Below are positions 1 to 64,000 of a stretch of DNA of 64,000 nt, piece by piece (position 1 is the stretch's first letter; every line of letters starts with the position of its first letter). Both the position numbers and the translations under genes were made by a program. The notes under the pieces were generated by a model. The model was given only the letters and a program-made list of their open reading frames with translations, did no database searches and was not told the DNA's origin. The DNA is from Gemmatimonadetes bacterium 13_1_40CM_69_22. Its GTDB lineage: Bacteria > Gemmatimonadota > Gemmatimonadetes > Gemmatimonadales > GWC2-71-9. The stretch covers positions 1-64,000 of the forward strand of contig MNEL01000016.1 of NCBI GenBank assembly GCA_001917665.1, written 5' to 3'.

Positions 1-374
1 TGCATATGTGGCGTATGTGCGGACGTGCATGGCTCCCTCGCGACAGAACGTGCCCGTAATGTGGATCGGGCAAAAACCGTTCCGACGGCCGAGCGACACT
101 GGCTGGATCACACCGTGCGGCAGAGCCCAAGCGAGGAGGGGGGCGCGCGCAACGCTGTGGCGCGGGGGCAACGGGCTCGAGCCCGTCGGGCTTCCTCCGG
201 TAACGCTATCTCGCAGTGCGGCCCCACACCCAGCCGTCTTTGTGGGTTACCTCAACTCAGGTCCGCCAGGAGAGACTTCTCCAGGCTCCAGGGCCTTTCT
301 TCATGCAAGGCACAGAAGCGAGAGGGCGCATCTTGCCGATGCGCCCCTCGTCTGCGCACTGCCCTTACGGTTTC

Positions 375-803
375 TCAGTACTCGACATACGCTGGCGCGT
401 TTGCGCGCAGGGATAGCCCGACCGCGCGGCTAATGGCGTCGCGAATCTGTTCCGGTGTTGCGTCCGCTCCGACATCAATGGTCGGCGCTGTTGGCGAGAC
501 GGATGCGCGGCCCCCCTCGGCGCACGTCACTTTGATGCTCATCGGCGTGAAGATGTCGAGGGTCAAGAACGCTACCAACTGGTTGACGAAGCTGAGTTGC
601 GTCTCGATCTTCGCCGCGCCGTGGGAGCATTGCGAGGCCGTCGCGACTGTGCTCGGTGGCACGAGCCCGAAAATCCAGCCTGCGGCAAATGACTTTTCGA
701 CTACTTGGGCAGAGGGTTTCAGGCCAGTATCCACGGTGGCGTGGTAGCACGCGAGCGCGGAAGCGAAGACGCCGACAAGGCTGAGTCTCAGAAAGCGGGA
801 CAT
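375..803 (-). CDS. Bor-like small lipoprotein
   Basis: 142 aa; lipobox-like 'ASALAC' followed by 'YHATVDTGLKPS...FAAGWIFGLVPPSTV', resembling the Bor/Iss family core. Confidence 0.65.
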   Translation of the reverse strand: MSRFLRLSLVGVFASALACYHATVDTGLKPSAQVVEKSFAAGWIFGLVPPSTVATASQCSHGAAKIETQLSFVNQLVAFLTLDIFTPMSIKVTCAEGGRASVSPTAPTIDVGADATPEQIRDAISRAVGLSLRANAPAYVEY

Positions 804-970
804 TGAGCAACCTCCTTGGAGGGAGAAATGGGGATTAGCCGCCTAGCGGGAAGTCAGCCAGGTTCCGGTGAACCGGTACGTCGTCCCTGAGATCGCGTTT
901 CGGGTAATCTTCGGTTTTCGGGCAAGACTCCATGATAAGGAGTGACCCCCCGGCAGGCAACTTGTCGCGC

Positions 971-3709
971 TCAGCGCAGCCGGCCCAGGCGGTCGGCGGG
1001 CCACTCCTGGACGACGATCCGCTGCTCCAGCGGTCGCTTGCCCACGGTCAGGCGCACCACGTATGCGCCGGGCGGCACCCGTCTGAGGTCGTCGCGCGAC
1101 GTGGGGCCGCCGAGCTCGCGTGGCCGCGGCTTGTCGCGCGTCAGGTCCCAAGTCACGCGCCCGAGGCCCGGATATCCGGGGCCGGTGAGGTGGCGGATCG
1201 TGTCGCCCGCCGCGGTGGCGATCACCAGCTTGACGCCCTCGGGCTGCACTTCCTTGAGGTAGTAGGTAATGACCGCGCCGCGCGGCGGGTTCGGCGCGAC
1301 GAACGGCCGGCTGCCCCAATCGGGGTAGGTGTCGCGCGGGCGGTACTGATAGGCAGTGGGAACTTGAAACAGGTGGACCGCCTCCGCGAGCAGCGTGTCG
1401 GTCATCTCCTCGAGCGCTGCGACGTTAGTGATCCAGAGACCGCGACCGTGCGTCGACACGACGAGATCGCGCTGCGCGAACGACATCGCCATGGACTCGA
1501 CAGGGACAGTGGGGAGGTTCTTGCCGAACCGCCGCCAGCTCTTCCCCCCGTCGAGCGTCACGTACGCCCCCGTCGCCGTGCCGACCCACAGGAGCCGCTG
1601 GTTGACGGGATCCTCGAACACCGTGAGGCTCCCCTGATCGGCCGGTAGTGCCTTCCCGATCTCCGTCCAGGTCTTCCCGAAGTCCTCCGTCCGGTACACG
1701 TGCGGCCCATAGTCGTCGCGGCTGTGGCAGTCGTACACGAGGTAGGCCCGGCTCTCGACGTGGTAGGACGTCACGATCGCTGCGACCCAGCACGACGTGG
1801 GCGCGCCCTTCGGGAAGCTCGCGCTCAGCTCGGCCCACGTCTTGCCGCCGTCGCGCGTCAGCCACACGAGTCCGTCGTCTGACCCCGCCCACACGACGTC
1901 TTTGGAGCGCGGGCTCTCGGCGATGGCGAAGACCGCGTGATAGCTCGTGTGCCCCACCTCGGGGCTGGGGTGCTCGCGGCTCGCCCGGGTCATGTCCGGC
2001 CCGAGCACCTCCCAGTCGTCGCCACGATGCGTCATGCGAATCAGGTGGTTCGCGCCCACATACAGGACCGTGGGGTCGTGCTGGGACACGAGGATCGGCG
2101 TGGTCCAGCCCCAGTTGTAGGGGTAGCCGGAGTCCAGGCCGGCGTCGAGCGCGAGCGGCGTGATGTCGTCGCGCTGCCAGGTCCTCAAGTCGAGCCGCGA
2201 CACGTGCCCGAACTGCCACCCGGAGTACACGGTGTACGGGTCGTTGGCGGGGATCTGCACCCACATCCCGTCCCCGCCGTTCACCGGATACCAGTCGCCG
2301 TCGGTGATGCCCAACGTATCGCGCGTCCGACTCGGCCCGCACCACACGCCGTTGTCCTGGAGGCCACCGCACACCTGATACGGCGTGAGCGAGCTGTCGA
2401 CGACCACCGTGTAGAACTGCCCGATGGGAATCGCCATGTGCTCCCACGCCTTCCCGCCGTCCCGTGAGACGTACACGCCGCCGTCGTTCCCAATGATGAG
2501 ATGCTGGGGGTCGCCGCGATCGATCCACAGTGCATGGTAGTCGCCGTGCACGAGATGTAAGGAGTCGGGCGCGAAGCTCTTGCCACCGTCCTTGCTCTCG
2601 AGCAGCGCCGGCGAGACGGTCCAGACGTGGTCCGGGTTGGTCGGGTCGATCCAGATATCGTCGTAGTAGTAGTGCGGAATCGCCTGGAGGTCGTTCACCT
2701 GGGTCCAGGTCGCGCCGGCATCGCTCGAGCGAAACACGCCGCCGTAGCGCCCCTGGAGCGGGTCGGTGACCCCGCGGTCCACCTGGATCGTGGCGTAGAC
2801 CACTTTGGGGTCCTTCGCCGACACCGCCAGGCCGATGCGGCCCAGCCGGTCAGTCGGCAGACCATTCTTCAGGGCGGGGTCGGTCAGCTTCGTCCACGAC
2901 TTGCCACCGTCGGCCGTCTTGTAGATCCCGCTTCCCTTCCCGACGCCCTGCATGTGGCTGCCGCCCCAGCGCAACCGGTGCCACGCGGCGGCGTAGAGCA
3001 CCTCGGGATTCCCGGGGTCCATCTCGAGATCCACGAAGCCGGTGGTGTCGTTCACGAACAGGATCCGGCTCCATGTCTTGCCGCCGTCGGTCGTCTTGTA
3101 GATCCCGCGCTCGGGATTCGTGCCCCAGAGGTGGCCGAGCGCGGCGACGTAGACGATGTCGGGGTTTGTGGGGTGGAGCACGATGCGCCCGATCGAGCGC
3201 GTGTCCTTCAAGCCCACGTTCGTCCACTTCTTACCGCCGTCAGCGGACTTGTAGACGCCGTCGCCCCACCACTGCGAGCGCAGGCTGTTCTTCTCACCCG
3301 TTCCGACCCACACGATGTTCGTGTCGGAGGGCGCGACGGCGAGGTCGCCGATCGTCTGGACGCCCAATCCTTCCGAGACCGACTGCCAGGTGATCCCGCC
3401 GTTGGTGGTCTTCCACACGCCGCCCCCCGCGGCGCCGACGTAGAAGGTGTTCGGGTAACCGGCTGCGTGCGGCACGGCGAGCGCGGTCACCCGCCCGCTG
3501 TAGGCTGCGGGCCCGAGGTTGCGGAACGAAAAGCCCTCGAGGAACCGCGTGAGCGAGTCTTTGGCGCCGGCCGCGGTGTCCGGCCGGGCGGCGGTGTCGG
3601 CGCGCGCGGCGGCCGCGGGTCGCTTGGTCGGCTTCTGTGCCGCGAGGGATACGGCGCCGAGCAACGCGGCGCAGGCGAGAGCGACGCTGGTGCGATACAT
3701 GAGACGCAT
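971..3709 (-). CDS. VPS10/sortilin-like BNR-repeat secreted protein
   Basis: Repeated 'SxDGGKTW' BNR motifs; likely start MRLMYRTSVALACAALLGAVSLAAQ (signal peptide), downstream of the ORF-track start at 3925. Confidence 0.8.
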   Translation of the reverse strand: MRLMYRTSVALACAALLGAVSLAAQKPTKRPAAAARADTAARPDTAAGAKDSLTRFLEGFSFRNLGPAAYSGRVTALAVPHAAGYPNTFYVGAAGGGVWKTTNGGITWQSVSEGLGVQTIGDLAVAPSDTNIVWVGTGEKNSLRSQWWGDGVYKSADGGKKWTNVGLKDTRSIGRIVLHPTNPDIVYVAALGHLWGTNPERGIYKTTDGGKTWSRILFVNDTTGFVDLEMDPGNPEVLYAAAWHRLRWGGSHMQGVGKGSGIYKTADGGKSWTKLTDPALKNGLPTDRLGRIGLAVSAKDPKVVYATIQVDRGVTDPLQGRYGGVFRSSDAGATWTQVNDLQAIPHYYYDDIWIDPTNPDHVWTVSPALLESKDGGKSFAPDSLHLVHGDYHALWIDRGDPQHLIIGNDGGVYVSRDGGKAWEHMAIPIGQFYTVVVDSSLTPYQVCGGLQDNGVWCGPSRTRDTLGITDGDWYPVNGGDGMWVQIPANDPYTVYSGWQFGHVSRLDLRTWQRDDITPLALDAGLDSGYPYNWGWTTPILVSQHDPTVLYVGANHLIRMTHRGDDWEVLGPDMTRASREHPSPEVGHTSYHAVFAIAESPRSKDVVWAGSDDGLVWLTRDGGKTWAELSASFPKGAPTSCWVAAIVTSYHVESRAYLVYDCHSRDDYGPHVYRTEDFGKTWTEIGKALPADQGSLTVFEDPVNQRLLWVGTATGAYVTLDGGKSWRRFGKNLPTVPVESMAMSFAQRDLVVSTHGRGLWITNVAALEEMTDTLLAEAVHLFQVPTAYQYRPRDTYPDWGSRPFVAPNPPRGAVITYYLKEVQPEGVKLVIATAAGDTIRHLTGPGYPGLGRVTWDLTRDKPRPRELGGPTSRDDLRRVPPGAYVVRLTVGKRPLEQRIVVQEWPADRLGRLR

Positions 3710-3848
3710 GGGTGATCGGGGCTGGGGACGGCGAGATTCTACGCCGTCCTGGCGGGGAAGGCCACCGGCTCTGGCAGGCCACGGGGGCGCGTCGTACGTT
3801 GGGCGGGTCCAGCCGGGGAGCACTGACATGGGCGTCGCGCATGGCTGC

Positions 3849-3930
3849 GCGGCTGAAGCCGCGGCTCGACAGTGCCGCTGAAGCGGCGTTGCCCGTTTAC
3901 GGGCATTGCCGAGTCGCGAGTTCACTCGCG
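3849..3930. repeat. Cluster of four consecutive short hairpins
   Basis: GCGGCTGAAGCCGC (3849-3862), GCCGCTGAAGCGGC (3874-3887), GCCCGTTTACGGGC (3891-3904), CGCGAGTTCACTCGCG (3915-3930), each a near-perfect inverted repeat. Confidence 0.8.
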
Positions 3931-3952
3931 GGCCCTCGGACGCGCTCTCCTC

Positions 3953-5503
3953 GTGGTTTCGGTTCTCAGGGCCTACCCACCCGTCCGCCTGTCCGCCCTA
4001 CAGTGCCCCGACGGCTCCACCCCGCCCTGCCGAGGGGCTCGCGCTAACCCCGGGCGCAAGCCCGGGGTGACGCCCACTAGCATCGCGGTGCTCTACTTCG
4101 ACAACCTCTCCCGCGACACCAGCGACGCGTACCTGGCGGACGGGCTCACCGAAGAAATCATCGCCCGCCTCGGGCAACTTGAACGGCTCGCCGTGAAGTC
4201 CCGCGCCGCCGTGCAGCGCTTTCGGCGGAGCGGCACGGATCCGCTGGCCGCCGCCCGGGCCCTGCGCGTCGCGCGATTGGTCACCGGTAGCGTGCGGCGC
4301 GCGGGGAACCGCCTCCGGGTGACGGTCGAACTGGTGCGGGCGTCGGACGGCGAGCACGTATGGGGCGACCTGTACGACCGCCGGGACGCCGATCTCCTCG
4401 CCGTCGAGGAGGACGTCACGCGTGCGGTCGCCGCGGCGATCGGCGGTCGGCTGCTGCCCGCCGAGCGCGCGACCTTGGCGGCTCGGCCGACCGCAAGCCC
4501 CGATGCCTACGATCACTTTCTCCGTGGCAATCACTTTCTCACCGCGCGCACCGGGGGCTCCATCGCGCGCGCCATCGACGAATACGAGGCGGCGACCCGA
4601 CTGGACCCCCAGTTCGCCGACGCCTTCGCGCGCACGGCGTTCGGGTACGGTCTGTTTCTCGAGTGGAGCTGGCCATCCCCCGCCACCCCGCCCGAGTCTC
4701 TCCTGGCCCGCGCGGTCGCCGCGGCCGACCGCGCGCTCACACTCCGGCCTGCGTCCTCCGACGCCTGGGTGGCGCGTGGTCAGATCCTCAGCGTTCGCGA
4801 CGAGAGTTTCCGCAGCCCGCTCCGGGAGGACGCGATCCTCGGGGCATTCGAGCGAGCGACGGCCTTCGATCCGCGCAGCGCCGAGGCATTTCATCAGTAC
4901 GGAGGACGCCTGCTGTTTCGCGGGAAGGATTCCGCCGCCGTCGCCGCGTTCCAGCACAGCTTGGCTCTCGACCCCGAGCGTCCGCTCACACTGACGGCGC
5001 TGGCATTGGAGCGCGTGGTCGCGCGCAGCTATGTCGAGGCCCGTCGCTGGCTGGACAGCGCGCTCACGGTCGATCCGGCGTTCGCCATCGCATACGCCCA
5101 TCGCGGCATGCTCGCGGTGCAACTCGGTGACCTCGCTCAGGCTCGCACGGACGGAGAGCTGGCGATTCGATTCGGGACGGGGTACCGACTGCCGGGGCTG
5201 GCGGTGCTCGTGATGACGGATGCCCGCACCGGGGACTCCCTCGGCGCCCGCGCGCGTTTGCAGGAATTGTTGCAAGCGGTGGTCGACCCGCTGCACCCCT
5301 CGCCGCGAGACGCGCGCTACGTCGGGCCGGCACTTCTGGCCACGGTAGGAGAGAATCGGCTACTCGAGTTTCTAGAGCGGGTCGAGCCGCGCCGCGCGAC
5401 GCTCTGGTTCGACTTGCGCCTGCCGGAATACGACTCGGTTCGAGCCGATCCCCGGTTCCGGCGGCTGGTGGAGGAATCGCGACCGCTCGGAGCGCCGCGA
5501 TGA
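3953..5503 (+). CDS. TolB_N/FlgO-like domain plus TPR repeat protein (paralog 1)
   Basis: 'SIAVLYFDNLSRDTSDAYLADGLTEEIIARLGQLERLAVKSR' plus TPR-like C-terminus; start uncertain (GTG 3953 or ATG 3872). Confidence 0.7.
   Translation: MVSVLRAYPPVRLSALQCPDGSTPPCRGARANPGRKPGVTPTSIAVLYFDNLSRDTSDAYLADGLTEEIIARLGQLERLAVKSRAAVQRFRRSGTDPLAAARALRVARLVTGSVRRAGNRLRVTVELVRASDGEHVWGDLYDRRDADLLAVEEDVTRAVAAAIGGRLLPAERATLAARPTASPDAYDHFLRGNHFLTARTGGSIARAIDEYEAATRLDPQFADAFARTAFGYGLFLEWSWPSPATPPESLLARAVAAADRALTLRPASSDAWVARGQILSVRDESFRSPLREDAILGAFERATAFDPRSAEAFHQYGGRLLFRGKDSAAVAAFQHSLALDPERPLTLTALALERVVARSYVEARRWLDSALTVDPAFAIAYAHRGMLAVQLGDLAQARTDGELAIRFGTGYRLPGLAVLVMTDARTGDSLGARARLQELLQAVVDPLHPSPRDARYVGPALLATVGENRLLEFLERVEPRRATLWFDLRLPEYDSVRADPRFRRLVEESRPLGAPR
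4047..4068 (+). repeat. REP-like hairpin (R1), in-ORF copy
   Basis: ACCCCGGGC GCAA GCCCGGGGT, 9-bp perfect stem. Confidence 0.9.
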
Positions 5504-7041
5504 AACAAGTCGCGTGGCTCCTGTTGCCGCTGGGTGTCGTGGCATCGGAGACCAGGCTTCACGCGCAATGCCCGGACGGCTCCGCGCCACCGTGCCAGGC
5601 GCAGCCCCCGCGCGCACCGGTCCCTGTCCCGAACAGCGTTGCGGTACTGTACTTCGACAATCTCTCCGGGGACACCGCCGATGCGTACCTCGCCGAGGGA
5701 CTTACCGAAGAGCTCATCGCACACCTAGGGCGAATCGAGCGGCTGGTCGTGAAGTCCCGTAACGCCGTGCGTCGCTACCGGGCCGCTGAGCTCGATCCCG
5801 CTCAACTCGGGCGGGCGCTCGGCGTAGCGCACCTGGTGAGCGGCAGCGTGCGGCGCTCCGGCACTCGGCTCCGCGTCAGCGTAGAGCTCGTCCGAGCTAC
5901 CACGGGCGTGCGTCTCTGGGGCGAGCAGTACGACCGCGCCCAGGCCGACCTGCTCGACCTCCAGGAGGGCATCGCACGCGCCGTGGCTGGTGTCATCGCG
6001 GGCCGACTACTGCCTGCTGAGCGGGCGTCTCTCGCAGCTCGCCCGACGCGGAGTCCCGAGGCCTACGACCACTTCGTCAGAGGCAATTACTACCTCGCGC
6101 AACGCACCGCACGCTCCACCAACCGGGCGGTGGACCAGTACCGGGCGGCGCTGCGGCTCGACCCGGGCTTCACCCGAGCGCTCGCGCGCATCGCCTATGC
6201 CAATGCACAGACGCTCTATTGGGGGTCGTTCGCGGAAGACGCACCGGCCGACAGCGTCCTGGCGCGCGGCTTGGCCGCCGCCGATGGCGCGCTGCGCCAA
6301 GACTCCACCTCGTCGGACGCGTGGATGGCGCGCGCGTTCCTGCTCAGCTACCGCTATCCCCGCGCACCCGCCATGGCCCGAGAGGCAATTGAGCGAGCTG
6401 TAGCGCTTGATCCTCGGAACGCCGAGGCGCATCACCAATATGGAACGTTCCTCACCAACCTCGGCGAGTACGCCGCCGCGGTCGGCCAGTATCGGCAAGC
6501 CCTGACGATCGATCCACAACGGGGAACCACTCTTACCGGCCTCGGAATGGTGAGCCTCAGGAGACGTGAGTATGCGGCGGCACGCGACTGGCTGGATAGC
6601 AGCCTGGCGGTAGACCCCGGGTTCTACCCGGGCTACGTGCGGCGAGCGGAGGCTCGCCTGCTGCTCGGCGACACTGCGGCAGCACGCAGCGACGCAGAGA
6701 CCGCCGCGCGCCTAAGCGCTGGTGACCCGCTGCTCGGCGAAGCCGCCCTGGCGCTGGTCGAGGCACGGGCCGGAGACACCCTCGCCGCCCGTGCGCGGGT
6801 GGGCCGGCTGCTCCGAGAGGTCGCGCTCCTCGAGCAACGTGTCCGGGGCGGAGCGGTATTGGCGATGGCGCTGGTTGCGCTGGGCGATCAGCAAGCGGCG
6901 CTTGACCTCCTCGAACGACTCCGCCCGCGCGGCACGTGGCTCTGGGACCAGTTGCAATACCCGGAGTTCGATGCCGTGCGCGCGCACCCCCGCTTCCTGC
7001 GGCTCATTGAGGAGTCGCGGCCGCCAAGGGCGACGCGATGA
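5500..7041 (+). CDS. TolB_N/FlgO-like domain plus TPR repeat protein (paralog 2)
   Basis: Strong collinear similarity to 3953..5503; ATGA overlap with the upstream gene; N-terminal signal peptide. Confidence 0.8.
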   Translation: MKQVAWLLLPLGVVASETRLHAQCPDGSAPPCQAQPPRAPVPVPNSVAVLYFDNLSGDTADAYLAEGLTEELIAHLGRIERLVVKSRNAVRRYRAAELDPAQLGRALGVAHLVSGSVRRSGTRLRVSVELVRATTGVRLWGEQYDRAQADLLDLQEGIARAVAGVIAGRLLPAERASLAARPTRSPEAYDHFVRGNYYLAQRTARSTNRAVDQYRAALRLDPGFTRALARIAYANAQTLYWGSFAEDAPADSVLARGLAAADGALRQDSTSSDAWMARAFLLSYRYPRAPAMAREAIERAVALDPRNAEAHHQYGTFLTNLGEYAAAVGQYRQALTIDPQRGTTLTGLGMVSLRRREYAAARDWLDSSLAVDPGFYPGYVRRAEARLLLGDTAAARSDAETAARLSAGDPLLGEAALALVEARAGDTLAARARVGRLLREVALLEQRVRGGAVLAMALVALGDQQAALDLLERLRPRGTWLWDQLQYPEFDAVRAHPRFLRLIEESRPPRATR

Positions 7042-7109
7042 ATGGGCTGCGTACAGAGGGTGTCCGCGGCTCACGCCTTCGCTCGGCGATGCCCGTAAAC
7101 GGTTTGCCG

Positions 7110-8339
7110 CTACTGTGTCGCCACCAGCACCACAATCCCCCACGCCAGCGTCAACAGCGTGACCGGGACCCCGACCCGGGCATACTCCGCGAACCCCAGC
7201 CGCACGCCGCGCGTCTCGGCCTTCTCCGCCACGATCAAGTTCGCCATCGAGCCGATGAGCAGCAGGTTGCCCGCGAACGTCGAGCTCATCGCCACCACCC
7301 GCCAGAGCAACTCCGCGTGGGGGAGCTGGGGAACCGTGTTGCGCCACAGGATCACGGCAGGGACGTTGGAGATCAGGTTCGACAACATTGCCATCACGGC
7401 GCTCACCGCCGTCGCGGCGCGCCACGGGGAGCCGCTTTCGACCACGCCGAGCGCCTGCCGGTCGATCCACGCGACGGCGCCGGTCTGCTCGAAGCCCCGC
7501 ATCACGACGAACAGCGAGGCGAAGAACAGCAGCAGGTCCCAGTCCACCCGCTCGATCGCGTACGCGGGATCGCGCTGCGCGACGAGGACCATGAGCGCGC
7601 CGGCGGCGATCGCGACGAGCGGCAGCGACCCGCCCGCCAGCCACCCCACCACCGCAACCGCGAACATCGCGAGGCCGCGCGTCACGAGCGGCCGATCGAG
7701 CGTGACCGGCACCGCCTCGAGCTGCTCCCGGAACGGCTCGCCGAGCTCCCGGCGGTACACCCACCGCAGGTAGCCGTAGGTGATCGCGAGCCCGCCCAAC
7801 GCGACGGGCAGCATGTGGAAGAGGAAGCCGCCGAACGTCGCCCGGCTCCAGATCCCGACCAGCATGTTCTGCGGGTTCCCAGTGACCGACAGCACCGAGC
7901 CGACGTTCGCGCCCATCGCGAGCCCGATCAAGTACGCATTCGGCCGCAGCCGCAGCGGCCCGAGCGCCGCCAGCAGCACCGGGGTCACGACCAGGCAGAT
8001 CGTGTCGTTCACGAAGAACGCGGACAGGAGGCCGCCGCCCACCACGACGCCGAGCAGCAGGCGCTCGGGCGTGCGCGCCCGCTGCAACACCCACTCCGCC
8101 GCCCATTCGAAGAACTTCCCGACCTCCAGGTAGCCGACGATGAGCATCATCCCCAGCAGGAAGACGAGCACGTCGAAATCGACGGCGGCGTACGCGTCCG
8201 GGAGGGAGAGGACGCCGAACACGACCATCGCGACGGCGCCCACCAGGCTCGCGGCCGGCCGGTTCAGGTGCACGAACGGCAGCCGCTGGACGGCGATGAG
8301 GAGATATGTGAGGGCGAAGATGAGGAGGCCGACGGTCAT
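7110..8339 (-). CDS. SLC13/ArsB-type anion transporter
   Basis: Start MTVGLLIFALTYLLIAVQRLPF; multiple hydrophobic segments, 'MGANVGSVLSVTGNPQNMLVG' and 'SMANLIVAEKAETRG' ion-transporter motifs. Confidence 0.8.
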   Translation of the reverse strand: MTVGLLIFALTYLLIAVQRLPFVHLNRPAASLVGAVAMVVFGVLSLPDAYAAVDFDVLVFLLGMMLIVGYLEVGKFFEWAAEWVLQRARTPERLLLGVVVGGGLLSAFFVNDTICLVVTPVLLAALGPLRLRPNAYLIGLAMGANVGSVLSVTGNPQNMLVGIWSRATFGGFLFHMLPVALGGLAITYGYLRWVYRRELGEPFREQLEAVPVTLDRPLVTRGLAMFAVAVVGWLAGGSLPLVAIAAGALMVLVAQRDPAYAIERVDWDLLLFFASLFVVMRGFEQTGAVAWIDRQALGVVESGSPWRAATAVSAVMAMLSNLISNVPAVILWRNTVPQLPHAELLWRVVAMSSTFAGNLLLIGSMANLIVAEKAETRGVRLGFAEYARVGVPVTLLTLAWGIVVLVATQ

Positions 8340-8340
8340 G

Positions 8341-8479
8341 GGAACGCGGAACGTGGAACGCGGAACGCGGAAACCCGAACGCGGAACGCGGAAGTCGGAA
8401 CGCGGAACATTGGCGGAGGCTCCGTGCCGCACGGCCCCTCACTTTTGTTCCGCCTTCCGCGTTCCCAGTTCCGCGTTCC
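8341..8479. repeat. Heptamer hairpin repeat (R3), GGAACGC type
   Basis: Nine in-phase heptamers at 8341-8403 plus 5 nt, then inverted heptamers GTTCCGC at 8447-8479. Confidence 0.9.
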
Positions 8480-9447
8480 TAGATCTCCCAATTCGAGAAC
8501 AGGACACCGTCGGCGGGATGTGCCTCCGGGTAGCCCTCGTACGTCATACGCAGATCCGTCCAGCGGACGCGGTAGCCGCGCGCGACGAGACGGCGGAACG
8601 CCTCCTCGTAGCGCGTCTGGCAGCGGATCGCCACGCGCCGGATGCCGAGCCGCGCCGCGGCGGCCTCCGTCCCCGCGATGGCGGCGTCGAACGCGGGGAG
8701 GTCGCGGGCGGCGAGCTTGAGCACGCGCACCTCGTCCTTGGGCCGGCCCTCGGCGAGCGGCGCGGCGTGCCAGAGGACGACGGCGTTCAGGTCGTCGTCA
8801 CCGTCCAGCAGCGACGCGTCACCCAGCCCGAGGTCGGCGGTGAGCAGCAGCTCGCGGGTGAAGTCGTACCCGGCCGCCAGCTCGTGCGCGAGCCGGCGCG
8901 CCGCGGCCAGGGCCTGGTCCGCCGCGCTCCCCTTGCGCTGCGACAGCAGCGTGGGAGGCGGGTGGCCGCGCGTCGCGATGTCGTTCGTCAGCGTGACGGT
9001 GAGGTGCGCCGGCGTAAAGCCGAGCCGCGCGTAGAACCCGATGTTCTCGACGGTGCGCGGCATGGTCTCGAGCCCGAGCGTGGCGACGTCCTGCTCGAGC
9101 AGCCAGTCGATCGCGGTGCGGACGATGGTCTTGCCGACCCCGGCACCCTGGCGATCGGGTCGCACGGCGAGGGGGCCCATCCAGCCCTCGGTCCCAGAGC
9201 GGTGCGCGATATTGAAGGCCGCGATCTGCCCGGAGTCGTCGCGCCACAGCAACGCGCCGGCGCCGGCGTCGAGCAGCGCGTAGCGCCAGACCTGGGGGTT
9301 CAGGTGCGGCACCCGCACCCCCACCAGTCCGTCCCGGCGGTACCGGTCGGTGAACGCTTCGGCGAACACGCGGTTCAATCCCGCTACGTCGCGCTCGCTC
9401 GCCGGCTCGGGGCCGGACAGCTGCTGCTCAGGCAGCCACGCCCGCAT
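8479..9447 (-). CDS. GNAT-family N-acetyltransferase
   Basis: 'LAVRPDRQGAGVGKTIVRTAIDWLLEQ...NIGFYARLGF' acetyl-CoA binding motif. Confidence 0.8.
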   Translation of the reverse strand: MRAWLPEQQLSGPEPASERDVAGLNRVFAEAFTDRYRRDGLVGVRVPHLNPQVWRYALLDAGAGALLWRDDSGQIAAFNIAHRSGTEGWMGPLAVRPDRQGAGVGKTIVRTAIDWLLEQDVATLGLETMPRTVENIGFYARLGFTPAHLTVTLTNDIATRGHPPPTLLSQRKGSAADQALAAARRLAHELAAGYDFTRELLLTADLGLGDASLLDGDDDLNAVVLWHAAPLAEGRPKDEVRVLKLAARDLPAFDAAIAGTEAAAARLGIRRVAIRCQTRYEEAFRRLVARGYRVRWTDLRMTYEGYPEAHPADGVLFSNWEI

Positions 9448-11857
9448 CGGCGGCTCCCAGCGTTGCCGTTTCGTCGCGCACGACGCTCGTGCCCCGCGCG
9501 GCGTCGTAGTCGACCCGGATCACCCGGTCCAGTCCCTCGCGCACCTGCTCAATGTGGGTGATCAGCACGACCTGGGGGAAGCGATCCGCGAGCCGTCGTA
9601 GCAAGCCGATGACGTGCTGGCGGCGGCTCTCGTCGAGCGAGCCGAAGATCTCGTCCAGCACGAGCAACGTCAGGGGCTGCCCGGCACGCTCGGCGATCAT
9701 CTGCGAGATCGCGAGGCGCAGTACCAGGTTCGCCACGTCCTCCTCGCCGCCGGAGATCACGGGCTTCGGCACGCCGTCGTCGAGGACGGTGACGGCGTAG
9801 TCGTCGTTCAGATCCACGGCTTCGTAGCGCCCGTCGGTCAGGTCGGCGAGGAAGCCCGAGGCAAGCTCCGCGATCTCCGGTCGCATGGCGGCGTTCAGGT
9901 CCGCCCGCAGATCGCCGAAGGCGCGGTCCAGCTCGTGGTGGAGCCGCAGCCGCAGCTTGAGCTCGGCGATCTGGCGCTCCCGCGTCGCTCGCTCCGCCTC
10001 ACGCCGCTCCACCTCGCGGATGCCCGCTTCGGCGGCCGTCAGCTCGCCGCGGGTCTCGGCGACGGCCAGCTCCGCCTCCCGCAGTGCCCGCGCCGCGCGA
10101 TCATGCCGCTCGCGCGCGGCCGCGAACGCCGGCTCGGAAAACCGCTCCGCCGCCACCGCTGCGGCGAGCTCGCGCGCGCGCCGCTCGTGCACGGACAGGG
10201 CTTGCTCGGCGAGCTCGGCCTCCTTGACCAGGATCTCCGCGCGCTTCGCCCGCTCGGCGAGCTTCGCCGCCTCCAGCGCCACGGGCTCGAGCTTGGTGAG
10301 CTCGGCCCGGACCGCGTCGTGCCGCTGCGGGTCGTAGCCCGTGGGCCGGGCCCGGATCATCCCGTCCAGCACGCGGGCCCGGGTCTCCAGCCCGCGGCGC
10401 TGCGCCACCGCCCGCTCGCGCTCCTCCAGCTGGGCGCGCAGCTCTCCGGCGCGCTCGCTCGCGCGGCGGCTCTCGACCAGCAGCGCCTCGCGCGCCGCCT
10501 CCACTGTGGTCACCGCCTCGGGCGGCTGGGCCAGCTGCTCGAGCCGTTGCCGGAAGTACTTGCCGTCGTCCACGATCGCCTGCATCTGGCGGTCGAGGAC
10601 GCCCAGCACCTCGGCGTACTCGGCCCCGAGCGGCCGCCGGCACGTCGGGCACGTCCCCTCGGGCCCGAGCCGTTCGATCTTGTCCCGCTGCTCCTTCACC
10701 TCGTCGTACTGCTTCAGCAGGTCCGCGCGGCGCGTGGTGGCGTACTCCTTCTCCCGCACCCACGCCGCCCGCTGCTCCTCGGCGGTGCGCTCGGCGACCT
10801 CGAGCCGCTCGGCGAGCGCGCGCGCCTCGCGCTCCACCCCGGCGAGCGCGTCCCCGGCCAGCGCCAGCTCGGCGATGCGGTGGTCGAGCACCACGATGGT
10901 CCGCATCAGCTCCGCCAGCTGCCCTTCGTCGGCCCGGCGGGCCGTCTCCTCCTTCTGCAAGTGCTCGAGCGCCGCCTGCTCGCGCTTCAGCCGCTCGATC
11001 GGCTCGAGCTCCGCGCGCAGCCCGTCGAGCTGGTCCCGGGCCTTGAGCGCTTCCGCCATCTCGCGGTCGAGTCGCTCGCACTCCTGCTTCGCGACCGTCA
11101 CCCCCTGCTCGGCCATCCGCCGGTCGCCGTCGAGCGAGTGGACCCGCTTCTCCTTCTCCACCCATTCCTGCCAGCGCGGCTCCTCGCGGACGTCCACCTC
11201 CTGCGCCCGCGTGCGGGCCGCCTGTGCCGCCGCGGCCGCCCGGCGCGCCTGCTCGAGTCGCGCCGCCGCGGTGGCTCGCTCGCGCTCGAGCACCGCCTGC
11301 TCGGGCAACCCCACTTCGCGGCCGTGCAGCTCCGCCGCCAGTGCGTTCCGCTGCTCGCGGATCCGCTCCTGGGCGATGCTCAGCTGCTCATACCGCAGTA
11401 CGCGCGACAGGAAGGCGGCGCGCTCGGGGCGGGTCAGCTTCGCCATCACGGCCAGGTCCTTCTGTCCGGTGAAGTACGTGTTGAAGAACTCGTCGTGCGT
11501 CATCCCGAGCCCGCGCTCGAGCTTCGCCGTCACTTCGGTGAGCGAGTTCGCGATGAGCTGCCCGTCCTGGTAGAGCTCGGCGTTGTGCAGGCCGCGGACC
11601 ACCTTGTACTCGTGCGCCCCGACCCCGAATTCCATCTCCACGCGGACGCTCGAGCGCGCCTTGGCGCGCAGGTTGCGGATCGAGTCCTTGTCGCCGCGCG
11701 CGGCGACGTTGCCGTAGATCGCCCACGCGATCGCTTCGAGCAGTGTCGTCTTCCCCGAGCCGTTCGGCCCGATGATCCCCGTGATCCCAGGCCCGAGCAC
11801 CAGGTCGGTGTCGGCGTGCTGGCGGAAGTTCAACAGCCGCAGCCGGTGGAGGCGCAT
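9428..11857 (-). CDS. sbcC: Rad50/SbcC-like SMC-family ATPase
   Basis: Walker A GPNGSGKTT, zinc hook CPTC, coiled coil, SGGEE signature and LLVLDEIFGSLD Walker B. Confidence 0.9.
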   Translation of the reverse strand: MRLHRLRLLNFRQHADTDLVLGPGITGIIGPNGSGKTTLLEAIAWAIYGNVAARGDKDSIRNLRAKARSSVRVEMEFGVGAHEYKVVRGLHNAELYQDGQLIANSLTEVTAKLERGLGMTHDEFFNTYFTGQKDLAVMAKLTRPERAAFLSRVLRYEQLSIAQERIREQRNALAAELHGREVGLPEQAVLERERATAAARLEQARRAAAAAQAARTRAQEVDVREEPRWQEWVEKEKRVHSLDGDRRMAEQGVTVAKQECERLDREMAEALKARDQLDGLRAELEPIERLKREQAALEHLQKEETARRADEGQLAELMRTIVVLDHRIAELALAGDALAGVEREARALAERLEVAERTAEEQRAAWVREKEYATTRRADLLKQYDEVKEQRDKIERLGPEGTCPTCRRPLGAEYAEVLGVLDRQMQAIVDDGKYFRQRLEQLAQPPEAVTTVEAAREALLVESRRASERAGELRAQLEERERAVAQRRGLETRARVLDGMIRARPTGYDPQRHDAVRAELTKLEPVALEAAKLAERAKRAEILVKEAELAEQALSVHERRARELAAAVAAERFSEPAFAAARERHDRAARALREAELAVAETRGELTAAEAGIREVERREAERATRERQIAELKLRLRLHHELDRAFGDLRADLNAAMRPEIAELASGFLADLTDGRYEAVDLNDDYAVTVLDDGVPKPVISGGEEDVANLVLRLAISQMIAERAGQPLTLLVLDEIFGSLDESRRQHVIGLLRRLADRFPQVVLITHIEQVREGLDRVIRVDYDAARGTSVVRDETATLGAADAGVAA

Positions 11858-13035
11858 CAGCCCCGCTCCCCCACGTCCCGTCCCACCCGCTCGAGGTACT
11901 CGACGCCCAGCCGCACGAATTCGTCGCGGTCCAGATCGGCGTCGAGCGGCCGCCGGCCCAGGAACTCACGCAGCGTGTCGGGGAGGGTGTGCCGGCGGCC
12001 CGGCGCGCCGGCGCCGATCACGCGCTGCTCCTCCGGCCGCCGCAGATCGAGGTGAAAGCTGAGCGCCCGCGCCTTGCACTGGCGGATCGCGGAGTGGTCC
12101 AGATCACGCGCGGTCGCGCGCGCGACGTTCCACACGAGCAGCCGCACCACCTGGTCGTCGATCGGCGGCTGCGCGGCCCCCACTGCCGCTGCGATGTGCT
12201 GGTCCAGCTGCTTGGCCGAGAGCCCATTGCCATCGATCGCCGGCAGCTCGTAGTGCCGACGGGCCGGCACAATCGGACGGAAGCTGACGTGTGCGCCTGG
12301 CAGCTCGACCAGCAAGTAGCCCTTCCCGCGCCGTCCCTGCTCTTCCTCGTCCTGCAGCTGCCCCCACGGATTCGGGGTCACGTACTCGAGGCTGCCGGCG
12401 TACCACGCGTTGGCTGCGACCGGTTGCGCCACGTGGTAGTGCCCCAGCGCGACGTAGTCCCACTGGGCCGGGGCGAGATCGTGCTGATTGAGCAGGGCGC
12501 CGCCGTATTCCGCGGTGCCGCGCTGCTCGCCCAGACCGGGCAGCTGCCCGTGCAGGAGCAGCACGTTGCACGTCGTGCCGCGCTGCGGCCGGAGCGCCGG
12601 GCGCTCGGGCTGGGCCACCGCCTGGTGCGGTGCGGCGAAGACGGAGCAGTCCAGCTTGGAGAACGTCAGGTAGCGCGCTTGATCGACCACGACGTCGACG
12701 CCGAGCGCCTCATACAAGCGGAGGATCGTCCCGGTCTCCACGGACCGCGGCGTGTCGTGCTCTCCGGCGATCATCACGACCGGCGCGTCCGGCAGGCCCG
12801 TGCGCAACCGGTGCAGCTGCTGGAACAGGAACAGGATCGCAGGATTGGTGGGCCGGACGGAATGGAAGACGTCGCCCGCCAGTACGATGAGGTCGGGCCG
12901 CTGGACCAGGAGGTCGTCCACGGCACGGCGGAACGCCTCGGCCACGTCCGCCTCGCGCTGATTCCCGCCCCGGGGCGTCTGCCGGTCGTACTGGCGGAAG
13001 CCGAGGTGGAGATCGGCGAGGTGAGCGAGCTTCAC
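11857..13035 (-). CDS. sbcD: Mre11/SbcD-like DNA repair exonuclease
   Basis: 'LAHLADLHLGF', 'AGDVFH', 'GHYHV' calcineurin-like phosphoesterase motifs; TGATG overlap with sbcC. Confidence 0.88.
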   Translation of the reverse strand: MKLAHLADLHLGFRQYDRQTPRGGNQREADVAEAFRRAVDDLLVQRPDLIVLAGDVFHSVRPTNPAILFLFQQLHRLRTGLPDAPVVMIAGEHDTPRSVETGTILRLYEALGVDVVVDQARYLTFSKLDCSVFAAPHQAVAQPERPALRPQRGTTCNVLLLHGQLPGLGEQRGTAEYGGALLNQHDLAPAQWDYVALGHYHVAQPVAANAWYAGSLEYVTPNPWGQLQDEEEQGRRGKGYLLVELPGAHVSFRPIVPARRHYELPAIDGNGLSAKQLDQHIAAAVGAAQPPIDDQVVRLLVWNVARATARDLDHSAIRQCKARALSFHLDLRRPEEQRVIGAGAPGRRHTLPDTLREFLGRRPLDADLDRDEFVRLGVEYLERVGRDVGERG

Positions 13036-13039
13036 GCGC

Positions 13040-13888
13040 TCAGTTGGTGCCCGTGAGCTGCAGCGATGTCTGTTGCTCCATGGCGATGGTCATGCCTGCC
13101 GATCCGCTCTGCGGGTCGTGCACCGCGATCCGCATCGTGCCGCCCATGCTGTAGCGCACGGGCACGCTCCTGGCGAGGGAGAAGACCTGCTCGCCCGCAA
13201 TCGCCCCGGTGAGCTTCACCGTGGCCGTCCGACCCTGCTGGGTGATCGTGAACGGATCTCCCGGGAAGGTCGTCTCGACCGTGAGCAGGATGGACGTGTC
13301 GGCGCCCGCGACCTGGATCTCTTTCAGCGTGAGCGTGGTGCGCGCCTTGAGGGGCGCGCTCGCCCCCAACCGTGCGGCGATCGGCAGCTCGGTTTCGGAG
13401 CTCCACGAGTCGCCCACTCCCACCGGCCCCTCGGGAAGCGGGACGGTCATCCCCCTGACACTGTTCCCCATCTGCTCGGCGACTGGGGACGGCTGGCCCT
13501 CGATCCCGCTGAAGCTCGCGCTCACGACGTGCATGCGGTCGTCATAGACGACTTTGCTGGTCAGCCCGCGCATCCGGTCGAGCGCCGGCGCCATACCGGC
13601 CGGCACCATCGTGGTCGAGTCGTAGGTGACCGTGACACCGATACCGCCGGTGGTGGGGCCTGTGACCGCCTGCGAGTAATAGATGTGCAGCGTGACGTCC
13701 TGTCCGGGGAGCTGCGCCATCGGGCCGCCTTCCATTTTCACGGAATTCTGCTGCTGGAGCGCGTAGTGATACGTGGCGCCCGTGGGCGGGTGGTAGCGAA
13801 GCGAGACCTTCGGCCCGCGCGCGCTGCGGCAGCCGCCGACCACGACCACCGCCGTGGCGGCGACGGCGAGACGACGGGCGGTGCTCAT
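13040..13888 (-). CDS. Putative lipoprotein of unknown function (DUF6263-like)
   Basis: Signal with 'VVVVGGCRS' lipobox; secreted beta-rich sequence. Confidence 0.55.
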   Translation of the reverse strand: MSTARRLAVAATAVVVVGGCRSARGPKVSLRYHPPTGATYHYALQQQNSVKMEGGPMAQLPGQDVTLHIYYSQAVTGPTTGGIGVTVTYDSTTMVPAGMAPALDRMRGLTSKVVYDDRMHVVSASFSGIEGQPSPVAEQMGNSVRGMTVPLPEGPVGVGDSWSSETELPIAARLGASAPLKARTTLTLKEIQVAGADTSILLTVETTFPGDPFTITQQGRTATVKLTGAIAGEQVFSLARSVPVRYSMGGTMRIAVHDPQSGSAGMTIAMEQQTSLQLTGTN

Positions 13889-13906
13889 GTCGCGGCTCCC
13901 ATCAAT

Positions 13907-15865
13907 TCAGTATGGCTCTTCAGAGATCGGATTGAGCGGCGGCACCGCCTCCCGGGCGGGCGCCGCAGCGGGCGCGACCCGTACGCCCAGCATGCGGCGG
14001 AAACACGCGAGCGCGTCGTCGGGGCGCGTCCGGCGGACCGCCGCGAGCGCGCGGCGCACGTCATCCGGGCGCCGCTCGGCGATCAAGTCCTTCACCTGGT
14101 TCGGCCGGATGCGCCGGTCGAGCCGCACCAGCTGGCGCACGACGGCCTCCTCGAACGGCAGGTCGGCACTGGGCGGGAACCGCTCGACGCCGTCCCGGCC
14201 GCGGAGCACCGCGGGTCGGGGGAACCGGACGAAGATCGGCTGCGTGAAGTGCGGGTGGCGCAGCATCAGCTCCCCGATCGGCAGCGTGGCGAGCTTGATC
14301 TTGATTGCCGGCGACAGCACGTGGTAGCCGGGCGTCGCGAGCTCGTCGGCGTCCATTCGCCCGAACAGCGTCGTGCCCGCGTTCCCGACCACCCGCCGGT
14401 GCACCTGCGAGCGGAACTGCTCGGCGCCGAACAGCACGAGACCAAGGTAACGTCCCCGCTCGGAGATATCGAGCAGCATTTTGCGCACGTACGTCTCCGG
14501 CCCGTCGCCCGGCGCGTACTTGTTGAGCTCGTCCACGAACACCACCACGGCCTCGACGCCCAGATCGCGCCGCTCCAGGTGCTCGCGCAGTTTGGAGACG
14601 GCGCGCGCGAAGACGAGGTCCTGGCCGAGGGGATCCACGTTCGCGACGTCCACGACGTACACGGTCCGGTCCTCGAACCGCCCCCACGGGAGGTCGTTCG
14701 ACGGGCCGTCGTCGGTGACGAGACCCTTGCAGCGGGTGGAGATGTTGGACAGCCGGTTGCGGACCTTGCGAATGGTGGCGATGTGATGCGTGCGCCACAT
14801 GTCGCTCCGCCCGGAGAGCTCGAGCCCGTCGAAAATCGCCCGGAACAGCCCGTCCAGGTCGGCGAACGACTGCACCCGGTGGCTCCCGCCGAAGCCGTCG
14901 TCGAACTCCTTGTTGAGCACACGGTCGGAGAGGAAGTCGATGAATGCGTCGGCTTTGGCGTCGATGTCGTCGCGGTTCAAGAGCACCTCCGCGAAGTCGA
15001 GCACCTCGGCGAGCCCCCACACGAGGGGCTCGACGTCCCCCACGAGATCGGGGTGGGTCCGGAGCGTGTTGAGGTTCACCCCGTCGGCCTTGCAGGGCGC
15101 GTAATAACGGACGCGCGCGAACGGCTGCGGCGTGAGCCCGAGGCGCTCGTAGCGGCGGCGATCCGCGTCGTCGAGCGGGCCGGGGCGATCGAGGAAGCAG
15201 AGGTCCGGCCCTTTCACGTTGAAGCACAGGGCGGCGATCCGGCCCTTGTGCGCCGGGAAGTGCTGAAAGATGGACGCGAGCAGGAACTCGACCGCGCTCG
15301 TCTTGGTCGCGAGCCCCGAAACACCGGAGATGTTGAGGTGCGCGGCTTCGGGGCCGAGCAGGAAGTCGGCGTCGAGATAGACCGGCGCCTCGAGGCCCGC
15401 TGCCGTGTAGAGGCCGACGGGGATCCCCGTCGGCTGCGCGCCGGCCACGTAGGCATCCATGCGCAGCGCCTGCGCCACGTCGGCGTCGCTCGCGACGTAT
15501 ACGGCGCCGAGCGGCACGGGTTGGAGCGGCTCCTCCGGGTGTTGCCGCAGCACCGCCGCGGTCCACAAGCGGATCTCCTGGCGGACCGTGGGACTCTCCG
15601 CCGCCTTCGCCGGGTCTCCCTCGGCGCCCACCACGTCGTGCAGCGGAGTCGCCAGGTCGGAGTACGCAAATCCATCCGTCACCACGCCGAACACGATGCG
15701 TCCGGGCCCCTGATCCCCGACCCTGGGCCCTTCGACTTTGACGATCGCCCCGATGCCGATGGTGGTCTCGTTCGCGGTCCAGAAGTGGAATTGGTGCGGC
15801 GTCGCGGGCTTGAGCTCGGTGGCGACGACACGGCCGATGGGTGTGGGCTCCCGATGCTGGATCAC
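13907..15865 (-). CDS. HerA-like ATPase/helicase (DUF87 type)
   Basis: HAS-barrel-like N-terminus 'PIGRVVATELKPATPHQFHFWTA', Walker A-like 'ISGVSGLATKTSA', Walker B 'VVVFVDELNKYAPG'. Confidence 0.82.
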   Translation of the reverse strand: MIQHREPTPIGRVVATELKPATPHQFHFWTANETTIGIGAIVKVEGPRVGDQGPGRIVFGVVTDGFAYSDLATPLHDVVGAEGDPAKAAESPTVRQEIRLWTAAVLRQHPEEPLQPVPLGAVYVASDADVAQALRMDAYVAGAQPTGIPVGLYTAAGLEAPVYLDADFLLGPEAAHLNISGVSGLATKTSAVEFLLASIFQHFPAHKGRIAALCFNVKGPDLCFLDRPGPLDDADRRRYERLGLTPQPFARVRYYAPCKADGVNLNTLRTHPDLVGDVEPLVWGLAEVLDFAEVLLNRDDIDAKADAFIDFLSDRVLNKEFDDGFGGSHRVQSFADLDGLFRAIFDGLELSGRSDMWRTHHIATIRKVRNRLSNISTRCKGLVTDDGPSNDLPWGRFEDRTVYVVDVANVDPLGQDLVFARAVSKLREHLERRDLGVEAVVVFVDELNKYAPGDGPETYVRKMLLDISERGRYLGLVLFGAEQFRSQVHRRVVGNAGTTLFGRMDADELATPGYHVLSPAIKIKLATLPIGELMLRHPHFTQPIFVRFPRPAVLRGRDGVERFPPSADLPFEEAVVRQLVRLDRRIRPNQVKDLIAERRPDDVRRALAAVRRTRPDDALACFRRMLGVRVAPAAAPAREAVPPLNPISEEPY

Positions 15866-16851
15866 GATCCCGTTCTCGGGAGGCGGGATCCGGGAGGCGA
15901 CAGCAGGTCCCGCGGCGCGCGGCTCCGTAGATAGGTCTCCACGTCATGTATAGGATACAACAGGCGGTCCCAGCGTGCGTCGGGCGTCGAGAGCGGGGAC
16001 CGCTCGCGCTCGAGCCACGCCGACAGGGCAGAGGCGCGGGCGAGCGTGTCGGGGTGCGCGCGCGCTTCGACCCGCACGAGGCCGTACAGCAGGTCGTTGC
16101 CTTCCCAGGGCCAGAACCGGAGGTACCAGGAATAGATCGCGCGCCGCGCCCCGCGACTCCGCGGCTCGAACACGCTGGTGCGGTGTCCCGCCGGCAGCGT
16201 GAGCGCCCGCTCCAGCTCGGCACCCTCGAAATACTGCGCACCGTGACTCTTGATGACGCCCACGGCGCGGGGATGCGCGGAGAGCGCGACCGAATCGGAC
16301 AGCACGCCGTCGACGACGAGCCACTCGTCCGGGCCGAGCCCCGCCAGGCAGCGCTCCGCCAGCGCGCGCTCGAGCGCCAGGCGGGCCCGCTCCAGCTCCC
16401 GCCGCGCCGCCTGGATCGCCCGGGCGGGCTGGCCGGCATCCTCGGCGGCGAACTCGACTACGTCGACGCCGCACGTCTCGAGCGCCCGGCGCACCGGCGC
16501 CGCGAGCGATGCGAGCCGGGTGACGGCGAGCTCGCGCGACAGCTCGGATCCGGTGCGGAGCCGCCGGTCGGGCCCGCGGCGGCGCACGGCCGCGGCCACG
16601 TAGCCGCGCACGATGGGAGTCACGCCGCCGTAGCCCACCACCCGCCACTGCTCGATCCCGTCGAGGAACCCTACCGCGCCGGGCGAAAGCGGCCGCGCGT
16701 CGGCGACCGAGCGCGTCCGGAGCTCCGCATCCTCGACCAAGTCGGCGCCCGTGAACTCCTCGAGGTCGGTTCGCCCCGCGCTCGCGTCCGGCACATAGGA
16801 GGCGGGCACCGCGCCGGCCGCCAGGATCGCGTCGACCCAGGAGCCGGCCAC
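15862..16851 (-). CDS. NurA-like nuclease domain protein
   Basis: 'GFLDGIEQWRVV...VVDGVLSDS...VGVIKSH' NurA-type motif spacing; ATGA overlap with herA-like gene. Confidence 0.68.
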   Translation of the reverse strand: MAGSWVDAILAAGAVPASYVPDASAGRTDLEEFTGADLVEDAELRTRSVADARPLSPGAVGFLDGIEQWRVVGYGGVTPIVRGYVAAAVRRRGPDRRLRTGSELSRELAVTRLASLAAPVRRALETCGVDVVEFAAEDAGQPARAIQAARRELERARLALERALAERCLAGLGPDEWLVVDGVLSDSVALSAHPRAVGVIKSHGAQYFEGAELERALTLPAGHRTSVFEPRSRGARRAIYSWYLRFWPWEGNDLLYGLVRVEARAHPDTLARASALSAWLERERSPLSTPDARWDRLLYPIHDVETYLRSRAPRDLLSPPGSRLPRTGS

Positions 16852-16852
16852 G

Positions 16853-17587
16853 TTACCGCGTCCGCAGGGCCCAGCCGAGATACGTCACGGTGAGGTCGTC
16901 GATGAGTATGCGACGGCCGCTGCCGTCGCCCGCGCGCGCGATCCCCTTCATCTCCTGCACGACCATGCCGTTCCGCGCCAGTCCCTCGGTCAGCTCGTCC
17001 GGCGTGATGAACCGGGTGAAATCGTGGAATCCCTCGGGCATGGTGTGCTCCACGTACTCCTCCGCCCAGATGAGCTGCAGAAACGCGGCGATGGTGCGGT
17101 TGTGGGTGAGGAACCCCAGGCCGCCGCCTGGTGCGAGCACCGCCGCGATCCCCGCCAGCGTGCGGCCGAGGTGGTCCACGTGCTCCAAAACGTCGACAGC
17201 AAAAACGAGATCGAAGAGTTCAGTGAAGTTGCAAGACGCCAAGTTTTCAGCCGCCGCCACACGATAGTCGACGGAGAGGCCGGAGCGTGCCGCGTGCTGG
17301 CGCGCCGCTGCGAGCGACTTCTCGGACGGGTCGACGCCCGTCACCACGGCGCCTTCAGCCGCCAGCGACTCGGCGAGGATCCCGCCGCCGCAGCCGACGT
17401 CGAGGGCGTGCTTGCCCCCGAAGCCCCCGAACACGCGGCGAAAATACTCCACCCGCGCCGCGTTGAGCTGGTGCAGCCCCACGAACGGGCCCGCATCGCT
17501 CCACCAGACGTCGGGCAGCCGCTCGACGAGTCGCTCGTACTTCTCGGGCTCCGGCAGCCCGCCGACCCGCGGCAGGGGATCGCTCAT
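16853..17587 (-). CDS. UbiG-like SAM-dependent methyltransferase
   Basis: 'ALDVGCGGGILAESLA', 'VFAVDVLEHVDH', 'FLTHNRTIAAFLQLIWAEEYV'. Confidence 0.8.
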   Translation of the reverse strand: MSDPLPRVGGLPEPEKYERLVERLPDVWWSDAGPFVGLHQLNAARVEYFRRVFGGFGGKHALDVGCGGGILAESLAAEGAVVTGVDPSEKSLAAARQHAARSGLSVDYRVAAAENLASCNFTELFDLVFAVDVLEHVDHLGRTLAGIAAVLAPGGGLGFLTHNRTIAAFLQLIWAEEYVEHTMPEGFHDFTRFITPDELTEGLARNGMVVQEMKGIARAGDGSGRRILIDDLTVTYLGWALRTR

Positions 17588-18216
17588 CCAGGGACTCTTA
17601 CCCCGATCACGAGCCCATCGCGGATCGGCACCACGGCGGAGACGACCCGGGGATCGGTCGCGGCCAGCCGGTTAAACGCCCGCACCCCCTCGGTCCCGGG
17701 AGAATGATCCGCCTCGTCGACCACCGAACCGTGAAAGAACGCGTTGTCGCACAGCAGCAGCCCGCCGGTGCGCAGCAGTCGTACGCTCCAATCGAAGTAT
17801 TGCGCCAACGGCTCCTTGTCGGCATCGACGAACACGGCGTCGAACCCCGGGGCGAGCGTGGGCAGCACGGCGAGCGCGCCGCCCTCGATCAGCTGCACTC
17901 GCTCGGCCAGGCCGGCCTCCGCAAAGGCGCGCCGGGCGAGCGCGGCGTGACGGGGATCCTTCTCGATCGTGGTGAGCCGCCCGTGGGACGGCAGGGCACG
18001 TGCGAGCCACACCGCCGAATAGCCCGCGAGGGCGCCGATTTCGAGCACGCGGACGGCCTGCACGGCGCGCAGCAGCACGTGCAGCAGCTTCCCCTCGTCC
18101 GGGGAGATCGCGATCGGCGGCAGCTGGAGCGCTTCGTGCCGCGCTCTGATGGCGGCCAGGATCGAATCTTCACGGGCGAACAGCTCGGTGGCGTAGCGCT
18201 CGAGCCGCTCGTCCAC
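17584..18216 (-). CDS. O-methyltransferase (class I, catechol-OMT-like)
   Basis: 'VLEIGALAGYSAVWLARALP...VQLIEGGAL...DAVFVDADKE'; likely GTG start at 18216. Confidence 0.82.
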   Translation of the reverse strand: MDERLERYATELFAREDSILAAIRARHEALQLPPIAISPDEGKLLHVLLRAVQAVRVLEIGALAGYSAVWLARALPSHGRLTTIEKDPRHAALARRAFAEAGLAERVQLIEGGALAVLPTLAPGFDAVFVDADKEPLAQYFDWSVRLLRTGGLLLCDNAFFHGSVVDEADHSPGTEGVRAFNRLAATDPRVVSAVVPIRDGLVIGVRVPG

Positions 18217-18218
18217 GA

Positions 18219-18734
18219 TCAGGCGGTCGCCTCGACGTTGGGGAACGGCGGGACGTCCAGGAACCAGAGCCCCACGAGGCGCGACTGCTTGTCGACCTCC
18301 ACTAGCAGCCGGTCCGCGACGCGCACCACGGTCGTGGCACGCGTGCGCCCGACGCGCAGGTGGAAGACCGACTCCTGCTGATTCTTCTCCACTGTGAGCG
18401 CCGTGTCGACCTCGACCGCCGCGACGCCCGGCTGCGACTTCCGGCTCGGGAAGGTGACGCTGCCCTCCTTGCTGGGCTCCGGGATCGTCAGGGTATCTAC
18501 GGTGCGGATGTCCTCGGGCCACGTTACCACGTCGACACCGCGCAGGCACCCGCCCGCGACGTCGATGACGACGAAGGAGCCGTCGCTCCCTTCCAGGTCC
18601 ACCGTGCCGTTCAACCCGCTCGTCTTGCCGCCTCCTTTACAGGCGACGGAAAGGATATCGGTCTCGGGGTCCCAGTGGTAGGTGGCCTTGGGAAGCTTGC
18701 CGTCCAGTGGCTCGATGCGCGTCTCGAAGTTCAT
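18219..18734 (-). CDS. Conserved hypothetical protein
   Basis: ORF starting MNFETRIEPLDGKLPKATYHWDPETDILSV; no family recognised. Confidence 0.55.
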   Translation of the reverse strand: MNFETRIEPLDGKLPKATYHWDPETDILSVACKGGGKTSGLNGTVDLEGSDGSFVVIDVAGGCLRGVDVVTWPEDIRTVDTLTIPEPSKEGSVTFPSRKSQPGVAAVEVDTALTVEKNQQESVFHLRVGRTRATTVVRVADRLLVEVDKQSRLVGLWFLDVPPFPNVEATA

Positions 18735-18805
18735 CCGGAACGACACCTTCCACGGATTCGGGAGGGCGGATAATATAGGCCGCACTCCGGGGAGGGGCCA
18801 GCACG

Positions 18806-20007
18806 ATGGAGCGGCGGGAGTTTTTGACGGTGGCGGGGGCGGTGGCAGCGGGTTTGTCAACGCGGAACGCGGAAGTCGGAACGCGGAACGGGATGCTCGG
18901 GCGCCTGTTCCGCGTTCCGCGTTCTTCGCCCGCCGCGTCGAGCGCGCCCAGGTCGAGCTCAAAAGCCGCAAGCTCGACTGCTTGATCGCCACGCCCAGCA
19001 CCAACTACGAGTACTTCACCGGGTACAACCCCGGCCGCAGCGAGCGGCTCATCGCGGTCGTCCTCCCCGCGACCGGGAAGCCGGTCGTCGTGTGCCCCGC
19101 GTTCGAGGTCGAGCGCATCATGCAGCACAGCGCCCTCACGGACGCCCGCGGCTGGGAGGAGCAGGAAAACCCGTACAAGCTGGTCCGCAGCGTGGTGCGC
19201 GAGCTAAAGCCGCACGGCACCGGCGTGATCGCTCTCGAGTCCACCACCAGCTACGACGTCTATCTGGCGCTGGCGGACCAGCTGTCGGGCTGGAAGGTCG
19301 TGGACGGAGCCCCGGTGACCGAACGGCTGCGGATCGTCAAGGCGCCCGAGGAGCTCGCGCTGATCCGTCGCGCCATCGAGATCACCGAAGCGGCGATCGC
19401 CGCCACGTTCGCCCAGCTCGCCGCCCAGGTGACCGAGCGCGACGTGGCGCAGCTCTTGTCGCGTGAGATGCAACAGCGCGGCGCGCCGGGCGGCGGGCTC
19501 GTGCAGTTCGGGTCCTCGAGCGCGCTGCCGCACCGCGGCCCGGCGGGGCCGCAGCTGGAGCGCGAGACCGTAGTGCTGATCGACGCGGGCTGCCGCGTCG
19601 CGGGGTACGACTCAGACATCACGCGCACCACCTGGTTCGGCGACAGCCCAGCGGACGAATTCCGGAAGGTTTTCAATCTCGTCCACGACGCCCAGACCGC
19701 CGCCATGCGGCTCGGCAAGCCGCTCTATACGCAGTGCCAGGAGATGGACCGTGCCGCGCGCACGGCGATCCGCGACGGCGGCTACGGCCCCTTCTTCACG
19801 CACCGCCTCGGCCATGGCCTCGGCATGGACGGCCACGAGCCGCCCTACCTCGTCGAGGGCAACGCGACGCGCCTCGAGCCGGGCATGGTGTTCACGATCG
19901 AGCCGGGGATTTATCAGCGCGGAAAGTTCGGGGTGCGGATCGAGGATGATTGCGTGATGACCGAGAGCGGCATCGAAGTGCTGAGCCATCGGCCCGGGAA
20001 GTACTGA
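18806..20007 (+). CDS. M24-family metallopeptidase (Xaa-Pro aminopeptidase-like), apparently frameshifted after a Tat-like signal peptide
   Basis: 'DAGCRVAGYDSDITRTTWFG', 'HRLGHGLGMDGHE', 'MVFTIEPGIY' active-site motifs. ATG 18806 encodes MERREFLTVAGAVAAGLS in another frame from the peptidase. Confidence 0.75.
18857..18927. repeat. Heptamer hairpin repeat (R3), GGAACGC type
   Basis: Left arm heptamers 18857-18891, right arm 18907-18927; 16-bp perfect stem AACGCGGAACGCGGAA/TTCCGCGTTCCGCGTT. Confidence 0.9.
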
Positions 20008-20031
20008 CCCCGGGCTTGCGCCCGGGGTCAG
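20004..20031 (-). repeat. REP-like hairpin (R1), extended 12-bp stem
   Basis: CTGACCCCGGGC TTGC GCCCGGGGTCAG between convergent genes. Confidence 0.9.
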
Positions 20032-21227
20032 TCGCTGAGCTTCTTCGCAAACCCGACGATACGATCCAGCGCCTGCTCGATCTGCTCCGTCGCCGCCGCG
20101 TAGCTGAGCCGCACCCAGCGATCATCTCCGAACGCCCCGCCGGGCACGAGTGCGACACCGGTCGACGTGATCAGCCGCGTGCAGAACTCCGTGCCGCTGA
20201 TGCCGCCGAACGAGTCCACGCGAAAGAAGAAGTAGAACGCGCCGAGCGGCTCGACGAACTCGACGCCGGGGAGCTCCTGGCGGAACCGGCTGACCACGAG
20301 CTCACGCCGCTTGCGGAACTCGGCGACCATGCGCACCACATCCTGTTCCACGCGCTCGTCGCCGAGGGCGGCCGCCGCGGCCCATTGCGCCGGATGGTTG
20401 GCGCCCGTGGTCGTATGCGACTGCAGCGCGGCCATCGCCTTCGCCACCTTCGCCGGCGCGAGGGCGAGCCCGATGCGCCACCCGGTCATCGCATACGCCT
20501 TGCTGACGCCGTAGATGACGATGACACGCTCGAGGAAGTCGTCCGGCAGATCGAGGAACGACGGCGCCGGACCCGGCCCGTAGTGGATGCGACGGTAGAT
20601 CTCGTCCGCGATCACCCACACCTTGCGGGCCCGCGCCCACTGCGCGATGGCCTTGAGCTCCGCGTGGGTGTACACGGAGCCCGTGGGGTTGCAGGGCGAG
20701 CACAGGATGAGCCCCTGGGCCCCCGGTACGACACGGTCCAGATCGCGGACGCTCAGCTTGAGGCCCCACTCGGGATCTCCGGGGACGAGCACGGGACGGC
20801 CGCGCGTGAGATGCACGATCTGCGGGTAGGACACCCACGCCGGCGCGGGAATCGCGACGACGTCGCCCGGGCCGAACACGCTGAAGCAGACGTTGAAGAG
20901 CGACTGCTTCGAGCCGTTCGACACGACGATATGGTCGGCGTTCACGGGGCGACCGCCGGAGAGCAACGACAGGTGCTTCGCCGCCGCGGCCCGCAGCTCG
21001 AGGATCCCCTCGTTGGCCGGGTAGTGGGTCTTGCCGTCGCGGATCGCGCGCACCCCGGCGTCGGCGGCGATCGCCGGCGTGGGGAAGTCCGGCTCCCCGG
21101 CACCCAGGTCGATCACGTCCTCGCCCGCCGCCTTGCGGCGCTTCGCCTCCTGCGAGATCGCGATGGTCGCGGAGGTCTCGAGGTGGTGCAGGTTCGGGGA
21201 CAGGCCGAACGGCGAGCCCTGGGTCAT
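20028..21227 (-). CDS. Pyridoxal-phosphate aminotransferase, aspartate aminotransferase type
   Basis: 'VSNGSKQSLFNVCF', 'CNPTGSVYT', 'VSKAYAMTGWRIG' PLP-lysine motif. Confidence 0.88.
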   Translation of the reverse strand: MTQGSPFGLSPNLHHLETSATIAISQEAKRRKAAGEDVIDLGAGEPDFPTPAIAADAGVRAIRDGKTHYPANEGILELRAAAAKHLSLLSGGRPVNADHIVVSNGSKQSLFNVCFSVFGPGDVVAIPAPAWVSYPQIVHLTRGRPVLVPGDPEWGLKLSVRDLDRVVPGAQGLILCSPCNPTGSVYTHAELKAIAQWARARKVWVIADEIYRRIHYGPGPAPSFLDLPDDFLERVIVIYGVSKAYAMTGWRIGLALAPAKVAKAMAALQSHTTTGANHPAQWAAAAALGDERVEQDVVRMVAEFRKRRELVVSRFRQELPGVEFVEPLGAFYFFFRVDSFGGISGTEFCTRLITSTGVALVPGGAFGDDRWVRLSYAAATEQIEQALDRIVGFAKKLSD

Positions 21228-22528
21228 GGGCGGATGACTCCGAAGCGTTTCAGAACCGCGAGCGTGGAATCGAGCGGCAGCGCCCGCACCGTGCCACGAT
21301 ACCCACGCACCGTCTCCGCGCGCAACAGCGAGTTGTAAATGGCCTCCTCGGTCGCTTCGACGACCGCCTCGAACAAGGGCGACACCGCGTCGTTCGTGAC
21401 GACGGGCAGCGTGTCGATCAGCCTTGACCGCCCTGCACCGCCCTCCACCGACCTCCACCGCCTCGTCGAAAACGCGATCACGTAGTCCCCCGAGCCGTTC
21501 GCCATGCTACTCCCGGTCCGGGCGAGGCCCGCGAGGGCGCGGCGCGCCAGGCGTTCGAGCTGTCGATGATCCAGAGGTGCATCGGTCGCGGCGACGATGA
21601 TGATCGAACCATCTCCCGCGGGGGGTAGGGGCGCAGCATGCTGCGCCCCTACATCCTTCCGCTGCGTCCGTACGTCCTTCCGCTGCGCCCCTACGTCCTT
21701 CAGGTAATACTGCCCCAGCTCCCGTCCGACTGGGGCGCCGGCGATGGTCAGCACACCGCCGAAATTGCTCTGCACCAGAGCGCCGACCGTCCAACCGCCG
21801 AGCTCGTGGGGGAGCCGCCGGCTGGCGGTACCGATGCCGCCCTTCCATCCGAACGCGACGGTGCCGCGTCCCGCGCCCACCGCGCCCTCCCCGACCGCCC
21901 CCGGGGCGGCGGTCCGGATCGCAGCCAGCACATCCTCCGGGGTGATGGCCCGCGCCCGGATGTCGTTCAGAAATCCGTCGTTGGTCTCGGCTACCACCGG
22001 ATTCGCGGAGCGCACGTCCCCGTTCCCCGGCAGGCCGAGCAGGTAGGTCAGGACCGCGTCCGCGGCCCGCGGGACGCACAGCGTGCAGGTCAGGACGATC
22101 GGCGACTCGAGCTCGCCCAGCTCGTTCACCTGCGTCGATCCGGCGAGCTTGCCGAACCCGTTCCCGACGACGACGGCCGCGGGCACCTTCTCGCGGAACA
22201 CGTTGCCCGCGTGCGGCAGGATGGCCGTCACGCCAGTGTTGATCGAGTCGCCGCGAATGACGGTCGCGTGCCCCACGCGCACGCCCTCCACATCCGTGAT
22301 CGCATCGAGCGGACCCGGTGGGAGCACGCCGACGACGATGCCCACGTCGCGCGCTCTGGGCCGCGGCGCCTGGCTGGCGAGCGGTGCGGCGGCGAGGCTC
22401 AGGAACAGGCCAATGCGGAATGCGGAGTGCGGAATGCGGAAGGTCAAGGTGAGTTCGTGCGACGAGGCCTGCCTTAGGGCTCGAACGGGGTCCGCTCCAT
22501 TCCGCACTCGGCATTCCGCACTCCGCAT
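21224..22528 (-). CDS. P1/DmpA-like peptidase S58 family
   Basis: 'ITDVEGVRVGHATVIRGD...TGVTAILPH...KLAGSTQVNELGELESPIVLT' DmpA/P1 motifs; N-terminus overlaps a repeat, so start uncertain. Confidence 0.78.
   Translation of the reverse strand: MRSAECRVRNGADPVRALRQASSHELTLTFRIPHSAFRIGLFLSLAAAPLASQAPRPRARDVGIVVGVLPPGPLDAITDVEGVRVGHATVIRGDSINTGVTAILPHAGNVFREKVPAAVVVGNGFGKLAGSTQVNELGELESPIVLTCTLCVPRAADAVLTYLLGLPGNGDVRSANPVVAETNDGFLNDIRARAITPEDVLAAIRTAAPGAVGEGAVGAGRGTVAFGWKGGIGTASRRLPHELGGWTVGALVQSNFGGVLTIAGAPVGRELGQYYLKDVGAQRKDVRTQRKDVGAQHAAPLPPAGDGSIIIVAATDAPLDHRQLERLARRALAGLARTGSSMANGSGDYVIAFSTRRWRSVEGGAGRSRLIDTLPVVTNDAVSPLFEAVVEATEEAIYNSLLRAETVRGYRGTVRALPLDSTLAVLKRFGVIRP
21427..21466. repeat. 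Decamer array ACCGCCCTCC type
   Basis: ACCGCCCTGC-ACCGCCCTCC-ACCGACCTCC-ACCGCCTCGT, inside the S58 peptidase ORF. Confidence 0.8.
21625..21703. repeat. 28-bp palindrome (R2) plus three overlapping 21-bp repeats
   Basis: GTAGGGGCGCAGCATGCTGCGCCCCTAC at 21625-21652; 21-bp units starting at 21641, 21662, 21683. Confidence 0.92.
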
Positions 22529-22531
22529 TCG
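22410..22531. repeat. Heptamer hairpin repeat (R3), GGAATGC/GGAGTGC type
   Basis: Left arm about 22410-22444, inverted arm 22497-22531. Confidence 0.88.
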
Positions 22532-22591
22532 TGCCTCTCCGGTTGCGCCCCCGCCCCCCGCAAGCTACCATGCTCACCGAACTTCCGTCCT

Positions 22592-23878
22592 TTGACAATC
22601 GAGGGTCCCGTGACGCTGGACGAAGCCAAGGCCGCCTGGGAACGCGGCCGGCATCTGGTGCTCGTGACGCCGCCGGCGGTGGAGCAGGCGGAGCAGCTCT
22701 GGGAGTTCATCCCCCCGGAGACCCCGAGGCATGGCCCCGGGGTTGGTCTACCGGTGCTGATCATCTGCGCCGATGACGTGTCCGCTGCCGAGTGGGGGAC
22801 AGCCGCCCCGGCGCGTGCCCGCGTCCACGCCGTCACCGGTCTCACCCGTAGCGCTCGCGTCCTGCAGGAACGCTCCGCTCACATCCTCGCCGGCACGGTG
22901 CCTGATCTCACCGCGCTGGTCGCGCGCTCCGCACTCAAGCTTGACGCCGTCTCCACCGTCGTCATCGCGTGGCCCGAGATCCTCGCCGCGGGCGAGCACG
23001 CGGCGGCGCTCGACACGCTGCTCGGCGAAGCCCGCGAGGCCCGCCGCATCGTGCTGAGCTGGAACCCGGCCGTGCTCGGCGATTTCCTCGAGCGCCACGC
23101 GCGCCGCGCACTGGTGGTGGGCACGCCGCCGCTGAACGATGCCGGCGCCCCGCTGTACCCAGTCGGACCGGCGCGCTACGTCGTCGTCGCGCCCTCCCGC
23201 CGCGGCGCCGCGGTGCGTGACACCATCGATCTGCTCGATCCGCGCCGGCCGCTGGTGTGGGAAGGCGGCGAGCTCGCGCCGCCCGAGGCCGCGCCCGACG
23301 CCGTCCTCTGCGCCCGGCTGCCGACGCGCGAGCAGTTCGCGGCGCTGGGGCGACTCGGCACGCCGATCGTCTTCGCCGCGGCCGCCCAACTCCCGTACCT
23401 CCGCTCCATCGCAGCGCCGCTGACGCCGCTGCGGTTGCCCGCCGCCGCCGACCGCGCCGCGGATCGCGCGGCGTCCCTGCGAGAGCAGGTGGCACGCCTC
23501 CTCACCGAGGGATGCGTGGATGCCGAGCTCGCGCTGCTGGACCCGCTGTTCGAGCGGTTCGACCCCGCCGAGGTGGCGGCGGCGCTGCTGGCGCTCAGAC
23601 GTCAGACGTCAGACGTCAGCCCACCTCCCGCTGCGCCGGTTTGGGTGAAGGTGTTCGTCAACGTGGGAAAGAAGGACCGCGCGGCGGCGAAGGATCTCGT
23701 GGGGGCGCTGACCCGGGAGGTGGGGATCGCCAAGGACGCCATCGGCCGGGTGGACGTGCGTGACACGTTCAGTGTCGTCGAGCTGGCTCCGGCCGTCGCC
23801 GAGCAGGCCATGCGCGGCTTGTCGAGAGTCGCGATCAAAGGCCGGCGCGCGCTGGCGCGACTCGACCGCCAGGTCTAG
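22592..23878 (+). CDS. DEAD-box-helicase-like protein lacking catalytic motifs, with C-terminal DbpA-type RNA-binding domain
   Basis: C-terminus 'VWVKVFVNVGKKDRAAAKDLVGALTREVGIAKDAIGRVDVRDTFSVVEL...IKGRRALARL' matches the DbpA RBD pattern; N-terminus resembles helicase domain 1 without Walker A or DEAD. Confidence 0.6.
   Translation: MTIEGPVTLDEAKAAWERGRHLVLVTPPAVEQAEQLWEFIPPETPRHGPGVGLPVLIICADDVSAAEWGTAAPARARVHAVTGLTRSARVLQERSAHILAGTVPDLTALVARSALKLDAVSTVVIAWPEILAAGEHAAALDTLLGEAREARRIVLSWNPAVLGDFLERHARRALVVGTPPLNDAGAPLYPVGPARYVVVAPSRRGAAVRDTIDLLDPRRPLVWEGGELAPPEAAPDAVLCARLPTREQFAALGRLGTPIVFAAAAQLPYLRSIAAPLTPLRLPAAADRAADRAASLREQVARLLTEGCVDAELALLDPLFERFDPAEVAAALLALRRQTSDVSPPPAAPVWVKVFVNVGKKDRAAAKDLVGALTREVGIAKDAIGRVDVRDTFSVVELAPAVAEQAMRGLSRVAIKGRRALARLDRQV
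23595..23618. repeat. Heptamer array CAGACGT x3.4
   Basis: CAGACGT CAGACGT CAGACGT CAG in the linker before the DbpA-like domain. Confidence 0.9.
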
Positions 23879-24003
23879 CGGCGCGGGGGAACGGGATGGG
23901 AGGGCGGGCGGTATTACGCCCGTCCGATGATCGAAACCGAGCGGGTCGTTCCAGAAGGCAGGGGGCCTGAGGCTCGCGCTCGCCGATCCCCCCTGAGACG
24001 CCG

Positions 24004-24059
24004 ACGGGCCGCCCAGCGGGGCGGCCCGTGACCGACGCACCCGCCGCTCATGCGGCGGG
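24004..24059. terminator. Two hairpins between convergent genes, probable bidirectional terminator
   Basis: ACGGGCCGCC-CAGCGG-GGCGGCCCGT (24004-24029) and CCCGCCGC-TCAT-GCGGCGGG (24040-24059). Confidence 0.6.
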
Positions 24060-24350
24060 CTACTTCCGGTTGTTCACCGCCATCTTCAGCTGCTTCCCAG
24101 CGCGAAACGCCGGCGCAATGGACGCTTTGATTTGAATCACGCCGCCGGTCTTGGGATTGCGGCCCATCCGAGCGGCCCGCTTGCGCGCTTCGAAGTTCCC
24201 GAATCCTGTGATCTGCACCTTCGCGCCCTTCTTCAGCTCGCCGGCGATGATGCCCTTGTCGTCGAACAGGGCTTCGACCGCCCGGCTTGCGTCAGCCTTG
24301 GACATCTTGGTCCGCATCGCCAGCGCACTGGTCAGCTCGGCTTTGTTCAC
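24060..24350 (-). CDS. HU-family DNA-binding protein
   Basis: 'MNKAELTSALAMRTKMSKADASRAVEALFD...GFGNFEARKRAARMGRNPKTG'. Confidence 0.95.
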   Translation of the reverse strand: MNKAELTSALAMRTKMSKADASRAVEALFDDKGIIAGELKKGAKVQITGFGNFEARKRAARMGRNPKTGGVIQIKASIAPAFRAGKQLKMAVNNRK

Positions 24351-24541
24351 GGTATCTCCTTGTGAGGGTCTAGGGCCCGGAGAAGCCTTGAGATTCCGCC
24401 CTTTTTACGGCAGGGCGTCGGAAAAGCCGCATAAAACCGCCACAATATGGGGGTATCCCCCGAAAATCCGCAAGATAGCTGCATTTCCTTGACCCACCCG
24501 CCCCGAGAAACTACCCTTCCACCCCGTCACACGACGAGCCT

Positions 24542-25147
24542 ATGGTCCCCAGTACCCGCTCCGGCTGGATCGAGGTGATCGCCGGGGTCATGTTTTCCGG
24601 GAAGAGCGAGGAGCTGATCCGGCGGGTACGACGCGCCGTCATCGCCCGCAAGCGCGTGCAGGTCTTCAAGTCTCACCTCGACGCCCGCTACGCCGGGCTC
24701 TACACGCTGAGCACCCACGACGGGGGAACCGTGGAGGCCGAGCCGGTGGACTGCTCCGAGGAGATCATGGGCCGCCGGCGCCCCGACACCGAGGTGGTCG
24801 CGGTGGACGAGGTCCAGTTTTTGGATGACGGCATCGTGAGCGTCGCCAACGCCCTCGCCGACCAGGGCGTGCGGGTCGTGCTCGCCGGCATCGACATGGA
24901 TTTCCGAGGCCTCCCCTTCGGTCCCATGCCGACACTGCTCGCCGTCGCGGAGATCGTCGACAAGCTCCAGGCCATCTGCGTGGTGTGCGGCGACCCGGCC
25001 GGCCGCAATCAGCGCCTCGTGAACGGGAAGCCCGCGCTGTGGGACAGCCCCACCATCATGGTCGGGGGACGGGAGTCGTACGAGGCGAGATGCCGGCATT
25101 GTCATCGGGTGCCGAGGCAGGATGAGGATCAGACGGCACTACTTTGA
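24542..25147 (+). CDS. tdk: Thymidine kinase
   Basis: '[18 protein letters not shown]', '[12 protein letters not shown]', Cys motifs 'CVVCGDPA...CRHCHR'. Confidence 0.92.
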
Positions 25148-25226
25148 ATGCGGAATGCGGAATGCGAAATGCGGAATTGACACCCGCCTTTTCATTCCGC
25201 ATTGCACATTCCGCTTTCCGCACTTG
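25145..25226. repeat. Heptamer hairpin repeat (R3), GGAATGC type
   Basis: Left arm 25145-25179, inverted arm 25192-25226; begins at the tdk stop and ends at the coaE start. Confidence 0.9.
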
Positions 25227-26242
25227 TGTTGAACGTCGCCCTCACGGGCAATATCGCCGCCGGCAAGTCGACCGTCGTCGAGCTGTTCCGGCGCTGGGGC
25301 GCGACGATCGTCGACGCCGATGAGCTGGTGCGACAGGCGCAAGCGCCGGGCGGCGAGGTGCTCGCCGCGATCGTGCGGCGCTTCGGGTCGGACGTTCTCG
25401 CCCCGGATGGCTCGCTCGACCGAGCGGCGCTGCGCTCCAAGGTGATGGGCGACCAAGCCGCGCTCGACGCCCTCAACGCGATCGTCCACCCGGCCGTACG
25501 GCGGCGCCGCGACCAGCTCGCGCGCGAGGCGCGCGAGCGCGGCGACGTGCTCGTCGTCAACGACATCCCGCTGCTGTTCGAGGTGCTCGATCCCGGGGAG
25601 TTCGACGCCGTCTTGCTCGTGGACGCGGGGGTGGCCTTGCGCCGCACGCGGCTGCGCGCGATGCGGGGACTGTCGAACGAAGCGGCCGACCGAATGATCG
25701 CCGCGCAGATGCCGGCCGAGCGCAAGCGGCCACGCAGCCACTTCGTGATCGACAATGAGGGCTCGGTGGCCGAGCTCGAGCGCGCCGCGCGAGCCGTGTT
25801 CAAGGAGCTGCGCCGCCGTGCGGCTCGCGCGGCGCTCGGTCGACCCGCGCAGTCGCTGCTGCTCGCCGCGGACGCGGCGGCAGGAGGGGGGGAGGCAAGC
25901 GAGCACCCGGCCCTGATGGCGATCGCCAGCCGCTATTCGGACGCCGGCCTGGCGGTGCGCCGGGTCGCCGGTGGCAGCGCGGTCGAGAGGGCACTGGCGC
26001 GCGTCGCGGCGCGACCGGACGCGATCGTGGCCACAGCCGCCGCCGCGGCGGCGACCGAGCGGGCGTGGGAGCGCGCCGGGCGGCCGGGCGTGCTGGTGCT
26101 GCTGAGCGACGATCCCGACCCGGTCGCGGTGCGCCTCGACGTGCGACCGTGGGGCCACGAGCGGCTGCGGCTGGCGGAGCCCGGCGCCAGAGGCCTGGCG
26201 CCGCGCCCGGACCTGTTCCCGGAGGCCAACCCGTTGGCTTGA
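25226..26242 (+). CDS. coaE: Dephospho-CoA kinase with C-terminal extension
   Basis: 'NVALTGNIAAGKSTVVELFRRWGATIVDADELVRQ', 'DIPLLFE'; about 140 extra C-terminal residues. Confidence 0.85.
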   Translation: MLNVALTGNIAAGKSTVVELFRRWGATIVDADELVRQAQAPGGEVLAAIVRRFGSDVLAPDGSLDRAALRSKVMGDQAALDALNAIVHPAVRRRRDQLAREARERGDVLVVNDIPLLFEVLDPGEFDAVLLVDAGVALRRTRLRAMRGLSNEAADRMIAAQMPAERKRPRSHFVIDNEGSVAELERAARAVFKELRRRAARAALGRPAQSLLLAADAAAGGGEASEHPALMAIASRYSDAGLAVRRVAGGSAVERALARVAARPDAIVATAAAAAATERAWERAGRPGVLVLLSDDPDPVAVRLDVRPWGHERLRLAEPGARGLAPRPDLFPEANPLA

Positions 26243-26310
26243 CAGAGGTTTGGTGCTCCGGTAACCTTTCGCCGCCCCCTTCTCAGGCCCCGAGCGAGAG
26301 CGATCCCTGC

Positions 26311-26700
26311 ATGTCGAAGACGCCGTCCGATCTGCGCTACACCGAAGAGCACGAGTACGTCAAGGAAACCGACGACAAGTCGGTCGTGCAGGTCGGGATT
26401 ACCGATTACGCGCAGGGAGAATTGGGCGATGTCGTCTACGTGGACCTGCCGAAGCTGGGAGCCACGTTCGGGCGGATGGATGTGTTCGGGACGATCGAGG
26501 CCGTGAAGGCGGTCTCGGAGCTGTACGCCCCCCTCGCCGGCACAGTGACGGCGGTCAACCCGGCGCTGGAAGGCGACCCCGCGCTCGTCAACCGCGATCC
26601 CTATGGCGAGGGCTGGATGATCAAGCTCCGGGTCAAGAACCCGAAGGAGCTCGACCAGCTCTTGGGGAGCGAGGAGTACAAGAAGCATATTGGCGAATAG
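26311..26700 (+). CDS. gcvH: Glycine cleavage system H protein
   Basis: '[11 protein letters not shown]...[15 protein letters not shown]...[21 protein letters not shown]'. Confidence 0.95.
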
Positions 26701-26752
26701 CGCCCGGCCGGTCCCACATCCTTTCCTGAGAGCTCGCAGCGAGACATCCGAC

Positions 26753-29650
<2,898 letters not shown>

Positions 29651-29667
29651 GACAGCGAGCGAAAGTT

Positions 29668-29731
29668 GGAACGATGGAACGATGGCACGTGAGGCGTTCG
29701 GTCCATCGGTCCATCTTTCCATCTGTCCGTC
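29668..29731. repeat. Octamer array with inverted character
   Basis: GGAACGAT GGAACGAT GGCACGTG AGGCGTTC GGTCCATC GGTCCATC TTTCCATC TGTCCGTC, eight in-phase octamers. Confidence 0.8.
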
Positions 29732-30482
29732 CGGCCTCTCCGGCGCCGAGAACATGGCGATCGATGCGGGGCTGCTCGAGCAAGCCGACCAGACGGGCCG
29801 CGCGTTGCTGCGGCTGTACCGCTTCCTCCCGTCGTGCCTCTCCCTCGGGCGGAACGAGCCGGCCCGCAAGCGCTACGACCGCGACGCGATTGCGCGTCTC
29901 GGGATCGACGTGGTACGGCGCCCCACGGGCGGCCGCGCCGTGTGGCACGAGCATGAGGTCACGTACGCCGTGGCGGGACCCATCACAGCGTTCGGGGTCG
30001 ACTCCGGTAGGGGCGCAGCATGCTGCGCCCCTACCTACCGTGCGATCCACCGGCGGCTCGCCGCAGCGCTGCGCACGCTCGGCGTAGACGCCACGCTGGC
30101 TCCCGACCGCCCTCCACCGCCCTCGACCACCCTCCACCGCCTCAACTCCTGCTTCGCGACGCCCGTCGGCGGCGAGGTGCTCGTCGCCGGGCGCAAGCTC
30201 ATCGGCTCGGCGCAGCTGCGACACGGGCAGGCGTTCCTGCAACATGGCTCGATTCTGCTGGACGGCTCACAGGACGTGATCCGCGCCGTCAGCTGTCGGC
30301 CGTCGGCCGCGAGCGGCGAAACCACCCTGTCGGCGGTGCTGGGGCGTCCCGTGACGTTCGACGAGGTCGTGGACGCGATCGTGCGCACGTGGGGGGAGGC
30401 CGTCACCTCCACCGTCCTCCACCGTCCTCCACCGTCCTCCACCGCCCTGTTTCTCGACCCCGCATGGACCTGGCGCCGCTAA
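29682..30482 (+). CDS. Lipoate-protein ligase A-like (BPL/LplA fold)
   Basis: 'GAENMAIDAGLLEQA', 'VRRPTGGRAVWHEHEVTYAV', 'GRKLIGSAQLRHGQAFLQHGSIL'; exact start uncertain. Confidence 0.82.
   Translation: MAREAFGPSVHLSICPSGLSGAENMAIDAGLLEQADQTGRALLRLYRFLPSCLSLGRNEPARKRYDRDAIARLGIDVVRRPTGGRAVWHEHEVTYAVAGPITAFGVDSGRGAACCAPTYRAIHRRLAAALRTLGVDATLAPDRPPPPSTTLHRLNSCFATPVGGEVLVAGRKLIGSAQLRHGQAFLQHGSILLDGSQDVIRAVSCRPSAASGETTLSAVLGRPVTFDEVVDAIVRTWGEAVTSTVLHRPPPSSTALFLDPAWTWRR
30007..30034. repeat. 28-bp perfect palindrome (R2), in-ORF copy
   Basis: GTAGGGGCGCAGCATGCTGCGCCCCTAC, encodes GRGAACCAPT in frame. Confidence 0.95.
30106..30143. repeat. Decamer array ACCGCCCTCC type
   Basis: ACCGCCCTCC ACCGCCCTCG ACCACCCTCC ACCGCCTC. 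Confidence 0.8.
30401..30449. repeat. Decamer array ACCGTCCTCC type
   Basis: Three exact ACCGTCCTCC units plus flanking degenerate units at the lplA 3' end. Confidence 0.88.
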
Positions 30483-30494
30483 GCGGGCGGTAGA

Positions 30495-32180
30495 ATGTTA
30501 CGCGCGATGCCGATCACCCGACTGCCGGTACGCCTCCCCGCCCACGTCGCCCTGGTGGGCCTGGTGCTGGTCTCGCTCACCGGCTGCGAGCGCCGGCGTG
30601 GCTGCGCCGGCGATTACTGCGGCACGCTGGTGTTCGCCGCCGCGGGGGAGCCCGACATCCTGCTCCCCCCCGTGACCCAGCAACAATACGCCCAGGACAT
30701 CTTCGGGCAGGTCTTCCTGAAGCTCGCGGACCTGGGGCTCTCGCAGAACACGATCGGCGACGAGGACTTCCAACCTCAGCTGGCGGAGCGCTGGGAGTGG
30801 GACGACCCGCTCACACTCGTGTTTCACCTCGATCCGCGCGCCCGTTGGCAGGACGGGCAGTCCGTGACCGCGGCCGACGTCGCGTTCACGTTCGACATCT
30901 ACACCGACTCGCTCGTGAACTCGCCGTTCCGCTCGTCGCTGCGCACGATCAGCGCGGTCACCACGCGGGACTCGCTCACCGCCGTCTTCCGGTTCCACGC
31001 CCGGTATCCGGAGATGTTCTACGACGCGGTGAACCATCTGCACATCCTGCCGGCACATCTGCTGCGCCCGGTGCCGCGCTCCCAGTGGCGCAGCGCGGCG
31101 TTCGGGCGGGCCCCGGTGGGCGACGGTCCCTACCGTTTCGTGGCATGGAAGGCGGGCGAGAGCGTCGAGCTCAAGGCGGATTCGACCTTCTTCCTCGGCC
31201 GACCGCACATCCGGCGCCTCATCTGGCGGTTCACCCCCAACCTCCAGGTTGCGGTCACGCAGGTGATCGCGGGCGACGCGGATGCGGTGGAAGTGCTCGG
31301 CCCTCCCGACAACGTGAAACGGGCCCAGGCGGCGGCCAACCTGGCCTTGTACCCGTACCGCGGGGAGCTGTACGGGTTCCTCGCGTTCAATCTGTCCACC
31401 AACGGAGATACCACGAAGCCGCATCCGCTCTTCGGGGACCGTCAGCTGCGGCGCGCCCTGACGATGGCGGTGGACCGCGAAGGCCTCCGCAAGAGTGTGT
31501 GGGGCGACCTCGCGCAGGTCCCACCCGGTCCGCTCGCCCGCCTCTGGTCCATCTGGGACCCAGAGACCCGCCAGCTGCCCTACGACACCGCCCAGGCCGC
31601 GCGCATGCTCACGTGGCTCGGCTGGCGCGACTCGAACGGCGACGGCATCCGGGACCGGGACGGCCAGCCGTTGGCGTTCCGCATCCTCGTGCCGACGACG
31701 AGCGCACTGCGTCGCCAGTACGCCGTGCTGTTGCAGGAGCAGTTCCGTCGCATCGGCGCGGACGTGCAGCTGGACGAGGTCGAGTTCGGCGTTTTCGACG
31801 GGCGGACGCAGGCGGGCCGGTTCGACGCGGCCGTGATCGCCCGGCAGGCCGATCCCACGCCGACGTCGTCCCTCGCGCAGGTGTGGACGACCGCGGGACG
31901 CTCCAACGCAGGCCGCTACGCTAGTCCCGTGTTCGACCGGCTGGTGGACCAGGCGAGCGCCGCCCCGCGCCGCGACGCCGCCAAGGCGCTCTGGCGTCGC
32001 GCCATCGAAACCCTGAACCAGGATGCGCCGGCGGTCTTCCTGTACGCGCCGGACAATATGGCGGCGGTGAATCGCCGGGTGACGGGCGTCGTGATCCGGC
32101 CGGACGACTACTGGGCGCTGGTGCGTACCTGGCGCATCCCCGCCGACCAGCTGACCGATCGAGACCGCGCGGAGCCCTAG
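30495..32180 (+). CDS. Peptide ABC transporter substrate-binding lipoprotein (SBP_bac_5)
   Basis: 'LVLVSLTGCERR' lipobox; 'LAERWEWDDPLTLVFHLDPRARWQDGQSVTAADVAFTFD'. Confidence 0.9.
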   Translation: MLRAMPITRLPVRLPAHVALVGLVLVSLTGCERRRGCAGDYCGTLVFAAAGEPDILLPPVTQQQYAQDIFGQVFLKLADLGLSQNTIGDEDFQPQLAERWEWDDPLTLVFHLDPRARWQDGQSVTAADVAFTFDIYTDSLVNSPFRSSLRTISAVTTRDSLTAVFRFHARYPEMFYDAVNHLHILPAHLLRPVPRSQWRSAAFGRAPVGDGPYRFVAWKAGESVELKADSTFFLGRPHIRRLIWRFTPNLQVAVTQVIAGDADAVEVLGPPDNVKRAQAAANLALYPYRGELYGFLAFNLSTNGDTTKPHPLFGDRQLRRALTMAVDREGLRKSVWGDLAQVPPGPLARLWSIWDPETRQLPYDTAQAARMLTWLGWRDSNGDGIRDRDGQPLAFRILVPTTSALRRQYAVLLQEQFRRIGADVQLDEVEFGVFDGRTQAGRFDAAVIARQADPTPTSSLAQVWTTAGRSNAGRYASPVFDRLVDQASAAPRRDAAKALWRRAIETLNQDAPAVFLYAPDNMAAVNRRVTGVVIRPDDYWALVRTWRIPADQLTDRDRAEP

Positions 32181-33161
32181 GTGACGGCGTGGCTCGTGCG
32201 GCGTCTCGCCGCCGCGATCGCCATCGTCTTTGCGGTCGTCACGATCACCTTCGTGCTCATCCACCTCGCGCCGGGGACGCCGTTCGGCGCGGACGAGCAG
32301 CACCAGCAGGATCCGGAGGTGATCGCGCGGCTGGTCCGCCAGTTCGGCCTCGATCAGCCGTTGCCGGTCCAGTACGTGCTGTATCTCCGCAACCTGCTGC
32401 GTGGCGAGCTGGGACAATCGTTTTCCCAGCATCGCCCGGTCGCGGACGCCATCGCGGACACCATCCCGCCCACCCTCACCCTCGCGGGTGCGGCGCTCGT
32501 CGTCGACTTTGCGATCGGGCTCGCGCTCGGCGTATATCAGGCCGTGCGGGCGCGGCGCTTCGGAGACGTCGTGCTCGGCAACGTCGCGCTGTTCTTCCAT
32601 TCGCTGCCGACCTTCTGGCTGGGGCTCGTCTTGCTGCTCGTCTTCGGCCAGTGGCTGCATGTCTTTCCGGTGGGGGGCATGCGCGACCCGGTGCTGTGCC
32701 CGAGCGTCACGAGCGCGCGCTGCCTCGGCGATGTCCTGTGGCACCTCGCGCTGCCGGCGCTGACGCTCGGGCTGGTCGGCGCGGCAGGGACGGCGCGCTA
32801 CCAGCGGGCCGCGATGCTCGAGGTCGTGGGCCAGGACTACGTCCGGACCGCGCGCGCCAAGGGCCTCCGGGAGCGCCGCGTCCTGCTGGTGCATGCGCTT
32901 CGCAACGCGCTGCTCCCGTTCATCACGCTGATCGGCCTCGCCTTCCCGTTCCTGCTGACCGGCGCCGTGCTCGTCGAAACGGTGTTCGCCTGGCCGGGCA
33001 TGGGTCGGCTGTCGGTCGGGGCGATCTTTCAGCGCGATTACCCGCTCGTTACCGGGGCCGCGCTCGTGGCGAGTGGGGTCGTGGTTTTGGGCAGCGTGTT
33101 GGCGGACGTCCTGTACGCCGTCGCGGACCCCCGGATTCGCGCGTCCGGCGGGTCGACGTGA
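32181..33161 (+). CDS. dppB: Peptide ABC transporter permease, DppB type
   Basis: Membrane permease with 'DYVRTARAKGLRERRVLLVHALRNALLPFIT' EAA loop. Confidence 0.9.
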   Translation: MTAWLVRRLAAAIAIVFAVVTITFVLIHLAPGTPFGADEQHQQDPEVIARLVRQFGLDQPLPVQYVLYLRNLLRGELGQSFSQHRPVADAIADTIPPTLTLAGAALVVDFAIGLALGVYQAVRARRFGDVVLGNVALFFHSLPTFWLGLVLLLVFGQWLHVFPVGGMRDPVLCPSVTSARCLGDVLWHLALPALTLGLVGAAGTARYQRAAMLEVVGQDYVRTARAKGLRERRVLLVHALRNALLPFITLIGLAFPFLLTGAVLVETVFAWPGMGRLSVGAIFQRDYPLVTGAALVASGVVVLGSVLADVLYAVADPRIRASGGST

Positions 33162-34084
33162 CCGTCTGGACATGGCTCGCGCTCGCGGGCGCGGTCGCCC
33201 TCGCGCTGGTCGCGGCGGCCGAGCTGCGGCGCCACGCCGCGGCGCGGGCGGCAGGGCGGCGGTTCCTGCGGCACCCGACGGCGTCGCTTGGCGTGTTCAT
33301 CCTGGCATTCTTCGTCACGCTCGCGCTGGCCGCGCCCCTGGTCGCGCCCTACGACCCCGCCCGGCAGCTCGACCCCGTGCACTTGCAGAACCAGCCCCCG
33401 TCGCTGCGCTTCCTGCTCGGCACCGACGTCTACAGCCGCGACGTGTGGAGCCGTCTCGTGTACGGGGCCCGGCTTTCGCTCGGCATCGGCACCATGGCGA
33501 TGCTCGTGGCGGTGACGGTCGGCGCGGGCGTGGGTGCGGTCGCGGGCTACTTCCGCCACTGGCTGGACGCGGTCCTGATGCGCGGCGTCGACGTCGGGCT
33601 CGCCGTGCCGCGGATCTTCGTGCTGCTCATGGCGGTGGCGCTGTGGGAGCGGCTGCCGCTCGTCGCGCTGGTGCTGCTGATCGGATTCACGGGGTGGTTC
33701 GTCACGAGCCGGCTGGTGCGCGCCGAGGTCCTGTCGCTCCGTGAGCGGGAGTTCGTGGCCGCGGCGCGGGCCGTGGGCGCAGGACCGACGCGCGTCATCT
33801 TTCGCCACGTCCTGCCCAACGCCGCCGCGCCGATCATCGTGTCGGCGGCGCTCGGCATCGGCAACGTCATCCTGCTCGAGGCCGGGCTCTCCTTCCTCGG
33901 CATCGGCGTCCCCTCGCCGTTGCCGAGCTGGGGCAGCATGATCCACGACGGCTGGCAGTGGATCGTCGCGGCGCCCTGGACGTCCGGGTTCCCCGGCCTC
34001 GCCATCGCCTTCGTCGTGATGGCGCTCAACGCGGTGGGCGACGGGTTGCGCGACGCCCTCGACCCCCGCAAGGAAGGGACGTGA
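33158..34084 (+). CDS. dppC: Peptide ABC transporter permease, DppC type
   Basis: GTG start overlapping the dppB stop; '[31 protein letters not shown]'. Confidence 0.9.
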
Positions 34085-35109
34085 CGGAGCCCCTGCTCCA
34101 CGTGCGCGATCTGAAGACGTACTTCGTCACCGAGCACGGCGGCGGCACGGCCCGCGCGGTGGATGGCGTGTCGTTCGACGTGTATCCCGGCGAGACGCTG
34201 GGACTCGTGGGCGAGTCCGGCTGCGGCAAGACCGTGACGTCGCTCTCCATCCTCCGCCTCATCCCCGAGCCCCCCGGTCACATCCGCCCCGGCAGCTTCA
34301 TCGAGTTCGAGGGGCGCAACCTCCTGACGTTGGCCCCCAAGGAGCTGCGCGCGATCCGCGGCAACCGGATCGCGATGATCTTCCAGGAGCCGATGACGTC
34401 GCTCAACCCGGTGTTCACGGTGGGCGACCAGATCGCCGAGGCGGCCATCGTGCATCAGCGACTATCGCGCCGGGCGGCCCGCGCGCGCGCCGTCGAGATG
34501 TTGACGCTCGTCGGCATCCCCGACCCGCAGGAGCGGGTGGATCACTATCCCCACCAGATGAGCGGCGGCATGCGCCAGCGGGTGATGATCGCCATGGCGC
34601 TCATTTGCCGCCCACAGCTCCTCATCGCCGACGAGCCGACGACCGCCCTCGACGTCACGATTCAGGCACAGATCCTGGAGCTGCTCGACCGGCTGCAACG
34701 CGAGCTCGGCATGGCGGTCATGCTGATCACCCACGACCTCGGGGTCGTGGCCGGCAGCGCCGACCGCGTAGTCGTCATGTACGCCGGACAGGTCGTGGAG
34801 CAGGCACCGACGCGGGAGCTGTTCGCGCGCCCGCTGCACCCCTACACCGAAGGCCTGCTCGCCTCGGTGCCGCGGCTCGACACGCGCGTCAGCCAGGTCC
34901 GCGGCCGTCTGCACAGCATCCCCGGCCAGGTCCCGGCCGCGACCGCCTGGCCCGCGGGGTGCCGCTTCCATCCCCGCTGCCCGTACGCGTGGGACCGCTG
35001 CGCCACCGAAGAGCCGCCGCCGCTCGACACTCCCGGGAGCGAGCCAGGCACCCACACCGTGCGCTGCTGGCTCCTCACCGAGCCGCAGCGCCGGGAGCGC
35101 CGCGCGTGA
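34081..35109 (+). CDS. dppD: Peptide ABC transporter ATPase, DppD type
   Basis: Walker A GESGCGKT, '[15 protein letters not shown]', '[10 protein letters not shown]'. Confidence 0.93.
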
Positions 35110-36101
35110 CGCTACCGGCCCCTCTGGTCCAGGTCGAAGGCCTCGTCAAGCGCTTCCCCGGCGCGCGCTCACTGCTGGGGCTCGGCCGCGTCCGGCGGAT
35201 CGTGCGTGCGGTGGACGGCGTGTCGTTCGCGATTGCCGCGGGGCAGACGCTCGGCCTCGTCGGCGAGTCGGGGTGCGGGAAGACGACGGTGGGGCGTACG
35301 ATCCTGCGGCTGATCGAGCCGGACGCGGGGCGGGTCACGCTCGACGGGGCGGACGTGCTCGGCCTCGGCGCGCGCGAGCTACGGGCGCTGCGCCGCCGCA
35401 TGCAGATCGTGTTTCAGGACCCCTACGGCTCGCTCAACCCCCGGATGACCGTGCAGCAAACGCTCGCCGAGCCGCTCGCCATTCACCGGCTCGCGGCCAG
35501 ACCCGAGGCCGAGCGGCGGATCAGCTCGCTGCTCGAGGAAGTGGGGCTCGACCCGGCGTTCGCCCGGGCGTATCCGCACGAGCTGTCCGGCGGTCAACGG
35601 CAACGGGTGGGGATCGCGCGGGCGCTCTCGGTGGAGCCGCAGTTTCTCGTGCTCGACGAGCCGGTGAGCGCGCTCGACGTGTCGGTGCAGGCCCAGGTGC
35701 TGAATCTGCTCGCCGAGTTGCAGCGGAAGCGCCGGCTCACCTACCTCTTCATCGCGCACGACCTGGCGGTGGTGAAGCATATCGCCGACCACGTGGCGGT
35801 GATGTACCTCGGCAAAATCGTCGAGCGGGCGCCTGCAACGGTGCTGTACGCCGGGCCACGGCACCCCTACACGACGTCGCTGCTGTCGGCCGTCCCGGTG
35901 CCCGACCCCAAAGCCCAACGGCAACGGATTGTGCTCCAGGGAGACGTGCCGTCACCGGCGACCCCGCCGCCCGGCTGCCCGTTCCACCCCCGCTGCCCGC
36001 ACCCCAAGAAGAGTAGCCGCTGCGGCATTGAACCGCCGGCGCTGCGCGAAGTCGCACCCGGGCAATTCGCCGCATGCCATTTCGCCGAAGCGCCGATGTG
36101 A
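35106..36101 (+). CDS. dppF: Peptide ABC transporter ATPase, DppF type
   Basis: GTG start at 35106; GESGCGKT, '[15 protein letters not shown]', 'CPFHPRCPH'. Confidence 0.93.
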
Positions 36102-36102
36102 C

Positions 36103-36654
36103 TCACCCACCGTGGGCGATTCTGGGAGCCGCGCGCAAGCCCTGCACCTCGCCCGCGACGGCCACCAGGTAGCCCGCCGTGAACACCCAGCCGCCGTACG
36201 CCAAGGCGCCCGCGCGCAGCGTCTCGATGAAGTACGCGATCGTCGGCACGCCCCCACAGATCAGCAGCAGCAACGGCAACCGATCCGCCTTCGTGCCCCG
36301 CCCCTGTCCCCAGTAGAGCAGCGCGCCGGTGATCACCAGCGCCACGAGCACGGGTCCCGCCGCGGGCCAGTCCGCGCGGCCTGCCGCCGCGGTCGCGACG
36401 TAGGCCCCGACGAGCACGAAGTACACCATGCGAAAGACGCCGTGCAGCGCCGGGCCGCGGCGCTGATGGAACCGCGCCAGGGGAGGGACGAACGTGTGCA
36501 GCACGTACGCGACGCCGATCAGGAGCGGGACGCCTTGGAACAGAACCTCCGCCGCGTTGTGCCACACGCTGACGATCACCCTGACGTCGGGGCTATAGGG
36601 GAGCAAGAAGCCGACGGCGAGCAGCACGGCGCCGAGTCGCTTGAGCATCGCCAC
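36103..36654 (-). CDS. Hypothetical integral membrane protein
   Basis: 183 aa with several hydrophobic segments. Confidence 0.6.
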   Translation of the reverse strand: MAMLKRLGAVLLAVGFLLPYSPDVRVIVSVWHNAAEVLFQGVPLLIGVAYVLHTFVPPLARFHQRRGPALHGVFRMVYFVLVGAYVATAAAGRADWPAAGPVLVALVITGALLYWGQGRGTKADRLPLLLLICGGVPTIAYFIETLRAGALAYGGWVFTAGYLVAVAGEVQGLRAAPRIAHGG

Positions 36655-36737
36655 CTCCGCGTGGAAAGGAACGCGCCGGATTGACCGCGTCCGGCCCGAA
36701 GCTAGCTTCTGCCGACGACCGGAACCAGGAGGCCGGA

Positions 36738-38846
36738 ATGTCGCGCAGCACGATCCTCGGCATCGTCCTCGTCACAGCGGTGTCGCCAGCACGGCTCGAC
36801 GCCCAGCAGCAGCCGTTCACGCTCGAGCAAGCGCTGAGCGCCCCGTTCCCCGATGAGCTCGTGGCCGCCCCTGCCGGTGGCGCGATCGCCTGGGTCTACA
36901 ACGCGCAGGGCGCCCGCAACCTTTGGATCGCGACACCGCCCGAGTACCAGGGCCGGGCGCTGACGACCTACAAAGAGGACGAGGGACAGGAGCTCGGCGA
37001 GCTCGCCTGGACCCCCGACGGACGGGCGCTCGTGTACGTGCGCGGCGGTGCCAGCAACAGCCGCGGCGAGTACCCCAACCCGCTGTCGCTGCCCGCAGGC
37101 GTCGAGCAGGGGCTCTGGATCGTCGCCGCCGCGGGCAGTCTCCCGCGCCGGCTGGGCGAAGGCCATTCCCCGGCTGTGTCCCCGAAGGGCGATCGGGTTG
37201 CCTTCCTCAAGCAGGGACAGGTCTGGTGGGTGCCGCTCGCCGACAGCGCGAAGCCCGAACAGCTGGTCCACGCCCGCGGCACGGCCCAGGCGCTGCGCTG
37301 GTCCCCGGACGGCGCGAAGCTCGCGTTCGCGAGCGGCCGGGGCGACCACGGATTCATCGGGGTGTACGACGTCGCGGCCAAGACGCTCCGGTTCCTGGAC
37401 CCGAGCGTGGACCGCGACGAGGAGCCGGTGTGGTCTCCCGACGGAGCGCAGATCGCGTTCATCCGCATCCCGGCGGCCGAGCCCACCTTGCCCTTCACGC
37501 CCCGGCGCGCCGCGCCGCCTTGGTCGATCCGCGTCGCCGACGTTGCGACCGGCCGGGGACGGGAAGTGTGGAAGGCTGACGCGGGTCGGGGCAGCGCGTT
37601 CCGAGAGATCGTCGCCGAGAATCAGCTGCTGTGGGGTGCGGAGAGCCGCCTGGTCTTCCCCTGGGAGAAAGAGGGCTGGACGCACCTGTATGCGGTGCCG
37701 TTGTCCGGCGGCGCCGCCGCCCTGTTGACGCCGGGGGCATTCGAGGTGGAGCACCTAACGCTCACGCCCGACGGTCGTGAGGTCGTCTTCTCATCCAATC
37801 AGGACGACATCGACCGCCGCCACGTGTGGCGCGTGAGCGTGGCCGGTGGCAAGCCGCAGGCCGTCACGAGCGGCACCGGGATCGAGTGGGCGCCGGCCGT
37901 GGCGAGTGACGGAAAGGCGATCGCGTTCCTGCGTGCGGACGCGCGCAAGCCGCCCCGCCCGGCGATCCTCACGGGCTCGGGGCCGGCCCGCGAGCTCGCG
38001 ACCGGTGTGATCCCGGGCGAGTTCCCCGAAGCGGCGCTCGTGGAGCCGCAGCAGGTGCTGCTATCGGCTTCCGACGGCGTGATCGTCCACGGCCAGCTCT
38101 TCCTGCCCCGGAACCTGCGGCCGGGCGAGCGCCGGCCCGCGGTGATCTTCTTCCACGGCGGCTCGCGGCGCGAGATGCTGCTCGGCTGGCATTACCTCTA
38201 CTACTATCGCAACGCCTACGCGCTGAACCAGTACCTCGCGAGCCGGGGGTTCATCGTGCTCTCGGTGAACTACCGCAGCGGCATCGGCTATGGGCTGGAG
38301 TTCCGCGAGGCCCTCCATTACGGGGCGCAGGGCGCCAGTGAATTCGGCGACGTGCTCGGCGCGGGGCTCTACCTGCGCGGCCGCGGCGACGTGGATCCGA
38401 AGCGCATCGGCCTGTGGGGCGGCTCCTACGGCGGATTCCTCACCGCGATGGGCCTCGCCCGCGCCTCGGACCTGTTCGCGGCCGGCGTGGACCTGCACGG
38501 CGTGCATCAGTGGAACGTGGAGATCCGCAACTGGGTGCCGGACTACGACCCGGAGAAGCGCGCCGATTTCGCCAAGCTCGCGCTCGAGTCGTCGCCGATC
38601 GCGTACGTCAAGGACTGGCGCTCCCCCGTGCTGCTGATCCAGGGGGACGACGACCGCAACGTGCAGTTCAGCCAGACGGTCGATCTGGCGGCGGCGCTGC
38701 GGCCACTGGGCGTCGAGGTAGAGCAGCTCGTGTTCCCCGACGAAGTGCACGATTTCCTGACGCACGCGCACTGGCTCGCGGCCTATCACGCGGCAGCGGA
38801 ATTCCTGGAGCGGCGGCTGGGGAGCCCGCGGACGGCGAGCCGGTAG
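36738..38846 (+). CDS. S9-family prolyl oligopeptidase-like peptidase
   Basis: Signal peptide; WD-like repeats; 'GLWGGSYGGFLTAMGLA' nucleophile; 'LLIQGDDDRNVQFSQ'; 'EVHDF'. Confidence 0.88.
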   Translation: MSRSTILGIVLVTAVSPARLDAQQQPFTLEQALSAPFPDELVAAPAGGAIAWVYNAQGARNLWIATPPEYQGRALTTYKEDEGQELGELAWTPDGRALVYVRGGASNSRGEYPNPLSLPAGVEQGLWIVAAAGSLPRRLGEGHSPAVSPKGDRVAFLKQGQVWWVPLADSAKPEQLVHARGTAQALRWSPDGAKLAFASGRGDHGFIGVYDVAAKTLRFLDPSVDRDEEPVWSPDGAQIAFIRIPAAEPTLPFTPRRAAPPWSIRVADVATGRGREVWKADAGRGSAFREIVAENQLLWGAESRLVFPWEKEGWTHLYAVPLSGGAAALLTPGAFEVEHLTLTPDGREVVFSSNQDDIDRRHVWRVSVAGGKPQAVTSGTGIEWAPAVASDGKAIAFLRADARKPPRPAILTGSGPARELATGVIPGEFPEAALVEPQQVLLSASDGVIVHGQLFLPRNLRPGERRPAVIFFHGGSRREMLLGWHYLYYYRNAYALNQYLASRGFIVLSVNYRSGIGYGLEFREALHYGAQGASEFGDVLGAGLYLRGRGDVDPKRIGLWGGSYGGFLTAMGLARASDLFAAGVDLHGVHQWNVEIRNWVPDYDPEKRADFAKLALESSPIAYVKDWRSPVLLIQGDDDRNVQFSQTVDLAAALRPLGVEVEQLVFPDEVHDFLTHAHWLAAYHAAAEFLERRLGSPRTASR

Positions 38847-38850
38847 ACCT

Positions 38851-38939
38851 CCCGCGCTCGCGCGCGGGCTCAGTGCCCAACTGACCCCGGGCGCAAGCCC
38901 GGGGATGACCTCCCCCCCCGGAACCGCGGCCAGCCGCGG
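38851..38939. repeat. Hairpin cluster upstream of the Y1 transposase
   Basis: CCCGCGC-TCGC-GCGCGGG (38851-38868), R1 REP-like copy (38884-38905), CCGCGG-CCAG-CCGCGG (38924-38939). Confidence 0.85.
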
Positions 38940-39000
38940 ATTTCGGTGTCGTGGGGCGAAGATCGGGTACACGGAATCGGTGTGCGGACCCCAGTTTCTG

Positions 39001-39028
39001 CTGACCCCGGGCTTGCGTCCGGGGTCAG
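39001..39028 (-). repeat. REP-like hairpin (R1), upstream of transposase
   Basis: CTGACCCCGGGC TTGC GTCCGGGGTCAG, one wobble in stem. Confidence 0.9.
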
Positions 39029-39051
39029 TGAACAACCGCTGCTGGGACGAA

Positions 39052-39516
39052 ATGTCCAGTCACCACGCTTACCAGATGTACGCTCACATCACCTGGCATA
39101 CCTGGAAGCGAGTCGGGTGTGTGGACTCGGCGGCGGCGGGCGATGTGCAGAGTGCCGTAAGGAGCGCATGCCGGGCGACCGGCGTGCGATTGCTCCGGGG
39201 CGCCGTATTAGCGGATCACGTACATCTCGTCGTCAGTTTCCGCCCGGACATTCGATTGAGCGACTTTGTTCGGCTCGCAAAATCCGTCGCAGCGACACGT
39301 ACCAATCGGCGCACCACTGGCTCCGTCCGCTGGGCGCGCGGCTACTTCGTGACCACGATTCACAAACGGGATCTCACACCCGTCATCCACTATGTAGCAC
39401 GTCAGTTCCAGCGGCACCAAGATTTGGTCCCACGAGACACCAGAGTGCCCCGGGGACTAACTGACCCCGGGCGCAAGCCCGGGGTGGCTGAGAACCCGAG
39501 TCGGGAAGGTGACTGA
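39052..39516 (+). CDS. Y1/HUH transposase, IS200/REP-associated (RAYT-like)
   Basis: 'MYAHITWHTWKR', HUH motif 'ADHVHLVVSFRPD', 'RWARGYFVTTIHKRDLTPVIHYVARQFQRHQ' with candidate catalytic Tyr. Confidence 0.85.
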   Translation: MSSHHAYQMYAHITWHTWKRVGCVDSAAAGDVQSAVRSACRATGVRLLRGAVLADHVHLVVSFRPDIRLSDFVRLAKSVAATRTNRRTTGSVRWARGYFVTTIHKRDLTPVIHYVARQFQRHQDLVPRDTRVPRGLTDPGRKPGVAENPSREGD

Positions 39517-39693
39517 CCCCGGGCGCAAGCCCGGGGTGGCTGAGAACCCGAGTCGGGAGGGTGACTGACCCCGGGCGCAAGCCCGGGGTGGCTGAGAACC
39601 CGATTCGGGAGGGTGACCGACCCCGGGCGCAAGCCCGGGGTGGCTGAGAACCCGAGTCGGGAGGGTGACTGACCCCGGGCGCAAGCCCGGGGT
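39461..39693 (+). repeat. 52-bp-period tandem array of REP-like hairpins (5 cores)
   Basis: R1 cores at 39464, 39516, 39568, 39620, 39672, separated by GGCTGAGAACCCGAGTCGGGAGGGTGA-type spacer. Confidence 0.95.
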
Positions 39694-39720
39694 AAACGAC
39701 CCGGGGTGGGTTCTGTACGG

Positions 39721-39745
39721 TCCCCGGGCTTGCGCCCGGGGTCAG
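39721..39745 (-). repeat. REP-like hairpin (R1), inverted relative to the array
   Basis: TCCCCGGGC TTGC GCCCGGGGTCAG. Confidence 0.88.
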
Positions 39746-41077
39746 TTAGCGCACCCCCCCCATCAGGTTCCGCACCGGCCGAAGGAGCAGGAACATCACC
39801 AACGCGGCGCCCAGCGTCACCGCCGCGGTGGCGCCGAACAATGTCGGGAGCGGCGTCGTGCTGATGAAGCCGGCCGACCAGCCGGCCAGCTTGTTGCCGA
39901 GGGCGTTCGAGAGGAAGAACACACCCATCATCAGCCCGACGATCCGCGCCGGCGCGAGCTTCGTCACGACCGAGAGCCCCACAGGGTAGAGACACACCTC
40001 GCCGAGCTCCTCGATGAAATACGCACCCACGAGCCACAGGGGGCTGACCTTCACACCGCCTTGCGCGGCTGCTCCCGCCGGCATGAGCAGAACGAACGCC
40101 AGGCCCACGAACATCAGCGCGAGCGCGAACTTCGCCGGGGACGATGGCTGGCGCGGGCCGAGTCTCACCCACAGCCACGCGAACACAGGCGACAGGAGAA
40201 TCACGAACGCCGCCTGAACGGACACGAACCACGAGGCGTACAGCTTGAGGCTCAGGAGCTCGAGTCGCACGTAGCGGTCCGCGAACAGCGTGAGCGTGGA
40301 CCCGGCCTGCTCATACGCCCCCCAAAACAGGGACGCGAACAGGAAGAACACCACCACGGCGGCCATGCGCTTCCAGTCCTCGGCGGTGAAGCCGCCCTGG
40401 CTGACCCCGGGCGCAAGCCCGGGGCTCTCCGTGGCTGGTTTGGGGCGCGCGGCGAGGCGGTCCAGCGCCGGCTGGAGGCGGCTTCGCCCGGCGACATACT
40501 GGATCAGCCCCAGAGTCATGCCGACACCGGCGCACGCGAACCCGAGGTGCCAATCAATTCCCTCGGCGATCTTCCCGGCGACGATCGGCCCGAACAGCGC
40601 GCCGAGGTTGATGCCCATATAGAAGATCGAGAACCCCGCGTCCCGTCGCTCATCCTCCTGCTCGTACAGTGACCCGACGAGGGTGGAGGCGTTGGGCTTC
40701 AACAATCCCGTCCCAATGACGATGAGCGAAAGGCCGGCGTAGAAGAACGGCAACGGGTGGAAGGCGAGGGTGAAATGGCCCAGCGCGATGATGGCCCCCC
40801 CGACGAGCACGCTGCGGTATTGCCCGAGCCAGCGGTCGGCGACGACGCCGCCAAGGATCGCCGCCAACCAGACGCTGCTGACGTAGTTGCCGTAGACCGC
40901 GCCCGCGTGCTGATCCGTGAAGCCGAGCGCCTTGACCATATAAAGGATCAAGAAACCCCGCATCCCGTAGTAGCTGAACCGTTCCCACATCTCCGTGAAG
41001 AAGAGGGTGGACAGTCCGCGGGGATGCCCGAACCAGCCCGTGTCGGACGCGAGGGGGATGGTGCGCGGCGCGGCCAT
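39746..41077 (-). CDS. POT-family proton-dependent oligopeptide transporter
   Basis: 'TLFFTEMWERFSYYGMRGFLILYMV', 'GTGLLKPNASTLVGSLY', 'FSIFYMGINLGALFGPIV'. Confidence 0.9.
   Translation of the reverse strand: MAAPRTIPLASDTGWFGHPRGLSTLFFTEMWERFSYYGMRGFLILYMVKALGFTDQHAGAVYGNYVSSVWLAAILGGVVADRWLGQYRSVLVGGAIIALGHFTLAFHPLPFFYAGLSLIVIGTGLLKPNASTLVGSLYEQEDERRDAGFSIFYMGINLGALFGPIVAGKIAEGIDWHLGFACAGVGMTLGLIQYVAGRSRLQPALDRLAARPKPATESPGLAPGVSQGGFTAEDWKRMAAVVVFFLFASLFWGAYEQAGSTLTLFADRYVRLELLSLKLYASWFVSVQAAFVILLSPVFAWLWVRLGPRQPSSPAKFALALMFVGLAFVLLMPAGAAAQGGVKVSPLWLVGAYFIEELGEVCLYPVGLSVVTKLAPARIVGLMMGVFFLSNALGNKLAGWSAGFISTTPLPTLFGATAAVTLGAALVMFLLLRPVRNLMGGVR
40404..40425 (+). repeat. REP-like hairpin (R1), inside the POT transporter ORF
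   Basis: ACCCCGGGC GCAA GCCCGGGGC. Confidence 0.9.
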
Positions 41078-41571
41078 CAGTCGAACAGCTCGTTTTGATC
41101 GACGGATTCCGGCGCCTGCGGTGTCTTCAGGATGTCTCCCAGCCGCTGCTCCCACAGCTCGACGTCGAAGCGGTGCTCCTGCTGCAGCGCGCGCCGCAGC
41201 GCCGGGGAGAAGTCGTGCAACGCGGCGAGCAGCTCGGTGATCGCCTCGCGCAACGCCTGCACCTGAAAGCCGGCGTCGCTTGCACCCATGTCCTCGAGGA
41301 TGCTCTGCTCGGTCCGCGAGGCGATGATCGGCTCCGCGCGCCCCTCGACGAACACGTTGGTCCGGCGCTTGGGTCCACGATCTTCCTCGATGGGCATCAG
41401 CCCGAGGATAGTGTCCGAGCGCCAGTACTTGCCGTAGCCGAGAAAGACCATGCGGTCGCGCTTGATGTCCATGGTGCCTCCGGAACGTCGTCCGTCCTGC
41501 GTCGGCCGGTCCCCGTACCACTCCCGCAGCGTGTGGCGGACGGCGGACCAGAGACGACCGAACACGCTCAT
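41077..41571 (-). CDS. Hypothetical protein
   Basis: Start MSVFGRLWSAVRHTLREWYGD; 4-bp overlap with DUF1028 gene. Confidence 0.55.
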   Translation of the reverse strand: MSVFGRLWSAVRHTLREWYGDRPTQDGRRSGGTMDIKRDRMVFLGYGKYWRSDTILGLMPIEEDRGPKRRTNVFVEGRAEPIIASRTEQSILEDMGASDAGFQVQALREAITELLAALHDFSPALRRALQQEHRFDVELWEQRLGDILKTPQAPESVDQNELFD

Positions 41572-42551
41572 CGCTTGCGCCGCGCGAGGACGTCCTGGAG
41601 GACGACCCGGTCGATCTTCCCGTCCATCCGCACCCGCACGTCGTAGTTCTCCCAGTACATGAAGTTGGCGAGCGCTTCGAGAAACCTCCGGTTCGCGACG
41701 CCCTGGGACGCGTCCAGCCACTTGTCCTTCTGGTTGAGCGGCTCGCGCAACAGGATCGGCTCGAGCTGCTTCACGATGTCGGGAGTGATCGGGATCAAGT
41801 CCTCGGCGCGGCTCGTGAAGAAGTACAGTCGGTGCAGCCCGTACAGCCGCTCGAGCTCGCGAATCGGATTGGTGTCGTCGTACACGCGGATATCGATGTA
41901 GCGGTCGGTCCCGCCCAGGTAGCCGGCGTTCTTGCGCACGACCAGCAGCGCCGCGGATTCCATCCCCCGCTTGTCCCCACCGCCCGCCTGCCCGGCCTTG
42001 AGCGCCGCCATCAGCCGGTCGGCAAGCGCGCCCGTCGAGCGCTCAAACGCCTCCGCCATATTCTTGACGGTCTGGTCGGACACCATGATGTTCGCCTGCG
42101 CGGCGAACGTTCGCCCGGTGATGAGCTGCCCCTTCCCGCCCAGCGCCTGCCCGCCCGCTCTCCCGCCCGCCCAGTCGAAGCACGAATCCCCGGTCCAGCT
42201 GGCGGCGTTGCCGCGCCCGTCGACCATGCCGACCTGGCGTTGGGCCGGCCGCGGGTCGCCGCGCATCACCACGCGCAGCGCCTCGGGCGCCGTCGCGCCC
42301 AGCGCCATCAGCTCGAGGCCTTTCTCGCCGTAGTCGGTGTTACTCAGCGACTGGGTGGCCACCGCACCGATCCCCGCCCGCGCCCACGGCACGAGGCCGC
42401 CGACGTTCGGGAACTTTGACTGCACAGCGACTCCGAGATCGCCGGTCGCGGAGTCGTAGGCGACGATGCTGTAGGTGTGGGCGCGCTTCGAGAGGTCCGG
42501 CGGACGAGCGGGCGGGTGCTGCAGCGCGAGACTCGCGAGCAGGAGCAGCAC
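41568..42551 (-). CDS. DUF1028 domain-containing protein
   Basis: 'TYSIVAYDSATGDLGVAVQSKFPNVGGLVPWARAGIGAVATQSLSN'. Confidence 0.85.
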   Translation of the reverse strand: MLLLLASLALQHPPARPPDLSKRAHTYSIVAYDSATGDLGVAVQSKFPNVGGLVPWARAGIGAVATQSLSNTDYGEKGLELMALGATAPEALRVVMRGDPRPAQRQVGMVDGRGNAASWTGDSCFDWAGGRAGGQALGGKGQLITGRTFAAQANIMVSDQTVKNMAEAFERSTGALADRLMAALKAGQAGGGDKRGMESAALLVVRKNAGYLGGTDRYIDIRVYDDTNPIRELERLYGLHRLYFFTSRAEDLIPITPDIVKQLEPILLREPLNQKDKWLDASQGVANRRFLEALANFMYWENYDVRVRMDGKIDRVVLQDVLARRKR

Positions 42552-42554
42552 GCG

Positions 42555-43130
42555 TCAGTCCCTCTTCATCTTCTTCTTGAGCTCCCGGAGCTGCTGGTCG
42601 GCAGCGGCCTCCCGCGCCGTGCGGTCCAGGTCCGATTTGAGCAGCTCGTCCCGCAGGTCCGTCCCTTCCCCCGGCCGCACGCCGCCCGCCTCCTGCAGAT
42701 CACGCCAGGCGCGCTCGGCGGAGCGTTCGGCTTCGGTGAGCGGCCGGTCGCGCTCGGCGCGCCCCAGCTGCGCCTGCATATCGGCGAGCTCCCGCTCGTA
42801 CAGCGCCAGCTCGTCCTTCAGGGCCGCGAGCTTGCGCTCGAGCACCCCCACGCGCTCGCGATGCTTCGCCGCGAACCGCCCGGCCACCGCGACCGTCTCC
42901 TGGTCCTGGATCTCGGCGGCGAGCCGGCCGCGCCGCTCGGCGTCGGCCAGCCGCTGGCGCTCGACGGCCAGCTCCCCGTCCGCGCGCGTCACCGCCTGGC
43001 GGGTCTCCTGCACGGACACCTTCGCCTCCACCACCGCCTCGCGCATCTGACGCGCCAGGTCGCGCAAGTTCCCGGGCGGCGTCGCCGCGTCGAGGGCGGC
43101 GCGCAGGGCGTCCCGCAGGCGCTCGAACAC
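42555..43130 (-). CDS. Coiled-coil hypothetical protein
   Basis: Long charged heptad-like region; start uncertain. Confidence 0.5.
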   Translation of the reverse strand: MFERLRDALRAALDAATPPGNLRDLARQMREAVVEAKVSVQETRQAVTRADGELAVERQRLADAERRGRLAAEIQDQETVAVAGRFAAKHRERVGVLERKLAALKDELALYERELADMQAQLGRAERDRPLTEAERSAERAWRDLQEAGGVRPGEGTDLRDELLKSDLDRTAREAAADQQLRELKKKMKRD

Positions 43131-43138
43131 GGGGCGCG

Positions 43139-43303
43139 CTAGCTTTTCCGAACCGTCTTCGCGAAGAACGCCGAGTACACCCGCTCCACCGCGCGCGACC
43201 TGCACTTGGGGCAAGCGGGCCGCTTGCGGCCGTGCTCCTCGATCGCCTCTTGCTGGCTGAAGCGCTTGCGGCACTTCGTGCAGCGGTATTCGTAGATCGG
43301 CAT
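43139..43303 (-). CDS. FmdB-family zinc ribbon protein
   Basis: 'MPIYEYRCTKCRKRF...CPKCRS'. Confidence 0.85.
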   Translation of the reverse strand: MPIYEYRCTKCRKRFSQQEAIEEHGRKRPACPKCRSRAVERVYSAFFAKTVRKS

Positions 43304-43380
43304 GGCGGCATGAACGTATTCCGCGCCCAAACGGTGGTCAAGTTGACGGAATGCGCTGCGGTCTCAGTATTGATGGCGCT

Positions 43381-43905
43381 ATGACCACGCGCACGCGCGG
43401 CGCCGCCGCCTTCGCCCTTGCGGCCGCCGTGGCCTGCAACCAAGGCCTGGAGCCGGCCCCGGCGCCGACCAGCTGTCCACCGGGGTTCGTCGGCGTGTGC
43501 GGGACCGTGAGCTTCGTCGGTCAGGTCCCGGAAAGCACGGCCAAGGTGTTCGTCGTGGCATTCGATACCTTCCCGAAAAGCCAGAACGACCTGTTCAAGT
43601 TCAAGCCGCAGCCCAGCCCGCCGAACCTCCCGCTCGGCGGCCCACCGTTCTTCTATACCCTGCCGCTCCCGTCCGGCCGGTACGAGTGGGTCCTCGCAGT
43701 CTGGCAGAAGCAGGGGACGCTCAGCCCGACCAATGCCGACAGCCTGCTGCGTGAGACGGGGTTCTACCACGACAAGGGCGACACGACGGTGCACGGCTCG
43801 GGGATCGTGATCGTCAACGCCGGAACGGGCACGGACTCGATCGACTTCGTGGTGGACTTCAACAACATGCACCGCGTCTGCTATTACTTCCCGCCGTGCC
43901 CGTGA
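43381..43905 (+). CDS. Putative lipoprotein
   Basis: 'MTTRTRGAAAFALAAAVACNQG' lipobox. Confidence 0.55.
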   Translation: MTTRTRGAAAFALAAAVACNQGLEPAPAPTSCPPGFVGVCGTVSFVGQVPESTAKVFVVAFDTFPKSQNDLFKFKPQPSPPNLPLGGPPFFYTLPLPSGRYEWVLAVWQKQGTLSPTNADSLLRETGFYHDKGDTTVHGSGIVIVNAGTGTDSIDFVVDFNNMHRVCYYFPPCP

Positions 43906-46094
43906 GGTCGCGTCCAGTCGCAGCCCTTTTCCCTCTGTTCTGGGCAACGGCGCTTGGGGCGCAGACGGCGGTCGTCTACGGCACTGTCAGAGACGAGAGG
44001 GGTGCGCCATTTCACAATGCTAACGTCGTGGTCCTCGGCACCGCGCTCGGGAGCCTCACCGACCGCGAGGGTCACTATCGTCTGCCGGGGGTACCGGCCG
44101 GCCGGATCATCCTGAGCGCGAGGTTCATCGGTCACGTTCACGCGTTCGATACCCTGACTGTCGCAGCGGGCGACTCGGCGGAGGCGGACTTCACCCTCCG
44201 CCCGTCCACGCTCGACAATCCCCTCCCCTTCGTCGTGGTCGGGCCCGTGGTGGTGACCGCCGCCAAGCGCTCCCAGCTCCTCGACCAGGCCATCACGAGC
44301 GTCGCCGTCGTCAGCGACACCGAGCTCGCCCGCCGCGCGGTGAACACGGTGGACGAAGCCGTGGACAAAGCGCCGGGCGTGCAGTTCCTCTACGGGCAGG
44401 TGAACATCCGGGGGTCGACGGGCTACGTGCAGGGCCTGGGCAGCCGGGTGCTGCTGCTGGTCGATGGCGTCCCCGCGAACCAGGGCGACCGCGGCGGGAT
44501 CAACTGGGACCTGGTGCCGCTCGAGGACGTGCAGCGCGTCGAGATCGTGAAAGGCGCGGGCTCCTCGCTGTACGGGTCGGCGGCGCTGGGCGGCGTCGTG
44601 AATGTGCTCACGCGCGACATCGCGCCCGGCGTCCACGTACGCGTGCGCGCCACCGGCGGCACCTACGCCAACCCACCGCATGACGTCTGGAAATTCCGCG
44701 ACTACACCGGCGCCGAGGAGGGGCTCGATGCGACGGGCTCCTACGGGACCGAGCTGGTGCGCGCGAGCGTCAGCGGCGGTGGCTGGCACTCGGACGGCTA
44801 CCGCGAGCAGGACCGGCGCGACCACTGGCACACGGCGGCGAAGCTCGACTGGCGGCCGTTGGCCGCGACGCGCCTCACCGCTTCGGGCTCCTGGGCGAGC
44901 GACCAGTACCAGACGCCGCTCATCTGGTGCACGCGGGGCGGCTGCGACGACCGGGGGCAGGCCTATCAGCCCTTCATGATCGACACCGCGGGGCGCGGCG
45001 CGTTCACGCGCTCCGATAAGGGCTACGTCAGCGCCACGCTCGAGCGCACGGCGTCGGCCCGCTTCGCCTGGCAGGCCCGCGGCTCGTGGCTGCGTACGCG
45101 CTTCAGCGACTACCAGCCCGGCAACGACGACGCGGGCATCGCCAACCGGTTCGGCGCCGAGCTGCGCGCGCTCGCGCACCCAGCGGAAGGCCGCGTGGTG
45201 ACGGTCGGCGCTGAGGGCGCCCGATCTGACGTCGCGAGCGACATCTTCGGCGACCACTCGCAAAACGAGGTCGCCGCCTACGGTGAGAGCGAGCAGCGCG
45301 TCGGGCGCACCCGGTTGACGGCCGGCGCCCGCATCGACTACATCGCGGTGGACGGCGGCGGGCTCTCGGCCGTGGTGAGCCCGCGCGTGGGCGCGGTGCT
45401 GGAGACGAGCGCCGGCGCCTGGCGGGCGTCGGCGGGGCGCGGGTTCCGCGGGCCGTCGCTCGCGGAGCGGTTCGTGTCGACCATCGTGAGCGGACTCGTC
45501 GTGATCCCCAACCCAGACCTACATCCCGAGACGGCCTGGTCCCTCGAGCTGGGCAACGCCGCGCGCATCTCGCCCTCGGTCCATGTCGACGCCGCGCTCT
45601 TCTGGACCGAGGCGCACGACCTGATCGAGCCGAACGTGAACCTGGGCACCGGCCAGATCCAGTTCCGCAACGTCGCCCGAGCCCGGCTCGCGGGGCTCGA
45701 CCTGTCCCTCAGCGCGACGCCGCTCACCCCCCGGCTCACGACGGCGCTGGCGTACACCTTCCTGTACGCCCGGGGGCTCGCGCACGACACGGTGCCCGAG
45801 CGGCCGCTCGCGTTCCGCCCGAAGCACCTCCTGACGTTGAGCGCCGACTATCAGTGGCACACTGTGTCCGCAGGCGGCGACTTCCGCTACACCAGCCGCT
45901 TCGAGCGCGTCGAGCTCTACCCGGGCGACGAGCGCGTGGCCGGGAAGGTGCTCGACCTGCGAGTGGGCGTCGAGCGGGGTCCGCTGTCGGTCCGCGGCCG
46001 GCTCGCGAACGCGCTCAATTACATCTACAACCAGGTGCCCCGTACGCTCGCGCCGGTGCGGACGCTGTCGGTCACGCTGACCTGGACGTATTAG
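43896..46094 (+). CDS. TonB-dependent receptor with carboxypeptidase-regulatory-like N-terminal domain
   Basis: 'VYGTVRDERGAPFHNANVVVLGTALGSLTDREGHYRLPGVPAG', plug domain 'VNIRGSTGYVQGLGSRVLLLVDGVP', beta-barrel C-terminus. Confidence 0.9.
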   Translation: MPVRSRPVAALFPLFWATALGAQTAVVYGTVRDERGAPFHNANVVVLGTALGSLTDREGHYRLPGVPAGRIILSARFIGHVHAFDTLTVAAGDSAEADFTLRPSTLDNPLPFVVVGPVVVTAAKRSQLLDQAITSVAVVSDTELARRAVNTVDEAVDKAPGVQFLYGQVNIRGSTGYVQGLGSRVLLLVDGVPANQGDRGGINWDLVPLEDVQRVEIVKGAGSSLYGSAALGGVVNVLTRDIAPGVHVRVRATGGTYANPPHDVWKFRDYTGAEEGLDATGSYGTELVRASVSGGGWHSDGYREQDRRDHWHTAAKLDWRPLAATRLTASGSWASDQYQTPLIWCTRGGCDDRGQAYQPFMIDTAGRGAFTRSDKGYVSATLERTASARFAWQARGSWLRTRFSDYQPGNDDAGIANRFGAELRALAHPAEGRVVTVGAEGARSDVASDIFGDHSQNEVAAYGESEQRVGRTRLTAGARIDYIAVDGGGLSAVVSPRVGAVLETSAGAWRASAGRGFRGPSLAERFVSTIVSGLVVIPNPDLHPETAWSLELGNAARISPSVHVDAALFWTEAHDLIEPNVNLGTGQIQFRNVARARLAGLDLSLSATPLTPRLTTALAYTFLYARGLAHDTVPERPLAFRPKHLLTLSADYQWHTVSAGGDFRYTSRFERVELYPGDERVAGKVLDLRVGVERGPLSVRGRLANALNYIYNQVPRTLAPVRTLSVTLTWTY

Positions 46095-46097
46095 ATT

Positions 46098-46562
46098 GTG
46101 CCGATGCTCGGCCCTCCCCTCCTCCCGCTGCTGATGACGCTCTGCTGGGGAGCGCTGCAGGGCGCTCCGATCGACGGTACCTGGGAGCTGGCCCGCATCT
46201 TTCGCTCCGGGCCGGCCGCCGCCAGCCACACGGTCCCGATCGACTCGACTGTGTACCTGCGCTTGACCCTGAAGACTATGCCCGGCGAGTGGATCGATGG
46301 CCGGTTGTACCGGCGGTATCATGGCCGGGACGAGCGCGGGAAGATCGAGGCGGGGCCGCTGCGCGGCACCGGACGCTACATCATCGGCGCCGACCTCGAG
46401 TACCCAGTCTCGCAGAAGGCGCGCACGGCCGCCTGGCTCGTCGGCGACACGCTGCGACTCGGCACGCCCTTCGTGCCGGACGCCGACAGCCTCGAGCTCC
46501 GGCGGGTGAACGCGGAGGAACCGTACGCCACTACGGTCATCGAAGTGGTGACGGCTCGATGA
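46098..46562 (+). CDS. Hypothetical secreted protein
   Basis: N-terminal signal-like sequence; 4-bp overlap with next ORF. Confidence 0.5.
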   Translation: MPMLGPPLLPLLMTLCWGALQGAPIDGTWELARIFRSGPAAASHTVPIDSTVYLRLTLKTMPGEWIDGRLYRRYHGRDERGKIEAGPLRGTGRYIIGADLEYPVSQKARTAAWLVGDTLRLGTPFVPDADSLELRRVNAEEPYATTVIEVVTAR

Positions 46563-47107
46563 TGCCCGTGGGCGCGACCCGGTTCCCCGTGACGGTGTCT
46601 CGCGTGACGCTGTTTCTCTTGACGTCTCTCGCCGTTTGCTGTACCGGCGACCGCTCGCGCTCGCCGACCTGCGGCCTGGCGCTGCTCGTGGGACCCCGGC
46701 TCATCCAGCAGCAGCTCAGCGTCCTGCCGTACGTGCTCACCGACGCGCCGCGCGGGCTGTCCGCGTCGCTCCCCGCCCTCGTCGCGGGCATGGCGCAGCA
46801 GGGCGAAGTAGCGGTAGCGTACGGCGGGCAGCGGCTCATCCTGACCTATCAGGGCCCGAACTTCCCACCGTTCCCGACGGACTCGGCCGTGTACGCCTTG
46901 CTCGTCGTGGACGATTCGACGCAACGCGCCCAGGGCGTGCTCATCTACGAATCCGTGCGGCCGCCACCCACCTTCCCGCAGCTCGGCACCGTGAAGGGAG
47001 GGGGCGGCGACAAGACGATCCCGCTCTACGGCGTCCGCGTGGACTGGCCCAGCGTGAGCAACCCCCGCTGCCCGCTGCTCGGCGCGCCCGCCCCGGCACC
47101 CCGATGA
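46559..47107 (+). CDS. Hypothetical secreted protein
   Basis: Signal 'VTLFLLTSLAVCCTGDRS'; coupled ATGA starts on both sides. Confidence 0.5.
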   Translation: MMPVGATRFPVTVSRVTLFLLTSLAVCCTGDRSRSPTCGLALLVGPRLIQQQLSVLPYVLTDAPRGLSASLPALVAGMAQQGEVAVAYGGQRLILTYQGPNFPPFPTDSAVYALLVVDDSTQRAQGVLIYESVRPPPTFPQLGTVKGGGGDKTIPLYGVRVDWPSVSNPRCPLLGAPAPAPR

Positions 47108-47805
47108 GCGGCGTGGTCGTCGTCACCGCCCCGCTGCGCACCGATGCGGGCCGCGAGCGGGTCGCCCTCAACACCGCGTACGTGCGCGCCCTCGCGCGCG
47201 CCGGGCTCGTGCCCCTGGTCGTGCCGCCGATCCTCGACCCCGAGCGGGCCTGCGCCGTGCTCGATCGAGTCCACGGTGTCGTGCTCACCGGCGGCGAAGA
47301 CGTGGACCCGGCACGCTACGGCGCCCGCCCGCACGCGAAGCTGGGTGAGATCGACGTCGCCCGGGACGCGGTGGAGCTCGCCCTGATCGCGGACGCCCGC
47401 GCCCGCCGGCTCCCGATCCTGGCGATTTGCCGGGGCATCCAAATCCTCAACGTCGCGCTCGGCGGGACGCTCTACCAGGACCTGGCGAGCGAGCGGTCGG
47501 GCGAGATCGATCACGCCGACACGCGGTCGCGCCACGGCCTGCGGGTCGAGGCCGGCTCCCTCCTGCATCGCACCATCGCCACCCTGGAGACCACCGTGAA
47601 CAGCCGCCACCATCAGGCGATCCGCGACCTCGCGCCGTCGCTGCGCGCCACGGCCTGGGCGCCCGACGGCGTGATCGAGGGCGCCGAGCCGCCGGACGGC
47701 GAGCCGTGGATGCTGGCCGTGCAGTGGCATCCGGAGGATGACGTCGAGGGTGCGCTGTTCCGTGGCTTCGCGGAGGCGGTGCGGCAGCCACAGGGAGTGG
47801 TCTGA
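47104..47805 (+). CDS. Gamma-glutamyl-gamma-aminobutyrate hydrolase family (class I GATase-like, peptidase C26)
   Basis: 'VLTGGEDVDPARYG', 'ILAICRGIQILNVALGGTLYQDL', 'AVQWHPE'. Confidence 0.9.
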   Translation: MSGVVVVTAPLRTDAGRERVALNTAYVRALARAGLVPLVVPPILDPERACAVLDRVHGVVLTGGEDVDPARYGARPHAKLGEIDVARDAVELALIADARARRLPILAICRGIQILNVALGGTLYQDLASERSGEIDHADTRSRHGLRVEAGSLLHRTIATLETTVNSRHHQAIRDLAPSLRATAWAPDGVIEGAEPPDGEPWMLAVQWHPEDDVEGALFRGFAEAVRQPQGVV

Positions 47806-47806
47806 G

Positions 47807-48229
47807 GTGACCCTCCCATTCCCTTCCGGTGAGTGGGTGAAGGCGTACGGTGCGGCCATCAACGCGAGCGAGAGCTACCACGTCGCGTCCACCGAGTGGA
47901 CCCACGGCGCTGTCGCGCTCGTGGTGAACCGCCAGCCGGAGATCGGGATCGCCGAGCCGGTGGGCATCTGGCTCGATCTGGACCGCGGCACCTGCCGCGA
48001 GGCGAAGGTCGTCTCCCAGACCGAAGCCGAGCAGGCGCCGTTCGTCATCACCGGGGACTACGGCCAGTGGAAGCGGGTGATCCGCAAGGAGCTCGGCCCG
48101 ATCGCCGGGATCATGCAGCGCAAGCTTGCCCTCAAAGGATCGCTGCCGATCGTAGTGCGGTTCGTGAAGTCCGCCGAGGAGCTCGTCCAGGCCGCGACGC
48201 GGGTACCGACGCGATTCCTAGACGAGTGA
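47807..48229 (+). CDS. SCP-2-like hypothetical protein
   Basis: 'WVKAYGAAINASESYHVASTEWTHGAVALVV...GPIAGIMQRKLALKGSLPIVVRFVKSAEELV'. Confidence 0.55.
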   Translation: MTLPFPSGEWVKAYGAAINASESYHVASTEWTHGAVALVVNRQPEIGIAEPVGIWLDLDRGTCREAKVVSQTEAEQAPFVITGDYGQWKRVIRKELGPIAGIMQRKLALKGSLPIVVRFVKSAEELVQAATRVPTRFLDE

Positions 48230-48250
48230 TGCGCATCGTGGACGAATAGT

Positions 48251-48298
48251 GTAGGGGCGCAGCATGCTGCGCCCCTACGCCTTATGCTGCGCCCCTAC
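48251..48298. repeat. 28-bp palindrome (R2) plus partial second copy, between convergent genes
   Basis: GTAGGGGCGCAGCATGCTGCGCCCCTAC (48251-48278), then ATGCTGCGCCCCTAC (48284-48298). Confidence 0.95.
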
Positions 48299-48301
48299 CT
48301 C

Positions 48302-49009
48302 TCACAGGTTCCGCAGTATCTTTTCTGGCGTGCTCACGTGCGGGAACAACACCCGATCGCTCAGCCGGTTGAAGGCGACCCGGAGCGTGGGGAACCGCTG
48401 CGCCGCCGTGCGGTAGATTCCGGCCACGCCGAAGCGCTCCGCCAGGCGGTGCTCGGCGGCGAGCCGGTAGCCCTGGCGGCCGAGCTCGTCGTAGTACGGC
48501 AAGTCCGGTCCTCCTTGGCGATTGCGCCGGGCCTCGACGTAGTCGGGGAACAGGCCCGCGAGCCAGAGGCTGTAGTTTCCGAGATGCACACGCAGCAGGA
48601 ATCCGCGCTCCCCGGTGTCCTCCACCCCGGTCAACTCGCCGATCATGTCGACCAGGTAGCCGTAGGTCTGGTCGTCGGCGCGCCGGATGCGGGTGTGGCG
48701 GTCGTGGTCGCCGAACTCGAGGATCAGGGCAGCGAGGTAGTCGGCGAGCTCGCTGTCGTCCACGCCCGCGGCGAGCAGCGTGTGCCGCACGGCCACGTAG
48801 GTGAACAGGGCCGGCGACGGGACCACGAGGGTGCGCAGTGCGAGCAGCGCCTCGAGCAGACCCCGCTCGTCGAGCAGCCGGTCAGGGCCCTGCTCGAGCA
48901 GCAGGCGTTCGTAGCGCGCGCGACGCGTCGCGTCGCCCCGAGCCAGGGCGAGTGCGACGAGCCGGAAGTCCGCCGCCCGCAGGCGACCGCGGACGTTCGC
49001 CAGGATCAT
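48302..49009 (-). CDS. Conserved hypothetical protein
   Basis: Start MILANVRGRLRAADFRLVALALARGD; no family recognised. Confidence 0.6.
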   Translation of the reverse strand: MILANVRGRLRAADFRLVALALARGDATRRARYERLLLEQGPDRLLDERGLLEALLALRTLVVPSPALFTYVAVRHTLLAAGVDDSELADYLAALILEFGDHDRHTRIRRADDQTYGYLVDMIGELTGVEDTGERGFLLRVHLGNYSLWLAGLFPDYVEARRNRQGGPDLPYYDELGRQGYRLAAEHRLAERFGVAGIYRTAAQRFPTLRVAFNRLSDRVLFPHVSTPEKILRNL

Positions 49010-50957
49010 GCCCAAACCTCCCTCTAGTTCTGCTACCCCGCGCCCGGTCGAGTTGCTGGCGCGGCTGACGACGCTCTCCCAGGAGCTCGCCGGCGCCTTC
49101 CGGCCGGCGACCGTCGTGGAGGTCGTCGCGCGGACGTTGGACGAGCTTCTCAAACCGGACCGGCTGTCCCTCGTCCTCCTAGACGCTCAGACGAACCAAC
49201 TCGCCGTCACCCACGACACTAGTGCCGTCCCCGCGCGCACGGACGACTCGCTGCTGCAGCTCGCGCTCCGGCGCGGGCCCCTCGCCTTCGCGCGGAACGT
49301 GAAGGAGGAGGCCCGCCGCCGCGGCGCCGACCTGACCGACGAGCCGCCGGGATCCTGGATCGGCGCGCCGCTGGTCGCCGCCGGCCGCGCCGTGGGCGCG
49401 GTCTCGCTCGCGAGCGACCGCACGGGCGTCCTCGGCAAGCCGGAGCTGACGCTCGTCACGGCGGTGCTCGCCCAGGCCGCCATCGCCCTCGAGAACGCCC
49501 GGCTGGTCGAGCTCCTCTCCTCGGCCAAGCGCGAGTGGGAGAAGACCGTGGACGCGATCACCCAGGCCATCTGCATTATCGATGCCCACGGGATGGTGCG
49601 GCGCGCCAATCGGGTCTTTGCCGAGCTCATCCAAGTGCCCGTCACGGCGATCCCGGGGCGCCCCTGGCTCGGGCTGCTGCCACCCGCCTGGTCGGACCCG
49701 GTGGCCCGCGCCCTCGCCGAGCCGGCCGCGACCCAGGCCGAGATCCGTGCCGGCGAGCGGACCCTGTCCTTCACCGCGATTCCCATGGCCGAGCCGGGCT
49801 CCGCCGTCCTCGTGATCGAGGACCAGACGGAGCGACGCCGGCTGCAGGAGCAGCTGATACAGTCTGAGAAAATGTCCGCGATCGGTCAATTGATCGCGGG
49901 CGTGGCCCACGACCTGAACAATCCCTTGGCCTCCGTGGTGGGGTTCTCGGACTTCCTCGCCGAGGTCGGGGACATCCCGCCCCAGTTTGTCGAGCCGCTG
50001 CAAGTGATCCGCCAGGAGGCCGAGCGGGCAGCCACGATCGTCAAGAACCTGCTGTCGTTCGCCCGCAGTCAGGAGGGCGAACGCAAGCTGCAGCCGATCG
50101 GGCCGATCATCGAGTCGACGCTGGCGCTGCTCCGCAACCAGCTGATGGCGAACAAGGTCGAGGCCACGCTCGAGGTGGACCGTGGGCTCCCCGACGTCGA
50201 GGTGAACGGCAATCAGATCAAGCAGGTGTTCGTGAACCTCATCAACAACGCGAACCAGGCGATCGCGAGCGACGCCCCGAGCGGCCGGATCTGGGTCGCC
50301 GCGAAGCGGCAGCGCGAGGGAGTCGCCGTGAGCATCACGGACTCAGGGCCGGGGATGACGGAGGAGATCGCCGGGCACGTGTTCGAGCCGTTCTTCACGA
50401 CCAAGGGCGAGGGGGAGGGCACAGGCCTGGGACTGTCGATCTGCCAGGGGATCGTGAAGGAGCACGGCGGGCGGATTACGCTCGACACCAAGCCAGGCGG
50501 GGGCGCCACGTTCACGGTCGAGCTCCCCGGCGGAGCGCGGGCGCCGCTCGTCGAGGCCGCCCCGGCGCCGGTCGCCGCTGGGAAGCGGCTGCGCATCCTG
50601 GTGGTGGACGACGAGCCGCACATCCTCTACTACATGCGCGCCACGCTCGAGAGCTGGGGGCATTCGGTGGAAGTGGCGAGCGACGGCGCATACGCACTGG
50701 AGCGCGCCATCGCGGGCGATTTCGATGTCATCATCTGCGATCTCCGCATGCCGCACCTCTCGGGGCGCGAGATGTACCAGAAGCTCGCCCGCCAGGACCC
50801 GCGCGCGGCCGAGCGCATCATCTTCGCCACGGGCGACACGGTGCGGGGCGATACGCTGCAGTTCCTCGAAACCCTCGGCCGCCCCTATCTCCACAAGCCA
50901 TTCACGCTCGCCGAGCTGCGCGCCGCCCTCGGCCACGCCGCCAACCAGCCCGCCTGA
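49008..50957 (+). CDS. Hybrid sensor histidine kinase (GAF-PAS-HisKA-HATPase-REC)
   Basis: 'GVAHDLNNPLASVVGF', 'GTGLGLSICQGIVKEHGG', 'ILVVDDEPHIL...DVIICDLRMPHLSG'. Confidence 0.92.
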   Translation: MPKPPSSSATPRPVELLARLTTLSQELAGAFRPATVVEVVARTLDELLKPDRLSLVLLDAQTNQLAVTHDTSAVPARTDDSLLQLALRRGPLAFARNVKEEARRRGADLTDEPPGSWIGAPLVAAGRAVGAVSLASDRTGVLGKPELTLVTAVLAQAAIALENARLVELLSSAKREWEKTVDAITQAICIIDAHGMVRRANRVFAELIQVPVTAIPGRPWLGLLPPAWSDPVARALAEPAATQAEIRAGERTLSFTAIPMAEPGSAVLVIEDQTERRRLQEQLIQSEKMSAIGQLIAGVAHDLNNPLASVVGFSDFLAEVGDIPPQFVEPLQVIRQEAERAATIVKNLLSFARSQEGERKLQPIGPIIESTLALLRNQLMANKVEATLEVDRGLPDVEVNGNQIKQVFVNLINNANQAIASDAPSGRIWVAAKRQREGVAVSITDSGPGMTEEIAGHVFEPFFTTKGEGEGTGLGLSICQGIVKEHGGRITLDTKPGGGATFTVELPGGARAPLVEAAPAPVAAGKRLRILVVDDEPHILYYMRATLESWGHSVEVASDGAYALERAIAGDFDVIICDLRMPHLSGREMYQKLARQDPRAAERIIFATGDTVRGDTLQFLETLGRPYLHKPFTLAELRAALGHAANQPA

Positions 50958-50959
50958 GC

Positions 50960-52015
50960 ATGCTGCGCGTCCTCCACGTCGATTCGGGACGCGTGTACCG
51001 GGGAGGGCAGAATCAGGTCCGGCTGCTGACGCGCGAGCTGGCGCGGGAGCCCGACGTGGAGCAGCGCCTGGTAACGCGCCGGGGCAGCGCGCTGGCGCGG
51101 CGCGTCGCGGCGGACGGGGTCCCAGTGCACGAGGTCCCATGGACCATCGGGCTCGACCCCCGGGCTTGGTGGAGGCTATTCCTCCACGCCAAGGCGTTCC
51201 AGCCGGCCATCATCCACGCGCACGACGGCCACGCGCTCGACATCGCGACGTGGGCCGGGGCTTGGCTCAAGCACGACGCCGCCGCGCCCCGCGTCATCGC
51301 GACCCGCCGGGTGGTATTCGCCGTGCGCTGGGCGAGTGCACTGTTCCGAGCCGATTACATCGTGGCGATCTCGGAGGCCGTGAAGGCCGCTCTCGTCGCC
51401 ACCGGGGTGCCGCCGGCCGAGATCGGCGTCGTTCGCTCGGGGATCGACCCCGACGAGGTGCGCGCGGCGGCCGCGGTCCCGTTCGACGTCCGCACACGCC
51501 TCGGCCTTCCCCCGGGCACGCCGATCGCGGTCAACGTCGCTGCGCTGGAGCCGGCGAAGGACCAGGCGACCCTCGTCCGGGCGGCACAGACCGCGCGTGC
51601 GCTCCGGCCGGACCTGCACTGGGTGATCGCCGGCACGGGTGACGAGCGGCGGCGGCTCACGACACAGATCGGCGCGCTCGGCCTTGCCGACCGCGTGCAC
51701 CTGCTGGACCACGTCGCGCAGGTGGACGCCTTGATACACGACAGCGACGTGCTGGTCATGCCTTCTCGCGCAGAGGGGCTTGGGAGCGTCGTGCTCCACG
51801 CCCTGGCGCTCGGCAAGCCCGTCGTGGCGACCGACGCCGGGGGCCTCCCCGAAATCGTGCCCCCCGAAGGGCTCGTTCCGGTCGGCGATGCCGGGGCACT
51901 CGCCCGAAAGGTCGTTCGAGCCCTGGATCACCCTTCCCCCTTCCCCTTCCCCCCGCAATGCACCGCCCGTGCCATGGCCCACGGCGTCTTGGCCGTGTAT
52001 CGCTCGCTCGTCTAG
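50960..52015 (+). CDS. Glycosyltransferase family 4
   Basis: 'VLHVDSGRVYRGGQNQVRLLTREL', 'VMPSRAEGLGSVVLHALALGKPVVATDAGGLPEIV'. Confidence 0.88.
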   Translation: MLRVLHVDSGRVYRGGQNQVRLLTRELAREPDVEQRLVTRRGSALARRVAADGVPVHEVPWTIGLDPRAWWRLFLHAKAFQPAIIHAHDGHALDIATWAGAWLKHDAAAPRVIATRRVVFAVRWASALFRADYIVAISEAVKAALVATGVPPAEIGVVRSGIDPDEVRAAAAVPFDVRTRLGLPPGTPIAVNVAALEPAKDQATLVRAAQTARALRPDLHWVIAGTGDERRRLTTQIGALGLADRVHLLDHVAQVDALIHDSDVLVMPSRAEGLGSVVLHALALGKPVVATDAGGLPEIVPPEGLVPVGDAGALARKVVRALDHPSPFPFPPQCTARAMAHGVLAVYRSLV

Positions 52016-52026
52016 ATTGCAGGGCC

Positions 52027-53544
52027 ATGATCTACGTCTGCGTCCCGGCCCACAACGAGGCCCGCACGGTCGGGCTCGTGTTGTGGAAGGTGCGGCAGGT
52101 CTTCACGGCCTTCCCGCGCGAGTATCAGCTGCTCGTGGCCGACGATGGGTCGAGCGACGGCACGGGCGTGGTGCTGGCGTCCTACGCGAAGGTGCTGCCC
52201 CTCACCGTCGTGACGCACCGGGAGCGGCAGGGGTACGCAAAGAGCTTGGAGGAGCTGCTGCGTCTCGCGCTGCAGCGCACTGATCGCCCCAAGCGCGACT
52301 GCGCCATCACGCTGCACGCCGATTTCGTGCACTCGCCCGAGAGCATGGAAGAGATGGTGAAGCGGATCGAGTCGGGAGCGGACCTGATCGTGGCGGAGCA
52401 GCGGGACGAGCGCGGTCGGTCGCCGCGGGCCGTGCGGCTCGCGCGCCACTGGACGCCGCGGCTGCTCCCAGTGCCGGGCGTCAAGGACACCGTGTCGGGC
52501 TTCTGCGCGCTGCGGCTCATCGTGCTGCGTCAGGCGCTGGGGGTGGGCGGCGGGCGCGACGCGACGCCCCTGCTCTCGACCGACGGCTGGTGCGCCAGCG
52601 CCGAGCTGCTCGCCCGGCTCGCCCCGCACGCCCGCCGTGTGGACGCGATTCCGGCGGCGGCGCGCTACGATCTCGTGCAGCGCCCCTCACGGGTGAAGCC
52701 GTGGCGGCAACTGCTCGAGGCGTGGCGGGCGCGGGGCGTCATTCGCGCCGCCCGCACGTCGGTCGCCGCACTGCTCGTCTTTGCCGGCGGGCTCGGCGCC
52801 CAGTCCGACAGCGCCCGGGCGGACTCGGGCCGGCGCGACGCCGTGTTCCCGATCGGCGCCGTCGCCCCCGCGGTGACGTTCCCCGTCGGTGAGCGCCTGG
52901 TCTATCAGGCGAAGTTCGGCTTGTTCAACGTCGGTACCGCCACCATGGAGGTGGCCGGGATCGACAGCGTCCGGGGCGCCGAAGCCGTGCACCTGGTGTT
53001 CCGCATCAGCGGCGGAGCGCTCTGGTATCACATCGAGCAGAAGCTCGAGTCCTGGGTGGGCCGAAGCGACTTTCGGTCCCGCCGTTTCTGGAACCAGACG
53101 GAGGAGAAAGGAAAGGCGTGGGAGCGGAAGTTTGACATCTACCCGGACTCCGGGTTCTACCGCGAGGCCGGCCGCGACACCACGCTCCCCACCGTGCCCG
53201 AGCCACTCGACGACGCGGCGTTCCTCTACTGGATCCGCACCGTTCCGCTCGAGATCGGCAAGCGCTACGCGTACGACCGTTACTTCCGCCCGGAGCGCAA
53301 CCCCGTGATCGTCGAGGTGCTGGGGCGCGAGCGGGTGAGCGTCGCGGGCAAGAAATGGCACGCCATCGTCATCCGCCCGCGCATCCCCAACGGCGGCGGC
53401 ATCTTCGCGGAGCGGGCGGACGCACGCATGTGGCTGTCCGACGACGACCGCCACATGATGCTCGCGCTGCAGTCGAATTTCTCCTTCGGCCAGGTCACGA
53501 TGAAGCTCAAGGAGTACTCCGACCCTCCCCCGGGACACCCATGA
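52027..53544 (+). CDS. Glycosyltransferase family 2 fused to DUF3108-like domain
   Basis: N-terminal 'CVPAHNEARTVGLVLWKV...VADDGSSDGT'; internal hydrophobic/signal-like segment; C-terminal 'PVGERLVYQAKFGLFNVGTATMEVAGI'. Confidence 0.75.
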   Translation: MIYVCVPAHNEARTVGLVLWKVRQVFTAFPREYQLLVADDGSSDGTGVVLASYAKVLPLTVVTHRERQGYAKSLEELLRLALQRTDRPKRDCAITLHADFVHSPESMEEMVKRIESGADLIVAEQRDERGRSPRAVRLARHWTPRLLPVPGVKDTVSGFCALRLIVLRQALGVGGGRDATPLLSTDGWCASAELLARLAPHARRVDAIPAAARYDLVQRPSRVKPWRQLLEAWRARGVIRAARTSVAALLVFAGGLGAQSDSARADSGRRDAVFPIGAVAPAVTFPVGERLVYQAKFGLFNVGTATMEVAGIDSVRGAEAVHLVFRISGGALWYHIEQKLESWVGRSDFRSRRFWNQTEEKGKAWERKFDIYPDSGFYREAGRDTTLPTVPEPLDDAAFLYWIRTVPLEIGKRYAYDRYFRPERNPVIVEVLGRERVSVAGKKWHAIVIRPRIPNGGGIFAERADARMWLSDDDRHMMLALQSNFSFGQVTMKLKEYSDPPPGHP

Positions 53545-54515
53545 CCGAGTACCGTGAGGCGGATTTCTCGCGCCTCAAGACCGTCTCCATCGCCCAGCGC
53601 CCCAACAAAGTCGACCCATCCCTCCTCGGCCATCCGCCCGGCCGCGACCGGAGCTTCGCCGCCTTTTGGCGCTCGCTCCCCGACATCCTCGCCGCGAAAG
53701 ATCTGCGCTACGTCGCCGACCAAATCGCGCGCGCGGCGGGGCACCGGGCGGTCGTCGTGCTGCTTGGGGGGCACGTCATCAAAGTCGGCCTCGGCCCGCT
53801 GCTGCGGGAGCTACTGCGGCGCGGCGTGATCACGCATCTCGCGATGAACGGCAGCGCTGCGATCCACGACTTTGAGCTCGCCGCTTTCGGCGGCACGAGC
53901 GAGGACGTCGCCCGTGGCCTGGCGGACGGCTCGTTCGGCATGGCGGAGGAGACCGGGCACGAGATGAATGCCGCCGTCGCCGAGGGGGCGCGGGCCGGGC
54001 GCGGCATGGGGGAGGCCCTGGCGGAGTACCTGAAGGGCCGGGCGAACCTCGCCGCCCCCGACGTCTCCGTGCTGCTCGCCGCCGCGACCGCCGGGATCCC
54101 CGTGACCGTTCACGCCACCGTGGGAGCGGACATCACGCACCAACACCCCACGGCCGACGGGGCTGCGCTGGGCGCGACGAGTCACCGCGATCTCAAGCGC
54201 CTCGCGGCTGCCCTACCAGCGCTCGATGACGGTGGAGTCGTGCTCAACCTGGGAAGCGCGGTCGTGATGCCGGAGGTGTTTCTCAAGGCCCTGACGGTCG
54301 CGCGCAATCTGAATGGGGGAAAGCCGACGGGGTTCACGGCCTGCGATTGCGACATGCAGCGGCACTATCGGCCGCGGGTGAACGTCGTCGAGCGTCCGAC
54401 GCTCGCGGGGGGCCGCGGCATCCAACTCACCGGCCACCACGAGATCCTCATCCCCCTGTTGTGCTGGGCGGTACTGGAACGGCTCGATGCGCGCGAGCGA
54501 CCGCCGGCGGACTAG
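53541..54515 (+). CDS. Deoxyhypusine synthase-like family protein
   Basis: 'VVVLLGGHVIKVGLGPLLRELLRRGVITHLAMNGSAAIHDFELA', 'HPTADGAALGATSHRDLK'. Confidence 0.5.
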   Translation: MTEYREADFSRLKTVSIAQRPNKVDPSLLGHPPGRDRSFAAFWRSLPDILAAKDLRYVADQIARAAGHRAVVVLLGGHVIKVGLGPLLRELLRRGVITHLAMNGSAAIHDFELAAFGGTSEDVARGLADGSFGMAEETGHEMNAAVAEGARAGRGMGEALAEYLKGRANLAAPDVSVLLAAATAGIPVTVHATVGADITHQHPTADGAALGATSHRDLKRLAAALPALDDGGVVLNLGSAVVMPEVFLKALTVARNLNGGKPTGFTACDCDMQRHYRPRVNVVERPTLAGGRGIQLTGHHEILIPLLCWAVLERLDARERPPAD

Positions 54516-54730
54516 GCGTCCGCCGGGCGGCCCTTGATCATGTCGCGGATCTTGTCCGCCGTGCTGGGGCTCACGAGCCGCAGCACGAAATAGAGAATGA
54601 AGCCAATGGCGGCGAGCTTCAGGATCCACAAGGCGAGGCCGAAGAGGCCGCCGAGCAGACCGAAGAAGATGTTGAGCGCCACGAACGCCAGTGCGGCGAA
54701 GATGGCGAAGCCGAGTATACTCCTGAACAT
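54512..54730 (-). CDS. Small membrane protein
   Basis: 72 aa, two hydrophobic stretches. Confidence 0.5.
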   Translation of the reverse strand: MFRSILGFAIFAALAFVALNIFFGLLGGLFGLALWILKLAAIGFILYFVLRLVSPSTADKIRDMIKGRPADA

Positions 54731-54808
54731 GGCCGGTTTCCTCCGTGATGCCCGACGCTCGGGCCGTACGTCGGAATGTAGCAGCGGGTTTCAGGGGAGC
54801 GCCAGCGC

Positions 54809-55921
54809 GTGAAGGCCGTCGACGTCGCGGTCATCGGGGGGGGGGCGGTGGGGGCGGCGTGTGCCAGAGCCGCGGCGGCCCGTGGCCTGCAAGTCGCCAT
54901 CTTCGAGCCCGGGCCCGACCCGGCCGCAGCCTCCCCGGCGTCCGCGGGGATGCTGGCCGCACAGATCGAGCCGACCGACGACGCGCTCGTCGGCCTCTCG
55001 GTGCGGGCGCGCGACCTGTACGAGCCGCTCGCTCCCGCGCTGGGGGAAACGACGGGCATCGACATCGGCTTCTGGCGGGCGGGCATCGCGGCGGTCGCAT
55101 TCGACGACGCCGCGGCCGATCGACTCAAGGAGGACGTGGCCCGCCAGCGCCAGGCGGGGTTGCGCTGCGATTGGCTGGACGGCGACGAGGTGCGCGAACG
55201 CTGGCCGGGAGCGGCCCCGGACTGCCGCGGCGCCCTGTTCGCGCCCGAGGACGGGGCGGTCGATCCGCAGGCGCTGACCCGCGCCTGCCTCGCGGACGCC
55301 CGCCGGTTGGGCGCGGCGCTGCACGCGGAACAGGTCACCATGGTCGAAACGGCGACCGGCCGGACACGGGGCGTGACGACGCGAGCCGGAACGACGGCCG
55401 CGGACCACGTCGTCCTCGCGGCCGGCGTGTGGGCACCGCAGATCGCCGGACTGCCGCGGCCGCTCCCGGTAGAGCCGGTGCGCGGGCAGATGGCCGCGGC
55501 CGCCTGGCCCGCCGGTACCCCGGCGGCGATCCTCTATCACGATCGCGGCTACGTGCTCGCCCGCGGCGCTGACGCCTTGCTCGGCACCACGATGGAGCAC
55601 GCCGGCTTCGACTGCCGCGTCACCAACGAGGGCCTGGCCCAAATCTTCCGGGGAGCCGTCCGCCTCCTGCCAGCGTTACTCAATCACGCCGTGCAGCGCA
55701 CGTGGGCGGGCCTCCGCCCGGTGACCGCCGACGGCCGTCCCATCGTCGGCCCCGATCCGGAGGTGGAGCGACTGTGGTACGCCGCCGGGCACGGGCGGAA
55801 CGGCATCCTGCTGGCCGCTCTCACCGGCGAGATCATCGCGGACCTCGTCACGAAAGGCGAGACCGACGTGGACATCAGCGCGTTGCGCGTTGACCGGCTC
55901 AAGCCCCAAGCCGCACGGTGA
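54809..55921 (+). CDS. thiO: Glycine oxidase ThiO-like FAD-dependent oxidoreductase
   Basis: '[29 protein letters not shown]', 'WAGLRPVTADGRPIVGPDPEVERLWYAAGHGRNGILLA'. Confidence 0.82.
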   Translation: MKAVDVAVIGGGAVGAACARAAAARGLQVAIFEPGPDPAAASPASAGMLAAQIEPTDDALVGLSVRARDLYEPLAPALGETTGIDIGFWRAGIAAVAFDDAAADRLKEDVARQRQAGLRCDWLDGDEVRERWPGAAPDCRGALFAPEDGAVDPQALTRACLADARRLGAALHAEQVTMVETATGRTRGVTTRAGTTAADHVVLAAGVWAPQIAGLPRPLPVEPVRGQMAAAAWPAGTPAAILYHDRGYVLARGADALLGTTMEHAGFDCRVTNEGLAQIFRGAVRLLPALLNHAVQRTWAGLRPVTADGRPIVGPDPEVERLWYAAGHGRNGILLAALTGEIIADLVTKGETDVDISALRVDRLKPQAAR

Positions 55922-55954
55922 CGCTTACCGCCTACGGCGTGCGAGTTGCGACCG

Positions 55955-56962
55955 ATGTATAGGACGTGCGCGTTCTGCAACGGCAAGCTCGACGGTGACG
56001 GCGGGCCCTCAGGGCTCGGCGTCGGGAGACGTCTCGCGTTCGACGAGTGGAAGGGCCGGCTCTGGGTCATCTGTCCCAAATGCACGCGCTGGAACCTCGC
56101 GCCGCTGGATGAGCGTCTCGAGCACGTCGAGGCACTTGCCCGCGCCGCGGGGGAGGGGCGCGTCGCAGCTGCGACCGAGCAGGTGGCGCTGATCCGCTGG
56201 CGGGGGTACGACCTGGTCCGGGTCGGCCGGCCGCCGCGGCTCGAGTTCGCGACGTGGCGCTACGGTGAACGGCTCAAGGCACGCCAGCGCGAGCAGCTCA
56301 AGTTCGTGATTCCGCTCACGGTGGCGACGGTGGGGCTCGCGGTGGCGGTGAACGTCGCGGCAGGTGGATCCGTCGGCGTGTTCGTGTGGAACATGCCGAA
56401 CATCGCGCGGGCGATGTACACGGGGATCATCGGTCGCCGGACCGTGGGCCTAGTCGAACCACCGATCTGCGAACGCTGCGGCAGCCTGATGCATCTGCGC
56501 GCCAAGCACATGGCGCATGCCCGGATTGTCCCCGACGGCACAGCCGGCCTGGGGCTGGTCCTGAGCTGCCCCGACTGTCGCTCCGAGGGCGCGCTGCTGG
56601 TCGGGGCGGACGCGCAGGCCGCGTTGCGGCAGGGACTGACGTATCTGGCGCTGGCCCGCCGTGGCCGGGAGCGCGCCGAGGACGCGGCCCGCCTGGTCGA
56701 GGGCGCCGGCGGGCCGGATCGGCTCATCCGCGACGTCGCGCGGCGGGAGCTGACGCTCCGCAGCATCGCCCCGGAGCGGCGGCTCGCTCTCGAGATGGCC
56801 GTGGACGAGCAGGCCGAGGTCGAAGCGTTGGAGCGGCAGTGGAAGGATGCCGAAGAGATCGCCGAGATCGCGGACGGCCTGCTCTCTACCACTGCGGAGC
56901 TGGAAGAGGAGCTGCGTCGTTTGAAGAATCGCAAGCCACTGGGCGATCAACCGTCTAGTTGA
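55955..56962 (+). CDS. Hypothetical protein with two zinc-ribbon-like CxxC pairs and a central hydrophobic region
   Basis: 'CAFCNG...CPKC' and 'CERCGS...CPDC'. Confidence 0.6.
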   Translation: MYRTCAFCNGKLDGDGGPSGLGVGRRLAFDEWKGRLWVICPKCTRWNLAPLDERLEHVEALARAAGEGRVAAATEQVALIRWRGYDLVRVGRPPRLEFATWRYGERLKARQREQLKFVIPLTVATVGLAVAVNVAAGGSVGVFVWNMPNIARAMYTGIIGRRTVGLVEPPICERCGSLMHLRAKHMAHARIVPDGTAGLGLVLSCPDCRSEGALLVGADAQAALRQGLTYLALARRGRERAEDAARLVEGAGGPDRLIRDVARRELTLRSIAPERRLALEMAVDEQAEVEALERQWKDAEEIAEIADGLLSTTAELEEELRRLKNRKPLGDQPSS

Positions 56963-57011
56963 AATTTGGCCTTTTGTCGCCTTCCGCGCTTCACTATCTT
57001 CCCCAAGCCTC

Positions 57012-57899
57012 ATGGCCACCGCGCTCACCCAGATCACGGCTCGTAAACCCGCCTGGCTGAAGGTCCCCGCCCCGGGGGGCCCGAACTATCTCGCTGTGAA
57101 GCACCTGATGCGTGAGCTCGAGCTCCATACCGTGTGCGAGGAGGCGCATTGCCCCAACGTCGGCGAATGTTGGGAGCACAAGGCCGCCACCTTCATGATC
57201 CTGGGCGATGTGTGCACTCGGAACTGCGCGTACTGCGCGGTCCCGCACGGCCCCCCCGCTCCCCTCGACGCAGGCGAGCCGGCCCGTCTCGCCGAGGCGG
57301 TGCGGCAGATGGAGCTGAAGCATGTGGTCATCACGAGCGTGGACCGGGACGATCTGCCGCACGGCGGCGCCGAGGTCTTTGCGGCGTGCATCGCCGCGAT
57401 CCGCCAGCGGACGCCGGACACGTCGGTCGAGGTGCTCATCCCCGACTTCAAGGGCAACGAGCGGGCGCTCCGGATCGTGGTCGACGCGCAGCCCGACATT
57501 CTGAACCACAACCTCGAGACCATCGAGCGACTGTATCGGCTGGCGCGGCCGGGCGGCCGGTATCCGCGAGCCCTCGAACTGCTGCGTCGGGTGAAGCACC
57601 TGGATCCCGACATGCTGACCAAGTCGGGCATCATCTGCGGGCTGGGCGAGGAATGGGACGAGCTGCTCGGCGCGATGCGCGACCTGCGCGCCCAGGGCGT
57701 CGACATCCTCACCCTCGGCCAGTATCTGCGCCCCTCCAGCCAGCACCTCCCGATCGCCCGCTATTACACGCCGCCCGAGTTCGCCGAGCTGCGGCGCCTC
57801 GGCATGCAGCTGGGATATCGCCACGTGGAAGCCGGGCCGCTGGTGCGCTCGAGCTATCATGCATGGGAGCAAGTCGAGCGCGCGAGCGCCGCCTCTTAG
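57012..57899 (+). CDS. lipA: Lipoyl synthase
   Basis: 'EEAHCPNVGECWEHKAATFMILGDVCTRNCAYCAV' double Fe-S cluster motifs. Confidence 0.96.
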   Translation: MATALTQITARKPAWLKVPAPGGPNYLAVKHLMRELELHTVCEEAHCPNVGECWEHKAATFMILGDVCTRNCAYCAVPHGPPAPLDAGEPARLAEAVRQMELKHVVITSVDRDDLPHGGAEVFAACIAAIRQRTPDTSVEVLIPDFKGNERALRIVVDAQPDILNHNLETIERLYRLARPGGRYPRALELLRRVKHLDPDMLTKSGIICGLGEEWDELLGAMRDLRAQGVDILTLGQYLRPSSQHLPIARYYTPPEFAELRRLGMQLGYRHVEAGPLVRSSYHAWEQVERASAAS

Positions 57900-57911
57900 C
57901 CCCGACGCCCC

Positions 57912-58910
57912 ATGACCACCGCAACCGCCCACGCCCAAAAGGACCAATCCCAAGCCGAGCTCGAGCGGCGGATGCTGCGACAGATGCTGTTGATCCGTCA
58001 CTTCGAGGAGAAGGCGGCGGAGGCCTACGCGCTAGGCAAGATCGGCGGGTTCTGCCACCTCTATATCGGCCAGGAGGCGGTGGCGGTCGGCTCGCTCGCG
58101 GCGTTGCTCGACGACGATTACGTGATCAGCTCCTACCGTGAGCACGGCCAGGCGCTGGTCCGCGGCATCTCGGCGGGCGCGGTGATGGCCGAGCTGTTCG
58201 GGAAGGCGACCGGCTGCTCGAAGGGCAAGGGCGGCTCGATGCACCTGTTCGACGCCGCGAAGCGGTTCATGGGTGGGCACGGGATCGTCGGCGGGCATAT
58301 CCCGCTCGGAGCGGGCATCGGCTTTGGGATCAAGTACAAGGGTGGCGACCAGGTCTGCCTCTGTTACTTCGGAGAGGCGGCCGTCAACATCGGCGCCTTC
58401 CACGAGACGCTCAACATGGCCTCCGTCTACCACCTGCCCGTGATCTTTTGCTGCGAGAACAACCGCTACGGCATGGGGACCGCGTTCGAGCGCGTCGCCG
58501 CGGTGACGGACGTCGCGGAGCACGCCTGCAGCTACGACATGGCGGCGGAGCTCGTGAACGGCATGGATGCGCTCGCCGTGTACGCCGCCACCCAACGCGC
58601 CGTCGAGCGCGCGCGCAAGGGTGGTCACCCGACGCTGCTGGAGGTGCGCACGTACCGCTTCATGGGGCACTCGATGTCCGACCCGCTGCACGGCGTGTAT
58701 CGCACCAAGGACGAGGTCGAGGAACAAAAGAAGCGGGATCCCATCTCCCAGCTGGCGCTCAAGCTCAAGGAAGAGGGTGCGCTGGATCAGGCGGGGCTCG
58801 ACGCGCTCGACGCGGAGGTGCGCGCGGAGGTGGAGGAGGCGGTGAAGTTTGCCGACGAAAGCCCCGATCCGGATCCCGGCGAGCTCACCACCCACGTGGT
58901 CGCGGACTGA
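57912..58910 (+). CDS. pdhA: Pyruvate dehydrogenase E1 alpha
   Basis: 'GFCHLYIGQEAVAVG', 'FGEAAVNIGAFHETLNMASVYHLPVIFCCENN' TPP motif. Confidence 0.95.
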   Translation: MTTATAHAQKDQSQAELERRMLRQMLLIRHFEEKAAEAYALGKIGGFCHLYIGQEAVAVGSLAALLDDDYVISSYREHGQALVRGISAGAVMAELFGKATGCSKGKGGSMHLFDAAKRFMGGHGIVGGHIPLGAGIGFGIKYKGGDQVCLCYFGEAAVNIGAFHETLNMASVYHLPVIFCCENNRYGMGTAFERVAAVTDVAEHACSYDMAAELVNGMDALAVYAATQRAVERARKGGHPTLLEVRTYRFMGHSMSDPLHGVYRTKDEVEEQKKRDPISQLALKLKEEGALDQAGLDALDAEVRAEVEEAVKFADESPDPDPGELTTHVVAD

Positions 58911-58913
58911 GTG

Positions 58914-59897
58914 ATGCCGACCCTGACCTATCGCGACGCGCTGAACCAGGCGCTGCGGGAGGAGATGCAGCGCGACGCCAACGTCTTCCTCATGGGGGAG
59001 GAAGTCGGAGTGTACCAGGGCGCCTACAAGGTGAGCCGCGGGCTGCTTGAGGAGTTCGGGCCGATGCGTGTGGTGGACACGCCCATCGCCGAGCTCGGGT
59101 TCGCCGGCATCGGCGTGGGGGCGGCGATGGTGGGGCTCCGTCCGGTGATCGAGTTCATGACGTGGAACTTCGCGGTCCTCGCCCTCGACCAGATCGTCAA
59201 CTCGGCGGCGAAGCTGCTGTACGAGTCGGGCGGCCAGTTACCCATCCCGATCGTGTTCCGGGGGCCGAACGGCGCGGCCCTCCAGCTCGGCGCGCAGCAC
59301 TCACAGGCCTGGGAAAGCTGGCTGAGTCACATCCCCGGCCTCAAGGTGGTGGCGCCGGCGACGCCCGCGGACGCCAAGGGCCTGCTCAAGTCCGCGATCC
59401 GCGACAACAACCCCGTCATCGTGCTCGAGGGCGAGATGCTGTACAACACCAAGGGGGAGGTGCCCGAGGGCGAGTACGTCGTGCCGATCGGCAGGGCGGA
59501 CGTGAAGCGGGCGGGGCGGGACGTCACGCTCATCTGCCACTCGAAGACCGTCACGGTCGCCCTCAAAGCCGCCGAGCAGCTCGCCGAGCAGGAGGGGGTG
59601 TCGGCGGAGGTGGTCGACCTGCGCTCGCTGCGGCCGCTCGACGAGGCCGCCATCACCGCGTCAGTCGCGAAGACGAACCGCGCCGTCGTGGTCGAGGAAG
59701 GGTGGCCGCACTGCGGCATCGGCGCGCAGGTCGTGGACGTGATCCAACGCGAGGCCTTCGACCACCTCGATGCCCCGGTGCTGCGGGTGACGCAGGCCGA
59801 CGTACCGATGCCCTACAACAGGCAGCTCGAGCGGCTCGCCAAGCCAAGCCCCGACAAGGTCGTCGCCGCCGCGCGGCGCGTGCTCTACCTCGACTGA
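58914..59897 (+). CDS. pdhB: Pyruvate dehydrogenase E1 beta
   Basis: 'TYRDALNQALREEMQRDANVFLMGEEVG', 'VVDLRSLRPLDEAAI'. Confidence 0.95.
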   Translation: MPTLTYRDALNQALREEMQRDANVFLMGEEVGVYQGAYKVSRGLLEEFGPMRVVDTPIAELGFAGIGVGAAMVGLRPVIEFMTWNFAVLALDQIVNSAAKLLYESGGQLPIPIVFRGPNGAALQLGAQHSQAWESWLSHIPGLKVVAPATPADAKGLLKSAIRDNNPVIVLEGEMLYNTKGEVPEGEYVVPIGRADVKRAGRDVTLICHSKTVTVALKAAEQLAEQEGVSAEVVDLRSLRPLDEAAITASVAKTNRAVVVEEGWPHCGIGAQVVDVIQREAFDHLDAPVLRVTQADVPMPYNRQLERLAKPSPDKVVAAARRVLYLD

Positions 59898-59899
59898 TC

Positions 59900-61192
59900 A
59901 TGGCCACCAAGGTCTTCATGGAAGCGCTCTCCCCGACCATGGAGGAAGGGCGCCTGGTGAAGTGGCACAAGCAGGAAGGCGACGCCGTGAAGGCCGGCGA
60001 GACGCTGGCCGAGGTCGAGACGGACAAGGCGGTGATGGACCTGATCGCCCGCGCCGACGGCGTGCTGCGGCAGGTTGCGGTAACCGAGGGGCAGACGGTG
60101 CCGGTCGGGAGCGTGGTCGCGGTGATCGCGGCGCCGGGGGAGAGCGTAGGCTCGCCGGTCACTACGCCGGCCGCCGTGACTTCGGGAAGCGGGAAACCGG
60201 AAACGGGAAACGTTGGCGTCGCTAGCACCTCCGCGCCCGTGGCTGTCGCCCCCGCTCAGGCTGTCTCTGGCGCGGACACGAGCCGCGTCAAGGCATCGCC
60301 CTTGGCAAAGCGCATCGCCAAGGAAGCTGGGGTCGATCTGAAACGCGTCACTGGGTCGGGTCCGGGCGGCAGAGTGGTCAGACGAGACCTGGAAGCAGCA
60401 GGGAGAGGGGAGCAGGGAGAGGTACGCTCCGTCGCGGCGTCGGCCGCCGTGCAGCGGAGCGAACCTCTCCCTTCTCCCGTCTCTCCGGTGGCGGCGAGGT
60501 CGGGTGGGGCGTACGAAGACGTTCCCCTCACCCAGATCCGCAAAACGATCGCCAAGCGCCTGGTGACGTCCCTCGGTCCGGTCCCCCACTTCTTCCTGAC
60601 CAGCGAAGTGGACATGGAGCGGGCTGCCGAGGCGCGCGACGCCCTCAACCCGCAGCTCGGCGACCGGGGCAAGGTTTCCTTCAACGACATCATCGTCAAG
60701 GCGACCGCGCTCGCCCTCACGAAGCACCGCGCTTGCAATGCCTGGTTCCAGGAGGACCACATCCGCTACTGGAACGAAGTGCACCTCGGGATGGCGGTGG
60801 CGGTGGAGGACGGGCTCATCACCCCCGTGATCCGCAACGCGGACCTGAAGCCGCTACTCGAGATCGGGCAGGAGGCGAAGCAACTCGCCGACAAGGCGCG
60901 CAGCCGTCGGCTCCAGCCGAGCGAATACACCGGGTCGACCTTCTCCGTTTCGAACCTCGGGATGTTCGACATCGACCAGTTCACGGCGGTGATCAATCCA
61001 CCGGAGGCGGGCATTCTCGCCGTGGGCACGATCACCCCGAAGCCCGTGGTCGTGGACGGCCAGGTCGTGCCCCGCCGCCGCCTGCGCCTCACGATGAGCT
61101 GCGACCACCGGGTGATCGATGGGGCAACGGGGGCGGCGTTTCTGAAAACGCTGAAAGAGATGCTCGAAAACCCGCTGGCGATGCTCTTATGA
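59900..61192 (+). CDS. pdhC: Dihydrolipoamide acetyltransferase E2
   Basis: Lipoyl domain 'EVETDKAVMDL', E3-binding domain 'KASPLAKRIAKEAGVDL', catalytic 'MSCDHRVIDGATGAAFL'. Confidence 0.95.
   Translation: MATKVFMEALSPTMEEGRLVKWHKQEGDAVKAGETLAEVETDKAVMDLIARADGVLRQVAVTEGQTVPVGSVVAVIAAPGESVGSPVTTPAAVTSGSGKPETGNVGVASTSAPVAVAPAQAVSGADTSRVKASPLAKRIAKEAGVDLKRVTGSGPGGRVVRRDLEAAGRGEQGEVRSVAASAAVQRSEPLPSPVSPVAARSGGAYEDVPLTQIRKTIAKRLVTSLGPVPHFFLTSEVDMERAAEARDALNPQLGDRGKVSFNDIIVKATALALTKHRACNAWFQEDHIRYWNEVHLGMAVAVEDGLITPVIRNADLKPLLEIGQEAKQLADKARSRRLQPSEYTGSTFSVSNLGMFDIDQFTAVINPPEAGILAVGTITPKPVVVDGQVVPRRRLRLTMSCDHRVIDGATGAAFLKTLKEMLENPLAMLL
60184..60211. repeat. Heptamer array GGGAARC x4
   Basis: GGGAAGC GGGAAAC CGGAAAC GGGAAAC in the E2 linker. 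Confidence 0.88.
60391..60487. repeat. Heptamer hairpin GGGAGNN in E2 linker
   Basis: GGGAGAG GGGAGCA GGGAGAG (60401-60421) with inverted CTCTCCC TTCTCCC GTCTCTC (60465-60485). Confidence 0.85.
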
Positions 61193-61307
61193 AAATGCGG
61201 AATGCGGAGTGCGGAATGCGGAATTGAGCGGTCGGGGTCGAGGGTCGATCTCGGGGTTCGACCCTCGCACTGACATTCCGCATTCCGCGTTCCACATTCC
61301 GCACTCG
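61192..61307. repeat. Heptamer hairpin repeat (R3), GGAATGC type
   Basis: Left arm 61192-61226, right arm 61273-61307, with inner stem CGAGGGTCGA/TCGACCCTCG. Confidence 0.9.
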
Positions 61308-61320
61308 GGGAGGGGGGTCT

Positions 61321-62712
61321 TTGGCAAACCAATTTGACGTGATCATCCTGGGTGGGGGGCCGGCCGGCTACGTCGGCGCGATCCGCTCGGCTCAGCTCGG
61401 CATGACCACGGCGGTGATCGAGCGGGACAAGCTCGGGGGGGTGTGCGTGAACATCGGCTGCATCCCCACCAAGGCGTTGCTCCACTCGGCGTACATCGCG
61501 AAGCTGCTGCGGGAGGCGAAGGAGTTCGGGGTCGACGCGGGGCTTGTCAAGACCGATTACGGCGTCGCGATGCAGCGTTCCCGCCGGGTGAGCGACCAGA
61601 ACTCGAAGGGCGTCGAGTTCCTGATGAAAAAGAACAAGATCACCGTCGTGAAGGGCAACGGGGTGCTCCAGCCCGGACGCAAGGTGAAGGTCGGGAGCGA
61701 CATTTACGAAGCGAGCAGGGCGGTAATCATCGCGACGGGATCGCGCGTGAAGGGCCTGCCGCAGATCGGGTTGGAGATCAACAAGACGACCGTCATCTCC
61801 TCGGACGAGGCGCTGTTTCTCGAGAAGGCGCCGGCCACTCTGGCGATCATCGGCGCCGGCGCCGTGGGCATGGAGTTCGCCGACATTTTCAGCGCCTTCG
61901 GCACCACCGTGACGCTGATCGAGGCGCTGCCGCGGATCCTGCCGCTCGAGGACGCCGAGGCGTCGGACGCCCTGGCGAAGAGCTACAAGAAACGCGGCAT
62001 CGAGGTGATCGCCGGCGCCAAGGTGAAGCAGGGCACGCCCGCCAAGGACAAGGTGACCCTCGAGGTCGAGGCGAACGGCGCGACGCGGAAGATCGAGGTC
62101 GCGGCGGTGCTGATGGCGGCGGGTCGCGCCGTGAATACGGAGAACATCGGCCTGGCCGAGTGCGGCGTCCAGGTGTCCGAGCGGGGCTTCATCAAAGTCG
62201 ATCCGGGCCTGCAGACGACCGCGCCGGGCTATTACGCCATCGGCGACGTGGCCGGGCCGCCGATGCTCGCGCACAAGGGAATGCGGGAGGGCGTGAATGT
62301 CACCGAGCTCGTCGCGGGCAAGAAGCCCCACGCGATCAGGTACGATAACGTGCCCAGCGTGACGTACTGCCACCCCGAGGTGGCCAGTATCGGGCTCACC
62401 GAGGATCAGTGCAAGGAGCGGAAGCTCGAGTACGTGGCCGGCCGGTTTCCGTTCTCGGCGAACGGCCGGGCGCGTGGAACTGGCGAGACCGAGGGCTTCG
62501 TGAAGATCCTGCGCGACAAGAAGTACGGCGAGATCCTGGGCGCCCACCTCGTGGGCGGGCACGCGTCCGAGATCATCCATGAGCTGGCGGTGGCGCGGGA
62601 GAATGAATACACGGTGGAAGAGGTCGAGCTGGCGATTCACGCGCACCCAACGATGTCCGAGGCCGTGGCCCAAGCCGCGCTCGATTCGCTGGGCCGGGTG
62701 GTGGACATGTGA
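61321..62712 (+). CDS. lpdA: Dihydrolipoamide dehydrogenase E3
   Basis: 'VIILGGGPAGYVGAIRSAQLG', 'GGVCVNIGCIPTKALLHSA', 'HAHPTMSEA'; TTG start. Confidence 0.95.
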   Translation: MANQFDVIILGGGPAGYVGAIRSAQLGMTTAVIERDKLGGVCVNIGCIPTKALLHSAYIAKLLREAKEFGVDAGLVKTDYGVAMQRSRRVSDQNSKGVEFLMKKNKITVVKGNGVLQPGRKVKVGSDIYEASRAVIIATGSRVKGLPQIGLEINKTTVISSDEALFLEKAPATLAIIGAGAVGMEFADIFSAFGTTVTLIEALPRILPLEDAEASDALAKSYKKRGIEVIAGAKVKQGTPAKDKVTLEVEANGATRKIEVAAVLMAAGRAVNTENIGLAECGVQVSERGFIKVDPGLQTTAPGYYAIGDVAGPPMLAHKGMREGVNVTELVAGKKPHAIRYDNVPSVTYCHPEVASIGLTEDQCKERKLEYVAGRFPFSANGRARGTGETEGFVKILRDKKYGEILGAHLVGGHASEIIHELAVARENEYTVEEVELAIHAHPTMSEAVAQAALDSLGRVVDM

Positions 62713-63128
62713 AAGACCCGCTCGCGATCGGCCTCGGCGCACTGGCGTGCGGCGCCGGGCTTGGAGGGGGTACCATCGTGGCCGCGCTCGTCATCGTGCG
62801 AACCCTGGAGCACCACGTGAGCGCATCGAATTACCAGGAGAGCGCGGCAGACCCGGTCCTCGCGGGGACGCTCGCGGGCCTCGCGGTCGGCGCGACGTTC
62901 GGCTGGCGCCGCAGCCGCTGGCTGGACAACGTGTGGCAGCGCGGGGTGATCGGAGCGCTATCGACCGTCGGGGCGCTACTGCTCGGCTTCATCGCCTGGC
63001 CGATCGACCATCTGTTCGGCGTCGGCGGTCTCGCTGTGTGGGGAGCCGCGAGCTTCGTGCTCGGCGGCGCGGCGAGCGCGTGGGCGGTACGAGGAAGTCG
63101 AGACGATGCGTTGAGGGACGCGGAGTGA
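62709..63128 (+). CDS. Hypothetical membrane protein
   Basis: 139 aa with hydrophobic segments, embedded in the lip/pdh operon. Confidence 0.55.
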   Translation: MKDPLAIGLGALACGAGLGGGTIVAALVIVRTLEHHVSASNYQESAADPVLAGTLAGLAVGATFGWRRSRWLDNVWQRGVIGALSTVGALLLGFIAWPIDHLFGVGGLAVWGAASFVLGGAASAWAVRGSRDDALRDAE

Positions 63129-63808
63129 CTGGACGCACCGTTGACGTGATCGAGGCCGGCTTGGTGCCGTACGCCGAGGCGCTCGAGTGGCAGCGGTCGC
63201 TCGCCGAGGCGCGGATCGAGGGACGGCTGGCGCGCGACGTGATCCTGCTGCTTCAGCACCCGCCGGTCGTGACGCTGGGCCGCACCGCGCGCGCGGGCCA
63301 CCTGCGCGAGCCGCACGGCGTGCCCGTCGTCGCTGTGGAGCGCGGCGGCGATGTCACCTTCCACGGCCCCGGGCAGCTCGTCGGCTATCCCATCCTGGAC
63401 CTGACCGGTTACCGCCAGGACCTGCACTGGTATCTCCGCACGCTCGAGCAGGCCTTGATCGCCGCCCTCGCGGAGCTGGGTGTCCCGGCTGAGCGGCGCG
63501 CGGGCTACACCGGCGTGTGGACGCGCGGGGGGGAGCGCAAGATCGCGAGCATCGGCGTCCACGTGAAGCAGTGGGTCACCTGGCACGGATTCGCGCTGAA
63601 TGTGACGACCGATCTGTCGCACTTCGAGCGCATCGTGCCGTGCGGGATTCCGGGGGTCGTCATGACGTCCGTGGAACGAGAGAAGGGAGCAGGGAGAGGG
63701 GAGAAGGAGCTGTGGGACGACACGGTCGCGGCGGTGATTCGGGGGTTCGAAGCCGCCTTCGGCGTCACGAGCCAAGAATCGTCTTGCTCGCGTTCCGAAA
63801 CTTGTTGA
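63125..63808 (+). CDS. lipB: Octanoyl-ACP:protein transferase
   Basis: '[15 protein letters not shown]', '[23 protein letters not shown]', '[22 protein letters not shown]'. Confidence 0.94.
63678..63705. repeat. Heptamer array GGGAGNN x4
   Basis: GAGAGAA GGGAGCA GGGAGAG GGGAGAA inside lipB. Confidence 0.85.
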
Positions 63809-64000
63809 TCTCGTGTTGTGTCAGGCCGCGACCGCCATAGCGCTCCTCCGTCCACGGATCACCCCGCATGTGATAGCCGTTCTGTTCCCAGAATCCCGGG
63901 AGGTCTTGCTCCAGTAGCTCGAACCCGCGCACCCACTTCGCGCTCTTCCAGAAATAGAGATGTGGCACGAGGAGCCGCGCGGGCCAGCCGTGCTCCGGCA
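63765..64000 (-). CDS. C-terminal part of sulfite-oxidase-like molybdopterin oxidoreductase (truncated by window edge)
   Basis: '[49 protein letters not shown]'. Confidence 0.75.

Follow-up and report, generated by a model that had tools for sequence, protein, structure and literature searches.

Among Y1 transposases of the TnpA type, the signature Y---Q--RH is that of class 1, and Y---NP is that of class 2, which includes the REP-associated tyrosine transposases or RAYTs (Quentin et al. 2018, PMC6006769). The same study places subclass 1.2 mostly in Cyanobacteria and Bacteroidetes, and reports class 3 in Planctomycetes, Acidobacteria and Proteobacteria. The closest described case to the system reported here is class 3, with which it has in common a CnGA foot, dispersed REP-like hairpins and a REPtron-like layout, and from which it is set apart by the protein motifs printed for that class. 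No REP/RAYT system in Gemmatimonadota was found described in the open-access literature, in line with the original prediction, which had suggested that the lineage might be one where such a system had not been described. We consider that the locus is best explained, with a probability of about three in four, as a REPtron-like system in which a domesticated, single-copy IS200-type (Y---Q) Y1 transposase (TnpA) lies between inverted hairpins and is accompanied by dispersed non-autonomous hairpins.

The locus was analyzed in a metagenome-assembled genome (MAG) of a soil bacterium, Gemmatimonadetes bacterium 13_1_40CM_69_22 (G000; 2.36 Mb, 71.5% complete). The window is the whole stretch of DNA studied, 64,000 nucleotides long (G000:C58:1-64000). 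It includes a single tRNA gene, tRNA-Ala (GGC), at 45386-45465. The relatives sampled are 102 genomes from the GTDB family of G000, and all the genomes compared are MAGs. Hairpins were counted by pattern searches, with the reversed pattern as control. The features of the window are collected in Table 1.

Table 1. Transposase gene and REP-like hairpins in the window
Feature	Coordinates	Strand	Basis
Y1/HUH transposase gene (TnpA, 154 aa + stop)	39052..39516	+	translation; PF01797 E=2.3e-18
Outermost left REP-like hairpin, foot CTGA, loop GCAA	38880..38905	+	pattern search
Inverted hairpin just 5' of the TnpA gene, one stem mismatch, foot (TCAG on the + strand) toward the gene	39001..39029	-	pattern search
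Five-hairpin tandem array, 52-bp unit; gene-facing foot [A]CTGA, in one hairpin CCGA	39460..39693	+	
Last hairpin of the cluster, inverted and overlapping the POT transporter gene at its stop codon	39721..39747	-	
Dispersed hairpin, in frame within the POT/PTR2 peptide transporter gene; the - strand encodes SPGLAPGV	40401..40425	+	
Dispersed hairpin, foot CTAA	4044..4068	+	
Dispersed hairpin with feet on both sides (CTGA...TCAG)	20004..20031	-	

The Y1/HUH gene that had been predicted, with an HVH motif and a candidate tyrosine in VIHYVARQ, was confirmed by its translation and by the PF01797 match. HVH occupies residues 56-58, the tyrosine is Tyr114, and Gln118 follows it. The prediction also held that the window contains no other transposase-like gene; this is true of Y1 transposases, to which the check was limited, as the gene is the sole PF01797 gene of its contig. 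Two further Y1 genes lie elsewhere in the genome. In the TnpA alignment, His56, His58, Trp94, Tyr114, Gln118 and His122 are among the invariant or nearly invariant residues; the signature is Y---Q--RH, nearly all members have DHVH, and the core comprises about 120 residues. The window protein passes the NCBIfam IS200/IS605 equivalog model NF033573 (68.7 bits, cut-off 55) and fails the RAYT model NF047646 (32.3 bits, cut-off 80); assignment to the classical RAYTs was consequently rejected on both the model and the motif. A member of the sister clade described below scores 67.3 bits with the IS200/IS605 model and 44.0 bits with the RAYT model. When the AF2 model of TnpA (pLDDT 93) was used for a fold search, the best E-values were those of the ISDra2 and IS608 transposases, and the best overlay was with the E. 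coli RAYT 4er8 (TMq 0.72, rmsd 2.4 A). This overlay was not used to classify the protein, because the monomer model may merely pack the tyrosine helix in cis. The model score, the Y---Q motif and the fold matches to ISDra2 and IS608 are what would be expected of an ordinary IS200/IS605 element that transposes as a whole, its subterminal hairpins being repeated by chance and the dispersed hairpins being its degraded ends; this alternative is taken up again with the history of the locus.

The hairpin is a CTGA-tagged CCCCGGGC-GCAA-GCCCGGGG, inverted copies of which frame the TnpA gene. Searching the window with the core ACCCCGGGC-N4-GCCCGGGGT, with at most three mismatches, gave 11 matches, at positions 4047, 20007, 38884, 39004, 39464, 39516, 39568, 39620, 39672, 39721 and 40404, where 0.30 were expected from shuffles (shuffle maximum 2). 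With the foot-bearing pattern, 13 matches were obtained versus 0.01 expected. All the single copies of the original prediction (4047, 20007, 38884, 39001, 39721 and 40404) were thereby recovered, and its five-copy array was found as such. The hairpin just 5' of the gene has the same position and orientation as those of the orthologues. At the 3' end, the TnpA stop codon TGA (39514-39516) is part of the CTGA foot that belongs to the second array unit. The array thus overlaps the end of the gene and encodes its last ~20 residues. The tail DPGRKPGV is common to the window TnpA and some of its orthologues (L021 and L023).

A genome-wide count of the core had been proposed along with the original prediction; G000 contains 32 perfect hairpins, and the reversed-pattern control gives 0. 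With relaxed stems, 47 foot-bearing matches were obtained versus 0 for the control, a few two-footed sites being counted twice. When 75 oriented sites taken from several genomes are combined, the foot reads C, T/C, G/A, A at positions -4 to -1 (1.72, 1.26, 1.18 and 1.90 bits, respectively), while the 3' side of the hairpin has 0.9 bits at +1 (A/T) and about 0.1-0.2 at +2 to +4. A foot present on one side only is best read as the mark of a single-strand recognition hairpin with its guide. Nothing convincing was found in these 75 sites when a conserved cleavage motif was sought at a fixed distance outside the hairpin. Hairpins occur in the genome singly, as inverted pairs and as a tandem array, the latter at the TnpA locus; the pairs have either orientation (C1:51838/51923 outward, C1:108971/109046 inward). 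When the foot on the gene side was compared with that of the dispersed copies of the same genome, agreement was clear in some genomes (G000, G011, G085) and poor in others (G012, G015, G024). As the match is only partial, strict genome-by-genome agreement of the feet was rejected.

Occupied and empty sites, the comparison of which had also been proposed, were found within the genus. At the window site 20008, the hairpin and its feet are present in G000, and G012, G013 and G015 have a short, uninterrupted gene junction, which corresponds to a precise insertion. A second site, 5' of a sufB-like start (L012), is occupied in G000 and G014 and empty in three congeners. Taking into account this polymorphism at individual sites, the mobile unit is most likely a single hairpin of ~21-28 bp, to judge from the sequences compared. 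The dispersed hairpins are indeed single units of ~25 bp and carry no remnants of the TnpA gene, which argues against their being the ends of a degraded insertion sequence. The hairpin of the POT gene is missing in seven orthologues. A precise insertion at that place was rejected, since the POT linker is hypervariable and the boundary of the insertion cannot be drawn.

Other hairpins lie in frame inside a purH-like gene (L142; PF01808, 5.5e-16), a leuS-like gene (L015; weak Pfam support) and an oxidoreductase-like gene (L013). These in-frame copies add peptides such as LTPGASPG to the proteins. At three such sites within proteins, a different hairpin family, with loops GTCA or GTGA, is found in other species of the genus. 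In the congener G014 (L283, L285 and L289), the loop at those sites is GTCA, the feet are ATAG, GTAG or CTAG, and two of the three are short tandem arrays. Since the same protein sites hold different hairpin families, they are tolerant to insertion.

GC-rich hairpins are able to stop or to protect transcripts, and many of the hairpins are located at gene ends. The hairpins might then be host elements (terminators, mRNA stabilizers or sites for nucleoid proteins) selected in place, the transposase locus having merely gathered some of them. What we observe fits such elements poorly: the hairpins lack a T-tract on their 3' side, their foot is asymmetric and present on one strand only, and copies lie in frame in the purH-like, leuS-like and POT genes. 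Transcription terminators in particular were rejected on the absence of the T-tract and the intragenic copies. An Rfam search with the hairpins gave no family above threshold, only chance sub-threshold matches. The relatives, considered next, contribute one observation to each side, and on the whole we regard selection in place as very improbable.

Screening GTDB with the protein family retrieved 23 loci in Gemmatimonadota and, outside the phylum, three weak matches only. Orthologues of the window TnpA (50-73% identity), flanked by inverted tetraloop hairpins, are present in at least ten Gemmatimonadota genomes. A sister clade (39-46% identity to the window TnpA) has triloop hairpins in place of the tetraloop ones. 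Wherever both hairpins of a locus were found, the pair is inverted, with the feet toward the gene. The loop labels were taken from the loci themselves, and the tree therefore tests congruence: all triloop proteins fall in one clade (100/100), around which the tetraloop genes form a grade. Both together are separated from the sampled RAYTs (99/96) and from the sampled plasmid IS200 transposases. Grouping with ordinary mobile IS200 transposases had been named beforehand as a result that would speak against the prediction; TnpA groups with neither these nor the RAYTs sampled, so this objection does not clearly apply.

Among the 102 genomes, 12 have a gene of the tetraloop clade and 11 a gene of the triloop clade, one genome having both; classical RAYTs above the cut-off were found in two genomes only. 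Hairpin abundance follows the genes. The median number of tetraloop hairpins is 7.5 in the 12 genomes with the tetraloop-clade gene versus 0 in the 90 genomes without it (p=4e-7, ignoring phylogeny), and that of triloop hairpins is 7 in the 11 genomes with the triloop gene versus 0 in the other 91 (p=2e-11, again ignoring phylogeny). The ratio of tetraloop to triloop hairpins also varies according to the gene that a genome carries (p=0.0016, in a test that likewise ignores phylogeny). This pairing of loop type with transposase clade is not what would be expected of host elements selected in place; the existence of genomes that have hairpins and no detected gene would agree with them. Twelve of the 80 genomes in which no gene of either clade was detected have at least five hairpins; these may be relics, the work of another enzyme or the result of missing assembly. 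Equal abundance of hairpins in relatives lacking the gene, the other objection raised in advance, is not clearly what is seen, as hairpins are much rarer there in spite of these 12 genomes.

Several further observations concern hairpins and Y1 genes in these genomes. G000, which is incomplete, contains ten triloop hairpins, yet no triloop-clade gene was found in it. Two triloop-clade genes are decaying (L040 and L124, one lacking the catalytic tyrosine and one being a fragment), with triloop hairpins still at the locus. The two other Y1 genes of G000, L001 (on C29) and L003 (on C50), are flanked by the hairpin families CGCGTCC-ttca-GGACGCG and CCCATCC-tgaa-GGATGGG, respectively, which indicates that each Y1 gene has palindromes of its own. 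GCCGAG-footed hairpins occur in relatives beside genes of the L001/L003 type.

The tetraloop gene lies in a neighborhood composed of an oligopeptide ABC transporter (Dpp), a peptidase S9 and the POT transporter in G000, G010, G011, G022, G026 and G085, that is, in four genera. In G026 and G085, where the peptidase gene is retained, it is located on the opposite side of this gene with respect to the window, which points to a local rearrangement. The peptidase-POT gap measures 42 bp in G001 and 98 bp in G085. Four congeners have, at the equivalent of window positions 38846-39749, between the peptidase S9 gene (or its position) and the POT gene, a gene that, to judge from its sequence, probably encodes a metallo-beta-lactamase-fold-like hydrolase. 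A recent jump of the cluster into an empty peptidase-POT site was rejected, because in congeners a different gene occupies that place, and because the transposase keeps its synteny in other genera, where it lies across the peptidase gene from the window position. The triloop genes share flanks of 7-10 kb within each of two groups.

The different occupation of the cluster site across six relatives could be reconciled with an ordinary IS200/IS605 element. Against such an element stand the single clade copy per genome (one in G000, its best identity elsewhere being 73%) and the low identity between genomes, the synteny over four genera, dN/dS values of about 0.1 (0.09-0.15 in the tetraloop clade, i.e., purifying selection), the inverted hairpin pair, unlike the same-strand left and right ends of these elements, and the fact that no tnpB was seen adjacent to the window TnpA gene. 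Synteny and copy number speak against an ordinary insertion sequence, an alternative that we hold to be quite improbable as a whole. As far as comparison of the genomes can tell, TnpA is a retained host gene rather than a spreading insertion sequence.

Returning to the REPtron-like system, we infer by analogy that TnpA mobilizes the hairpins. According to the biochemistry of IS608, ISDra2 and REPs (PMC8266576), TnpA would bind the hairpin as a folded single strand, such as that of the lagging-strand template. Acting as a guide, as it does in IS608 and in REPs, the 5' foot would choose the cleavage site, and the tyrosine would form a 5'-phosphotyrosine link. Religation would then spread the hairpin unit or duplicate it in tandem, while the TnpA gene itself would stay in place. 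If the foot is the guide, swaps of tetraloop and triloop and of feet between the clades would directly probe the rules of single-strand recognition.

It has to be considered whether TnpA is itself a class 3 protein (Quentin et al. 2018), in which case the system would be known in kind. The CnGA foot of the hairpins flanking class 3 genes covers both CTGA and CCGA (PMC6006769), the copy numbers are REP-like, and the residue after W is A, which fits the W[TA] of class 3. The motifs printed for that class (PMC6006769) are, in contrast, NHVH, Y----Q and a core of 155 residues, versus DHVH, Y---Q--RH and about 120 residues here, and we find the assignment rather unlikely. We suggest tentatively, as a possibility still short of even odds, a second origin of the REP/RAYT type of symbiosis, from the IS200-type (Y---Q) branch: several separate Y1 clades of Gemmatimonadota would each keep their own hairpins (CTGA in the tetraloop clade, CCGA/CTGA/TTAA in the triloop clade, a GCCGAG foot in the clades of the other Y1 genes), as domesticated single-strand transposases that radiated independently of the classical RAYTs. 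With two sister clades with different hairpins, synteny, purifying selection and insertion polymorphism within a genus, the lineage provides a comparative series for how a mobile IS200-type transposase turns into a resident, hairpin-maintaining enzyme, and for why hosts retain it.

Comparison with the remaining known systems is as follows. Short palindromes in frame inside coding genes have been described as intragenic REPs and as the Rickettsia RPE (Di Nocera 2013, PMC3733652); the latter differ in carrying a CGTC tag, and no transposase is known to be associated with them (PMC3733652). Subclass 1.2 (Quentin et al. 2018) resembles TnpA in its Y---Q--HH-like signature (Y---Q--RH here), its low copy number and in not being an insertion sequence, but REPs have not been reported for it, and it shows WQ together with a conserved C-terminal domain, whereas here REPs are present and the tail is variable. 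With IS200/IS605 elements (IS608 and ISDra2, subclass 1.1), the system shares the HUH and Y---Q core, the fold, recognition hairpins and a presumed 5'-foot guide; those are multi-copy elements with end hairpins on the same strand, whereas here we find a single copy, inverted hairpins and vertical inheritance. The TnpA system matches IS200/IS605 by sequence and not by behavior. In its layout and history it resembles the RAYT/REPtron systems (Nunvar 2010, PMC2817692; groups 2 and 3, subclasses 2.2 and 2.5): a single-copy Y1 gene with an HUH core, vertically inherited and placed between two inverted hairpins, and dispersed palindromes of 20-30 bp with a conserved 5' tetranucleotide, occasionally in frame within genes. 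Coevolution of hairpin and enzyme is also common to both, loop type and abundance ratio fitting it here and foot agreement doing so in part. The differences are Y---NP and a GT[AG]G foot there versus Y---Q and C[T/C][G/A]A here, a dispersed population of hundreds there and of tens here, and the host, here Gemmatimonadota. The RAYT reading of the original prediction stands as regards the arrangement (a single-copy Y1 gene with inverted and dispersed foot-tagged hairpins), the hairpin type that tracks the clade, the abundance that tracks the gene and the existence of polymorphic insertion sites, the lack of which had been named beforehand as evidence against it; it does not stand as regards the family, since neither the RAYT model nor Y---NP nor the GT[AG]G foot fits. 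What appears to be new is a REPtron-like arrangement built on an IS200-like enzyme that is not a classical RAYT and that has another recognition foot.
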